Source: Hydnum rufescens UP504
Taxonomy: Eukaryota; Basidiomycota; Agaricomycetes; Cantharellales; Hydnaceae
Length of the DNA stretch: 64,000 bases
Direction: 5' to 3'
Assembly (NCBI GenBank): GCA_014904985.1
Contig: MU128921.1
Span: 203,944-267,943 of the forward strand
Shown here one piece after another: positions 1 through 64,000 of this stretch (its first letter is position 1; each line of letters begins with the position of its first letter). Below the pieces are notes generated by a model that saw only the letters and a program-made list of their open reading frames with translations, was not told the origin of the DNA and did not search any database. The translations under genes were made by a program, and so were the position numbers.

Positions 1-2753
1 CGGAATTCAGGTGTAGTACAATTATCGTGTAAGGTACCACGAAGAAGGGAGAGTAAACAAACCCCGGAACAGGCATCATAATCCGGCTGCGTCCGGCGCC
101 AATTAGAGCCAATCCCAGACCGTTTACAGCCATATTCCTAAGGGATCATCTTCCCACGTGTCGTAACTCCTTCGAACACGTTGCGAGCGAAGATATAATG
201 AAATCAATACCATGACCCTGGTGAGAAAGCTGCACATCGCTACCATTCGTGAACATATCCAAAATCAGAGCCATTACTGATCGTGGACTGATTCATTCTG
301 TGGTGCCAGAATCGGCTCTACTACTTCGATGACTATGTATCATGCTGGTCGCGACTGGTAGTCTCGTAACCAGACCCTCTTATCAGAGGCTCTGGTTACG
401 AGACTATGAGCGAATAAAAACGAATAATAGCCTCGCAACCTCTGCCAACTAAAATCCCCTATCTGAGGATGTTGTATTGTTGCATCTCAGGCTCAGGGTC
501 TGTTCTTCGCGGGTGGGACTCTGAAGGCGAAGGAGACAGTTGATTAATAACTACCAGCGCTAATATGAGATATTATAAAGCAATTATCACCATTCGGAAT
601 TCCAGAATACGAACCTTGTCGAGATCATGCAATTCTGCGCGAAGCAATGCTCACCAATCCGGACGGTACGCCTTCGTAAGAGGGCATTGTGTGATGAAAT
701 ACCACTACGCTTACACCACTATATTCTTGACACCACACTGGGCATCGTCCTATCGTAACCATCACCAAATTATTCGCCTGTGTATAAGCGAGGTGAGAAT
801 TTAGGATTCATTGAGGACATAGGAATCGGGGGTGCACAGTATATCCATAATATGGGATAGTGGCTTCCCCCGAAAAGCCGAAATCTAGCACGATGCGTGG
901 ACGAAGCCACCGAAGGAACTGGTAGAAAATGAAATAGGGGTTTGAAATAATGGTTCGAAACTATCTGTCTATTCTGTGGAATACGGGTAATCAACGGAGC
1001 ATACCAATCATCATGAGTTACCTGAAGTGCCTGATGCATCATGGCGGTCCGGCAGATATACACATATTACGGAGAAGGCCTTGGGTCTGACATGATATCA
1101 TTTGAACTAGAAGCTGCGGCTAAGCAGGTTGGATACGAATCACCAAGGATGACTTCGTCGATATGTATCCTTGATAATCGAGCCCTTGAGCTCCTAAAAA
1201 ATAAAGAGAAGGCCCTACCCGTCGTTAGAGATTTTCCCCAAAATGACAATGAGGCAACCAAGAAGGAGCAATGGGACTTGGGATAAACCATGTAGTGGTA
1301 TGCACTTCTCAGCATGAAATGTGCGTTCTTGTTACTTGGAAACAGGAAGGGCGTTTCCACAAGAGATCCTAATTTCCGTGAAAAATAATGGAACTATATT
1401 GACTAAAATGACATCCTGCAGCGAAATGGTGTAGTGCCGATCTTGAGCGAGCCTACGACAAGTCGGAATAAAAGGAAAACCTAACCTTAGGGCTGAATTC
1501 AAGCTAAAAATCACAACCTATATTCGGCAGTCCGGTGTAAAGGATGTAAGTGGCGGCGAGTGTGGATAGTATTACGTAAGAGATGTGGTTACTGTCACGG
1601 GTCACGCTCTTGCGTCCTCGCCTCAATCGTCGGTCCTCACCAATTGGTGGGCTGTTTCGGCCCTAACTGGATCGTTTCCGAGAAAATATTTGCTGAAGAG
1701 TCGCGGCCAGGTCTTTAGTGACATTTTTCTATTGTAACATATCTACGCCATCGCTGCTGATGATCTTGAAAATCGCTGAAAAATATGCTTAATCAAGAAA
1801 GGATCGATTTGTTTTATCCAATATCTGCCATCCATTTCAGTACCGCTGCATCGCCACTTCGTGTTTCAACAATTGCCACTCGTGTAAGTCGTGTTTCGTT
1901 CCTCCATTCGCCTCCTCCTGGAACCATATTAAATCGCATACTTGACCAGGATACGCGTAAAGGTATCCAAAATTATCTCAATGCTTCAGCCGAAACCTTG
2001 CCAGGCAACCAAAAATACCTGAAGTTCATTGGTGATGCTAGACTAGTTAGAAGACTTCGGCAAAGACCGTGGGCGTGAAACCGCTCCGCACTATTCATAC
2101 TTTTAAGCTACCATCATGTTTAGCTCTCGAAAAGCAGCGTCACAACATAATAAGGAAGGAAATCCACGAGATACCGTCAAGACGTTTGTTTCCGCACGTA
2201 TTAATATGTGACATCCTGGGCCCTTCAGTTCCTGATCCTGTTCAATAGGAAGCTCCAGCTGCGAGATATGTTTTTGACAGCCCTGAACGTGATGCGCCCT
2301 GGGCTGAATTGTGTAGGCCGGGCCCGGGGGTGGGAAGCGGTGCATACAGGTTCGTATCCCATTGGCCTGGTATCTCGCAGGCGGCAATGACGACGTCCCA
2401 CATATATATTTCGTTCTCACCTGTAGTTTCCCATACAGGTGGCTTTGCAATCCAAAGCCCTATTCTCAACAATGCAGGTACACTCATAGCACCATGATAT
2501 TTTTTGATATTTCTGTGTCCCATCCCTTACCCCAATGTATTATTACAGAACTTGGGGTTCTATTGTGCATTACCCTTCGACCCGAAACACACCGAAATCG
2601 AGTGCACAATGATCCCGAAATGAGATTATCAGGGCACTCGAGATGTGGATTATCGATACATGGAGGTGATTGTGAGATATAACAAGAAAAATCGATATGC
2701 AACGCCATGCCCATGCAAAGCAGCAATATTGTGCTGCAAGACTAATGAAGCCA
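1..2753. other. No supportable gene (2.75 kb)
   Basis: Open frames on both strands are short, overlap each other and carry no domain I recognise, and no exon chain with GT-AG introns could be built. A strong hairpin at 359-406 is listed separately. The stretch may be intergenic DNA plus decayed coding or transposon sequence; nothing firmer can be said. Confidence 0.5.
359..406. repeat. 48-bp near-perfect palindrome (hairpin)
   Basis: Positions 359-374 (TAGTCTCGTAACCAGA) are the exact reverse complement of 391-406. After one C:C mismatch, five more bases pair (376-380 with 385-389), leaving a TATC loop. It lies in a region with no gene, so it may be a small foldback element, a dyad binding site or a terminator-like structure. 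No function can be assigned. Confidence 0.75.
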
Positions 2754-4323
2754 TCATTCAGTAACGACATCAACTGCAACGCTCTGCGTAGAGGCTGCCA
2801 ATATGCCCATATCATCGATCACACCATCTCTGACCAGCCCATCAAAAGCATCGAGTGGCAGTCCTTTCTCCATATTAATGCGCTGGCGCTCGGCAATCTT
2901 ACGCCTGTCCTCGGCAAATATGAGGTCCAGAGTGGCAAGAACCAACTCCTGCTTAGCGCGCTTAATCTCGGCGGAAAGTCGAGCTCGGTCGTCTGCAGCC
3001 TTTTTGCCCACTGCAATGACCTCTGCGATCTGCAAACAAAAAGAAATCGGCAAGACTCAACAATGAGCACAAAGAGATGATTGCTCTTGCCTCCGCATCA
3101 AGTTTAGATGTCAAGGTCGGCCTTCGTTTTGCCGCTGGGATGTCTGACAACGATCCCACTTTCTGTCCATCCTCGGTTCCATGGGCGTCGCTCACAGAAT
3201 TATAATCAGATCCTTGCTTATGCTCTTCTGCGATTTCATCTCCTTTTGATGTCGAAGGGGACATTGATGATTTGGTCAATGAGGGATGAGATTCTTGATT
3301 TTTGGCCGCTGGGGCTTGGGAATGCGGTGACTGGTGTTGTACGGAGGGTGCGAGACGCGGGAGCACTTCTTTGACCTGCGGTCTCGAGTCGCCAGGGGGT
3401 GGACTCGCAATGGGAGGCGAAGACAACTCGCGTTTTTTTGCTTGATTATTGTTGTTTGTCTTGATATGGTCTTCTAATTCTCCAGGACTTAAAGGGAGGG
3501 GCTCCGTAGGCTGGGCCGGAGTAAGTGAACGCTGACGTCGCGAAGAATGGCGAGCGGATGGCTCCCCACGAGATTCAGGATGGTCTTCACGATGTGGCGA
3601 CCGAGATCGGGATTTGCGTGGGGGAGACACCCGACGCCGTGGACTATGCGCCCAGTCACGAGGGCGAGGGGAACGTAGATCTAAGTACTGCCTCTTCAGA
3701 ACATCTACGCATAAAATGTGGGAGTTTAGGCTCTACCAGGTACATAGCGGTCTGGTGAACGTCGTCGTGGAGGAGTCGGCGGCCGGTTGTAACGCCCATT
3801 CGATCGCCATTCTCGATGACCTACAAATTAGTAACTCCACATTGAGAGGACATGAATATTATTCGAATTCACCTGGAGAGTTTGAACGTTCACGCCACCG
3901 ACGGTGATTCTCTGGCTCACCGTACCGAGTCGGGGGTCTATCTCGCTCATAGTCATAACGAGGATATTCAGGGCCACGTTCTCGTCTCCGTCGCTCCATA
4001 TCCAATTCTCGGTCTGGTTCAGGAGGCCACCGACCCGGGGAAGGAACGTAACGATCGTAGCGGTCCCATTCTCGTTCTCTTGTTCGATCCCTATCGGAAG
4101 GGCGGAGGTACGTGTCAGGTTCTCGGCCCCTAGAATATGGGGGTGACCGTGGTCTGTAACGCGAGGCCCCGTTAGCTCTCTCTCGTGATCTACTCCGGTT
4201 CAGACGCGGAGAGGGAAGTCTCCGATGTGGAACGCTAGGAGAAGACGGCCTGTGGCCTCGATGCGGAGTATTTATCGAGGAGGGGACTCCTGGAGGAGTA
4301 GGACGGGGCGGTAACCCACTCAT
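2754..4323 (-). CDS. Arginine/serine-rich (RS-like) protein
   Basis: The model has four exons: 4323-3873, 3820-3744, 3687-3091 and 3029-2754, giving about 466 residues. The N-terminal two thirds are dominated by R/S/P/D/E with many RS, RSRSP, RDR and RER runs, as in SR-type splicing proteins and RS-rich nuclear factors. No RRM is visible. The C-terminal ~90 residues form a charged, probably helical segment. The first two introns are GT-AG (intron 1 has TTACTAAT before TTGTAG). The third is best explained as a GC-AG intron, because the frame runs on exactly from SKLDAE into IAEVIAVGKK. The likely role is nuclear, RNA processing or chromatin; partner and mechanism are unknown. The low-complexity composition prevents a family name. 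Confidence 0.7.
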
Positions 4324-5636
4324 GCACAGTTGGCCTAATTGTCGTTCACAGCTTGAGTGTCACGGGAGTTTCCGATGCATGCGAATTTGCGAAATGCTTT
4401 TGCATCCGGCACCGGGGGCCTCGGTCAATGAATCCTCCAGAGTGATATGAAAAGTGTTAGGTACTATGCTAGCAACTGATAATTCAGTAGATGCTTGAAT
4501 ACCCATGCAGTATGGGAACTGTGAGTTGGGAAAGAGACCCCAGGGTCGGCTACGCTGAGAAGTACCGTTTCACAAAAGTGTCTGGATAGAGCTACTCATG
4601 GATAGTGGACATGACTTATTGAAATGGAAGGCGAGGGATATTGGGGATGTAAGGTGACGTCCCGCGAAGGGGATTTGGCACGGTCTTCTCCAAGGTCCTG
4701 CATGCACCATGCCAATTACTGTAAGAATAGATAGATACACTATCCCTAGAATGTTGGAGTAAGAGCATCCACAGTGCCATGGGACCCATCGTTAAGTGTG
4801 CTGAAAAATCACTGGGCTACTCAACAAAAGCTTGGTGGCAAAAGGTGTGCGAGTCCCGCGACTGAGACAGAGTCGGATAGATTGATGGACCTCTAAAGAA
4901 ATAGTGGCGGATCCCAGGAAGAAATTCAAATGAGCAAGGGCAACCTTGAATGTAGTAAAGGTTCAAGAGCGCACTCCCGCTACATCGGAGGATGCAGTAG
5001 GGCACCCTGATTGCGGGCCTGCGTCTCCCTACTTGAAACAAATATTAGGGGAGCAGGGAGACCGAATCTTCTTAAAAGGGGAGAGTGGAATCAATAAATA
5101 TACAGTTTCTAATATCCAAGGTCCTTGATGAGCCACGTTCTGCGATTGGCTGGGCCATTACAGTAAACAGATGCACAAAGCCTGGGTTGTGGATACATGA
5201 TGAGTTCGAAAATGGAAAGGTCAGGATGGGACACCGATTAATTTTCCATCGATTATTGTCCCTGCTGGCAGATTATCCAGAAAAGTGAACCCAGGGGCTA
5301 CCATGGGTGTGCGTGGCAGGGAAGTAATACAAAAAGCGACCGGAGTTTACCGAAGGGAGCTTCAGTATTTGTTCCTATTCTGCAAACATCACTCCCTCGC
5401 GGTGTACCTGGAGTCTCTGGAACACTGATGCATACACTGTTACTCTGACTCTTATTGTGACACCCAAATAGAAGGAAGGAAGGAGGTATGAATACGCTAT
5501 CGCCGAACAATAGTGCACAAAAAGAAACCATGGCAATAATACCAGCCACCGCCAATCTCATATAGCCCTTTCTGCCTTGTTCGCCTTGATTTCTCATACC
5601 TTGCTATACCCCTTGTATTCCACCTTTTCTTCCTTC
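4324..5636. other. Intergenic, no supportable gene
   Basis: This 1.3-kb stretch separates the divergent RS-rich gene and LPMO gene and must hold both promoters. Short open frames on both strands show no recognisable domain and no splice-linked continuation. Confidence 0.5.
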
Positions 5637-7070
5637 ATGCTGCTTAATCTTCTCTATTACTCGACTGGTGCGAGTCTTCTTCCGTTCGTGGTGTCCCATG
5701 CATCGGTACATCAGCTCTGTCTCTTTCTTGGCTTGCTGCTGAACCGGAATATTTCTGTACAGATATACCATCCAAGCATGTGGGGATTCAATGCCACGGC
5801 GGATACTCCATTCTATGGTGCGGGTGTCCCAGGCTTAACCGATAATCGCCCTGTCGTGCCCCTCATTAACCGAACCTTCGAGCAGTGCGTATCATATGTA
5901 TGTTTTCCCGATTTACAACCGCGTGATCCTCATGCATAGTTGCTTAGGTGGTGGTTCCATGGGTATCCGAATCTTCCACCCCATCCGGAAGACATTATGC
6001 AACTGCCTGCTGGGGGGTCTCAGAGTGTCGAGATTGCCTGCGACAAGCAGTTTACGTCTTATTGGGCAATGACGGGCAGCGCCACGGACCAATCCACTGA
6101 CTCGCCGTGTCGTGAGTCCTGATCCTATACCTATTTTCCCTGTCTCTGATACTAATTCGAACAGCCGGGAGTCCTACCGAGCAATTTCATACATCTGGAA
6201 TTGACGATCTTGGTGGATGTGCACTGGCTATCGCATACCAATCCAATGCATCTCTGGTGACTCCTGCGGATTTCACCGTCTTTAGTGTGAACCAGACGTG
6301 CGTGTGGAAGCGCAATACCGAGTTTCAGGTGCCCGCTGCTATGCCTCCCTGCCCAAATGGGAAATGCACTTGTGCATGGTTTTGGATACATCGAGAAGAC
6401 GCAGGATCAGAGCAAAGTAAGTTGCATTGGTGCTTCCCATCGTTTCCCTCACGTTTATGTTGGCATTGATTCCTTGTAGATGTGCGTCCACTTCTAGGCT
6501 GAGCGGTGACACTAGTGATTTACAATTTTCTCTAGTACATGATCGCCTTCCAATGCAACATCACTGGGGCCACTGGGACCCAACCGGTGGCCAAAGGGAA
6601 TCCGGCGCGCCGGTGTGGGGCGGACCCGAAAGTGAATAAGCCAGCAGATCCGTCGAACTGCACGGTTGGCGCCCGCACACCGAGCTATTGGTTCCAATAC
6701 GAACAGAATAACGTGCGCGTCTTTTCTCCAGGATAGTCTTCGTTGCGATGATACTGATGAACTAGCGGTACAGTTCTTTGAGGATGCGATGCAGCCACCA
6801 ATCTATACAGACCTCTACGGCTGGACCGACGGTGCTCAACTTGACATCTTCCGCTCTGTACCGTTTGGAACGACACCTAATACTACAATACCCGATGCCA
6901 CGACGCCCAATGCTACGACTCCCTCGTCAACCACCGTGTCCAGCCTTGCGCAGCCCTCGTCGACGGCGACATCCACTGCACCTACGTCGAGTCCATCTAC
7001 TACCCCCCTTCCATTACGAGCTCCCGCCGCAATTTGGTGCGCGTTGTTTCTATCTTTATTTCGACTTTGA
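5637..7070 (+). CDS. Secreted AA14-type lytic polysaccharide monooxygenase, probably GPI-anchored
   Basis: Exons: 5637-5705, 5763-5884, 5948-6111, 6165-6416, a 2-nt exon 6480-6481, 6536-6712 and 6774-7070 (about 360 residues). Exon 1 encodes a signal peptide ending VVS-HAS; cleavage before His exposes the N-terminal histidine an LPMO needs for its copper brace. The mature start, H-A-S-I-Y-H-P-S-M-W-G-F, has the AA14 spacing. AA14-like blocks follow: EQWWFHG, CPGSPTEQFHTSGIDD (second copper His), FTVFSVNQTCVW, CAWFWIH, EQNYM (axial Tyr) and ARRCGADP. AA14 enzymes are copper oxygenases reported to act on xylan-coated cellulose; the substrate here is inferred. The C-terminus is a Thr/Ser/Pro-rich stalk plus a hydrophobic tail with no following charged end, typical of a GPI signal. 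The start was chosen because ATG 5637 gives the full signal peptide. Confidence 0.85.
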
Positions 7071-7924
7071 CACTCATTCATTCCTGGTTCGACTATTTAA
7101 AGTCTGCGACCATTATCGCCGTCACGTACATCGAATATGATGCAAGTCCTCGCAGACGCCATCGGACTTGGTTCACTGCGGCGACGGCGGCCCCAGCGGC
7201 GCTTGCGCAAGGTTGAATGATGGTTTATGATATATATACCGTATATTCTGTTCGTTGTTTCCCCCTAATCAGATCCTCTAGACCTCTTACCATCGTAATA
7301 CCATAATAATGTACACGTTTCGTGTTCCCTCGGATTTGTTCATGTATAATGTGTGATAATTCAATCGTGGGTGATTGGCAGTTTCTGAGTTTAATAATCC
7401 GACAGCTATTTAGGTATCACTGTGGGTGTTGCTTGCTCCAGGTCGCTTATCTGAAGACGTGTAACTTTTTTTTGCGGCTTGATTCTTCGCCACTCTGAGC
7501 ATGGGGTTGTTATCGATGTGCCTTGATGTCGCTTGGACTTCCTTCTCAGATTCCCAGCAACCCCTAGGCTGCAGCTGCCTAGTAGATAATCAGCCTTCAC
7601 ACCCCTTGCCATCTCGTTACTATCTTGTGGTATGTACAGTGACACTTCGAGACCCCTACTACTTCGTCAGTGGCCAATACTTTTGGGACCGGCGCTCTTC
7701 CACCAGAGTTATGGGCTTTGATATTCGAGTATGCGACTTCTATCTCACGGTTTTTCTATGCCCGAATGGCACTACGGCCTGCTTACTCCATTCGATGAAG
7801 CGCACCTCGATGCTCGCGATACATATGAGTCCTTTGCGTTATCCATGGGTGCGTCACGTGTGAATCCTATAGAAGAGGATACGCTGGACATTACCCATTT
7901 TGTCCACCCGTAGCGACGAAGAAG
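7071..7924. other. Intergenic between LPMO and F-box-like gene
   Basis: This holds the LPMO 3' region and presumably the promoter and possibly a first exon of the F-box-like gene. A frame around 7731-7913 could be an N-terminal exon, but it shows no motif and no clear splice link. Confidence 0.4.
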
Positions 7925-9474
7925 GCTATCTCACTCGTGTCGAGAGGATGGCATCAGTTTTCTGCAGGTTTGATGTTTCGGCATATAGTCATCAGGAGGA
8001 CGACCCAGCTGTCGGCTCTAGTGTACTTATTCGAAGCTAGTAGGGCTGTCGCGAAGAGGCTCGGCGCGCCTGCGGTCGGTCTAGGATGGTGGGTCACGCA
8101 CATCAAGCTCATTGCTATGGATTACGGTGTTGCACCATCGAAGCACGAGGCCAGAGCCACCACGGAGATAACACAATCTCGATTTCCGAAGGAGGAAATT
8201 TCTTGTTTTACTTGCGCCGCCTCTTAGCGTGTTGTCCACGCCTCGAGGTATTGCTTGATGCCGCACCGTACGCAATTGACGACAGGCCCAAGTCATACCT
8301 CTGCTCCATCCATCCCTCCCTGGCCTCTTCTGCACCATGTCTCCGTTCTTTAGAGTATACCCAGGGCGGACCTAACTTGGGAGATCTCCTCGTCAATCTG
8401 CATATCTCCCGACATCTTCGGTCCCTGAAATGCAATAATGTACACACGTATTTGACGCGCGATCTATCCACATCGATTCCGGCCGCCCACCAAATCTTGT
8501 CACTTTCGGGGCTCGTCTCACTTGATCTCTTCCTCTCCTCAAGCATGTACGAATATTGGGACATAATCACCGAATCATGGTCTCTGCCCTCCCTCACGCA
8601 CTTCACGTTCCGCGTCCCCCCCTCGTCCAGCAACGTGCTCGCCCCCGCAGCGCGTCGATCGATGCGTTCATTCTTCCTATCTCATGGGCCTCAACTAGTC
8701 TCTCTCGATTTCAAAATCTGCCCAGGCGACACACCACTGGATGCTTGGCGCGACGTAAACGCAATCGCCCAGACGATGATGCTCATCCCGCCATCCTTGA
8801 ACTATGTCCCAATATCACCGAGCTCGCTATCTCTGCTCGATGGATCGCCCCTCACCCTCACCCTCCACGAACTCCATCGCCTTCATCGATCCGGGACCCG
8901 GCCTACGGGCCGACATCCTATTTTCGATCGTGGCGTCATCCAAACCTGGCTCGCATTGGCTTGCGCGACACACATCCTTCCGCCGCAGGATTTTCAACAA
9001 CTCTCGGGAACACTCCTTGCGGCTCCCATTCTCTCGCTCCATCTTCTCTTCGCGCAGACAGCCATGGCCATGACAGCCACCCCACCGCAGGGATGTCACG
9101 CCGTCTGTGCAGCATTCATCATTTTTTCTGCGCGCTCCTCAGTCACTCCTCGACTAATGGGACTCACGATACTACGATCCCGTCTGCCACTGCATCCCAT
9201 AGAAGAGCGTTCCCTGCGCTTGCATCTATCTACCTCCTCGACTCTTCACCAGAAAATGTTTTTGCGCAACAGTCCGGCAGACATGGATATCCATCGTGAG
9301 GGACTCGGGAAGGGGTCCTCTTCTTCGCGGCACACAGGGACATGCAACCCCGGTGCAGGGACCCCGGATCTGATGTTCTGGAACGCCTGGGCAAGACACT
9401 GTGCCGCGCGAGGAGTGGCGTTGTGCGATTGGGGCGGCCAGCCCTTGTCTCTGGGCCCTATTGAGATTCCTTGA
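7925..9474 (+). CDS. F-box-like / leucine-rich protein, frame disturbed
   Basis: Codons from about 7925 read AISLVSRGWHQFSAGLMF, matching the second half of an F-box in the large Agaricomycete family. RRTTQLSALVYLFEASR and a GWWVTHIKL segment follow. A 65-nt intron (8127-8191, GT to CCGAAG) joins this in frame to LRRLLACCPRLEVLLD and leucine-rich segments (SLDLFLSS, LPSLTHFTF). Near 8,790 the plausible reading changes frame (AILELCPNITELAIS), and the end (FWNAWARHCAARGVALCDW) is back in the original frame. So there are extra unrecognised introns or indels. F-box proteins recruit substrates to SCF ubiquitin ligases; the target is unknown. The N-terminus and true start were not found. It could be a pseudogene. 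Confidence 0.5.
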
Positions 9475-10749
9475 TACTCGGAGGCCGCATTGGCCTCCGT
9501 ACTTGTGTAAGCGTTCTGTCTTGGTGCCTTTATAACCAGATATACCCAAAGCACCTGGCAGCGTGGTGTTTTCTTGTTGATTCTTCTCGAATAGCATCGA
9601 TTGGTCATGTCTGCGATCGTCTAGGTATTTCCCTGTTCATGAATTGGAATTGGGGATGAAATGATTTGGCTTTGGAAGAACTTGTATCTGCTAGGAATAG
9701 TAATTAGTCTTTGATCATGGGAGTCTCACGGATCAGTCGCCTCACAAGACCAACAGCTCCTACCCCTCCTACGACTACTATTCTCGGACTAGAGCGGAAG
9801 CCTGAAATAGTAATGTAACTGTCAAGGCGGGCGGGGCCTCCAGCCACAGAGATACTCAAGGAACAATATATAGATCTAAGCCCCGAAGCAATTATACAGA
9901 GAAGCTCCGCCGATGCATTCCAGAGGTCGGTTGCTGCCCGCCCGCGCGGGTGTGTGCAGGGAAGGAGTTCTCAGGGGGTGTACAACTGCGCACTGAAATC
10001 ACGTCATGCGTTTGTCTCCCTTCCAATATATGGGGATGACAAAAAATCCAATATCTGGATGGATGATGGTCTAGTTTGGGGGGGGGGACACGACTCACAA
10101 ATTTATAAAGGAAGTGGAGGGGGTTCTCCATTCGTCCCTCCCACTCGCTCTTCCCCACCACTTTGATTGAGTTGACACCACAATTCACGCTCCTGTTCGG
10201 CGCGCCCGCCCATACTACTATTGCCATTAGTAGTGTGTCCTCAATGCTTTTAATCATAGATAAGCCCATATGTAATAGCCCCTCCACTTCCGGCCCTGTT
10301 CATTGCCAATGAAAGGCATACATCAATTCCTAACAGAGATACAGCATATAGACAAGCATGGGGGCAAAAAGGAACGGGATATGATTCTTTGGGGAGGGAG
10401 GGAATCCAACGATATCCTGGAACAATAGCCACAACCAAATCCCGCTCCTGCGCATCCCCCTGGGGTAAACAGCATGTGAAAAAGAAACAAAATAATCCTG
10501 AGGTACATTATTGATGACAGACTACTACATTTACCTATTGGAGTACGTGTGTGGAGTCTTAGAACGAGAGAGAATGCTTCAAACCGGCATGGAGACTTAC
10601 ATGAGCGTCACAGAAAAAGCAATCTAAAGAAGGTTGGAATGAATTCTAAAACAGTCCATGACAGGATGAGACGCAGCAGCGATATATGAAATTGAGACTG
10701 TCCGCGCCGATGGTGGAGATAGTGGGTCGGGGGGAAGGCTGATGATTTC
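9475..10749. other. Intergenic, no supportable gene
   Basis: This 1.3-kb stretch between convergent genes contains short uninformative frames and a G run at 10,078-10,087. No RNA gene or repeat was recognised. Confidence 0.5.
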
Positions 10750-13212
10750 CTATGCAGGCAGATGAGGATCCCCGTGGATCGCTTTATCATACACGAAAGA
10801 CATCGCGTCTCGATCGTCACTCATGACACGTGCGTATTCGAGCATCAACCTGCAATCCAAATGAGCGCAAAATGTCAAGGAACGGTAATGGAGAACGTCC
10901 AAGCGCCCAGGCTGTGGTGGTGCTTTCTCACCGAAGAAGATACGCATCCATATCCTCCCTTCGCCAAAAGCGGTTGCTCCATTCTGTGCCCGCTTTGGCA
11001 ATCTCTTCCGCCAGATGTTCGTGACCCCTCTACGTGTTCCTGTTTTGGCCTCGGAACTCGTCTCGGTATCATGATTCCTTTGGGTGAGAGAAGTCTTCGC
11101 GCCACGGAAGAACGTCATTATATCGTACAGGTCTGAGAAGTCGACTTTGACGGGAACGTAGTGGACCCATGGTTGGATACGATCGGTGAACCTAAAAACC
11201 CCGGGAACCAAGAGGTAAGAATTCTTACACATATGGAATATTGAACGCTAAAAGAGCCGCACTGACCAGTCTGGATGAACCGTAGCCTTGAGGATGATAG
11301 ATTGACTCAAAAGTAAACGCTTAAATCGCGCAGACCAGCCGTTCCCATCAACCTGTACGAATCATCCATCGTTAGCGGCCTCACTACGCCCTCGAAATCG
11401 GAGAGAGCTGGGGGAAACTGGACTCACATCAAGGACGTAGCGATACTTGTATCCGTCCGGGTGGGACTGTCGTTCATGCATAAATTGAGCTCGCGTTCCA
11501 ACGTAGGACATACCTCGGAGTCGCACTGCACCGGTGCGTCCCCGAATGAGATATCCATGAGGTCTAAATTCAATTCCGTCGCTGATATCTCGATTGGGGG
11601 CTCATCGCTGCCATCTTCGTCAGGATCAGTGGACAGGAATGATACGCTCGTCGGTAGTTTCATTATGGCCATTTTGAAAAGAGCAACGAGGCGGTGACGT
11701 TGAGAATTTCTCCAATCAACCCCCGTTTGCGCAACCGTTCCAGTACTCCGTCCGCGCCAGAGTAGTCGGTCCTCGGTCTTCTCCTCCCAGGGAATTTTGT
11801 CTATACTGTCAACGTGGAGGCGGAAGTGCTCGAGTGTAGGTGTGATGATGTCGGTATGCAGGAAGGTGGTTGACATTCCAAACGTGGGAGGGCTGTATGG
11901 AACCGGATCAGGGTGCTGGGAGATGAAAAGACCCGTGGTCCGAGTATGCGTGGGGTGGACACATGGGTCCATCGAAGCGAGATGGGAGTGAATATACGTT
12001 TTGGGGAAGGTGGTGAAGGGGTCCACAGGATCAAACGCGGGGGTCTTGGAACTGAGGGTAGTATCATAGAGCCGGGAGGATGGTGAGCATGCTACCGCCC
12101 AATCGCGCGTAGTTGATTCCGTAGGGAAGTCGATGTCGACAACTGCTTACACCAGAAATTAAGATGAAATGAGATGAGTAAAATTACAAAGCTGAAAATA
12201 GAACATTACAGAATCCCTGTTCTACAGCCTCCTCAATTGTGCCTTGAGATCGTGAGGAAGGAAGTTCACCGGAGCATCATGGGCCGAAAACGTGAAATTC
12301 AAATCCGGTAAATGCTCCTGCACATCCTGAATCAGCTCGAGCCTCTCCTCGGCCCGCCGTTCGGCCCAAGGGAGGTCGGCTTCCGCCATAGATATCTTGG
12401 ATATGAAGGCACGGCCATTACGAATACCAAGCGTAAAGGTGCCAAGGTCATTGGAGCCCCGGGCTTGGAGCCATTGCAGGTCATGTGGGGAGATGCCAAA
12501 GAAAGGCTCCAGATCATGAAGGATTTGGTCGTACTCGTCCGGAAGAGGCACGTTGTTGTCAATAATGAACTTCCACCTGCAGGAGAAATGGCCTTTGTCA
12601 ATGAAACTGAGATTTGATGAATGATGATAAGAGGCATGGGCACCAAATGTCAAACCCACGAGGGGGAAGCCGTTTGTACCGTCGTTGGTATTCGCGTACG
12701 GCTTGGGAGAGGGATGTACTCTGTCTCTCAATTTTGCGGGCCCACTCCCGTTTCGCGACCATTATAAGTTCTGATATCGGATGTTGTTTGCCGGTGGGGT
12801 TTGCCTGCAAGAGGCCGTCGGGACGATAGATATGTGATGCGGGAAGGGAATCGGGCGTTAAAGAGTCGTATGCCTGAGAGTTAGAGAGGGGAGATAATCG
12901 ATCGATCGGTTCTGGCGCCTGCCCGCGAGGCGGAGTCCCGAACGACGGGAGATGGACCTGTGCGTCACACACGCCATTCGTAGCGCCATATTTGCAGGAA
13001 GTATCGTCCTCCAGTGGTGCGTACCCCACGATGCCCCAGTCGGACTCGCCTATAGGGATCGCATTACGATGTAGGGCAGCAAGGGAGCAAGCGATAAGTA
13101 CGACAAAAGCGAGAGTAGTGAGGAGGCGAAGGAATCGCCTGCGACGGAGACGAAGGTCCCAGAGCTCAATTATAGGGTCGTGCATGCGCAGGGGGCCAGT
13201 TGTTTCCAACAT
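10750..13212 (-). CDS. GT90 (CAP10-domain) glycosyltransferase, type II membrane protein
   Basis: Exons recognised: 13212-12644, 12576-12210, 12142-11428, 11352-11267, 11191-10932 and 10849-10750. The N-terminus has a short cytosolic part with RLRRRRFLR, one membrane anchor (about residues 28-46) and a lumenal stem, so it is a Golgi/ER type II enzyme. The CAP10 signature follows: LPPRGFD-WWKFI, SAHDAPVNFLPHDL, DRLLWRGRSTG, PVQCDSEVC, YKYRYVLDVDGNGWSARFKRLL, HPDWF, WVHYVPVKVDFSDLYDIM and LMLEYARVMSDDR. Relatives include fungal xylosyltransferases of the Cap10/Cxt1 type and animal POGLUTs; donor and acceptor are not predictable. The frame breaks by one base near 12,236 (HDLKAQ must continue as EEAVEQGF-FVDIDF). 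It is uncertain again near 11,490, where a 47-nt GTATGT..ACAG intron is an alternative, and in the last 250 nt (EHLAEEIAKAGTEW lies in another frame). Confidence 0.8.
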
Positions 13213-14101
13213 ACGCTGAGTGCGAGGGTGCGTGGGTTCATAACAGGCCCAAGTTGCGAAAAGTGGCTGTGTCCGGGGGTTCGCGATCGCTTAACTTATG
13301 TGCAGTACCTCAAAAGAGTGCCTGGAATTCAGGGAAAATAGTACTAGAGATCACCCCTTTTCCGACCCTTAGCAGCTCGCTACAGAAGACCTTTTGGCAA
13401 CGTGGATTCTTTAATAGGTCGTCAAGAAGGTAATAGACAGGCTCATTATGTAGAACGCAAGATTAGAGGGAAGAGGCTATCGCCTTGGTGCTCCCACCCT
13501 GAGTTCATTATAACTAGCGCCGCTAAGGCGGTTCATGTCCTTGTTTTCCCCTGACTACAGGGCACAGTAGGAGAATATCGACGAAAATCTGGCACTCTAA
13601 TTTCCAGGATTGCAAATGCTGCGTTCCCGATCGAAACGATCCCGATAGGTGATGCTCTCGGTGATCCAAGCTTGGATTGCCTCACAAGGCTATCGCTGTC
13701 ATAAAACGCTGTCAACAGGATCTCCAAATTCTCAGTGATTGCGAGTTCGATCGATTCAAGGCGCTGTGGAGTCTCAGATGTTGATGGGAAATGTGAAAGG
13801 CAGCCAAACGTAATGCCGGGGGCCGTTGTTTGTGAGATATTTCAAAACTGGCAATGAAGGAGCCCCCTTGCATAATGGGTACACCGACGAGAATAATGTT
13901 TATTACCGCGGCTAGACTAGACGATGGCCACGAATCAAGCGGAAGAACATAGAAACAACTGGATGCTACAGACCTTCAAACCCCCCGCCAGCAAGGTAAG
14001 GCATTTCAACTTCTGAATGCCTTCCCATATATAGGTATAGATCACGAGACAGGGATAAGCCGAAAGGGATCCATATCCGGGCGTTTTGGGTGGAGTTGAT
14101 G
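13213..14101. other. Intergenic upstream of GT90, no gene seen
   Basis: About 0.9 kb with only short frames. It presumably includes the GT90 promoter near 13,220-13,500. No TATA-like box or repeat stands out. Confidence 0.45.
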
Positions 14102-15010
14102 GATCATGAAGCACTGAGATAGACCAAGTTCGTGATGAGAAGGTCTGCACCTACGGAAGGAACGATCCAGGAAGCGAACGCAAACTGTGGGGTGAGACAG
14201 TGATGAATTCGGGCCTCATCGGTTGGCAGTGGGAAAATGAGTACGTTTTCGGTACCCAGGAAATATTTGATGTTGAACCCGAACGCAACCGTAATCAGCG
14301 CCATGAAAAACGGGACGGCGATGAGACATCCACCAAGGATCTGGGGAAAGGAGTAATAGAAGCCATTTGTACGCAATGGTCAAATTTGCTAACAGCATGG
14401 GCTTGCACAGCCCGCTACCTGAATCACTCCTAAATCGGCAGTCATAGACAAATGAATAGCCCACCGAAACGAACGAAGGATCTAGAAGAACGAATAACTG
14501 AATTCTCACAGCAGAATACCAGGAAGTTCGGCCACCCTGTGACTGTGAGGAGTAAGCACCTCTTTCGGTCGACTTGCATGCACGTCCAGAACAGTGGGAG
14601 AACGATAGACAGATCGATGCTGCTGAGGCGTAGAGCTCCTCTAAGAAAACATGCCACGAAACCCATCTCCAGATGGAGGAAAAACCTGGGGCTTAGCGTG
14701 GAATGGGAGAAAAAGACCAACCGGATTGTCAACATTGGGCCGGGAGCCAAAATAGGGCTCGAACGAATAGGGGGTGATAACCTCACGCCAGAGACCCTGA
14801 ACAGAAATAGGATAGCATCACTCATTACGGGACATATTTTAGGAACTATGGTCACAAACCACAGTCCGGGGTCCATCGCCAGTACGAAGCACCTAGAAAC
14901 GCCAATACCCCAAGCAGACTGAAAAGAGCCATACAATTCCCAAGGAAGTATACGAGACTGGTGTTCGACTTGAAGCGGCGTTTCCCAGGACTAAATATGA
15001 GGGCAGTCTC
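14102..15010 (-). other. Possible broken multi-pass membrane protein gene
   Basis: Three minus-strand stretches look protein-like although they lie in different frames. One, near 14,890-15,000, contains YFLGNCMALFSLLGVLAFLG and then YWRWTPDCG. The next, about 14,650-14,805, reads as a Pro-rich lumenal-type segment with GLFLPFHAKPQVFPPSGDGF. The last, about 14,102-14,376, has LGGCLIAVPFFMALITVAFG and a final hydrophobic segment. At least two to three membrane helices are implied. I do not recognise the family, and a complete intron-exon chain could not be built, so it may be a real gene with unresolved introns or a remnant. Confidence 0.3.
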
Positions 15011-16051
15011 TGAACATTGGACAAGTCTATAATAGTAATACGCCCAGGGAGTTTTCTAGATACAACTGTAAGCGCTTCTCATTGATTACGAATGCCTGAG
15101 ATTTCCTGGGAAGTTGGCATGGTATGAATGAAGCTAGAAATATGGTGGGTGGGGCGTAAACCTACAGGAGAATGCACACGTGTGGACCTAACAAAACGGA
15201 TGATATCAAGGTGCCAATGAGGTGGTGCCATAGGGATTCCCTCAGGGGGTATGTCATCCTGATGCTCCCCACCACCCGTGACTCACAGGGTTGGAGCAAG
15301 AGAAGGGAGAAGTAGCATAGATGACGTTCGCAAAACATATGCAATAAAGACTATACCATTCGTTGCGGCTGTGCACGTGCTCGGCAACACCCGACACTGC
15401 CCTCAGTAATTCTTGGCAGTATTCCACGCTGGTGTTTGACAGTGTGAGTACGGGAGTGACAGTGAAGACAATCGCACATGACCCATGCCGACGGGTTCAG
15501 GGACAACAATTAATACAGTATCCGGCCGTGGAACCCAAATGAACGCATTAAATCTGGCGCGCACCGCCTAGTGTGAATTACTGAATAAGGCTCTATTGGC
15601 TAGAGATTTATAGACTCCGAAAGGTATATGAATTTGTACTCGATACTCTGAGCACGTGTACAGGTAAAGTGGAGGCTCTGCAAACCTGGATGCAGTGGAT
15701 CATGAGATGGGATGGGTTTAGTAGCATTTACTTTATTGCCGAATAAACATCGTTGGCGACCGTCGGAGCCGACCCTTTTTACCCTATTGGTGGAGGGATA
15801 GGTCCCGAACCATTTGAATCAAAGTCATAATCACCGTTGGTGGAGGTTGTACACGCTAACGAGGCTGTGGTCTAACCAGGTCTTTGGTTTTTCTGGAATA
15901 TCTCATGAACCTAGGTAGTTTATGGCTATCGAGCTCGTGGTTTTCATATGCAGGATACGACAGTATGATGACTTTTTTGTGTGCCCTGGCCCCACAATTG
16001 GATCTGTAAAATATTTAATTTGATGAGGTGAAGAGATGAACTCACCATTGA
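15011..16051. other. No supportable gene (1 kb)
   Basis: Short open frames only, with no domain, RNA gene or repeat recognised. The last part is the 3' flank of the deaminase gene. Confidence 0.5.
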
Positions 16052-16591
16052 TCACCGGTGACTCTTCCTAGCCACCTCGAGACATTCCTTCTCAAGTCCA
16101 CCCATCCAAATCACTTCGATCCCAGCATCCTCCAGCTTACTAGCACCTTCACATTGGACAAAATCGTCTGGTTCGCCCACGCCGATAATACAACGCTTGA
16201 TGCGTGCATCGATCAGAGCGTCCGCACAGGGCGCAAGGCCAGATAGCCGAACTGAACACGGTTCCATCGTGGTGTATACTTCAGCTTGTGTAAGCAAATC
16301 ATCGATTTTGGGGATAGTAGCCAAGGACTCGGGATCCACTATGACACCCTCGGGATAGAGAATCGATGCAATTTCAAGTGGCGTAAGCAAGCGTGCCTTG
16401 CCAAGCGCATTGGCTTCAGCGTGTGTGTTGCCATCAAGCTCGCGGGAGTAACCAGTGGTCAGAACAATGGGATCCGACGATGGGGTGGGGCCTGGAACAG
16501 TGATCACACACCCCACGCAGAAAGCAGCAGCCACTGGTTCGCACTGTTCAGCGTGCCAGAGCGCAAGCTTCAAGAATTTGAGGTCAGGCAT
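16052..16591 (-). CDS. CDA-superfamily deaminase, RibD/Rib2-type (riboflavin pathway)
   Basis: Intronless, 179 residues, ATG at 16591. The zinc-binding deaminase motif is complete: NTHAEANAL (His ligand and catalytic Glu) and TMEPCSVRLSGLAPCADALI (two Cys ligands), followed by RIKRCIIGVGEPDDFVQCEGASKLEDAGIEV. This is the layout of DRAP deaminases, which convert 2,5-diamino-6-ribitylamino-pyrimidinone phosphate to the next intermediate of riboflavin synthesis (RIB2 branch in fungi). The length fits a stand-alone deaminase domain; a fused reductase or pseudouridine synthase domain is absent. Cytosolic, as no targeting signal is visible. A tRNA or nucleoside deaminase is less likely because the GEPDDFV..EG.. 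end is RibD-like. It is divergent from the zinc-finger gene. Confidence 0.82.
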   Translation of the reverse strand: MPDLKFLKLALWHAEQCEPVAAAFCVGCVITVPGPTPSSDPIVLTTGYSRELDGNTHAEANALGKARLLTPLEIASILYPEGVIVDPESLATIPKIDDLLTQAEVYTTMEPCSVRLSGLAPCADALIDARIKRCIIGVGEPDDFVQCEGASKLEDAGIEVIWMGGLEKECLEVARKSHR

Positions 16592-17470
16592 ATAAATTTT
16601 GTCGAATTTGAATCCGACCCGAGTTGTGTACCCGCAATCCTACATCGCCACCTTTCCAACTCAAATCCGAATCCTGAGAAAGCCCCGAGCTTCATGGGAG
16701 TGTGGGAAACCCTAACATTACATCCAGGAACGCGTATATCCCCTGCTGCCTCAGTCGACCGCTTCTGACACCGTTATCCTCGATTTTGTTCATAGGTTTT
16801 ATGTACTACACCATATTATCGTCATGGGGACTGCTGTTTGGGCCAGGCTCCTACGCCTTGGTTCATTCTCTGGAACCCAGGAGCCTTTTGATTTGTGATA
16901 TTCCGCGCATCTTTTCTCTCCGATTTCCGTCTCTCTCGATACACAATTTCTTCATTCGCAATCATCTAAACCGCTTGGTAGGGACACTTATCCCTATTAT
17001 CACGATTTCGACTTGCGACCATTCCTCGCTTGGCGTTCTGACGAACGTAGGCGACAGGGATGTGCGGCTACCTTACACAAATTCTAGAAGAAGCCTGAAT
17101 AACCATTTTGTTCTGGCCTTTAAAGGAGATCAACTTGTCCGGATTTGTGCGCAATTTAGTCTCCGTCATTGCAGCGTCAGTAAACTCTCGTTCCCACAGG
17201 TTCAATTGCACACGTACTAGTGGCTGGGCGTCACCGGGATGCCGTACCCCAGGCGCTGCAATGGCGCTGCCGAATATATCGAGGGACGAGGCCAAGCATG
17301 ACCACCCCAGTGTTTTATTTTCAGGAGAATTCGGCCGCTTAAAAATACTTATCAGGAACCCAATAAGTCAACGACTCTTTCGGCATTGACCCTTCCTCCC
17401 TCACTGCCCGTCTCCCCCCTCCACTGCACCTTTTCGTTCTTCACCGATACTGCACACTCGTAACACAATC
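16592..17470. promoter_or_regulatory. Divergent intergenic region (deaminase / zinc-finger gene)
   Basis: 880 bp separate the two start codons and must contain both promoters. Frames inside it are short and featureless. A pyrimidine-rich stretch (CCTTCCTCCCTCACTGC and nearby, 17,390-17,445) sits just upstream of the zinc-finger start, as is common for fungal transcription starts. Confidence 0.4.
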
Positions 17471-18373
17471 ATGCGAACTGGGCGGAAAAGTCATCCTTGC
17501 CTCGAGTGTAATTCTATCTTCGATCGGCCCAGTGCGTTGAAACAGGTAGATAATTCCTCCTTGTCGTTGCTCAGTGTGCTCTATCCTGAATATATTTCTC
17601 ATCTTCGCAGCACATGAGTCGCCATACTGGCGAAAAAGGTGCGTTAGCGCGTCCTTGGAATCACACGATTGTCCATGGAGCAACTAATACGAAATGATGT
17701 CAATGGGGTAGCGCATACGTGCACAATGTGCCACAAAAGCTTTTCCGTCCTTAGCAATCTTCGTAGGCACATGAAGACTTGCGGGACTTTAGGCCGTCGT
17801 CGTGGACGGGCGGTGCCTACGCGTGTCTTGACGTCCCCCGATGTCCACAATGGTCGTAGCCTTCATCCCCATCCATTCGACTCCCCGTCCTCGAATTTTT
17901 CACCTGGCGCACGACCCTATTCTCATTCGTACAATAACCCCCATGCAACCATCGATTCCGACTTGACCCCTTCTCCGGCCATGGCCTCGTGGCTTCCCGC
18001 TTCTCCTGAACCAATTAGGGACAGCTTGTCGTCCTTCCCCAACCCCGCCATTAGCAACCAGACGGATGAGCCACTACACTGGAATAGTATGGCCCAGCTC
18101 CCCCTGCCTTGGTATCCATCGACTGCATCTCACTCGCGGAATTGTTCGTCTATCCTTCGTGATAGCCTGCGTTTCCTCCCCGCCAACCAGGACACGCACT
18201 CCGGACCTGGTGTGGAGTACTGGTCAGGGGAGTTCGATTACCCAAACCCGAGGTACACGTATTACTCTACGAGCGGAACCTTCCCTAGTCAGCCGGTGGT
18301 TTCGACGGACCGCGCGGTGGTTCACGATGATGGCTCGTTCGCGAAGCATGTTGGAATGGGATCTTACTATTGA
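17471..18373 (+). CDS. Two-finger C2H2 zinc-finger protein (putative transcription factor)
   Basis: Exons 17471-17545, 17611-17638 and 17712-18373 give 254 residues. Finger 1 is C-x2-C-x12-H-x3-H and is assembled across intron 1 (HPCLECNSIFDRPSALKQ then HMSRHTGEK). Finger 2 is CTMCHKSFSVLSNLRRHM, followed by a Cys in place of the last His (H-x4-C). The TGEK linker between them is canonical. A basic patch (GRRRGRA) and a long Ser/Pro/Thr/Tyr-rich tail follow, typical of fungal regulators. Both introns are GT-AG (65 and 73 nt). It probably acts in the nucleus as a DNA-binding regulator; targets are unknown. The ATG at 17471 is supported because it lies only nine codons before the first Cys and the short exons join in frame. 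Confidence 0.82.
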
Positions 18374-21300
18374 TTCCCTTGTGTAGGTTGTGAAGTGATT
18401 TGGGGAGTGCCTTTCTTTGTCGGCTCTAAAGACCGCATACAGTGGTGCATAGTTTTTCGTCGGCAATTTGGCTATATCGCTCCCTTTTTCCCTTCTTTTC
18501 TTCCTGACAACTCAGCAACATGTTCTTCGTCCCAGACACTCCGCATGGGCCATAAATGTGTCATGCCTTCTTATTCTCAAATCAGACCCCTTGTACGGTG
18601 TTTCCTCTGCATTTTCGCGTTCTGGGCCACGAAGCATTGAGAAAGTGGGCCCCGGGCGGAAACGTACCCAGCGTCTAGTTCGGTAAATGCGGGGGGATGG
18701 GGAACAGCGCTCTCATCTGACACGAGGTACGCAGGATATTTTTCATAAACCCATTCCAAGTTGGGAAAATAGGTTCACCAAATACGGAGTGCGTTGAATT
18801 ATGTAGCACACGGATTCACATCCGTACCGAACAGCGGTTGGGGGCTGCGAGACCATCGCGGAGGAAATGTAGATCGCGCCACCACATGAGGAAAATCAAA
18901 ATGAATCTTGAGGATCGCGTATATCAGATTATCGATGGACAATATTTCAAACCAAACAAATTGAGATGGACGGCGCGCAGCAGTTGGAGCATATGCACAC
19001 GCTATGTTGGGCTGATAGTGTGTGCTTGCCGTCCGAAGGATCCCGTGTATGCGTTGATGGTGGGTGGGACTTGCGCAATGACTCTCGCTGTCGAATCGTG
19101 GTCGTGTCTCGCATTTGCCATATTGTTCGGCCGCGGTTTGCGACGTTGGCGGTGATTGGAAACTTGGGAACTAGGGGTTAGATGTTTACAGAATCATGGT
19201 GATGTCAGCCGTCGGTCCGATGAGGAGTGCTTCTCATTCTGTCACATACTGACTAATGCACTCACCCGAGTTATTGGTCGAAGCTTGTTATCTCTGTATA
19301 ATTGACAGTTGGCATACACCGCTACACCGCTTGATGACTCCGGATACGGTATCCGAAAGGCGGTGCTGACAGCACCCGCTAAGAGGATGAGGGATGAGAG
19401 ATATCCCAATCCGGGAAAAAAATCAAGGAAATAGAGAGATTGACATACTCACTGTCTTCAAGCCGCTCGAAATTGGCCGCCTTACGTTGGCGGATGCGGT
19501 GAAAGAAAAAATACACCTGTTCCCAGCTCCCTGGAGATAAAAACCTGCCGAATCGCGGTTCACGATGAAATAAAAGGTTTTTTTCTTCCCCATAACTGTA
19601 GGGCATATTCCTAAGTTAGGCTGGATTTATCTGGATAAAGCCACAAGGAACACTTCTGTGCCGGGTTTGGAATGTTCGGGTTAAATGGGCACCTCTAAAA
19701 GGGAGGTTGCTAGTTCGCGATCGAATTCCCCTACGTCCCTACAAACTCGATTAGTTCTCTTCGCATTGATGATGAAATCGCACTTTTGCAAGAAAAACAC
19801 CGAGGGAGAAGCAGGGGCGATCGTTGGGTGTGGTACCCCTTGCCCCAGAGCGCATGCCACATTGATGGTCCCAAAAAACTAGTTGCACCGGTCTGGACAA
19901 AATCGAGCGGGGCCCCAGAAAATTACTCTTCCAGTATGATGATTGCGCCATCCAACGCATCCAGAAGTGGCCCTAAGAATCGGAGACCCTGCACAAGGAA
20001 GTCATATTCGGGCGGTGAATCCCATCCACAGGGGCATGCGCGCACATCGGGTTTTCCAGGAAAAGATCGTAACGCCAGGTTGCGGTAAGGTATTCCAGCC
20101 CTCGAAACCGAAGCTTTAAGCTTCGTCGAGCCAAGGGAGACAAGTTTCTTGTGCGATCCAACTTGGCATATTGCCCGGCCCATTACGGTATTACCTCCGT
20201 CCTCTTCCCACATTCTCTTCCCTCCCTCTTCTCCCACGATGTCCCGTGCTGTGTTGTACACGTTCACCCAACTCCTCTGGAAATAAATCATTCAGGTCAG
20301 AGGAGTTGGTGAACTTGTATAATTCAACGGGAGAGCTCGTAGGAGATGAGGGGGTGATAGCTAATGTAATAGGTCGGAAACTACTAGAGCGGAGAAAAAA
20401 GCAATCAATATGGGGCAGGAAGGGACCTATGATGCCGCAGAGACGTTTTCGAGCAGTACTAGATCGTGGAGCTGAAATTTTGTTTCCACAATTGACATTC
20501 GGGTTTTTCCGAAGGTGCGCAAACGATAATCGTAGATAATCAAACTTCCGTGGGAGTGAACTGACGCAGAAAAACATTTCCATCGTCTTTCAAAATGCGT
20601 ATGAATCAAGTCGTGTGAGTTGGGATGGCAGCGAAACCAGCCCTTTGAGGGATCAAACGTCCACCATCAGTTGCCAAATTTAGCAACCAGTGACCGGCAA
20701 TACTCGGCGGTGAGTACTGCACATTTCCCAACCCCTTCCTCCCAAAATGGGTGCAGCCTCAAAAAGAGAGATATGATGTGTCATAAATACACACTCAGTG
20801 ATGTGTCGTAGGGCTCCACAATGGCATAACATTGCAATCAGGAAGGGCTCCTGCTATGACGGTGATGATGTAGTCATATTAGGGTACGTCACTCGTAGTA
20901 CAGGATCCAAAACAGTACAGCCATCACCCAATGACCAACAAAGTAATGCTACTGGGGTTGGAGCAATCTTCTGCTCGAGTTTAATGTCTTCAACATCACA
21001 TTGCCGCGTTAGGTGCATGCACAATCGACGTAATCATTCAAACTGATTCTCTGCCGAGATCCACGACATAAAGGTATGTCAGGACCCACCTACATCCATA
21101 GCACCGGTGGCACGTTCGACGGCACGAAAAGGAGTAAGGATATTCGTGGAAGCCGAATCCCTTGACCCTACGCCTTGCGCGCTGAGATGAGCCGAGATTA
21201 CCTTGAAAGTCCCCATTGCTGAGTTCCGAGAGTATGTGTATTAACAGCTCCACAGATTCCCTCAATTTACCCCTAAATGGCATCATAGCTGGCATGGGAG

Positions 21301-22293
21301 GACACCACAAAACTCACCTGATATTCTGTGACATACAACAACGGTTGCACCGACAAACCATCGCGTCCCGCACTATCTTGGTCTTTAATTTCTATATTGT
21401 TCAAGAAATGACAGCCAATGGACGAGTTCCAAGGAGTATTTCTCTCCCAGTTTCGCGCTCATCGTGTGTAGGTTTTCATGACGATCTATGGCAGACTCGG
21501 TGATCTCACTCCGAATATCCTGCTCGTTTCGGGCTCTGGAAGAACTCGTTGGAAAGGAAGGAGACATTTTTGGGAGATTTCAGAACACACTGCTGCATGC
21601 TAGTTGCCCACCTTCCATATCGCTCTTGATTCTGATATTCGTCGGGTTTGGAAGAAGTGTTTTGGGTCCCAACCACGGATAGTGGTTTAGTGTCCATGAG
21701 ACCTTCCTAATTCCATCATCTGTTTCAATCGTAATTGAATATCAGGAAAGAGAATAGGAAGGTCGAAGGAGGTCTATGGCCCCACTGTCGAAGGCATACT
21801 CTGGGCTCTGGGCGAAGACCAAACCAAACGCCGGCGCGGTGCTGGGATGACGGGACCTTGGTGGAGATTTGTCAATGGAACCTACCTGGATCTACATTGG
21901 AGTGGGGAACAACTGGTTGGGATCGACTTAGCAGAGGAACGATGATTGATAAACATGATAACACTAGCCCTTCGTGTGGAGACGATGCGTCACCTGGTGG
22001 GGATGATAGTCAGTCCTCCCACAAGAACAGGTGGCTTCGTTCATTTCGCGGGAAGCGGTTTCGGAAGAGGGTCTTCCTCAGAGTGCTGGGGGGACGCGTT
22101 GGGATCATCTTACTCAATATACCTGGTAATTCCAGTTCGGCAGCTCCCGTAGACTCAACACCACGGTGATCCCCCGACTCGGAATTCAATTGAGGCCTAG
22201 CCAAATCCTTGACGCGTCCCTCCGTCCTCGCACATACTTGCGATAAAGCTTCTTGTTACACCTGATAGTGTCTTCCCTCTATTCCGGCCTGTT
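18374..22293. other. 3.9-kb stretch without a supportable gene
   Basis: Both strands were scanned. Frames are short and mutually overlapping. The best coding-like piece is a + strand frame at about 21,770-21,943 reading EGILWALGEDQTKRRR then PWWRFVNGTYLDLHW and stopping at a TGA. I do not recognise it and could not extend it by splicing. No RNA gene or repeat was recognised. Confidence 0.45.
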
Positions 22294-25200
22294 ATGGCCC
22301 TGGAAAACCCTCAGCCGTCTCTCCAGTCACTCTCTGCTTTGTTTCCATTAACCTTGCCAGTGCCTACTCCACTGACGCATCCCGATCTTGTCACTCCAAA
22401 AGACCTCCATCGAGAGGAAGACTTGCTTCGGAACCCATCCTCTTTTAGATTATGGTGGACCACCATCAACGCTACTAAGGACGCAATTGTCGCCGAACAA
22501 AAAAAGGCGCAGCCAACCCTACCCCCTGCAGTGACGGCTCTTCTTGGCCCTCTCGCTACCCCAGTATCCAGACTTGGCCTCCAACGGCTCACATATCTCT
22601 ACGAATCCGCGCTAGCTCACTTCCCCGCCTCATTCAAGCTGTGGAAGGCATATCTCCAGATGCGGTGCCTATACGTCCTGGGAAAAGGAATCAAACCCAA
22701 ACGTGCGGGTGGGCGGAAGAAGTGGGCAGATATGAAGGAAAGTATTGCAGACGAGGAGCTCGAGATGGAACACTACGATGGTGGCCTCGATCCTGCTTTA
22801 GGCTGGGCAGAATGGAAAGCTCTGATAGCAACGTTCGAACGAGCACTCATGTGGCTCCCAACGGTCAGTGTCTTTAGTTCTATATGTGTCGCAGTTTATT
22901 TAATATATACATCACGTTAAGATGCCTAGGATTTGGTTGCTTTACTTTAACATATTCACTCATCCCCTTTGCCCCGCTCCCATCCAATGTACCCATGCGC
23001 GGCGCACTTTTGATCGTGCTCTTCGCACACTACCACCAAGTCTACATGCTCGCATGTGGCCCCGGTATCTCATCTGGGCCGAGCTTAAGAGCGGAATGAC
23101 TACGGTCGTGATATACCGGCGCTACCTTCGGGTTGATCCTTCTTTGACTGAGCACTACGTCCGCATCCTTCTGAACGAACCACCGTTCACAGATGATGAG
23201 ACTGTAGATTCGAAGCCAGTCGTGGTCCCACCGCCGAGATCCAAACCACGCCCACTAGAAGCAGCGAAACTACTCCTCTCACTTGCTCGCAAAGCATCTA
23301 GAGGGGAATACATCTCATCAGAGGGCAAATCACCTTATCAATTGCTCCTTGCATGGCTAGAGGTCGCGGAGCGGTATGCAGACGAAATAGGGCTTGAACC
23401 CACCCTTGCGGAGAAGAGGCGCGCAGAACGTGCCAAGCGAGAAGAGCAAGAGCAAAGGCTCAAAGAAGAAGTCCAAAATCCAAAGGATGAGGAGCGTGCC
23501 AGTGCCGAGGGAAATCTCATCCGGTTTGCTGGGCCTCCTGTCCGTGTTAAGCCGGGGACTAGGTGAGACCGCGACTGTGGAGAAACCGTATGACGAGGAC
23601 GAAGATCCAGCAAGTGATGTAACGCTCGATGTGGAGGGCATCGTGAAGCAGGATGGCCTCGATGTATACAAGGATCAAGCCGGCCGAATTTGGAGTGGGT
23701 TGGCTACATACTGGACCAAACGGGGCGAATTCGATCGAGTGAGTCAATTTTAAGTCGTGCACGTCAGAAATACCCTCAATCTTGTCTCACGACTATCGAT
23801 AGGCCAAGGCAACATTCGAAGAAGGCCTTGAAAGCGTTCTTACCATTCGTGATTTCACTCAAATCTTCGATGCCTACGCAGAGTTCTCCGAATCTGTCAT
23901 TAGCGCCCTTATGGACTCGCTCGCGGACGAGGACAATGAAGACGAGGATATTGCACAGACCGAAAAGGAGTTAGACGTGAGGATGAAAGACTTCGAGGAA
24001 TTGATGGATCGTAGACCCTTCCTTGTGAACGACGTTTTACTTCGACGGAACCCTAATGATGTTCAGGAATGGGAGAAGAGGGTCGCTCTTTGGGCTGACA
24101 ACGACGAGAAGGTATGCATTCATGTCTCTGGCTGGCCGCCTTCACCCAAACTTTCGCAAAAGGTAGCCGAAACGTATACGAATGCGATCAAGACAATCAA
24201 TCCACGCAAGGCGACCCCAAATTTCCACAATATTTTTGTTCATTTTGCGAAGTTCTACGAAGTCGGGGGCGTCACGTCATCTGCAACTTCAGACCTTGAG
24301 AGTGCTCGGCGAGTCCTGGAGAGTGGCACCAAGATACCGTTCAGGACTGTCGATGAGCTTGCAGAAGTGTGGTGCGAGTGGTCTGAGATGGAGCTCCGGA
24401 ATGAGTGGATATCATCTATTGGCTTTGACTCGAGGTCGGAAGTATTGACACATCGTTTCCCTAGGAATTACGACGAAGCCATTCGTATCATGCAAAGAGC
24501 AACCGCAATACCGAAAAATGTCAAAATTAATTACCATGACCAAGTGTGTCTCACAGCCGCATCGGCCATTGCGGGTTCCCTCATCTCATTCATTCAACAG
24601 ACACTTCCAGTGCAAGCCCGATTGTTCAAGTCATTAAAGCTTTGGTCATTCTATGTTGATCTCGAGGAGTCTATTGGCTCTGTGGACAGCACGAAAATGG
24701 TGTATGACAAAATTTTGGAGCTCCGGATAGCCAACGCCCAGGTCTGCTAGATTTACTTGCTGCGCTGTGCAGATATAATATAGTGTTTTCACTGAATGCC
24801 CTCGCATTTTTCATAGATTATTATCAACTACGCTGCCTTCCTCGAAGAGAACAATTACTTCGAAGAGAGCTTCAAGGTATCTGGTTCCTTGATTTGAGAT
24901 ATCTATTTATGTCTAATATTTATCATTTATGCAAGGTTTACGAGCGAGGAGTGGAGCTCTTCACGTATCCTGTTTCCTTCGAGATTTGGAACATATATTT
25001 GTCCAAATTTGTCAAACGCTACGTATGTATATGTGACCTTCTGGCCATGACTTCATTCGTAGGCCTCTCTCTCTAACTTCAGGACATAGGGTGGCACGAA
25101 ATTAGAGCGGGCCCGTGATCTCTTCGAGCAGGCATTGGAGAAATGCCCTGAAAAATTCTGCAAACCGATCTTTCTCATGTATGCCAAGCTCGAGGAAGAA

Positions 25201-25872
25201 CATGGTCTTGCTAAGCGAGCTATGGGCATCTACGACCGTGCTACTCAAGTGGTAGAGGATAAGGATAAATTCGAGGTCAGTGCTCCGTTCAACGTTTTGC
25301 CTCTCCGTTCCTCAATGCTTTGTCTCTAGATGTTCACAATCTACATCGCCAAAGCCACGGAAAACTTCGGACTACCTGCCACACGTCCGATCTACGAGCG
25401 TGCTCTCGAAGTCCTGCCGAACCGACAAACAGCCCAGATCTGCCTTCGCTTCGCCTCCCTCGAACGAAAACTCGGGGAAATCGACCGAGCACGCGCCATT
25501 TATGCGCACGCTTCCCAGTTCTGCGATCCCCGTGTTGACCCCAAATTCTGGGCTGAGTGGAATTCATTCGAAATCGAGACTGGATCAGAGGATACTTTCC
25601 GCGAGATGCTCCGTATCAAGCGAAGCGTTCAAGCGCAGTTCAATACGGCGGCAAGTTACCTCGTTGCACAGGCCGAGGCCACAAGGTTAGGGGCTAAGGA
25701 ACAGCAGGATACTCCGGCTGCCGCGGCCGATCCGATGGCTGCAGTGGAACACGAAGCTGGGAAAGCCAAAGGTCCTGCTTTCGTCTCTGCCGGCGCTTCT
25801 AGTGCCGAGAATCAAGAGACCACAGGTGTGGCGAATGCCGATGAGATTCAGATTGAGGACGACGATTTCTAG
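22294..25872 (+). CDS. SYF1: Pre-mRNA splicing factor SYF1 (XAB2 family, HAT repeats)
   Basis: Ten exons: 22294-22863, 22922-23738, 23803-24111, 24163-24404, 24465-24543, 24601-24741, 24817-24876, 24936-25022, 25090-25275 and 25330-25872, giving about 1010 residues. The protein is a chain of HAT (half-a-TPR) repeats; hallmarks are RRTFDRALRTLP, EVYKDQAGRIW-type (here DVYKDQAGRIW), INPRKATPNFHNIF, AIRIMQRATAIPKN, PVQARLFKSLKLWSFYVDLE, YERGVELFTYPVSFEIWNIY, RARDLFEQALEKCP and RPIYERALEVLP. SYF1 belongs to the Prp19/NTC complex, scaffolds the catalytic spliceosome and, as XAB2, links to transcription-coupled repair. Three introns are multiples of three without stops, so the raw frame hides them. 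One extra base near 23,561 breaks the frame (VKPGT should continue as GETATVEK). In an essential gene this suggests sequence error. Confidence 0.93.
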
Positions 25873-26619
25873 CTTGGTACATATTGCTTGTTGTATCCTT
25901 GCCTGCTATTAATATTCAGTGCGATGTCTTCCTCTTGAATTCAACTGAGTGCAGCAATTTTGACGTCTTGCAGTGGTCCAGGTCTGTATTGGGAAAAGCA
26001 ATCAGAAAACATTCCTTTGAAAATAAACAGTGCGATGGGTGCCCTTACTGGAGGCGCTCGACGTCCTCAGTTCCGGCCGCTGCCTAAATGATGCACACTA
26101 CTGTTTCATATTACAGTAATCAGGGAAGGCAGGCTCTGATTGCCTGAAAAACATCAGATATCCCTCGGCATGGCTCCTTCAACTCGGAGATTTCCTATAG
26201 AATTGTACCTCCCCCCACTTATCCGCATTTTCCCGGGGATCAAGGTCGCCACGGTCTCGATAATGAGACAAAACAGCTTTGTTTTCGCTCTTATAATTAA
26301 AGGGTCTACATAAAGTGGTATGCTTCACAAGTGCTTCACCCACAAAATACAAAATACACTTGCTACTTACAGTAATTCGCCCAAAACAATATGCGGGCTG
26401 AAAAAGTATAGTCCAACGCTTGGTATTTACATTACCAAAGTGAGAAAATCAACAAGGGCGTACGATAAAACTGAGACTGTTTCTATATGACGGGAAGGCA
26501 AAATATGGGCAATTCGGCAAGGTCTTCGGCCCGGCACTTTCCGCGTGCTTGGTCCTGGCAAGACCGCGAACACCAGCCTCGAGGCGGAGTTCTCGATTGT
26601 GGCTCTCTAAACCCTTCCG
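25873..26619. other. Intergenic between SYF1 and cyclin gene
   Basis: About 750 bp: SYF1 3' flank and cyclin promoter. No gene or repeat recognised. Confidence 0.5.
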
Positions 26620-27739
26620 ATGAGCGGAAACAGTTACACGCTGCAGCCTCTGGCCTCGTTGTCTCAAATAAAGGAAACCCCTTCTAGAACAGACGGGATT
26701 CCCTCTGAGCTCGAAGAAGATCTCCGGGCATATGGATGCAAACTTATCCAGCAGGCAGGGTTATTACTTAAACAGTAGGGGGACCCATCCGTCAATTGGA
26801 GTGATTCAACCTGACTGGAACGGCCTATTTTTTGATCATTTTATCATTTAGAAAGCAGGTCGCAATGGCTACAGCGCAAGTTCTGTTCCAACGGTTTTGG
26901 TATGTGACGTCCATGAAACAATTCGGAATCGGGGTGGGTATCTGGTGAATTTTATCATTATAACTCTCGATGTTGAGTGGCCCCCGCAGGACATTGGAAT
27001 GGGCGCTTTATATCTTGCGTCCAAACTGGAAGAGTGCCCAATACGAATGCGAGACCTCATCAATGTCTATGATCTCCTCCTTTCTCGCGCTCGATATCAT
27101 ATTTCCTCCCCCTCATCTTCATCCCTTGCTTCTGGGTCAAGGTTCTCTCTCGAGCATTCTGCTCTCGCTCCGCCAGTGTACATCCCAATGCCCTATTTCG
27201 CTCCAGAATTCTATGACCTGAAAGACGCCCTGGTCGTGGCCGAGATGCAAATACTGAAACGGCTAGGCTTTAATGTTCATGTTCAGCTTCCTTACGGGAC
27301 AATGGTCAATTATCTGCAAGTGCTGGGTTTGGCAGGCCACGAGCAAGTGCCCCAGTCTTGTTGGGATTATCTTAATGACGCGTTGGTGTTTTTTCCCTGC
27401 TTATCAACGAAGGCATCCCAGGACTGAGGATAATATTGATGATTGTTTTATGTTCATTTTGCAAGCCTTCAAGCGCCGGTGTATGCCCTCTTTCCCTTCC
27501 CGACCCTTGCCTGCGCGAGCATCCTCCTTTCCACACGACATCACGATGTATCTCTTCCATCCGGATGGCATGATTTATTCGACGCGGAGTACGATGATGT
27601 GATGGCCGTTGCAGGTTACATCATGCGATTGTATCGGGAAAGGAGTGAAGAGGACAAGAAACGGTGGATCCATCTGGCTATTGGTGGGAAGAAGGCCGTT
27701 CGGAAGTGGTTAGAAGATCAAGGTGGAGGCGCGTCATAA
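26620..27739 (+). CDS. Cyclin L-type transcriptional/splicing cyclin
   Basis: Exons 26620-26774, 26852-26933, 26990-27381 and 27466-27739 give 300 residues. The first cyclin box is QVAMATAQVLFQRFWYVTSM then FGIGDIGMGALYLASKLEE; the second includes AEMQILKRLGFNVHVQLPY and, near the end, MAVAGYIMRLYRER. This is the L/K/T cyclin layout, closest to cyclin L: an insert rich in Ser lies after RDLINVYDLLL, and the protein ends GGKKAVRKWLED. Cyclin L partners CDK10/11-like kinases in RNA polymerase II transcription and splicing, in the nucleus. The C-terminal RS domain of animal cyclin L is missing, as is common in fungi. The last donor is a weak GTTGGT, chosen because it alone joins NDA to LQAPVYALFP in frame. 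Confidence 0.88.
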
Positions 27740-27827
27740 TACAGGATGGAGCAGGTGGTTATTTGTACGCATTTTACACGTTTTGGCGAATAATGGATGA
27801 AAACGATAACACTCTGCTGAGCGCGCT

Positions 27828-28374
27828 TCAGCGCTGCCGTCTTCGTTGCGATCCTTTTTTGATGTGTCCCTCCGGGATCCACTCATTCACCGCCTCCTTG
27901 GGATCTTCGACCTTGACGGGCGCCGGTTGACGACTAGATACTTTGCGCTTCACCACCTTGGTCTTTTTCGGGGAAGGCTTGGTTGGAGAAACCTCTACCG
28001 CACTAGGCGCCGCACCTGATAGCGCTGCCTCCGCCGCCTTGACTGCCACATCGATCTCTTCCGGACTGACTTGTTCACCTCGTCTCAGACGCGCTGCAAT
28101 CTCAGGCGTGACTTTGATCTGACGCGTATTCGTGATGAAGCCAGGTGCACCTTTTCCAAAGCCGGTTTTTGATGGGGGTCGAACGAACGTGTTGTCGATA
28201 TATCGCCCAAGGAAGAAGAGCGCAACGCCCGTCACGCCATAGACCGGAAGTCTGTGGGGAAGGAAGTTTCAGTGAAACAAAAAAAGACAGAAACCCTGGA
28301 ACAAGGACAGACAATTTTGGATCCAACCACTCCATGACACCCGGCGGTATGCTATTTGCGAATGCAGTGGCCAT
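27828..28374 (-). CDS. Small single-pass membrane protein, conserved hypothetical
   Basis: Two exons, 28374-28313 and 28251-27828, give 161 residues. After a short N-terminus (MATAFANSIPPGVMEWLDPK) comes one hydrophobic segment (VYGVTGVALFFLG), then FVRPPSKTGFGKGAPGFITN, a helical TPEIAARLRRGEQVSPEEID stretch and a basic C-terminus rich in Lys/Arg/Pro. I do not recognise a family. Only 92 bp separate its start from that of the holocytochrome c synthase gene on the other strand, so shared regulation and a mitochondrial link are possible but unproven. Its 3' end faces the cyclin gene 88 bp away. Confidence 0.68.
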
Positions 28375-28466
28375 CGTCGCTCTGCTTTGACAAGTGGACG
28401 TGGCTTGTGGGCAGTGTGGGCGCGGGAAAGCTCGGGGACTGCCGAATCCCACCGCAGCGACAATCG
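28375..28466. promoter_or_regulatory. Compact bidirectional promoter
   Basis: Only 92 bp lie between the start codons of the small membrane protein (-) and holocytochrome c synthase (+). Both promoters and 5' UTRs must overlap here or extend into the neighbouring gene. No TATA box is visible. Confidence 0.6.
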
Positions 28467-29180
28467 ATGGCCAACGGCGACGCACAACCTGCGGTATGCC
28501 CTGTGGATCACTCGTCGTCGGAATGGAAGAATTTGCCTCTGCCGGCTGATCACCCCCCAGTGTCATCCACGTCAACGTCCCTCCCTCAACATCGGGAAGT
28601 GTCTTCTATTCCTCGTACAGATGGACGAATTGGGTCTATCCTTCTCAAGCCCAATTTTACGCCGCTATGGCACGAAAGCAGCACGATCCCCGTGCATCAG
28701 ACATGCCCGTCCTTGTTCCAATACATAATGCTGTCAACGAACGCGCGTGGAGCGAAGTTATGACATGGGAACGAGGCAAGGGAGGGGAAAATTGCGGAGG
28801 TGTCAAACTTGTGAGCTTCAAGGGTCGGCCAAAGGAACGAAGCCTTCGTGCTCGATGGAATGTGATGCTTGGGTCCGTACATTTTCATTTAGAAGCTTTG
28901 GTGCCGTCTATTCACGTCTTTGCGATGCATCAGCTATCAGGCACCCTTTGACCGGCACGACTGGATAATAGATCGCTGTGGCGTAAAACAACGATATATT
29001 ATTGACTTTTATACGGGCAAAAACGCGACTCGGACATCCTCGCCAGCGAACGGGTCACCGAATTTGGCGTTCTTCTTGGACGTCCGACCTGCGGTTGATA
29101 ACTGGGATGGGTTACAATTGCGTATCTCCAAGTTCTTCGAATCATTCTTCGTCGGCAGGGGAGAAGCGAAGCAGCGGTAG
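28467..29180 (+). CDS. CYC3: Holocytochrome c synthase (cytochrome c heme lyase)
   Basis: Exons 28467-28872 and 28934-29180 (intron 61 nt), about 217 residues once one base is restored. The N-terminus carries the Cys-Pro heme-binding motif (AVCPVDHSS). Then come EVSSIPR, WVYPSQAQFYAAMARK (after a frame change), VLVPIHNAVNERAWSEVMTW, ARWNVMLGYQAPFDRHDW across the intron, IDRCGVKQRYIIDFYTG and LDVRPAVDNWDG. These are the standard blocks of HCCS, which attaches heme to the CXXCH motif of apocytochrome c in the mitochondrial intermembrane space. A single missing base near 28,628 (an A run: GGA CGA A-TTGG) separates the two frames; the downstream family match is otherwise complete. Sequence error is the simplest reading. 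Confidence 0.92.
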
Positions 29181-29951
29181 ATGCTCATCAGCATATATCA
29201 TTATTTACTTCTGTGCGACACGCTCTCTCCCCTAGATAACCATCTAACCACGACCGGAAACGGCGGTTTCGTTCATCGGTTCTGATGAGTCCCAAACTTC
29301 AATGAGCCCAGGTTAGTGAGCAAGAAGTATGTGCAACACTAGGCTCCCTGAGCAAGCTAAGGACTTCTCAGACGTTCTGGGTCCCCGTCCATTGTTGTGA
29401 GTAGGGGAATTGTCGCACTTTAATGGTGTATACATGTTGGCTAGGATCATCGTCGAGGGACCGGGCCCGCAAAGCCAGCCACCAAAGTGCCACTCGCTGC
29501 GGGCCGATTGGCGCTCCCTAGGATGAGTGCCAGTAGGCGGAAACCAGGAAAATCCTTGGTTCACGGCGAGGACTGGGAGGAAATGATCAGGAACTGAGCT
29601 GAGAAGTTATCACTCGATGGGCAACTTGGCAAGTTTTATTGGTCAGAAAACCGATAAGCTGTGGGTCAGACCACAGAACTGGGTGTGTCGCCTTCATCCA
29701 AGGTTAGGTTAATACGACGCCTCCATTCCGACTGCCTCCATAAGGTCGTGCCATGACCACCGAGCTTGTAGAACATTGTGGCTGTGTGCAGACTTCCGGC
29801 AAGTGCCGAGTCTTCTGACTGGGCCCGTGACCAGTCTCCTTAGCCCGGGAAAAGTATTCCGACAAACTTGCCAAGCGGTCACGAGTCTATCTTCTGTGAC
29901 ATACGCCCGATAAATCCGCGAAAACGCCGTGATGTGGCCTCGCTCTCCGTG
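29181..29951. other. Intergenic between HCCS and GH88
   Basis: About 770 bp, including the GH88 promoter; no gene, RNA or repeat recognised. Confidence 0.5.
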
Positions 29952-31526
29952 ATGTTCTCTTGGATCGTCGCACTCACCCTCCTTGTATCTGCCTCTGTGG
30001 TGCTGGGACTCCCGGAAAACCTGTATTCGCCTCTGATCAGCTCGAAGCTCGCCGCGACCTCCGCAACATATCTAGGAAAATACCCTCAGTACACGGACCA
30101 CGCATCGCCGGCGCAGTGGATTTGGTTTAACCCCGACGGATGGACCTCTGGATTTCTTCCCGCCACACTATACGAGCTTCATACCAGACAATCTCTTTGT
30201 CCCGAACAGTCTGATGGGATTGATTGGCTTTCTCGAGCGCGAAACTGGAGCGCGGGCTTAGTGCCTCTGGAAACGGCAAACCACGTAGGCCATGATGTGG
30301 GTTTCCTTAGCTTCCCTTTTGTTGAAGAACTCAAACTGTTAGTGTCTTGAATTTTTCAACTCGATTAGTGGTAACAAATTTCGTCTATGCAGAAATCCAA
30401 CGAATGCAGGTGCAATCCAAGCTGTCAATGCCTTTGCGAATGATCTGGCGCGGAGATTCAATCCCGTCGTGGGTTGTACGCGTTCATGGGACTCCCCTGA
30501 TCCAGACTTTGAAGTGTACGTGGGGCATTGGCGGGTTTTTTCCGCGTAAAACCATCCCCGTTAAGCCCTCAATTGTGTAGTATCATCGACAACATGATGA
30601 ATCTCGATGTTCTCTTCGTCTCCTCGCAACTCACAGGGAATACAACTCTCCATGACATCGCCGTCTCGCATGCAGATAAAACACGCATCAACCACTTCCG
30701 TCCGGATAATAGTACTTACCACGTTGTACACTACAACTCGGTCACCGGGGCCGTGACTTCAAGAGTCACGGCCCAGGGTTATGCGAATAACAGTACTTGG
30801 ACGCGCGGACAATCGTGGGCCATCTATGGGTATGCAAACAGTAAGTCCTTGTTCACTTTTTTCTGTTGTGATTCTCGGACCTGAAGGATGGACCAGTCTA
30901 TCACCGGACGGGTTTCCAACGATATCTCGATACGGCGCGCGGGGCGGCTAATCTTTACCTATCACGTCTGCCGGCATCCCAGTTCCTCCGATGGTAAACG
31001 TTCAGCAGTTTTTTTGTATGCAATTTCTATTGATTTTTGTGGAATTGGCAGGGACTTTGATGCTCCTGCACCTGCACCTGCTGACACGTCCTCGGCTACT
31101 ATTGCTTCGAACGGACTTTTGCTCCTGTCGCAACTGGAGCGATCTCTGGGAATGAAGGAGCGGCGTTATACTATGCGAATTCTGCCATCGGGGTAAGTAC
31201 AAAATAACAGTCTTTGTCTGCCCTCACGCGATCTTCACGACTTTGCGGACTATGGCACACAGATTCTTCAAGGCACGGCTAACCTGGCTTGGAGCCCGAC
31301 ATGGCAGAGTCTGCTGTCGAACGGTACGGTGAACAAACCGGCTGGTAATTACTTGACTGGAATCGTGTACGGTGACTATTACTGGATCAAGGTGAGGTCA
31401 TCTGAGAGATACTTTACTACTCTGTGACTGAACTGGCTTTTCAATCTGATATAATCCTTTGCGTAGGCGGGCAACGAGCTCATCAGGCAAGGCTACGTGG
31501 CATGTCCTCAATTGAAGAAGCCTTAG
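29952..31526 (+). CDS. Secreted GH88-family unsaturated glucuronyl hydrolase-like enzyme
   Basis: Seven exons: 29952-30337, 30393-30515, 30581-30840, 30897-30993, 31052-31192, 31263-31391 and 31467-31526, giving about 398 residues. ATG 29952 starts a clear signal peptide (MFSWIVALTLLVSASVVLG). An alpha/alpha-barrel hydrolase follows, with WTSGFLPATLYELH, HVGHDVGFLSFPF, DNMMNLDVLF (catalytic-type Asp), WTRGQSWAIYG, a DFDAPAPAPADTSSATIASNGLL segment with a second conserved Asp, and YGDYYWIKAGNEL near the end. GH88/GH105-type enzymes hydrate the terminal unsaturated uronic acid released by polysaccharide lyases; the natural substrate of the fungal members is unclear. One A is missing near 31,151 (LERSLG should continue NEGAALYYANSAIG). 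Confidence 0.88.
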
Positions 31527-34500
31527 GAGGCTGTCTTGTCATTGATTAAGATGGTCTAAAATAACCCTCGTAATCGTGTTTATTAATTACTGTAAAGCAG
31601 GCATCCATGCGGTAATTGCATATTGGTTTCGGCTGGAAAAGCGAGAATTTCTAAGATTGCGATTAATGTGTTATAATAAATGCGATGTTCTTGAGGTTTA
31701 ACCCCACCGGGGGGCTAATTAGTGACTTGACGTCCAGAAGGAGCTCACTCCCGTCAATGAACCTACGATCGGACCACCACGAATGGCACTCACATCAAAA
31801 AGTCTAAAGAGTCAAGTCCCGTCACATTGATCAAGAAGAGAGCAGAGAAAAATAAACTAAAGCATTGGATCAAGCAAGTACATTAAATCATTACATGATA
31901 ATGTCTCGGGGGGGGGGCTGAAAGTCAGAAAGATCAACTGGCATGGAATCATTGCATGGTTCCCGAAACAGCGCACGACTGGAGTCTTTCCGTCCGTAGC
32001 CCAAAAGGAAGATTATAAGAAAGGAAGCACAAGGGGGGGCCACTTGTCTCTTGGGAGGGATACAACAGTGGGGGGGCTCTAGATGCTCGTCACTGCGGAC
32101 ATATCTGAACGATGGCACACTCGTTTGGGATTACGAACGCGAAAGGGCTCTTATCACTATCAGACCGGGGTGTCCTAGTGGCTGCCAGAAGTCGCGCTGC
32201 CCTCGCCACCACAGTGCATCCACAATGAAGATGGAGGGCATGGGGCATGCTGCAGGCTCGCTCTGACATATTAAGAGGCCAATGAAAAACCGAGAGCTTT
32301 TCGTGCCAGGTGAAGGGGGTTCCAGGTCCAGGAGAAATGGGCAGGAAAATGGAAATAACAATAAATACCGAGGCAGGAGTCCCTGTAGAAACGCGATGAA
32401 AGCACTCAAGACAGAAAATGCAAATGTCTAGGCGTATGTGATGCCACGAGGGGCGAAGTGTACAGAGGGACGCCGACGACAGCCCAGCGCCCGATACTTG
32501 AGCATCTTCCTTGATTATCGAAGATCCTCAGGATCCCGTGGGATATAGCAGGCCATGTATGATAACCGCGAAGCCAGAAGATGGCCAGAAGATTGACCCG
32601 TGTACATTCCCGCTAGAATAGTTCGCCCGGGTTTCCCTGTGCTTGGCCCCAGGATTGGGGCTCCCTGGTTCCACAGCATTGATACCTATGAAAGGCCCTC
32701 CAGCCCAGAGAAGTACAGATGACTCACCCCGGCTCATTTCCGTTCAGAAGAATCAACTATGCAAACTCCTCGTTTCTTCTGTCGTCCCCTAAAAATTAAG
32801 GGATGGAACCCCGCAGTATGTTAATACTCATGAGGAAGGGAGGTTGGAAGGAAAGATTAGAGGCCTCTTTGTTGGCAGCGTGACGTGCAATGGAAGTCGA
32901 GATGATCGCCTTGCCTATTTTTCAGCACGTCCCATGAAGTGACCATCCAGCTTTCTTATCGGTCGGAACCAGGCTAAAGTGAGTGTACGCCCAAATGAGC
33001 ATGTTATCTGAGAGTCCGAAGGACACCTTGCTATGCGTGGCTTTCACTCACTCCCCCCGCATTCAGGCTGACCCGATGATCCTAGGGGGCCACACACGGA
33101 AAGAACTGTAACCAAAACAAGCACATTACCCATCAGGGCAGGAGCAAACTGCCACTAGAGGCCATAAACCAATTCCGAGAAAGGCGTGGCGGGGGTGGAT
33201 CATTGCGGAAGCTGTCGTCTGGCTGTGTTCGCCTGGGAAGCGATTCCCGAGTACAGTACGCGGGGTAATTGGGTCGGATAACAGCCTTTGTATTAGGGCA
33301 TAATAGGATTGAACTGCACGTCGCTGGCCCGGAAAATTTTCTTCCGGAGTAGGCTTCGGCTAGGGGATACCTTGGACAGAGAGAGGTCTGAGAATATTCA
33401 TGGGCGCACCCAAGGGGGGCACCAAAAATGATCACACTAGAAGACGTAGGGTACTTATTCCTAGTAAAGATAGGGAGCCGGACTGGCGTGGAATGGCCAG
33501 AAATACTAGCGTTACTCCATGGTCTTCTGGAAGCTGTGGGTGAGCGGAACACCGCCACTCTCGCGCAGTCGAGGAACGAGCAATATGGGGAGAAATGTGG
33601 GAACTTGGGAGAAGCCGCGAGGTTCATAATATAGAAGACATCTAATAGGTCGATAGAACAGGAAGGTAAAAGAAGAACCATCCCCGTGAGGGGTATGGAT
33701 CCTTGCATAACTAGATCGAGGGATGCGTGGACTAACGTAATGCACATGACCATCGTAAGAACACGGAAGATGGCCGGGGGGATTGGCGTAAACTACAAGC
33801 CCCATAAAGGAGCATGATAGCCAGGACAAGCTCATCGACCGTTTGGGAAATTCTGACGAGCGCGGACGATCTTGGATCGCACCCAGCGGTCAAGTAGGGA
33901 TCGGATAGACGTGTTGGATTCCCATGTCCACGTCTAGATCGGAGCCTGTATTGAGCATCCTTGACAGTGTGAATGTAAGATCCACCAAAAGCGTAAAGAT
34001 CCTTGTCAGTGAATTCCCAGACCCCAGCAGCTGGTGACTGGAAAATTCATGTCAAAAGCGGGGCGGAAACAAGGCGGAAGTCCCCACGTCAAGAACGAGT
34101 GTACTCTTCAGGCAAGTGCTCAATTACTGCGTACGTAATCAAGGCCCGGGTAAATCCGCGGCGGCACATTTCAATCGCGATTGAGTCTTTGCGGGCACTG
34201 AAGATACTACACATTTGATAGATGTGGCAGCCCTCATATTCCTATTGACTTTATTCTCGGCATCACAAGCTCGAGCAAGGCATCAGTACCGGGGAATTTG
34301 ATCTCGCCAGACACCAGGAAGTACATCAGCCTGCCCTAGAATCGCAACGCCCGATTTTCTGAAGCTTTCCCCATGGTCACAATAGAGGCCCGAACAGCAA
34401 TCTCCAGGCCTCGATCCTTATCGCAAGTTACTAAAGGCGGGGATTCGTTCCAAGGCATTGCGCCCGTGTCTGCTTCAGCTGTCTCTGTGGGCATGTGCTG

Positions 34501-35776
34501 GCTTCCATATTCTCTTCTTCTGTAACCTGAACAAATGGTATTCTTCGCCTTCGACCTGGAATAATCGTGGAAATATTCCGGTTTGTCCGTCCTAAGATAA
34601 CCCTATCAGGACGTGAGAGTCTAATATATCCAAGAGAGATCACAATCTATCAACCTCAGGACCGCTCCCCAGACAAAAAAACTTTTTTTGAGGGGGCAAC
34701 GCGTGTTGAGAGGTACCGCATTCCTGGATATCATCTCGTCAGATGCAGGAGAATCCGGCAGAGAGAAAACGGAAGTGAAGGGTATGTTTGTCCCGCTTTC
34801 AGTTCCGTAATGCCGCATTCGCGAAGCACAGAAGGAGCGAACCATCGCTGCATTATGGATTTGGAACATTTCAATCCCAGCACAGCTCATAGCCAATTAT
34901 TCTCCCCCTGATGGCCTTCTCCACTATTGGCTTGTTAAGAAAAGAGGCCGAAGGATTTGTTAGTCGCCCATTGATATTACCAGATCACTGGGTCTTCGAC
35001 ATAGCAAATAGCGTGTCCGATTCCCACCCCACATCCGCACTGCTGTACCTGTACTGTACGTACATGGCTACTGGTGTAGAATGATTACGGCAAGGCATAT
35101 TGACGGTGACTTTACAGTAATGGAGCTGCGACCATATCTAATCAATTGTTTTCTTGGCGCTTGAATCCCCTCGAGGCGATGCACAATTACGGGATGCCAC
35201 CCTGACTGACCCTTGGTATTGAAATCCGTCGCAGCTCATGAGAATGGTTATTCCCTCAGTATCGATTATCGATGTCTTCAACATCTAGGCACAGGGGCTA
35301 ACTGGCTGATGGGGTAGGTGATAGAGTCTGGCCCTGACCGTCAGTGGATCATTGCCCAGCCGAGCCGCACACAGCGTAAAAGACTCGCCCTCCACTGCCT
35401 GCACAACGAGAATATAAGGCAATGCAAAAGAAGGAAAAGTACGGCATCAAATTACCGATAATGATAAGGAGCCCCTATCTCGAGCTAAAATTTCCAAGTC
35501 ATTCCGGACCACACAGAGAACGTTGCTTCATGTTTCAATAGGAGCCAGCATGAAGTTTTTTTTTAATAAAGAGGGAAATTTGGGTTGTTGCATGGACAAC
35601 TAGAATCGGCCGATAGAAGATAGTTCAAGATACGAGCTTAGGAATGTTCTACGAGGGGAGTTGCCTGATTGCATAGATTTTCAAAGACCTTAATGCACGT
35701 TCGAAGAGTGATAGTACGTTAGGCTCCAAAAGAGGAAGGGCGGAGGCTGGTGGTGGGATGGTGGGCGATACGCAAA
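31527..35776. other. 4.2-kb stretch without a supportable gene
   Basis: The longest frame (33,133-33,753, minus) shows hydrophobic and Pro-rich parts but no domain I know, and neighbouring frames overlap it. Homopolymer runs (G at 31,909-31,917, A at 34,675-34,681, T at 35,557-35,565) are present. The stretch may include remnants of genes or transposons. Confidence 0.45.
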
Positions 35777-35840
35777 GGGGTTTCTAGAAACCCCCCACCG
35801 AAATCGGCATCGGTCCGATTGCTTCCGGATCGTGTATAAA
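35777..35840 (+). promoter_or_regulatory. Metallothionein promoter: 18-bp palindrome and TATA box
   Basis: 35,777-35,794 is a perfect 18-bp palindrome (GGGGTTTCTAGAAACCCC) whose core TTCTAGAA is a pair of inverted nTTCn units, the basic heat-shock-element pattern. The flanking C runs resemble stress-response elements. A TATAAA box follows at 35,835-35,840, 78 nt before the metallothionein ATG. This arrangement fits stress- or metal-induced transcription, which is inference. Confidence 0.6.
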
Positions 35841-35917
35841 GACCCGAAGAGACAAAGCTGTCTGCACCCCACCGACTACTTACCATCACACATCTTCACT
35901 CAACGATACATATCACG

Positions 35918-36129
35918 ATGCAAGCTGTATGTGCCCAGCAATGGCAGCTACTCGGCAGTACCTAACACATATCTCGGTGCAGTCCACTCAGACCATTGTT
36001 AACCAGAACTGCGGATCGGACAGCTGCGGGTGCGGAGCCAGGTATGTGTCTCAGACTCCTGACGATAGATGGCTTTTGCTGACTCTTCTTCACAGCTGTG
36101 GCTGCCCTGCCGGCGACTGCAAGTGCTGA
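35918..36129 (+). CDS. Short 7-cysteine metallothionein
   Basis: Three small exons (35918-35926, 35983-36041, 36096-36129) encode only 33 residues: MQA, then STQTIVNQNCGSDSCGCGA, then a tail with four more Cys ending DCKC. The seven Cys are spaced C-x4-C-x-C-x3-C-x-C-x4-C-x-C, a symmetric pattern like short basidiomycete metallothioneins, which bind Cu(I) or other soft metals in the cytosol. Intron 1 (56 nt) has a CCTAACA branch site and GTGCAG acceptor; intron 2 (54 nt) has GTATGT and TTCACAG. The first exon is three codons, and no ORF finder with a usual cut-off would report the gene. A strong promoter lies just upstream. Protein-level identity rests on the Cys pattern only, but the signal is clear. 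Confidence 0.85.
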
Positions 36130-37117
36130 GCGATTCGCCTCACATCTGTAACCCTCCTCTCTATCGACGACACTCCGCTATCCCCGCGGTTGGAATCGGG
36201 AGCCCAAGGAGCGCCTTTCTTCAAGTTCCATTTCATGTATTCCTGTAAACCACAATGTTGCCAGCTGTTCTAACCAGTCTCGTTGTTTCTGCCTCACTGA
36301 GACCCAGGCCAAGGTGGCATAAATGAGACTACAGTATTAAGTGTATTAAGGCCCCGGCTATAGAGTGAATTAGCAAGAATGTGTTGGACCTGAACACGAG
36401 GTACGAGGCAGTTTAGCCTGCGGGACCAGGCTGCATCCATATTTGGTGCCCGACGGATAATAACTTCATCAAGCCCATAAGCTGTATACGCCAGAGTGAT
36501 TATCGGTTTTGGTGGAGACGCTTATATACGTCGCGACGGACTTTCCCTCAAAAATCAGGCGTGCATCTAGGAGATAGCCACCATGTGTTAGGATGGATTT
36601 TACGCATGTGAATGGGAAGCCAGCTCCGCATGGATCGTTTGTCACCCATACGATAGCAGAGAGCCACGCGGGGAAAATGGCACCCACGTCACCCACACCT
36701 CCATCCACAACTGACTGGGGCCTAATTGTCTGTCACTGTGTCAAGTCCAACTGCATATACTCCCGCCTCTCGCTGCCCTCATTGCCTTGCTGTGCGTGCA
36801 GGTACTAACCCGTGTTTGCCTCGTAAATACGTCGTAGACCGTTTACGTATATCCCAGAGTACCTTCTACACTCAATAGTGCAACCGTGAGTAGACGTCTA
36901 AGCCATATTCTTCCATAAGTTCGAACGGGTCAGGTTTGCTGGATGCGGGAAGCCATCGGGTCGTCAATCGGGAGAGAAGTCGAGGACAAAAGGGCCCATC
37001 GCCCAGCACCCCGTATGAGTCTAAGATTACAGTCTCGTACTTTCGGCAAGTTCCAGAGCCATGGTTAGTTAGTGTTCTTTGCTTACGGCTCTCTTCCTCA
37101 CTGTACAATCCCGCAGC
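36130..37117. other. Intergenic between metallothionein and RabGGT-alpha genes
   Basis: About 1 kb; no gene recognised. It includes the metallothionein 3' region and the downstream promoter. Confidence 0.5.
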
Positions 37118-38637
37118 ATGGCGTACGTAGGACAGCGAGCCAACGCCCGAAATTATCGCGAACGGAAAGAAAAGGAATTAGCGAAGATTAAAAGCTATAA
37201 TGCTCTCTCCGATCGTGTCTTGGCGAAGGTATGCATCCATCCGCATTCCGATCCCTTCCCTCCCATCCTCCATAAGTATTCCTATAGAAACATTTTGGGG
37301 ACTACAGTATCGAGGCCTTGGATCTGACAACGGACCTCCTAGCGATAAACCCGGAATTCTATACCATCTGGAATTATCGTCGACACATCTTTCTTAACGG
37401 TGTATTTCCTAAAAGGTTGGTCTGCGTATCGGGTTTGCAATGAAATCCAATCGCCTCCGGGATTTGATTTAATTGCTCCATTGCCACTAGTAACCCTGCA
37501 GAAATCCACGCCCGCCTAAAAGACGATCTTGAGTTCACTCTCAGAGCCCTCAAACAACATCCAAAGGTGTACTGGATCTGGAATCATAGACGGTGGTGCC
37601 TTGAACATATACCTGTTGCACATGATGCCCGCCCCGAGGCCCAAGGAGGTGCGGAACGGGACGGATTAGACTGGCAGCGCCAGAGCTGGGCCAGAGAGCT
37701 CTTCGTTGTGGAGAAGATGATGGACGCTGACCCACGGAACTGTACGTTTTCCTCCTCTCTCCCACGGTTATAATTCCCGGAGATGTGAATACTCATGACG
37801 TCGGAGCCAGTCCATGCATGGAATTATCGTCGATACGTCCTCGCCTCCCTTCCACCAGATCCTCCCTCCGGAGATTCCCCCTCCTCCGGGCCCTCCTTGG
37901 CGTTGCATCGGACGCCAGCGAGTGAGCTGGCCTTCACGACCAAGAAGATCGAGGCGAATTTCTCGAATTTCAGTGCTTGGCACCAGCGCTCAAAAGTGTA
38001 CGCCGCGACTGGCCAAATGGCCGACGCATCAATTCGCGATGCTGGTCAGTTGAACTCCCCTCTTTTTCTTGATCTAGTCGCTGAACCTTCTTCATTCCAT
38101 GCCACCCCTGCCACCCAAACAGAATTCGAGTTTCGTCAACCAGGCGATGTATACGGATCCGAATGATCAGAGTGCCTGGATCTATCATCGTTGGCTGATC
38201 TCTCAAAGTACACATCCGCTAGTGGTTCACCCCCCCCTTTTTTCATCCTTTCCGCTGACCTCATTGGTCGTCTAGATCCAGATCCAGCCGTCATCCATCG
38301 TGAGATCCAGATCATCCAAGACCTCTTAGCTGAAGAGCCGGACAGCAAATGTACGCCCCCCCTCTTCCGTTCATTGCACGCACGAAACATATATATCACG
38401 TATCTTGATCCCCTTCTTGATCAGGGTGTCTGGAATCGCTCGTCCACTACAAACTCCTCCTAGCTCGCATCTTTCCGAAATGATCAGGAAGACGGATCTG
38501 TGAAAACTGAAGTAACCAAGATCCTTCAAAGACTCATCGATATTGATCCGAAGCGGAAGGAACGATACCACGACTTGGGCTTGGAGCTGGCGACCGCGAC
38601 GACCGCGACAACGACGAACCAACATCTGTCAACTTAG
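37118..38637 (+). CDS. BET4: Rab geranylgeranyltransferase (type II) alpha subunit
   Basis: Exons 37118-37228, 37288-37415, 37491-37741, 37811-38044, 38123-38207, 38276-38350 and 38425-38637 give about 364 residues. Five PFTA repeats are visible: FYTIWNYRRHIF, VYWIWNHRRWCL, FHAWNYRRYVL, FSAWHQRSKVY and SAWIYHRWLI. This is the prenyltransferase alpha-subunit solenoid; the sequence matches RabGGTase alpha better than the FTase/GGTase-I alpha (YSIEALDLTTDLLAINPEFY). With a beta subunit and REP it doubly geranylgeranylates Rab GTPases. There is one extra C near 38,134 (EFEF then VNQAMYTDPNDQ) and another near 38,474 (ARIF then NDQEDGSVKTE). Both are single-base. The true N-terminus may lie in an upstream exon, since the usual short MHG-type start is missing. 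Confidence 0.9.
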
Positions 38638-38904
38638 TGGACCCTACTCTCATGGGCCTGCCTACATAATGCTCACTTCTGTGTTTGTATACGACGATTT
38701 GTGTAGAATAACAGAGATAAATACTCAGAGGGACTGCTTGTTTCCTCCTATTCGACGATGATTTCCCAATACTTATTTTTTGATATGGCTCAAGTTGGTA
38801 AACATCAAACAGAGTATTGGAACATTGGTCCAGTAAATAGAGGTACAGCGGCCAGCATTGACATTTACCGAGACAAGAAAGACACAGTATTTTCTCATTA
38901 CACA
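38638..38904. other. Convergent 3' intergenic (267 bp)
   Basis: This separates the stops of the RabGGT-alpha (+) and GST-kappa-like (-) genes. Both 3' UTRs and poly(A) signals must lie here; an AATAAA-like element is not obvious. Confidence 0.4.
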
Positions 38905-40123
38905 CTACAACATAGCCTTGAGATCCGAATTGAGGGCCTCGGGGTTGAACTCGACAGGCAAGCCAGGCAGCCCAAGTGCACGGGGGAGGAAACGTTCACG
39001 ACCATCAGGAAAGGGACCTTTCCATTCATATTCTGGTCCCAAACTTCCCAAAGAAAGAACACACAGATCAGAATCACGATCAAGAGGAAGATAAGTGAAG
39101 GAAGGGACAACACTCACTAGTATGCCAATGTGTCCATCCGATCCGGCCCAAAGAAACTCTGGTAGTCTGTACGCTCGATGGGATTCTTCAGCTTTTCCTC
39201 TCGACTGAGGGGTCGGTCATCCAACGGAACTTTATACGCGACAATCCATGGACAGCTGAAGGTCTTGAACTTGGAGACGACTTCTTTCACGTCCTTCTGC
39301 ACGCGCTCCTCGATCTCTGCCGAAGCCGCCAGGGCCCATATTTCTTTGAATCGGGACTCACTTAGGGGGCCTTGACCACGCGATGCTGGATGGCCCTTGA
39401 TCACACAGTCATAGAAAGCAGGGGCCACGGGCGAGGTATGAGTCGAATAATACTCTTCCTGTGGGAGGAAAGACAACGAATAGGTTAAACCAGTGGTCAA
39501 GCAAGACCTGACATTGAAGACAACACGTACAAAGAATAGCACGGTGCATTGGGTAAGCACATCGGGAGATTCGACGTCCTTGAGCGCACGGAGAAAGTGA
39601 ACGAGTTTCAGTAGACTAGCGGGCGAAGGGCGACCAGGCGGCAGGCGGATGTCCACTGGTGACCCCATAGTCAGTATTCAAGGATACGTAGCGCCAACGA
39701 CAGAAACCAAGACTCACAGCCCCATCTTTCCGCCATACGGCCGAAATCGCGATCCTTTCAGGGCGAAATGAAATCAGACCGACTTTTGCTGAACGGAGGT
39801 GCACACTTACAATATACGCCTTCTTTATTGGAACAGGATTCGCTGCCCCTGGCCCAGTTATGGCCGTGATCCCGTCCAGAGATACCTAGTGGGGACAGGG
39901 GTCAAAAGGATCCATCAGAGCAAGTACTGCCACTGACGGGTCTGAGATTAATGTCCAAGTTCCATGCTTTTCGGTATCTAGGTAGAGAGGGGTGAGACCA
40001 ACTGAAGCATTTTCGACTTTCTCCTTCCTCGCTTTACCTTAAGAGGGTCACAAATACGATGTACGAATTGGGGGAGGAGATATCGTAGATGAAGTCAATT
40101 TTGACGGTCTCGATAGGGGCCAT
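38905..40123 (-). CDS. DsbA-fold GST kappa / 2-hydroxychromene-2-carboxylate isomerase-like protein
   Basis: Seven exons: 40123-40038, 39978-39938, 39885-39811, 39754-39718, 39655-39531, 39458-39118 and 39043-38905, about 280 residues. The start, VKIDFIYDISSPNSYIVFVTLLRYRKAW, matches the first beta strand and active-site loop of GST kappa/HCCA isomerases (SP.S position). GITAITGPGAANPVPIKKAY, RMAERWGLDIRLPPGRPSPAS and a late PWIVAY then SFFGPDRMDTLAYYLG complete the DsbA fold. These enzymes use glutathione in peroxisomes/mitochondria or in aromatic catabolism; the substrate here is unknown. Intron 5 (72 nt) is in frame. One extra base near 39,959 disrupts exon 2 (AWKL then DINLRPV). Confidence 0.78.
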
Positions 40124-42290
40124 CTGGTAAGTCGGTGAAACCAAGAGACGAGGCTGTGATCACACGTAGTGAGGGGGTAAGAGGAAAGAAACGCGTCGCG
40201 GGCAAGTTCACTGACAACTTTTAGCTTTTGGTAGTTTCGGTCTGGAGGAACCGGGGTTGCCGGGATGGTGGCACTACCCATACCCATGGGATAAATATTT
40301 GCCGGGTCTCGCCGTGAGAGCGATGGCTTAGCTAATCCTCTTGAGTTGGGTTCTGGACTCCAGGATATCGAGAAAACTAGTAAAGCAGGATACAGGTGCT
40401 AGGACTTGGTACAAGGGAACCTCCTATTTTCAAACTTTCTTCAATTTTGGGGGCTCGCTGCTCTAGTGCCATAGTAAATGGGGATTTCTGAGTGAAATTT
40501 TGGGAACAATGTGGTGTAACAAAAACCTGAACGAGGCCCCTCAACCATAGTCAAGCTTTGTAGTAATTATAAGTGGGCTTTTGACAATTTGCATCAAGAA
40601 ACCAATATAGACAATGATGGGCAATCGCAGACATCAGTTTCATTCTGCCACGTCGATCCGATGGGCAGCCCAACCCTCTACGATATATTCGATCCAAATT
40701 GTTATAATAATGTCTTCGTGTTCGTCTACTCTAATGAGCCGATATTGGTCGCAGGTTGTTTTATCCTATACTCGCCTATCACCTACTGATGGTTTGCTTC
40801 ATCTTGCGTAGCATGCCACGTCCCATCATCTCCAGAGAAAAGATCTTCAAAGTGAAATGTTTTTACAACTGTTGAATTATATATATTTGCTGGAACCCTA
40901 CCTGCAAGAGATGGTCTCTATATCCCTGCGACATGAAGCCGGCTCTCTTCCTTTTGCTGTTGATATCATTTCTCCTGCCCGCGAATGCCTCGATAGGGAC
41001 TCTACAGATTACCTTTTACCTGATGCCTACATCATTCTTAAGACGGTTGGAGCCACCTGTCTTAATGGACGCTGTTTCTAAATCAGGTTGGAATTTTTCA
41101 TGGAACAATCACTCTTCTATACTAGCTTGTTTCAGTTTTGTGGATAGGGAAAGAAGAGGCGTAAATACGATCTATCCCAAGTCGTGTCCTGGGAAGACAA
41201 GGTTGCAGAGATCAGTTGGAGCCCCCGAAGGAGGGAATGTCAGCAGCGGTGATGACAGTGCGATGACTGCATTGGGAATAGAATCCATTGGTTGGCCCGG
41301 TCGGGTTCTCACCGCTTTGGGGGTCCCATCTGGCCAGCCGATCGACGGGAGGCGGAACACTCTATAACCCTGATCGCCCTCGCCCGCCAAAATGTCTGTG
41401 GACAATTGAGGCGGCGATGGCAACATCGGCTTCCATAATTAAATTAGAGGAATCCACTGGAAGCTCGTACGGACCTTGACAGGAGGGGCAACAGATCTTC
41501 AGGAGTATCTTCGACTGCTCTATCTCGGAGGAGTGGCGGACAACCACGATTGAATCTGCTGCGGTGAACACCTCATACGTTGGGTAGTAGGTTTCGAGGG
41601 GGTTGACACCGGCGTCCTCCCCCGTGCTCCCCGAGCAGATCCAATGGGGTGGCCTATGGAATGGGCACTCCCTAGTACTTTCATCTCAAGGCCAAAAAGC
41701 CAAACCCCCGAGGCAGAAATAGCAGAAACCACCAGCTCTGTAGAAACGGTGGTCAACCACCTGAAACTCTCCACCAAGAATGCTGTCATGACCGCCCACG
41801 TTCATAAAGTATTCTGTGGGGTGGGATGCATCGCGGTTCTCATTGGCTTTCGCGATGTCCCCATCGAAGCTTCCAAATACAAGAAAAACTAGGAGGCCCC
41901 CCAGTGGATCACCCTTGGAATTAACATTCAGCGCCTTCAGAGCTTCAGATGTCGACATGGTCACCGTGGAGAAAAGTGCGAGAACAATCGAAGCCAGTCA
42001 GGGAGCAACAAATCCTCTACAATTTCACCCGTTTCTGGGGCCTTGGACTGGAGGTGCATAAAAAATTTAAAGTTAGACGAGCATACCGCCCAGATTCTGC
42101 AGTTGTTCTGTCCAAATCTAGTTAATCGCCGGGTCCCGAGGGAGAGTCTCAGAGTCGCCAATTGCAAGTCGGAAAGAGGGGAACCGGCTGGGAGGTTGAT
42201 TTTGTTGAGGACCTAGAGGGAGGTCCAATGCTTACCATGGCCACAGCGTAGCACAACACACCGAGAACGTCCGGCCACCCACGACGCACC
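40124..42290. other. 2.2-kb divergent intergenic region, weak coding hints
   Basis: It lies between the GST-kappa-like gene (-) and the NLR gene (+). Minus-strand frames at 41,961-42,167, 41,686-41,964 and 41,520-41,789 have a fairly protein-like composition and could be exons of an unrecognised gene, but no chain of splice sites is convincing. An alternative upstream exon of the GST-kappa-like gene (from 40,287) is possible. Confidence 0.35.
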
Positions 42291-42445
42291 TAAATGAGCC
42301 AACGGAACTTACCGTCGACCCGAGTGCGATGCAAGCTTAATCTCTTCCAATCTTCCAATCTACCAATCCCCACGATTTAGAGAACGATTCTACCTCGTTT
42401 CATAGTTTGCTCCTCACCAATCCAACAGTGTCTCCCACCATCCAG
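42291..42445 (+). repeat. 5' flank shared with the NLR copy at 63.57 kb
   Basis: The 150 bp before the NLR start (from AAATGAGCC...GGAACTTACCG to the CCACCATCCAG before the ATG) recur in diverged form at about 63,569-63,743. Duplication therefore included the promoter, so both copies may be expressed alike. Confidence 0.75.
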
Positions 42446-45400
42446 ATGAAGCGGTCCCTCAAGCCCGGGAAGACTGCCAAGGGCGTCTCGTTGGTGATCC
42501 TCCACGTTCTTCACACCCTCCTCGACGCAATCCCTGTTCCGGGTGCTAAGGCCGGCATTGACATTCTCCTTGATGTGGTCGAAGGCATCGACGTCAGTAT
42601 CATATTCCTCTCGCTTTGGAACTATCCACCCTCATCGCTCCCCGTGTCCTTCCAGGAGACTTCCCAGAACTCTTCGACGCTGCGAGAACTAGAAAATCAT
42701 ATTCGATTCCTAACAGATCTTCTGGAGCCCCTCACGAAAATGGATCGAAACAATCTCTCATCTGGCCTTGAGGACGATGTACTGAGGTTGAGCAGGTGAT
42801 TGCCCACGCTTTTATTGATGATGTGAATGTGCCACTAATGCACGTGTCCTCGAAATTAGAGATTTGGAGAGTATTTCATCCAATGTGAAGGGAAAGTCTT
42901 CCACAGGGGCTGTACATCGCTTCTTGGAACGAAAGAAAGACGAACGGGATCTCCTCACTTTCGCCCAAAATGTCAAGGCGGCCCTTGACCGTTTTCAGGT
43001 GTGTTTGTATCCAATGTTCCATCCTCCGTTTTCTGACTGGCATCGACGATCCAGGTTAGCCAAACGCTCCGTCAAGAGCAAGAATTACTTTTCGAAAGTA
43101 AGAATCTCTCCGTTTTGGACTGTTCATTCGCTGAGATTCGGCTCCACAGAACGATCCGCAGCTGTCATGTCTCTCCGTCGGGTTGACTCTGCGGCCTATG
43201 ACTCTGGCCGTGAGGACGCCCCTCGTTATGCCTCGAAGGCACCCGTGTTGCAATATTGGCAGAAATCATGTTATGGTTCGAGAACATGGAAGTCGGGACC
43301 CCCCTGTCTACTGGCTTATGGGATTGGCCGGGATCGGCAAGTCGACGATTGCGAAAACGGTGGCCGAACGAACGAACAAGAATAGTATGCTGGGGGGGAG
43401 TTTCTTCTTTTCCCGGAGCGAAGCACCTTTGCGCGATCCACACATGGTCTTCCCAACGCTTGCATTCCAACTGGCACAATCGGATAAAGAGTTCAAAAAC
43501 ATGATCGGGGAGGCCATACGACAAGACCCGACGTTGGGCCATAAGGAGCCATTGGCGCAATTTGAGGGATTGATCTTGAAGCCCCTTGCGAAGCTCGACT
43601 CGCACCGGCGGACGACACTTATCGTTCTCGACGCACTTGATGAGTGTGAAGAACGGGGTGCTACCACGATTTTACAACTACTGCTTGCTCACGCTTCACA
43701 ATTACCCTTCCTTCGGATCTTAATCACCAGTCGTCCGGAGCCCCATATCTCTTCCGTGTTCGATCAGGCCAGGAACCTCGCAAAGAGAATTCTTCACGAT
43801 ATTGAAGCTTCCGTGATTGAGGGAGACCTCCGTCTTTACATTCGGTCTGAATTAATGAAGATTCCGAAGAACCTCAGTCTTCGTATGCCTGCGGATTGGG
43901 CGACCGAAGAGGAGATAGGCACACTCGTTGAGAAATCGGGGAAATTATTCATTTATGCGGCCACATCCATCCGATTTATTGGCGACAATCGTGTTCGAGA
44001 TCCTCGTAGACATCTACGCCTTATACTGGATGGACAGCTCAGCAAGGGATCGAAAGCTATGCCATACACACAGCTTGACAACCTATACATGGGGGTCCTT
44101 CAGAACTCCCTCTCGGATGCCAATAGTGAAGTGATCATAGAACGCTTTCAAACGGTTGTGGGTAGTATCGTGTTGCTCCGCCAACCTCTTTCGCTTCGTT
44201 CGTTTGCACAGTTTGTTCAGTATGAACTGGATGGTGTTGACACCGTTCTCCATCACCTTCATTCTGTCATCATCCCTCCTTCCACTCTGGACGAGGCTCC
44301 GCGCAGGTATCATCCTTCATTTCTCGACTTCATTACCGATCCTTCACGATGCTCTATCCCCGAGTTCGTCATTTTTTCCGTACCAGATCAGGAGCTACGA
44401 CATGCCTTGCAATGCTTCGAGCTGATGGCAACATTCTTGAAGCAGGACGTGGCAGGGGTCTCTGATTTCTTGCTGTTGAACAGTGAAGTGGAAGGATTGG
44501 AAGAGAAAGTGAGATATGCACTGCCAGCGGAGGTGCAGTATGCGTGCAAGTATTGGGCCTCACATCTGTCGAGTGTGGAATTGGGGGAGAAGCGAATGGT
44601 GGAAGTACTGGAGCGATTTTCGATGGGTCGATTTTGATGTGGATGGAAGCGATGAGCCTAATCGGGAGTCTCTCTCGTGCGGCGACCTCGATGGAAGAGG
44701 CGCACCGGTGGGCGGTGAGTGTATTCACTGTTGGAGGTCGGATCAACAATTGATTGGAGAGTGATCTCGATGACAGATGGATTCGAAGTGTGAGGCAACT
44801 CTGATTACTATGTTGGCCGATGGACGGCGGTTCATCCTTGCTCACTGTGAGCTGATACGGGAGAGTGCACTGCAGGTGTATCATTCTGCATTGGCATTCA
44901 CACCATATGAGACTGTGCTGTACAAGACATATTCAAAAGATGTGGAGAGTTGTATTGAGGTGCTGCAGGGTGTGGATGCCCAATGGCCACAGAGGTTGAG
45001 CACATTGCTCTGCCCTACTGGGGTTACCTCAGTTGCATTTTCACCAGATGGTCTATGGCTTGCATCAGGCCTGGAGGATTGTACCCTGCACTTGTGGGAT
45101 GTCATGTCAGGCATGCACATATCAACTCTTCAAGGCCATGCTGATGTGGTTACCTCAGTTGCATTTTCACCTGATGGGAAATGGCTTTCCTCTGGCTCCT
45201 TGGATAAAACCCTATGCTTGTGGGATGCTGCATCTGGTGCCCACATTGCAACTCTTAAAGGCCATGCTTTGGGGGTTACCTCAATTGCATTTTCCCCTGA
45301 TGGTCCACAGCTTGCCTCTGGCTCCAAGGATAAAACCATATGCTTGTGGGATGCTGCATCTGGTGCCCACATTGCAACCCTTTGAGGCCATTCCAATGGG

Positions 45401-46630
45401 GTTACCTCAGTTGCATTTTCACCTGATGGTCTGTGGCTTGCCTCTGGCTCCTGGGATCACACCCTATGCTTATGGGATGCTGTGTCTGGTGCCCACATTA
45501 CAACTCTTCATGGCCATTCTGATATTGTTACCTCAGTTGCATTTTCACCCAATGGTTCATGGCTTGCCTCTGGCTCCTGGGATGAGACCCTGTGCTTGTG
45601 GGATGCTGTGTCTGATGCCCACATTGCAACTCTTCAAGGCCATGCTAATGAGGTTACCTCAGTTGCATTTTCACCTGATGGTAAATGGCTTGCCTCTGGC
45701 TCCTTGTATGAGACCCTATGCTTGTGGGATGCTGTGTCTGGTGCCCACATTGCAACTCTTCAAGGCCATGACTGAATGAGGTTACCTCATTGGTTGCATT
45801 TTCACCTGAGTCTATGCTTTCTGTTCTTGATAACTATGCTTGTGATGCTGTGTCTGTCCATTGCACTTTTCAAGGCATGCTGATGGTACTGTGCATTCAC
45901 CTGATGGTATGCTTCTGGCTGCTGGGATGAAACCCTATGCTTGTGGGATGCTGTGTCTGGTGCCCACATTGCAACTCTTCAAGGCCATTCTGGTGCTGTT
46001 ACCTCAGTTGCATTTTCACCCAATGGTTTATGGCTAGCCTCTGGCTCTGAGGATCAAACCATATGCTTGTGGGATGCTGTATCTGGTGCCCACATTGCAA
46101 CTCTTCAAGGCCATTCTAGAGTGGTGTCCTCAGTTGCATTTTCCCCTGACAGTTTATGGCTTGTGTCAACCTCATGGGGACGTGCTTTATACTTGTGGGA
46201 TGTCACATTAGGCACATTCACAACTCTTCATGTTGATACAGAGAGTCAGGCAGTTGCCTTTTCCTCAGATGGTCACATTCTCATCTCCAAAACTCCTGAA
46301 AAACAAACCTTTGCATGGGATTTGACATCACAGCCCCCTCAATTACTCTCTGGCTCAATTCCTGAGGTGGCCTTCTCTCCCACTATAAGGCTCAGTTCAC
46401 TTGAGGGTAGTGCAGGTGGCTGGATCTGGGCACTGGACTCCCATGGCAATCATGTTGCACATATCTGCTACATCCCTCCACATTATTGTCTGAGTACTAC
46501 AACCCAGGAATCAAGTCTATCTCATCAATTCCAACTTGCAGTTGGATGTGGGGATGGTCATGTTATAATTGTAGATTTTCAAGATCATCCATTTTTTCAG
46601 AGGCTTGAACATGGAGTTACACCTGCATAG
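42446..46630 (+). pseudogene. NLR (STAND) protein: helical N-domain, NACHT, WD40 repeats; frames disrupted
   Basis: Exons 42446-42592, 42656-42795, 42860-42998, 43055-43097, 43162-44714 and 44777-46630. Residues 1 to about 160 form an all-helical domain (VPGAKAGIDILLDVVEGID, LENHIRFLTDLLEPLTKM, FAQNVKAALDRFQ) like the MLKL/HeLo-type bundles of fungal cell-death NLRs. NACHT follows: Walker A GLAGIGKSTIAK, Walker B TLIVLDALDEC, sensor ILITSRPEPH. Then come WD40 repeats. Such proteins oligomerise on ligand recognition and trigger regulated cell death in incompatibility or defence. Single-base breaks lie near 43,229, 43,302 (C run) and 44,623 (T run). A TGA at 45,383 interrupts the WD40 part, and 45,776-45,935 is a collapsed repeat. 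The single-base breaks may be assembly error; the stop and collapse look like true decay. Confidence 0.85.
45023..46160 (+). repeat. Tandem 126-nt WD40-encoding repeats, nearly identical
   Basis: Units begin GTTACCTCAGTTGCATTTTC near 45,023, 45,149, 45,275, 45,401, 45,527, 45,653 and 45,779, then 45,999 and 46,125. Each encodes one 42-residue blade (VTSVAFSPDG..LASGS.D.TLCLWDAVSGAHIATLQGH). Differences between units cluster at a few positions around L/K-W, the residues after GS, and those after GH. These are the sites that vary in fungal NLR sensors with high internal repeat identity. A degraded unit lies at 45,776-45,935. Codons look CpG-stripped (TTG for TCG, GATGG for GACGG). Confidence 0.85.
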
Positions 46631-47109
46631 ATGGAATTACATTATTTAGAATGTCTTTTGTGGCTTCTTGGGCATTGTCAGAGTTTGTCCATTTCCCAGG
46701 TAACTCTGGTTTTGGTTCCAATCTGTTTCATTTTCCCTTCATTTCCTTTGCTTCCAGTTTCCACATGCTTACCCCTGGTCCCATTCCTGTTCCTTCTACT
46801 TTCCCATCCCCTGTCCATTCCTGCCTCCTGCCCACTTCCCCTCCTGTGCCTGCCCCCCTGTGGGGACTCAATGAACAGCTGCTGGAAAAGATGCACCTCA
46901 GCAACTTGCCAGGAACACTTGAAGGATGGCAAGACATGGCACCTTGGTCAGCCACTTAGAGGGGCCTTAATAGGTATGTCAAACTGTGTCAAATCAAAAG
47001 CCTAGCAGGCATCAGAATCCTTTGATATCAAATAATTTCAGGAGGGTGACCTTAGGTCAATCCATAAGTCTGCCCTTGGGGATTTTGATATCAAACTCAC
47101 ACAGGCTGA
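46631..47109. other. CpG-poor spacer after the NLR
   Basis: A pyrimidine-rich segment (46,730-46,860) encodes no recognisable protein. It is probably decayed transposon sequence. Confidence 0.4.
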
Positions 47110-47690
47110 TCTGTAATATAGTGTATTACATAATTAAGTTAGGACTCAAAAGTCATGTGTATATGGCAGATTCCATGGAATCAATAGTTAACCTTTGCCT
47201 GGATCTTCATCACCTAGTGAGAAACTGTGAAACCTCTTGTCTCTGTCTCTGTCCTGCCTATCTGGCTGCTTGGTTGGCTTGCTAGTAGCCATTAATCACT
47301 AGCTAGGTCTTTCCTCTGGCCCCTGCAGTTGTCTGTCCCTGGATAACCTGCACAACAGTAAGTAGAGCATCTTCTCTACTTGCTGACCCCTCCTTCTCCT
47401 TAGGTAGTGACTGTGCCACTTGGCCAGTCACTACATTATACCTCTTTCATCATTATCTCCCTTCCCTTGCAACCTTTTCCCCTGGGCTCAGAGTGAAGCC
47501 AGTGCCTAGCTCTGTGTCCAGCTCCTCTGCCCAAAGCTAGTGCTGAGGGCAGTGTGATTACCTCTTCATCTTATCCCCTTATTCCCTCCCATCTGGCTCC
47601 CAACCTGTTGACTCTGCTTTGTCCAAGTATGACAACAAGTGCCCTCCTGAATCCAGGAGGCACTTTGTTACATGGTCAGCCATATAGCCT
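47110..47690 (+). repeat. Fragment homologous (inverted) to 60.10-60.66 kb
   Basis: Segments such as TAATATAGTGTATTACATAA, GGATCTTCATCACCTAGTGA, GTGACTGTGCCACTTGGCCA and TTGTCCAAGTATGACAACAA recur as reverse complements, in reverse order, at 60,655-60,100 with moderate divergence. That copy sits between the two ORFs of the Harbinger element, so this is likely a truncated relative of the same element in opposite orientation. Confidence 0.75.
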
Positions 47691-47911
47691 TAGCTCAAAA
47701 GGAGTACCATTTTGATGTTTTGTCCTGGTCTGAGAGGCTTAAATTGGGGTTGATGTCAAATGATGATCAAAAACTGAATTTTGACTGTGTATTGATGGTT
47801 TTGACATCAAATTTGACATCAACCATTGTCAATGGCCTCAACTTCAAGGACTTAACAATATTTAGTTCAAAACAAGGGCTATACACATTAATGAATAATA
47901 ATTCTAGTACA

Positions 47912-48865
47912 TTAATCTTCACTATCTATGAGGGTGCTATCTATGAGTGCAATAAAACCAAGGTCCTCTACTTCACAATCCTCCTCTAGTTCTCCATCAT
48001 CATCATCATCAGATGATACCACACTACTCAACCCATCATCCTTATGCCCCCTTGATGATATGCCCAAAACTTGACTGAGATGGTGATGTTCTAGAGGTAT
48101 TGGAGGGTGGATATCATCCCAGCATGGGGTAGTTGACATAGAATTAATGAGAGAAAGATCTTTTCTCCAAGTCACCAACCAGTCATACAGTTGATGGAGT
48201 TGAACAAGGGCAAAGAATGAGACATCATCATTTTGTGTGAAGTTGACCAGTCTCTCCACTGCAGTATACTCTTTGGAGAACCATGTCCAAAGATTACTGT
48301 GTTCCACCTTGCACTGTTCCAACTCCTCTTTACAGTTAATGATCTCCTGTGCAGTGCATATCCCTTGCTTGATTGAAGCATCTGCCAACCATGGAGGAAG
48401 GACACCATCAGGGAAGTCAGTGACATCCCCCCTTGTATCTTCCCATATATCCTGATCAACATCCAGTCTGTACAACCCTTCCTTCTAAAGCATTCATTGG
48501 TGGAATATAAGCATCCCTTGAGATACTTTTTGATCTCCTTTGATATTCAACCATTTCCACCAATGTTGTGTTGTACTTCTTCATAGTGCCCTCAATCCCA
48601 GAGGAGCAGTGCTTCACAGCTTTTTCTACATGTGCCTTCATCTTCTGGTTCAGTATGCAAGTGGAATGGGTGCAATCCAGAGTTGCAAGCTCAAATTTTT
48701 GCTCCCTTAACTTTCAGAGGAGTTGTTCCCTAAGAACATGAATGTTGAGCTGAAGAGTAATCCATTTATCCTTCTTCAGCTTTGACAACTTCTGGGCAGC
48801 AACCTGATCCTGGAGTTTCAGCTCCTTGACCTTCTTTTGCAAACCAGTCAGCCATAATTGTATAT
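47912..48865 (-). pseudogene. KDZ transposase, C-terminal part (separated by insertion)
   Basis: The minus strand reads (across small frame changes) a coiled-coil helical stretch with LREQKFELATLD, KAHVEKAVKHCSSGIEGTMK then LYRLDVDQDIWEDTRGDV, PPWLADASIKQGICTAQEI, EEL..C..EHSNLWTWFSKEYTAVERLV and an acidic end. This is the C-terminal region typical of Kyakuja-Dileera-Zisupton transposases. The rest of the gene is at 53,591-54,690, beyond the 4.7-kb insertion. A stop lies between two helices near 48,716. Non-functional. Confidence 0.75.
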
Positions 48866-48873
48866 CTAGTTAG
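48864..48873. repeat. 10-bp direct repeat, left copy (probable target-site duplication)
   Basis: ATCTAGTTAG here is repeated exactly at 53,581-53,590. The two copies bracket the 4.7-kb insertion, and KDZ coding homology resumes on each side of them. Ten bases is an uncommon duplication length for a DNA transposon. Confidence 0.7.
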
Positions 48874-49094
48874 GCCCTTTTGCCTTGCTTTTATTTAGTC
48901 TAAGAGTGGGTTTTTAGGTGGGGGCCCCTGGGGCCCACTGGGTGATTTCATGGCATGAGACAAGGGGCCCCTGGGGGCCCCTCACCTTAGACTGCTAGTG
49001 GGACTTAGAGATTCTCAGACTTGCAGGACAGTGGGCCATATGGGCCTATTGGGGATAATGTGTTCCACTATATGGTACATACCTGGTCAGCAGG

Positions 49095-49126
49095 AGGTTG
49101 AGGTTGAGGTTGAGGTTGAGATTGAG
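49095..49126. repeat. Hexamer microsatellite
   Basis: Four tandem AGGTTG units followed by a variant AGATTG, near the left end of the insertion. Confidence 0.8.
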
Positions 49127-49289
49127 CACAGGGAGAGGGAGGAGCACTTGGTGGGGGGGCAGGTCACCAGATTCATTCAGCAGTCATTGCATTATTGACT
49201 TGTTTATTTATTTATTTAGAAATTCTATTAACAAAAAAAAAATACCACACCCTTAGTGGGCGTCCATAGGAATCAGAAAAAGAAACTAC

Positions 49290-51745
49290 TTAGTAGCACC
49301 ATACACCCACAGGCAGGTGTGTGGTACTGTCCATAGAAATCAAAAAAAAGAACTACTCAGCAGGGGTGTGTACTGGTCCACAGAAATAAAAATAAAAATA
49401 AAATAAAAAAGAACTATTTAGTAGCACACCCACTGTAGCAGGTGTGGTACCAGGGGCGTGGCTTGGCGGTTCACCTTTGGGTGGGTCATCTCGTTCATGG
49501 GTTTTGTTCCGGGATTTCATTTGGGGTGTGGGTTGCTGTTCTCGTGTATTTGTTCGGCAGCATTGCGGGTCTTCATCAAGGGTTCAAAAGAATACCTATG
49601 ATAATAAGTAATAAGTTAGTAAAAAAAGAAAAACCCCACAAAAGGAGCAGCACACACTGCTCCTTTTGCGCGGTCGTACTTATATATGGGGAATACTAAT
49701 CTTGAAAATTATCACACCTGCCAAAGCGGGTGTGGGGTTCATCTGGGACTTTGGTGGCCTCATTGTGTGCAGGTTTCATTTATATGTTGTGGGAAATCGA
49801 GGTCGGGGGGTATGGGTGGCTGTGTGGTCCCATGTTTTGCCCTGGGCCTGATCTGTGCATTCGTTGGGTCGGATATCATGCAGTAAATGTACCTAGAATA
49901 ATGATATGTTAGTAAAGAAAAAAAAACGAAGGCAATGCCAAAAGAGCAGCCAGGGCTGCTCTTTTGGTGTTGCAGTACAGCACATAATCAAAAAAAAACT
50001 CACCTACTAGTACCACACACCCACTTCGGTGGGTGTATGGTATGCGATTTCATCGATCATCATTTCGGGGGGCGGGCACTAGTGGCTTGGGTGGCTGTGC
50101 ATTGAATGTTGCACTGGGGGCTCGTCTGTGTCTTCGTCGGCTTGTTGGGTGGGTTTTCATGGAGGGAATGTACCTAGAAGAACGAATGATAATACATTAG
50201 TAAAACAAAAAAGAAAGCAGAGGTGCCAAAAGAGCAGCTTCTGCTGCTCCTTTGGCACTGGTGGGATTAGACATACCTGATGTCACCACACACCCGCTGA
50301 AGCAGGTGTGTGGCATATCTGATTTGCCGTCGTATTATAGTTCTCGAGGCTTGGGGGTTGGGGTCTGATTGGCTGCATGCTCCGTATTTCACCACAGGCC
50401 TTCTCTGGCCATTCATCAGATGGGGTTTCGCGGAGAGAGAGAGGAGCTAGAGTAAGGAGTATGTTAGTAAAAAAAAAAGAATTCAAGCAACACCAAAAGA
50501 GCAGCTGTTGCTGCTCTTTTGGCGTTGTCGTACACCCTGCAATAAAAAAGACTCACCTAATATTGCCACACACCCGCTGAAGCGGGTGTGTGGCGCCGTA
50601 TTTGTTTTGTCATTGTAGAAGGCATAGATAATCAAGAGTCAGGGGTCTGGGTGGCTGTGCACTGCCGTGTTTCGCCCTGGGCCTGATCTGTGCATTGGTC
50701 GGGTCAGGTATTGCACAGTGGAGGTACCTAGAATAACAATACATTAGTAAACAAAAAAAAAATCCAAGACAACACCGAAAGAGCAGCCGGGGCTGCTCTT
50801 TTGGCGTTGTGGTACACTGCATAGTGAGAAAACTCACATGATATTGCCACACACCCGCCGAAGCGGGTGTGTGGCACCATATTTGAGGCGTTGTCATGTA
50901 TTTTGCAGATAGTTGAGGGTGTTCGGGTCTTGGGTGGCTGCGCGCTCCCGTATTTCATGGTGGGCGTTGTCTGTGCATTGTTCGGGTCGGGTTTTGTGGA
51001 GGGAGAAAGCCTAGAACAATGAATACGTTAGTTAAAATAAAATAACAGAAGCAACGCCAAAAGAGCAGCTGGGGCTGCTCTTTTGGCATTGTGGTACACC
51101 CTGTAACGAAAAAAAAACATACCTGATATTGCCACACACCTGCCAAAGCAGGTGTGTGGCACCGTATTTGTTTCATCCTCGTATACATTGCGGAAAATCG
51201 AGGGTTGGGGGGTATGGGTGGCTGCGCAGTCCCATGTCTCATCCTGGACCTGGCCTGTGCATCAATTGGGCCGGATATTGCACAGTGAATGTACCTAGGA
51301 TAAGAATATGTTAGTAAGGGAAAAAAAAGTGAAGGCAATGCCAAAAAAGCAGCCGGGGCTGCTCTTTTGGTGTTGTTGTACACCCCGTAATGAAGAAAAC
51401 ACACCTAATATTGCCACACACCTGCTTTGGCGGGTGTGTGGCACTGTATTTGTTTCATCATATGTTGTGGATATACGACCGTTGGGGTCTTGAGTGGCTG
51501 TGCCTGCCACTGTATTTCGCCCAGGGTCCTGTCGGTGCATTCTTCGGGCGGGGTTTCACAGGGTGAGAAGGGACCTAGAATAATGCAGATGTTAGTAAAA
51601 AATAATTCAAGCAATGCCAAAAGAGCAGCTAGTGCTGCTCTTTTGGCATTGCGGTACACCCCATAAAAAGAAAACTCACCTAATAGTGCCACACACCTGC
51701 CAGGGTGGGTGTGTGGCACCATTGTGCTTGCTTCGGGCTCAATGT
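49290..51745 (-). repeat. Tandem exon-intron-like units with two hairpins each (leftward)
   Basis: Unit length is about 272-284 bp. Read on the minus strand, each has an exon of ~170-173 nt ending in hairpin B (CCACACACC..GGTGTGTGG) just before a donor (GTGAGT or GTATGT). An intron of ~110 nt follows, with hairpin A (GCCAAAAGAGCAGC..GCTGCTCTTTTGGC), a T run, a TACTAAC/TACTAAT branch site and a CTAG acceptor. Acceptors are near 49,890, 50,175, 50,447, 50,728, 51,011, 51,295 and 51,571; donors near 50,003, 50,276, 50,556, 50,837, 51,121, 51,402 and 51,678. Exon lengths of 170, 171, 171 and 173 do not keep a reading frame, so a protein is unlikely. Arms vary between units but remain complementary. 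Confidence 0.8.
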
Positions 51746-51756
51746 TGAGTAAGATC

Positions 51757-52361
51757 CTACTCAATGCCAGGACTTTCCGGGCTTGAAAGAGTGCCCAATT
51801 AGGGGCAGTACCAACTCATATGGATAGATAATAAATACCTAGATAAAAAATAGATAATAAATACTAAATATCTGTCTAAAACAGGTGGGGGAATAAATGA
51901 TAGTCTGTTGGATTGCACTAAGGCACCATGTGCAAAGAGGAATTGGGCAACTTCCATGCATTATAATTGGCCAAAATTCGAGTATCTTGGTGGGATGTAT
52001 ATATATTTTATGTTGATGAAACGAATTGGACGATCATGCCAATTTTCAGTTTCTTGTGCCTTCAATTTCCTGAATAGGAAATTGAAGGCATGAGAAACTG
52101 AAAATTGGTGTGATCGTCCAATTTGTTTCATCAACATAAAATATATATACATCCCACCAAGATACTTGAATTTTGGCCAATTATAATGCATGGAAGTCAC
52201 CCAATTCCTCTTTGCACATGGTGCCTTAGTGCAATCCAACAGACTATCATTTATTCCTCCACCTGTTTTAGACAGATATTTAGTATTTATTATCTATCCA
52301 TATGAGTTGGTACTGCCCCTAATTGGGTGCTCTTTCGAGCCTGGAAAGTCCTGGCATTGAG
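51757..52361. repeat. ~600-bp near-perfect palindrome (foldback element)
   Basis: The left arm (51,757 to about 52,072) is repeated as reverse complement to 52,361 with few differences. For example CTCAATGCCAGGACTTTCC opens the left arm and GGAAAGTCCTGGCATTGAG closes the right. The centre is at about 52,075. It contains no coding capacity beyond a mirrored short frame found on both strands. It separates the oppositely oriented halves of the array. Confidence 0.85.
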
Positions 52362-52429
52362 TTGTTTGTTTTGATGATTACTAAGCTACCTCATTTGTAT
52401 ATAGGACAACCAACAGGATCCCGCTGAAC

Positions 52430-53400
52430 TAGAACAGGACCACACACCCGCCATGGTGGGTGCATGGTCCTATAGGTGAGTTCCCTCCTACTATATACAG
52501 CCATGCAAAAAGGGCAGCAAATGCTGCCCTTTTTGCACTCCTTTAACATTTTAACTAACATACATATTATTTCCATTCTAGGTTTAAGGTTGTTGCAAAT
52601 AACGACAATACAAAACGAAATCAACGCGGGCCGAAATCCATCCAAGACCCCGCATACATGCGCAGCCCCCAAACCCACACGACGACAGATAAAACACAGC
52701 ACCACACACCCACTGCGGCGGGTGTGTGGTGCTATCTGGTGAGTTCCATCCCCCAATAGATACAGCCATGCAAGAAGGGCAGCTGTTGCTGCCCTTTTGT
52801 GCTCTTTGACACTTGAAACTAACATACTTTATGTGCCAAAGGGCGATGTGTCAAATGGCAATGCGTCAAACGAGCACGTGATGGACAAGAACGCGCCCAG
52901 CGAGTGGCCCTGGGAACCACACCCACCATGGCGGGTGTGCCCTATATACAGTGAGCCCCCGCCCCCATGACCCCACATATCAAAACCTGGCCAACAATAC
53001 ACAGGGTATATAAAGTACCACACACCTGCCACTGCAGGTGTGTGGTACTACAGGGTGAGTTTTTTTTTAGTAATCCTGGGGTGCAAGAAGAGCAGCATAA
53101 GCTGCTCTTCTTGCAATGCTTTATTGTCTAACTAATGTATTGTTTTTTTCCCTAGGTCTTGGACTCAAATCCGAATGAACCCCCGACCCCAAACCCACCA
53201 AACGAACACCTGGCGAATGAAGATCCGGTGAGCCGAACCCTGTGACCCACCCGATGACCCGAACCCACCAAGCTGAACCCTGCGACCCCAAACCCACCAA
53301 ACCAAGCCAAACCCCCCCACATGAAGGTAAGGTTTTTTTTTCTTTGGCTACGATCACACAAGAAGAGCAGCCTCTGGCTGTTCTTCTTGGGTGCATGGGT
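52430..53400 (+). repeat. Exon-intron-like hairpin units (rightward)
   Basis: The units have the same design as in the left array but read on the plus strand. At 52,441-52,470 hairpin B is followed by GGTGAGT (52,475), hairpin A (GCAAAAAGGGCAGC..GCTGCCCTTTTTGC), TTAACTAACAT and CATTCTAG (to about 52,581). A second unit starts at 52,700 (hairpin B, GTGAGT, hairpin A at 52,770, AACTAAC). A third runs 53,016-53,157 (hairpin B, GTGAGT, hairpin A, GTCTAACTAAT, CCCTAG). A degenerate one follows at about 53,327-53,400. Hairpin sequences differ from the left array, but pairing is kept. Confidence 0.75.
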
Positions 53401-53580
53401 GAGCCCCACTGGGCGAGCCTATCATTGTATATAATAATAACATTAGTAATAATGATAATAATAATAATAAATAAATAATCCATGGCTAGGGCCAGGGCCC
53501 CAGGGGCCCAGGGCCCTGGGCTGCTTGAGGGGCTGCTTGGGGGCCCCTTGATTGTATTGCAGGGGCCCCCTGGTGTAAAC

Positions 53581-53590
53581 ATCTAGTTAG
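53581..53590. repeat. 10-bp direct repeat, right copy
   Basis: ATCTAGTTAG, identical to 48,864-48,873; KDZ homology restarts directly to its right. Confidence 0.7.
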
Positions 53591-54690
53591 ATATGATAAA
53601 TGCAATGCTCATCATATCTAATATGATATGGAAAAGTGGCTGACCAGGCTGTTCTTTTGTATGTTGTTTTCAAGGCACACTACTGAGGGCTTTGTTGATT
53701 TAACCTTTTCCTGCCATTCCATAAACACAGCTTCACTTGCACTGTCCTCTCCAACCATATCATTGCCCTCCTTTATTAAGTCTTGCAAGTTCTCCCACTG
53801 GGCATCTAATGTGGACTGTAGGGAAAGGATATGATCAATGGCATGGGCACCCTGGGTCTGGGACTGCCAGGATATTGGTTGACTGTGATAAAGCTGCTGC
53901 TCCTTGAATTGTTGGAGAAGATACTTGATAGACTGAAGACCAAGTTTTTTCTGGGCTTCATCCAAATGACATTGGGCATGATCAGTGTGATCCCTCAGCC
54001 ACTTTCCAAAACCCTCTCATTTCCCCTCATCAATGTGTTCCACTTGTAAGTCCAGAAGGAATAGTCAATGGTGATAGCCTGTCACCCAAAGCCCATGGAT
54101 AAGTCACTGTAACTCACTCCAAAACTGCTCACACCCTTCTCCATCTGAAAGACCCCAGATCTCATTCTTTTGAGGGTGGTACCATAGTTGACAGGTCCAC
54201 TGGTGCCCATATGCATGGAAAATTGATGCACCCCACTCCAAATGCCCCAACCACTCTGGCAGAAAGTCCCATTTCTTGAGTGATTGGTCTATTTGGCAGC
54301 CAATATCAAATAAGGCACCAATTCTCCAATGATGGGGCAGATGCTTGATAAGGGCATCAAGAAGGGCAAACACATAAAATTGTTTCTCCCCAGCAGTCCA
54401 CATGTTGGCCAAAAATATGGGAATACCATGTTGGCAGAGCATGGCAGGGATGCCAGTGTCACTGAAGTATTGAGTCAATGCCTTTATTTGATCTCCATTG
54501 GCAGCAGTGAAAGATTCACCACAGGCACAGTATGTGGAATTTGGCATGTTTAGATTCCTTTCAACTTTATCTCCTTCCTCTGCTTGCAGATCTTCACTTT
54601 CCACTGCCTCATTGGCTTTGCACTTCTGTCCAGCTCTTGGTTCTCCTCTTCCAGGTCAGATGCCTTGGACTTTTTGCTCCCATGCCTCCA
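53591..54690 (-). pseudogene. KDZ (Kyakuja-Dileera-Zisupton) transposase, central part
   Basis: The minus strand encodes YCACGESFTAANGDQIKALT, FSDTGIPAMLCQHGIPIFLA, NMWTAGEKQFYVFALLDALI, LPHHWRIGALFDIGCQID, GASIFHAYGHQWTCQLWYHP and GLSDGEGCEQFWSELQ, the catalytic core of KDZ transposases of Agaricomycetes. Next, VTGYHH(stop)LFLLDLQVEHIDEGK(stop)EGFGKWL contains two TGA codons (54,065-54,067 and 54,017-54,019) where family members have Arg, i.e. CGA to TGA. The C-terminal half continues to 53,618, then after the insertion at 48,865. The N-terminal zinc-binding part is missing upstream, where unrelated repeats begin. KDZ elements are often expanded together with TET/JBP genes in these fungi; none is in this window. 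Confidence 0.88.
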
Positions 54691-54974
54691 AGGCCTCCCA
54701 TGGGGTGGAACCCCTTTCTGGATCATGTGACAGGTCCACAGGTCCAGAACAAAGGCCAGGGACAGTCCACATCATTACATAATCACAATTCTTTGCCCTT
54801 AAGGCAAAGGAATGACATGGAATGATGGGTTGCAGATGTGCTGAATTTAGACTGTTTCTCCAATGAATGAAGGGTGTGGGAATTGAGCCATGGATTGACA
54901 TAAGAATTGATTTGTTTATTTGAAGAATCATCCTTGAATGGGGCTTGTAGACAGTAGGGATTTATCCCTCCAAC
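54690..54974. repeat. Partial direct copy of the 55.24-55.70 kb repeat
   Basis: GGATCATGTGACAGGTCC and CATCATTACATAATCACAAT here match 55,270-55,350 in the same orientation, and a Pro-less CpG-poor filler lies between. It probably belongs to the same repeat family as the large inverted repeat to the right. Confidence 0.6.
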
Positions 54975-55715
54975 ACTGCTCATTTTTCCCTTGGTACCAT
55001 TTGATGCACCTTTTTAACAGCTTTCAGGGCATGGTACTTGCAAACAAATACAATAAGAATTGGCTTCAAAAATTGAGAAATACTCCTTCAGAGTATGAAT
55101 CTTGGGAAGATAATGGTACAGGGACTGCAATTTTGATCTTTTCATCATGTGTTTGGTACCATTTGATAGGTATGATTTGTATCTTTCTGGGTGCTGTTGT
55201 TCTGAGTCAATCTGATCAAAACTGACAGAAATTTGAAGGATACTCCTTTAGAGTAGTGCAGCCCCTATCTGGATCATGTGACAGATCCGTGAGTCCAAAA
55301 TTGGAACTAGGCCTGGTCTGCATCATTACATAATCACAATCTGTCACCCTTAAGGCAGTAGGATGGCTTGGAAGAACAAGCAAGCCATACAGTCTTGAAG
55401 AAGAATGGCAAGTTGAATTGCCTTGTCCATAGAAAATGGACTTGATGTAGGGCATAAACTGCCCCTTTTTGATGAGGACTGTTGAAGTCCAATGGACAGT
55501 CAATAAATTGACTGGTGTTCATGGTAAAGGAATGAGGCGATATTGTGAATTGGAAAGGGGTAGGAATCCAATAGATTTCTTGAATAAATGAATGATGATG
55601 GAATTAAATGGGTGGGGTGACAAGTAATTGATTTGTTTGTAAGGAAAATAGGCCTTGGATGAGGTTTTAATGGTGTTGGGATTCATCCCTCCAACACCAT
55701 AATAGGCATTTCCAG
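54975..55715. repeat. Large inverted repeat, left arm
   Basis: It corresponds as reverse complement to 56,326-57,055 over ~0.73 kb. The match runs from TGCTCATTTTTCCCTTGGTACC (only its start shown) near 54,977 to the CCCTCCAACACCAT block at 55,685-55,700. The left arm is almost free of CpG, while the right arm still has many. Confidence 0.8.
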
Positions 55716-55767
55716 TACCATTCAAGGTGGATTTTTAATAGCTTTCTGGTTTCATTGGTTCCAAGCA

Positions 55768-56250
55768 GATTGGATGTGAACTGATGGAGAAATTCATAAA
55801 ATACTGATGGGTGTTGATTCTGATAGTAATATCATTCTGTAGAGTGCAGTTTTGATCTGTTCTTCACATTGCTGGTACCATTAGATGTGTATTTTTAACA
55901 TCTTTCTAGGTGTGATGATTTAAAGAGGATTGGATGTGAACTGATGGAGAAATTCATAAAATACTGATGGGTGTTGATTCTGATAGTAATATCATTCTGT
56001 AGAGTGCAGTTTTGATCTGTTCTTCACATTGCTGGTACCATTAGATGTGTATTTTTAACATCTTTCTAGGTGTGATGGTTCCAAGAGGATTGGATGTGAA
56101 CTGATGGAGAAATTCATTTATTACTGGAAATTTCAGATTTTGATAGTAAAATTGGTCTGGAGAGTGCAGTTTTGGTCTGTTCAGCTTGTGTTTGGTACCA
56201 TTAGAAAGGTGTGAATCGTAGCTCTCCAAGCATTATATGGGCGTACATTT
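55768..56250. repeat. Three tandem ~160-bp repeats
   Basis: GATTGGATGTGAACTGATGG occurs at 55,768, 55,928 and 56,088, exactly 160 bp apart. The first two units are nearly identical over their whole length; the third diverges after about 40 bp. CpG is absent. The array lies in the spacer of the large inverted repeat. Confidence 0.85.
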
Positions 56251-56325
56251 CTGATCAAAACTGACAGAGTTATAGAATGAATTCAGTTTCCACATGTAGC
56301 TGTAATTAATTTTGTAATTGGTCAT

Positions 56326-57055
56326 GTGATCGTTGTTGGAGGGATAAATCCCTACACCATAGAATCCTCATCCAAGGACTATTTTCCCTACAAACAAATC
56401 AATTACATGTCACCCTGCTCATTTAATTCTATTGTCATTTGTTTATTCAAGAAACAATTGGATTCCTACCCCCTTCAAATTCACAATATTGCCTCATTCC
56501 TTTACCATGAACACCAGTCAATTTATTGACTATCTGTCAGACTTCAACAGTCCTCATCAAAAAGGGGCAGTTTATGCTCTACATCAAGTCCATTTTTATG
56601 GACAAGGCAATTCAACTTGCCATTCTTCTTCAAGACTGTATGGCTTGCTTGTTCTTCCAAGCCATCCTACTGCCTTAAGGGTGATGGATTGTGATTATGT
56701 AACAACATGGACTGGGCCTAGTTCTGATTCTGGACTCACGGATCTGTCACATGATCCAGATAGGGGCTGCACTACTCTAAAGGAGTATTTTTCGAATTCC
56801 TCTGTCAGTTGTGATCGGATCGACTCGAAACAACCACTCCCAGAACGATAAGAATCGTACCTATCAAATGGTACCAAACACACGACAAACAGATCAAAAC
56901 TGCGGTCCCTGTAACAATATCTTTCCATGATTCATACTCTGAAGGAGTATTTCTTGAGTTTTGAAGCCAATTCTTATTGGATTTGTTCACAAGTACCACA
57001 CCCTGAAAGCTGTTAAAAATGCACATCGAAAGGTACCAAGGGAAAAATGAGCAGA
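56326..57055. repeat. Large inverted repeat, right arm
   Basis: Reverse-complement partner of 54,975-55,715. It contains CpGs (for example in 56,810-56,910) at positions where the left arm has TG or CA. Confidence 0.8.
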
Positions 57056-58070
57056 CGCGAACTCCATTTTTCACAAGACAACTCCCTCCCCATGACTCCC
57101 CCTTTGCTCCACCATCCAAAATAGTGAATTACTTCCAGCCCTCTTATGTCCGATGGAGAAGACCCTCAGGGTGATCTATTCCACTTTTCCTTAAGGGAAC
57201 TTGTCCAGAATTGAAGGAGGAATAGCATGTAATGTGTTAATCTCCTCTTTTATCTTGAAATTGGAATATCTCCATCAGTTTTGAAGATTTTAACTTCATT
57301 TCTTTTTCTCTATGTGATCCTTGAGTCCGACTTTTTCACTTTTTATTGAGTTGAAGTCTGGATTGTATATTAGGTGCAGCTAGCACACAAATTCAGTAGT
57401 TCTCCCCCTCCCTCCAGTTTGAAGCTTCTTGAACAGCTGCTGGTCCCTGGGTGACTTCTCACTAAAAAAAGTGAATTCTAACTACACTTTGACTAAGGTC
57501 TCAAGAAGGGATTCTTAGGGTGTGGTAATTTGACAGAAACACACATTCTCACTTAATTGCTTGGGCTTTGTTTGGCTCACTGCAATTTCCCCTGTCCAAA
57601 AGACCTTCCTCCACTCAGACCTGAACATCCAGATTAGTTTTGTGATTCCCTCTCTGTCCCTGGCTCAACATCGTGGACTGTAGTTGGATTGGTTGATAAC
57701 CATCCTGCTTACATCATCCAAAGGCTAGAAGTGGTGTAATTTCACATTTTCTGATACTGGATGTTTTTATGTTCCACAGCAGAAAATCCAAAAGTCTGCT
57801 TTTGTATTGTAGTTATGCTCTCAACATTGAGTGCTCTCCACTGTAATGTTGTGAGAAACCTTGAACAGCACTTTGTTGATCTACCAAATAAAGTGCATAA
57901 TGATTCATAACATTGAACAGCTTAGACTAGCCTTGCTCAATTCTGTTTGGGTTGTTGCAAAATTTTTTTTTTGATCATCTATAATTAGGAAAATGGCAAC
58001 TTCCATTCAAAAAAAAAAAGCAAAGTTGGGGGTGAACAGGATTCAGAAATGAGTGTAACTTTTTTTCCTG
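57056..58070. other. CpG-poor non-coding filler
   Basis: No gene seen. The segment before the Myb-like ORF ends in an A run (58,009-58,019). It is probably part of the Harbinger element's left end and older repeats; terminal repeats could not be defined. Confidence 0.4.
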
Positions 58071-59958
58071 ATGGCTGGCAAACATTCCCACTCTGGCTTG
58101 GCACTCCATTTCCAACTGATGGGTGCTGGCTTCACATGCTCTCTGTCAGTCACACTTACCTTTTGTGGCCCACCCATGTTGAACACTGACAACAGTTTGA
58201 CCCTCTTGCTCAATGGCACAGAGCCTGATCTAGAGACAGTATCAGACCATGCAAAGCTGTTTACCTTTGATGCCCCACTAGGCACTGGGGTGGCATATAC
58301 CTCTGGTTTTGACAACCCACCATCAACATACTTGTATCCTCCACATATTGGCACTCCAGGCTATCCCAATCACAGTACTGAGGCCACAGGATCCTCTGGC
58401 ACCTTTCCCATGGGTCCAGTTTATCAGCCAGGCATAGACCTTGGTGGACTTGACCACATCTCAGATGCCAATTCCCCCACCCCTGACCCTCATGAAGTCT
58501 TTTTTACCCCCAGTCCCTCTACCAACACTCATGCTGTGTCACCAGAGCCTGCTGTAGTGTCATATCCAGTGTCCACTTCTGCACCCTCATCCCCAGCTTC
58601 ACTTTCCATATCTATGCCAAAGCATGTCAAAGATCTCTACAAACTCATTGATAATGATGTGGCTCCCAAGTTGTGGCCCAATGACACCTCATCACCACCT
58701 CATTACTGTATTAAAAAAAATAATGAAAGGGCATATGAGAGTTCTTCTGCATGCATGAAGTGCAAACAAGCAGAGAAGGGGTGAGAGGCTGAGAAGTCAA
58801 AAGTGGCTGGTGCGGAGCATGCAGCCCAGGCATTAGCAAAACAGATTACGGAGATCAAAGATACATCTTCAGCTTCACCTAGAGTTAACAAGAAAGGCTC
58901 AAAAAAGGCCAAGATCGAGGTCGGAGACATGCAGCTCAATGAATTTGAAGAGATGGCTGAAGGCAAAGATGTAAGTTCTTCCAGCTTATCATCACTGTCT
59001 ATTATCAGCATTGACATTCTGGCTTTCTAGAATGCATGGACAGATGAACAAGGGGCCAAGCTGCTCAAGTACCTTTGTGATGCTGACAGATGGACAACAT
59101 TCTGTGCTAACCAGGCACAAGGGTTTTGTCGGGTGTGTATGACTTATTTCCTATACAACTAGCTGTTATTCTGACCATCAAAGAATGATATAGGCCACTG
59201 TGCACATGGGAGGTGTTAAAGCAGCCCCTGCAATCTGCTCATGGTTTGATCATGAACTTGGGCATTTCAAATATATAAAAACACTCAAAAACCACACAGG
59301 TGGTGGCAATGGTGATGACATTGGTCAGGAGCTTGATGGTATTGAGAAGGAAGGGTCCGATGACAAACACAAGTGTTCCACTACAGTAATAGCACACTTT
59401 AAGGAGATGGGGTGGTATGCACTCTTTGAGAACTGGTAAGCTCCTTGCTATAGTCATGTTTTCCCTTGCATCAGATGGCCTGACCAATCTCATGTAGCTG
59501 TGGCTCAAAGCCAGACATCAAAAAATCCACAAACCTCAAATCTGGTGTTCAAGGAAAGAAGCATCCTCATATTGGTAACAAGGACCTTGATGATGCCGAT
59601 GATGAAGCCAGCCATGCTGAGGATTCCCTCCCCCATGGGAAATGTTGTTGTCATGCTGCTTGCAGTACAGGGCAAGACATTGTTGATGAGAAAGTATGTA
59701 AATATTGCCTCATTGATTCCTTTCTAACTCCTATCCCAGATGGACATGAGTAGGTGCCAGGTTGAGCTAACAGAGGATATTGGAACAGCCTTCACAAACA
59801 TTGCCAATACCTATGCAATGTCATTCAAGTCACAAGACACAAGGGCCAACTGCAAACTTGATATCAAGCAGCATGAGCAGGGACTGCAGATGATGAACAG
59901 TGCCAACCCTGAGATAGTCAAGATGGGTCTAAGCATCCTTAGGAAACTTCAGCAGTAG
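58071..59958 (+). pseudogene. Harbinger-associated Myb/SANT-like accessory protein, interrupted
   Basis: A Ser/Pro/Thr-rich frame (58,071-58,784) ends in a TGA in the context AEKG(stop)EAEKSKVAG, where CGA is likely ancestral. Then come a Lys-rich linker, WTDEQGAKLLKYLCDADRW (59,040-59,098, a SANT/Myb-like trihelix start), a His/Cys segment with CSWFDHELGHFKYIKTL, and a helical C-terminus (FTNIANTYAMSFKSQDTRAN ... ILRKLQQ) ending at 59,958. PIF/Harbinger transposons encode such a Myb-like partner, which escorts the transposase to DNA and the nucleus. The transposase lies convergent on the other strand. Introns are suggested by ACAACTAG- and TTTCTAG-type acceptors but were not all resolved. 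Confidence 0.65.
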
Positions 59959-60099
59959 CATACATATAATGATGTCATAGATTTTCCTGCATAATATCCC
60001 TAGCCTGCTGCACTCACTGTCCCAGCTGTTGGATAGTCTCTCTAGGAATGTCCTCTTCATCAGCAGAGGGGTTGGCTAGGAATGTCCTCTTCATCCACA

Positions 60100-60655
60100 G
60101 AGGGGTTGGCCATACCTGTAATGAAGTGCCTCCCAGATTCAGGAGGGCACTCGTTGTCGTACTTGGACAAAGCGAGTCAACAGGGGAGGGAGTAGGATAA
60201 GGGAGAATAGGAGAAGAAGGTGTAATCACACTTCCCTCAGCACTAGCTTTGGACAGAGGAGCTGGACACAGAGCTAAGCACTGGCTTTGCTCTGAGTCCA
60301 GGGGAAAAGGTTGCAAGGGAAGGGAGGTCATGATGAAAGGTAGTAAAGTAGTGACTGGCCAAGTGGCACAGTCACTACCTAAGGAGAGGAGGTGGGGTCA
60401 GTAAGAGGAAGGACTATCCTGCTTACTGCTTTCCCTGCTGGTATCCAAAGGTGTAGGTCCCAAGCTAGAGAAAGGCTGGTAGTTAATGGCTACCAGGCAA
60501 GCCAACCAGATAGCTAGATAGAAGCAGAGACAGAGAGGCAGAGATTCACGGTTTCTCACTAGGTGATGAAGATCCGGGCAAAGGTTAACTATTCAATCTT
60601 GGCATATACATGACTTTTGAGTCCAAACTCCCTTATGTAATACACTATATTACAA
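60100..60655. repeat. Inverted homologue of 47.11-47.69 kb
   Basis: It is the non-coding segment between the Myb-like ORF and the transposase, and it matches the earlier segment as reverse complement. A short direct duplication (GGCTAGGAATGTCCTCTTCA-like, near 60,040 and 60,075) precedes it. Confidence 0.75.
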
Positions 60656-62041
60656 TACCCTGCACAAGCTCAGCAAGAGCATTGGAGCTGTTGAAGTCAG
60701 GTATTTCCCAAGGGCTGTCCTGGAGAGTCCTAAAGATGTTTGCTAATATCATTAGGGCCTCTATAGAATGATAGATCTGACAAGTGTCCTTCCCCACCAT
60801 CCACTTCAAAGCAGGAAACCTACCCTTTAGATCTCCAAAGCTATGTTCAACAATAATCCATGCTGATGCATGCATTTTATTGAATGCAGTATGGTTGAAG
60901 TGCTCATCTTGACTGCAAAGCTCAACATCATCAAACCATTGGATTGTATATGGTGTGATCTGGTATCCTATTTGAGGATGTGTAGCATGTAAGTATGGCT
61001 ACCCCTTGCAATAGTGAGTACATACCCTTATCAGCAAGCAGGTACTCATTGGCCTCAAAGAATTTGGGGTGCTCCAACCAGATATCCAACTTCTTGAACA
61101 CAGTGATGTCATTTTGGCTTGCTGGCCAGCCGATGTCATAAGCATCCCCAAAATATACACTGAATATGAAGCACACCCCATAGAATTTCTTGCAGCAATA
61201 GTAATAACTCCCATCCACTGCAGGTACATCAACAAACCAAATGAGTGAGCCATCAATGGCTCCAATTGCCCCCAGAAACCCCTGTTCCCTGAAGGCATCA
61301 TGAATTTTGTCTTGTCTAGCACGATCTGGCCACTTGATAAAGTGAGTACTGAGGTCACCAAGGGCTTGTGTGACACAATCTACATACAGGAAGACAGTAC
61401 TGGCACTGATGTTGCACTGATGGGCAGAATTGAGGTGATGCTGGTTTGAGCCCCTGAAGTGGTGCAGAAATGCAGCCAACTGGACCTTGATGGGTCACTG
61501 GGGTTTATTTCCAGTGGAGCAAAACACCTCGTTGTCATGGAGCAGGTCACAGACAACTGCAAAAGAGCAAGGATTACATCTTGAAAGATCAACAAACATT
61601 TAGTGTATCATTCAAAGCCAAGCATCCATGACCATACCTGAAGAACTGATGGTACCAGGCTTTGTTGTCATGTTGGAGCATCCTCGATAGAGTGTCCTCC
61701 AATTTGAGAATTGAATATGGGCTGCATCCACTGTCACTGCCATCACCATCATAGTCATCATCACCATTCCCATGGACAATTTCACTAGCAAATAGACCAA
61801 GACCAATCAAGAGAAAGACAGAGTCTGGAGACTCAAGAGATGCAGGGTCTTGGGGAAGTATCATTAAGAGCATAGTCAAGAGGCCAATAAGGGCAGTTGG
61901 AGTAAGGAGCCCCATAGAGAGCAAGGAACCCCAACTCACATTTGTGAAAATCAGGGTCACAGATGCTAAAAGTTGACCAAATATTTTGACAATGGTCTGA
62001 ACAATGCTTTGGGCTGTTTGCATTTTCTGCTCACCTTGCAC
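60645..62041 (-). pseudogene. PIF/Harbinger (DDE_Tnp_4-type) transposase
   Basis: Minus-strand blocks: FLHHFRGSNQHHLNSAHQCN, STVFLYVDCVTQALGDL, GAIGAIDGSLIWFVDVP (first catalytic Asp), YFGDAYDIGWPASQNDITVF (second region), NEYLLADKGM (Asp) and, after a break at 60,931, ASAWIIVEHSFGDLKGRFP (catalytic Glu), ending PDFNSSNALAELVQG. This order is that of HARBI1-like endonucleases. The exon upstream (to 62,041) has LEDTLSRMLQHDNKAWYHQF. Frame changes at introns or lesions and strong CpG loss suggest it is inactive, but most of the catalytic core is readable. The partner ORF converges from the left. Confidence 0.82.
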
Positions 62042-63299
62042 AAAAATTTTGTGCCTGACACTTATTTTTAGTGAGGGCTAACTCTGAAAAAATAGTGAAC
62101 CTGAATAGAGCCATCTGAACAGAATTGAGTGAGGCTACTAGGAGAGAGTGGAGAGCTAGAAATTGCACTGGGAACAAGTTGAACAGGGCCTAAGGAAAAA
62201 AAATAACAAGCCACCACATATGTCCTGCCAGCCTTGACCTACACACACTGTGCTGAAGATCCAGGAAAATAGATCTAGGTATCAGCTTAGGGGGCAGAAA
62301 TCTGCAACCTTTTTTTTTTGGCCCAAAACCATGAATTGACTCTAGCTTTGACTGAAATTTTCTCTGAAAATCTGTGAACTGCAGATCAAGGCACCAGTAA
62401 AGCTTGTTCTCATGCTGATTTTGTTACATAACATGTATGCAATCACACATTGAGGATACATTGAGTAGACTAAATACTGATCAGAACTCACTGTGGACCC
62501 ATTCTACTGATGGATTGTAGTCAAATATCACTAGAAAATCTTGGCTGGACCAACTTTGAAGCTGAATTGGATTGAGGGACAGTAAATGACATGCAACTAA
62601 ATAGTCCTTACAATGTTTACATCAGCCCAACTGAGGGCCCAAAGTGCTGTATTGCTCAACTTCCAAAGCCAAGTCCAAAATCAGGACTCAACTTGGGCTT
62701 GAGTCAACTTGAGCTAACAACTTATGATATATTGTTGAAAGATGTTGGAATTGGGGATGGGCAAGCTCTACATTGCTTAGTCAGCATATCCCTCTACATA
62801 GTTTCTTGGGATGTACCAAAGTTCCCTCAAGCATTTGCTTGAGCCCTGATCAAACACTCTATCATTCCTTCTTGTTGCGCAAATCTAAGTGGCTCCACAC
62901 TAATTCTTCAACAAAAGACAGGCTATGGCAGTGACTGAAAAGAGTCTTAGAGCAGAAAGCTACTTGACATAAATACATGTAAACAGTCTCCTCTCAACAT
63001 ATATTTTAGGCTGAGTCTGGATCAAGTCCTGTCAACAAAAGACTTGGCTTGACTTGGCTAAAAAAGGAGTCAGCTCAAGCCCAAGTCTTTGGCAACACTA
63101 CTGACTCTTCAATCCAGCCTAACTTGTGATTATGTAAGACACCAGAATTTCAGATTCCACCCACACCTGGTAGTAGACATCTATTTCATTGGCAAGGGCA
63201 TTTTAGTCCATGGGATTATAATTTGAGCCTATCTTGTGTTGCACTGTTACAATAACAAAAACTGGCCTATTCTCGCCACTTACTGAAACAATAAGAGCC
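62042..63299. other. CpG-poor non-coding region
   Basis: No gene. Repeated words of the type ACTTGGGCTTGAGTCAACTT (62,680 and around 63,040) suggest old repeats. Near 63,300 the base composition returns abruptly to the CpG-normal type. Confidence 0.45.
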
Positions 63300-63568
63300 T
63301 CACTTCAATATTAAGGCTGGGTCACTTATTTTTAATGTCAAAACCACGCCACAATGAGAACGGCTAAGGCAAGAGAGCGAAAGATAGAAACGTAGTGTCT
63401 TGAGATAGATCACGTGGGTGGACACCGGACCGACACTTTTATCAGGGGTCCTTAGGTAATAGAGAACCCGGCGCGAATCATATATTGATTTCACCCACTA
63501 CTGGTAGCGGGAATTATAATAGGTTATAATACGGATTTAATACTAATACCGAGCCTTAACTCCCGAAC

Positions 63569-63743
63569 AAAATGAGCCCATGGAACTTACCGCGAAGCAA
63601 GGACAACACAAGGCGGTGCAAGTTTCATCTCATCCGATCTTCCAATCTACTGATCTGCACAGGTTAGAGAACTATCCTCTTCTCATTTCATACTTTCCTC
63701 CTCACGAATCCAACAGTGTGTGCCCATCATCCCCACCATCCAG
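63569..63743 (+). repeat. 5' flank of the second NLR copy
   Basis: Diverged copy of 42,291-42,445, directly upstream of the start codon. Confidence 0.75.
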
Positions 63744-64000
63744 ATGAAGCGGTCCCTCAAGCCTGGGAAGACTGCTAAAGGCGTCTCCTTGACCATCCTC
63801 CACGCTCTTCACCCCCTCCTCGACGCAATTCCTGTCCCGGGTGCCAAGGCCGGCATTGGCATCCTCCTTGGTGTTGTTGAAGGCATCGATGTCAGCATCA
63901 TATTCCTCTCGTTTTGGAATTATCCCCTCATCGCTCCCCGTGTCCTTCCAGGAGACTTCCCAGAACTCCTCCACGTTGCGAGAGCTAGAAAATCATATTC
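63744..64000 (+). CDS. NLR paralogue, N-terminal helical domain (cut by window end)
   Basis: Exon 1 (63744-63890, 49 codons, same length as in the first copy) encodes MKRSLKPGKTAKGVSLTILH and the glycine-rich end ILLGVVEGID. The intron 63,891-63,951 (GTCAGC..TTCCAG) and the start of exon 2 (ETSQNSSTLRELENH-like: ETSQNSSTL) are collinear with 42,446-42,700. Differences from the first copy are mostly silent or conservative (V to T, D to G), so this copy may be intact. The rest of the gene lies outside the window. Confidence 0.82.
   Translation, partial: MKRSLKPGKTAKGVSLTILHALHPLLDAIPVPGAKAGIGILLGVVEGIDVSIIFLSFWNYPLIAPRVLPGDFPELLHVARARKSY

Follow-up and report, generated by a model that had tools for sequence, protein, structure and literature searches.

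In the relevant passages of PMC12730594, KDZ (Kyakuja-Dileera-Zisupton) transposons of the Zisupton type have an 8-bp TSD and CA..TG ends with inverted repeats. Tetris, as the part of PMC4079207 devoted to it describes, is nonautonomous, with inverted arms of ~220-bp tandem repeats around a middle part and a TSD of 8-9 bp; in Galileo the tandem repeats in the arms are reported as transposase binding sites. The transposon-linked spread of spliceosomal introns is known from introners, some families of which have TIRs and TSDs (PMC9860276, sections on these families). In Cryptococcus, stalled spliceosomes are connected by SCANR, a form of spliceosome-coupled RNAi, with the making of siRNAs and the silencing of transposons (PMC6643885, pertinent sections).

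The locus described here lies in a 64,000-nucleotide stretch of the genome of Hydnum rufescens UP504 (hereafter the window). We consider it likely to be a nonautonomous, foldback-like KDZ (Zisupton-type) transposon bearing two divergent genes for spliced noncoding RNAs built of tandem hairpins.

Limits and family of the element

The locus is a DNA transposon of 4,812 bp, the interior of which is made up of the tandem units that had drawn attention to this region (Table 1). The window copy has an exact 8-bp TSD and CA..TG ends. At all six empty loci (L043-L048) the window flanks meet and overlap by 8 bp; L046 has a further junction, where the overlap is 7 bp. The TSD is exact in two of five other copies (L051, L052), matches at 7/8 positions in a third (L049) and is absent from two (L050, L053). 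Besides that of the window there are four long copies, with pairwise identities of 92.7-96.0% across all pairs, and a degenerate form of the terminus occurs at 377 genomic sites compared to none in the control. Genome counts made by similarity (copies, palindrome arms, hAT and KDZ) scored the best candidates only and are lower bounds. It is the 4.8-kb element as a whole that moves, with termini of its own and an 8-bp TSD; the suggestion in the original prediction that the ~280-bp unit could itself be introner-like or MITE-like and mobile is not supported. The repeated units themselves are real, but the feature reaches further than they do, to the transposon ends at 48840 and 53651.

The element is inserted within a KDZ transposase gene. 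Two KDZ element copies in this genome start sharply with CAGGCTGGTCAGCCA, which agrees in 14/15 letters with the element's CAGCCTGGTCAGCCA (one KDZ terminus was located), and one of these copies carries PF18758 (E 1.0e-51, C56:79581-80381). Three ORFs of the element were scanned and contained neither a KDZ domain nor any Pfam family above the cut-off; the lack of a KDZ domain in these ORFs is the reason that we call the element nonautonomous. Helitrons are without a TSD and have 5'-TC..CTRR-3' ends and a 3' hairpin, and this reading was ruled out by the 8-bp TSD and CA..TG ends. An introner reading was also rejected, as the introns found are internal, with exons between them, and do not lie at the element ends.

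Table 1. Positions of the element, its parts and the interrupted gene within the window.
Feature	Position	Strand	Basis
Whole transposon	48840..53651	.	Homology limits to other copies and empty sites
Left TSD TTCTTTTG	48832..48839	.	Empty sites L043-L048: flanks meet, 8-bp overlap
Right TSD TTCTTTTG	53652..53659	.	Empty-site comparison
Left terminus CAAACCAGTCAGCCA	48840..48854	+	Homology to other copies begins here
Right terminus CAGCCTGGTCAGCCA (minus-strand reading)	53637..53651	-	Comparison with other copies
Degenerate eighth left unit: hairpins B and A, branch, CATAG acceptor; donor altered	49598..49736	-	Sequence; GGTTAGT there in L049-L053
Intron, left unit 7; hairpin B directly upstream in transcript, hairpin A within	49893..50003	-	GTGAGT, TACTAAC, TTCTAG
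Intron, left unit 6	50174..50276	-	GTATGT, TACTAAT, TTCTAG
Intron, left unit 5	50447..50556	-	GTGAGT, TACTAAC, CTCTAG
Intron, left unit 4	50728..50837	-	GTGAGT, TACTAAT, TTCTAG
Intron, left unit 3	51011..51122	-	GTATGT, AACTAAC, TTCTAG
Intron, left unit 2	51295..51404	-	GTGTGT, TACTAAC, TCCTAG
Intron, left unit 1, closest to palindrome	51575..51679	-	GTGAGT, TACTAAC, TTCTAG
Central palindrome, candidate bidirectional promoter	51759..52362	.	Inverted arms; core kept in diverged families
Intron, right unit 1	52476..52581	+	GTGAGT, AACTAAC, TTCTAG
Right unit 2: donor, hairpin A, TAAC motif; acceptor not found	52739..52830	+	Sequence; counterpart in L049, L051, L052
Intron, right unit 3	53055..53155	+	GTGAGT, AACTAAT, CCCTAG
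Interrupted KDZ transposase gene, part (host site, outside element)	47912..48484	-	ORF tblastn to L044-L048
KDZ transposase core of interrupted gene (host site, outside element)	54104..54655	-	PF18758, E 4.5e-39

Two outward arrays around a palindrome

Each ~280-bp unit comprises hairpin B, a donor, hairpin A, a branch site and an acceptor. Seven intact units and a degenerate one form the left array (minus strand, 49.6-51.7 kb), in which each intron is 103-112 nt long, opens with GTGAGT, GTATGT or GTGTGT, has a branch site of the TACTAAC type and ends in a CTAG acceptor; the intervening exons measure 170, 172, 173, 171, 170 and 170 nt. The right array (plus strand, 52.4-53.4 kb) contains two intact units and at least one that is degenerate. 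The seven intact introns on the left are directed leftward and the two on the right rightward, in either case away from a near-perfect palindrome of 604 bp, whose inverted arms measure 222 nt (96%) and 80 nt (95%). The ~280-bp units with both hairpins and splice signals are as first described, but the single tandem array proposed then is in fact two outward arrays around this palindrome. The arrays are inverted as well as tandem, and left and right are only 74-82% alike (complementary) in the stretches that match. Predicted RNA folds gave z = -6.8 for 201 nt around left unit 1 and z = -6.0 for 52680-52850 at right unit 2. An Rfam search of window positions 48800-54000 returned 40 matches at E<=5, none of which reached the gathering score; the strongest of these sub-threshold matches were to the palindrome, scored as miRNA precursors.

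Genome-wide, exact cores of the exonic hairpin B number 5,641 (0 in the reversed control) and those of the intronic hairpin A 5,299 (1 in the control), whilst hairpin A together with the branch pattern gave 528 matches (0 in the reversed control). By simple arithmetic from the hairpin core counts, some 5,500 units, each ~280 bp long, make up ~2.4% of the 63-Mb genome. Palindrome arms had at least 78 matches. Near 16 palindromes, 106/111 units are directed outward (one C114 unit being counted in both orientations), and in 24/28 unit-bearing flanks the nearest hairpin A lies 396-492 bp from the palindrome centre, with centres rounded to 50 bp.

The original prediction had also raised frequent inverted copying, and this too has support. 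In 8/13 copies each long palindrome arm is closer to its partner than to the arm of any other copy, most strongly in six diverged families (89-99% within versus 74-84% between copies), but the remaining 5/13, which are close to the copy in the window, have the reverse pattern, with arms more alike between copies. The homogenised arms show that inverted copying occurs, and it could yield paired changes without selection at the RNA level.

Conservation of splice signals

Among close copies, 236/246 variable exon columns are transitions and 10 are transversions. As almost all exon changes are of this one kind, conservation of splice sites in the five close copies is uninformative and diverged units were used instead. 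The test was repeated without seed units because L001-L038 had been retrieved via patterns containing branch motifs; this reduced 129 units to 106, of which 37 are diverged and none was picked by pattern. A GTRNGT donor was present in 30/37 diverged units (5.1 expected; 1 in antisense), a NACTAAY branch site in 27/37 (2.3 expected; antisense 0) and a TTCTAG acceptor in 15/37 (0.6 expected; antisense 0). Exon bodies are A/C-rich and non-coding, with a mean identity of 44% in a set of 42 units. These kept signals suggest that the splice sites are under selection and we infer that the introns would be removed by the spliceosome. Two results go against the RNA reading that we favour: in predicted folds, donors were not more unpaired than other bases (0.35 vs 0.37), and exon bodies had no less structure than would be expected from their composition (z -0.33).

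Covariation of the stems

Arm sequences had been noted to change between units yet stay paired. Co-change does exceed the null in stem A and in outer stem B, but the CCCGC/GCGGG step cited as an example fits independent CpG decay. The cited variants (CCCGC/CCCAC/CCTGC) lie on a CpG step of stem B, where, in 152 hairpins, the compensated states TG/CA (18 vs 16.6 expected) and CA/TG (11 vs 10.0) and the unpaired state CA/CA (12 vs 11.8) are all near expectation. The excess is instead in CG/CG (33 vs 25.6), which we read as copy age, and in TG/TG (19 vs 14.1), with CG/TG and TG/CG reduced. On the tree, same-branch changes at this step numbered 9 against a null of ~5.6; as many as 9 were reached in 60-86/1000 replicates. 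Compensation at the CpG step was rejected, the counts being close to independent decay and the tree test not clear.

The tree test used parsimony with a branch-length-weighted null rather than R-scape. A first run gave 60 paired changes against 27.6 for stem B and 45 against 15.4 for stem A. It was repeated because 15/96 stem B rows were off register and root ties had been broken alphabetically; these 15 rows have no A-T pair beside the core, mostly through paired loss of one CA/TG repeat, which shifts the register. The final run, with one register and random ties, gave smaller figures, and it is these that we rely on. In stem A, with CpG-prone pairs and pair 12 excluded, 12 same-branch paired changes were found against a null of 1.0 (maximum 5 in 1000). 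In stem B, pairs 11-15 of the one-register units had 13 against 5.4 (reached in 0-1/1000). Pair 12 of stem A is A-T in 24 and C-G in 21 of 48 diverged units, with one deep split and no compensated change in the first tree test; possibly the split reflects a paired change in the length of an A/T run. Conservation of the hairpin cores is not evidence, since the cores served to detect units and pairs 4-9 of stem B were fixed by the pattern. Tables of loops, pairs and the first tree are based on 96 units with donor and branch site (99 before three were dropped), and samples with 4-nt loops comprise 48/50 diverged units for the stem A tables and 93/96 units for the first tree test.

In the sense orientation, loops of hairpin A are GAAA in 11/50 diverged units and the reverse type in none. 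UNCG-type loops of hairpin B have only a mild sense bias in diverged units, with 23 in sense and 12 in antisense (p = 0.09); across all 96 units, which are non-independent, the sense bias is 49 vs 19. As a test for selection at the RNA level, G-U was compared with A-C. Hairpin B had no excess (10 vs 12), and hairpin A had 10 vs 1, four of the ten being a C-to-T change next to the GAAA loop.

Alternative readings

In our view it is unlikely that this is a foldback element acting at the DNA level, whose hairpins are repeated transposase binding sites, as reported for the arm repeats of Galileo, and whose splice signals merely came along with a captured piece of a gene. This reading would be consistent with the dyad symmetry of the hairpin cores at their counts of 5,641 and 5,299, with the lack of G-U bias in stem B, and with inverted tandem-repeat arms, a middle part and an 8-bp TSD that resemble Tetris and Galileo as the relevant part of PMC4079207 has them. 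However, passengers would not be expected to keep donor, branch and acceptor whilst exon bodies fall to ~44% identity, and the outward direction of 106/111 units, the strand bias of the loops and the position of hairpin A between donor and branch in the units examined also argue against it. For Dicer products these stems, at ~14-21 bp, are short. This length, and the retention of splice signals that a passive target does not need, make it very unlikely that the hairpins and palindrome are by-products of inverted duplication whose transcripts supply the host's small RNAs without any gain to the element, even though the genome has Argonaute (Piwi) domain matches, the palindrome arms are homogenised in diverged families, and the ratio of transitions to transversions (236 to 10) suggests methylated, silenced copies.

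Nor is the product probably a protein, as the original prediction had concluded from window exons of 170-173 nt that do not keep frame; the exon lengths, open frames and stops agree. Across 88 neighbouring pairs, exon lengths are spread over the three frames (29/32/27), the donor being chosen automatically and at times as a GT within hairpin B, which does not affect the window exons. Open frames average 37.3 codons compared to 36.8 in shuffled sequence, with stops in all frames. It is thus extremely improbable that the locus is a repeat gene coding for a protein in many short exons, and the Pfam scan above likewise offers no family for one. The frames of the exon bodies are all fairly open, owing to base composition, and a public gene model (BS47DRAFT_1358571, 208 aa, Hydnum rufescens UP504) does match the element. 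As we read it, the first junction of the model corresponds to the donor and acceptor pair in left unit 1, but the second falls within hairpin B and the model therefore looks ab initio; this public hypothetical protein is a warning to annotators that gene models may be placed over such elements. A further alternative touches the family name only and is compatible with the RNA part of our explanation. The 8-bp TSD and CA..TG ends are compatible with hAT too, and at least 90 hAT dimerisation-domain matches are present in the genome. hAT was our first reading, dropped for KDZ after the terminus search at hAT loci, tblastn and the terminus match to KDZ copies. That the element is a nonautonomous hAT is now rather improbable, as two KDZ copies open with its 15-mer minus one letter and no matching terminus lay within ~1.5 kb of ten of the at least 90 hAT matches (3-kb loci; hAT ends may be further out).

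A model for the element and its RNA

In the transposon with two RNA genes that we favour, the central palindrome would act as a bidirectional promoter from which two transcripts run outward to the element ends; the orientation of the signals is seen directly, transcription being the predicted part. Each transcript would be a string of ~280-nt units that run from an A/C-rich exon body through the exonic hairpin B, a strong donor and the intronic hairpin A to a branch site of the TACTAAC type, followed by a CTAG acceptor. Removal of the introns by the spliceosome would leave an RNA with one hairpin per ~170 nt. Tandem duplication presumably multiplies the units, and the common terminus suggests mobilisation by a KDZ transposase encoded elsewhere. 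The structured, spliced RNA of the original prediction fits both the conserved splice signals and the co-changing stem pairs, at the level of signals in the DNA.

As to the most likely role, we hold loosely to a rather doubtful proposal, read from sequence features, in which strong introns shortened by hairpins might ensure clean splicing and evasion of spliceosome-coupled RNAi, and the exonic hairpins might provide a protein-binding or decoy surface on the spliced RNA. It is possible, if only tentatively so, that these units, in their thousands, represent transposon-borne genes of a new class, whose product is a spliced tandem-hairpin RNA that acts in trans, either on the KDZ transposase or on the host silencing that is coupled to the spliceosome. 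If true, this would explain why strong introns and hairpins are kept by elements that have no transposase gene. In general, nonautonomous cut-and-paste elements are taken to require no more than their ends. Introns and hairpins kept over large divergence, with no protein gene found, imply that the RNA matters to this element, which is unexpected for the cut-and-paste kind. Moreover, thousands of related introns offer a natural test system for intron strength, splice-site hairpins, and splicing and RNAi in a mushroom.

Comparison with known systems

The element is like KDZ/Zisupton transposons in its 8-bp TSD, in its CA..TG ends with inverted repeats and in a terminus nearly identical to one of a KDZ element from this genome. 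It differs in that no transposase was found in it and in its interior of two divergent exon-intron arrays, of which the relevant passages of PMC12730594 make no mention. As with the introners in the cited sections of PMC9860276, spliceosomal introns are spread with a transposon; however, the splice sites here are internal, and instead of the whole element being spliced out as an intron, its exons remain. SCANR, in the sections of PMC6643885 used here, is a pathway and not an element, and its action on the RNA of this element is a proposal only, the likeness being that Argonaute domains are present in this genome. With Tetris and Galileo, as presented in the parts of PMC4079207 that concern them, the element has a likeness in its inverted tandem-repeat arrays around a middle part, and with Tetris also in its nonautonomous nature and the length of its TSD. 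In contrast to both, its arrays are only 74-82% alike where they match, splice signals and a pair of hairpins are present in each of its repeats, and its middle is a near-perfect palindrome.

Ends, target duplication and copies of the element

The array element is a transposon. In a similarity search of the genome, matches to the left flank stopped near 48840 and those to the right flank at 53651/53652, and other loci were found in which both flanks are joined and the interior is absent. At all six of these empty sites the left flank runs to 48839 and the right flank resumes from 53652, with 8 bases in common (one of them, L046, has an additional junction with 7 common bases), and the element is therefore placed at 48840-53651. 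Its features and surroundings are listed in the table; intron coordinates were converted from positions within the element. Among five further copies, the duplication is exact in two (L051 and L052), agrees at 7 of 8 bases in L049 and is absent from L050 and L053. The window copy and the four long copies among these five share 92.7-96.0% identity in every pair. A degenerate terminus pattern has 377 genome sites, against none with the reversed control. In L053 (C43:252200-255350) two left ends face each other without a target duplication, and this element is probably a recombinant.

Features of the array element and its surroundings
Feature	Size or content	Window position	Strand	Sequence or remark
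Target duplication	8 bp			TTCTTTTG in the window; six empty loci
Left terminus		from 48840		CAAACCAGTCAGCCA
Right terminus		to 53651		CAGCCTGGTCAGCCA, inverted
Left array	seven intact introns, 103-112 nt	49893-51679	minus	
Right array, intron	106 nt	52476-52581	plus	
Right array, intron	101 nt	53055-53155	plus	
KDZ gene	multicopy, PF18758	47912-48484 and 53652-54655		split by the array element (two nested transposons)
KDZ ORF	PF18758, E 4.5e-39	54104-54655	minus	
Short repeat	162 bp	46940-47101		begins CACCTTGGTCAGCCA
Repeat cluster	direct and inverted repeats	54985-57038		TGTTGGAGGGATAAATCCC-like ends
Fungal STAND-type gene	NACHT/nephrocystin-type NTPase frame, then WD40 repeats (126-bp tandem, 79% matches)	43135-46630		

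Two divergent arrays of exon-intron units

The repeated units of the original prediction are present in the window. In transcript direction, each runs from an A/C-rich exon body through hairpin B (type CCACACACCCGC-NNNN-GCGGGTGTGTGG), a donor mostly 10-14 nt past the hairpin B core, and hairpin A (type GCCAAAAGAGCAGC-NNNN-GCTGCTCTTTTGGC) to a T-rich tract that contains a TACTAAC-type branch site, followed by a CTAG acceptor. However, what had been described as a single array is two divergent ones, since the minus-strand and plus-strand intron sets lie on either side of a palindrome (its arms are complementary at 96% over 222 nt and at 95% over 80 nt). This arrangement recurs. Among the loci fetched, 16 palindromes had units within 4 kb; of these 111 units, 106 are oriented outward and five inward (one of the five also being counted as outward). 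Of 28 flanks that carry units, 24 have their nearest hairpin A at 396-492 bp from the palindrome centre. A search with the palindrome arm of the window gave at least 78 genome matches. The core of hairpin B occurs 5,641 times in the genome and that of hairpin A 5,299 times (0 and 1 for the reversed controls), and hairpin A followed by the branch motif 528 times (control 0). By arithmetic from the core counts, some 5,500 units of 280 bp amount to about 1.5 Mb of the 63.2 Mb genome.

Splice signals are kept while exon sequence is lost

Units were collected by their two hairpins alone, with neither donor nor branch site demanded (n = 129). In sense, 76% of these have a GTRAGT/GTRTGT donor between B and A, against 1.6% in the reverse complement and 3.9% reversed; downstream of A, 67% have CTAAY and then YTAG, against 0% in both controls. 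A set of 42 units that are mutually diverged (80% identity cut) has exon bodies with a mean identity of 44%. GTRNGT is found in 34 of these units, NACTAAY in 34 and TTCTAG in 20, where dinucleotide shuffles predict 6.1, 2.9 and 0.8. Because some loci had been fetched by patterns containing branch motifs, seed units were taken out, leaving 37. The counts are then 30 (5.1 expected, antisense 1), 27 (2.3 expected, antisense 0) and 15 (0.6 expected, antisense 0), respectively. This retention of signals while much of the exon body is lost is the strongest evidence that the array RNA may be spliced and that splicing may be under selection.

The arrays are probably not protein-coding. As originally predicted, exon lengths do not keep frame: those in the window are 170-173 nt, and lengths from 88 neighbouring pairs fall 29/32/27 across the three frames (donors were chosen automatically, at times a GT inside hairpin B). 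The longest open runs average 37.3 codons against 36.8 when shuffled, with 66, 78 and 57 stop codons per frame. One public model, the hypothetical protein BS47DRAFT_1358571 (P0002, Hydnum rufescens UP504), lies over such an element. We read its first junction as joining the donor of left unit 1 to the acceptor of that unit; its second, by the same reading, falls on a GT within hairpin B, and the model is therefore taken as ab initio. Together with the best named matches of the NACHT gene, this protein places the genome in Hydnum rufescens or close to it (Cantharellales). Besides this model, a protein search with the array ORF gave one match only, a JGI metagenome protein.

Paired changes in the hairpins

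Close copies differ mainly by transitions (236 against 10 transversions in exon columns), so CpG decay must serve as the null for any covariation. At the CpG step of stem B, the example on which the original prediction of covarying arms drew, the data match independent decay. Over 152 hairpins, compensated arm states occur at the frequency that independence predicts, with CG/CG and TG/TG in excess, and in 96 oriented units TG and CA are equally frequent (52 each, both arms summed). On a tree of these 96 units, built with the hairpins left out, same-branch changes at this step do not stand out (9 against about 5.6). The prediction does hold for stem A and the outer part of stem B. With CpG-prone pairs and pair 12 excluded, stem A has 12 same-branch paired changes, where the null averages 1.0 and does not exceed 5 in 1000 runs; 11 of the 12 exchange one Watson-Crick pair for another. 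At the CpG-prone pairs 14-16 there are 21-22 such changes, where the null is about 9.3 (maximum 17). For stem B the count was restricted to the units that share one register (81 of 96); pairs 11-15 then have 13 such changes where the null averages 5.4, and 0-1 in 1000 null runs got that far. A first tree run gave larger raw totals, which register shifts had inflated. The stems are thus kept paired.

Maintained pairing is predicted both by selection on structure and by copying of one arm onto the other, and the tree test does not separate them. Arm copying evidently occurs in the long palindrome. Within 13 copies the arms are 89-99% identical. Eight of them have two arms that resemble each other more than they resemble another copy; for the six diverged families L004, L012, L035, L040, L041 and L065, the nearest other copy reaches only 74-84%. 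The five that remain are the close copies around the window, and there the opposite arm is less similar than other copies are. Arms of one copy therefore appear to be homogenised over longer times, and the palindromes of the six families suggest arm-to-arm conversion in a fungal transposon.

Marks of RNA differ between the hairpins. In sense, hairpin A loops are A-rich (107 A against 22 T in 198 letters), and GAAA, a GNRA tetraloop, is found in 11 of 50, the reverse type in none. When CpG-prone pairs are set aside, G-U outnumbers A-C by 10 to one in hairpin A, four of the ten G-U being C-to-T changes adjoining the GAAA loop. The corresponding counts for hairpin B are 10 and 12. In hairpin B, loops of UNCG type or its CpG-decayed forms number 23 among the 50 diverged units, with 12 of the reverse type (p = 0.09); over all 96 units the numbers are 49 and 19. 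Across the loci fetched, hairpin B loops take both orientations relative to the splice signals (e.g. TTCG and CGAA in the left array of the window), which suggests that the hairpin is occasionally inverted in the DNA. The exon bodies have an A+C content of 64% and the introns are T-rich; exon bodies fold at -19 kcal/mol in sense against -31 in antisense, no more weakly than composition predicts (z -0.33), and predicted folds do not leave donors more unpaired than other bases. The argument for a function at the RNA level is good as regards the introns and fair for hairpin A; for hairpin B such a function is putative.

Probable relationship to KDZ transposons

The element is inserted in a KDZ transposase gene, and ORFs on both sides of the insertion match uninterrupted KDZ copies. 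Homology common to two KDZ copies, L064 and L065, starts exactly at CAGGCTGGTCAGCCATATAG, which agrees with the array element terminus at 14 of 15 letters. L065 has a PF18758 match at C56:79581-80381 (E 1.0e-51) and L064 reading frames of the same kind; the genome holds at least 154 KDZ matches. Zisupton elements are reported with 8-bp duplications and terminal inverted repeats, and Laccaria Kyakuja families with 7-bp duplications, CA..TG ends and no inverted repeats (PMC12730594). On the shared terminus and these reported Zisupton traits, the array element probably belongs to the KDZ transposons as a nonautonomous element of Zisupton type; a second terminus was not found in the KDZ copies. 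Transposases of the hAT group are present in the genome too (at least 90 domain matches), but the terminus was absent from each of ten hAT loci searched over 3 kb.

In L065 (C56:75000-82200) the KDZ copy is broken, and immediately at the break is a further array element, whose terminus is CAACTCAGTCAGCCA; array hairpins also border the opposite side of the KDZ copy, and here array and KDZ elements are nested in each other. The 162-bp repeat has at least 14 other genome places (among the matches listed, 13 at 99-100% identity and one at 95%) and is probably a young miniature element with the same terminus type. An insertion within L052 (about 2413-3787) is weakly similar (62%) to the repeat cluster right of the KDZ gene.

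Possible mechanism and known systems

Transcription would start from the palindrome, the spliceosome would remove the array introns, and a KDZ transposase would mobilise the element. For the RNA itself we offer a speculative role that we consider rather unlikely: strong introns, their donor-to-branch distance shortened by the hairpin, might keep it out of a spliceosome-coupled siRNA pathway, and the row of hairpins in the exons might serve to bind a protein or titrate it. Stalling of spliceosomes can set off siRNA production in Cryptococcus (PMC6643885). Argonaute domain matches were found in the Hydnum rufescens genome.

No description of transposons with exon-intron arrays was found among the best-ranked matches in the open-access literature, searched by title and abstract start; one may exist in subscription journals or Repbase. 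Introners are reported as transposon-derived introns whose splice sites are element-borne or recruited at the insertion site (PMC9860276), an arrangement that does not apply here. The closest known designs are the foldback elements Tetris and Galileo. Tetris is described as nonautonomous, with tandem repeats of about 220 bp in inverted arms and 8-9-bp duplications, and in Galileo the arm repeats are said to add transposase binding sites (PMC4079207).
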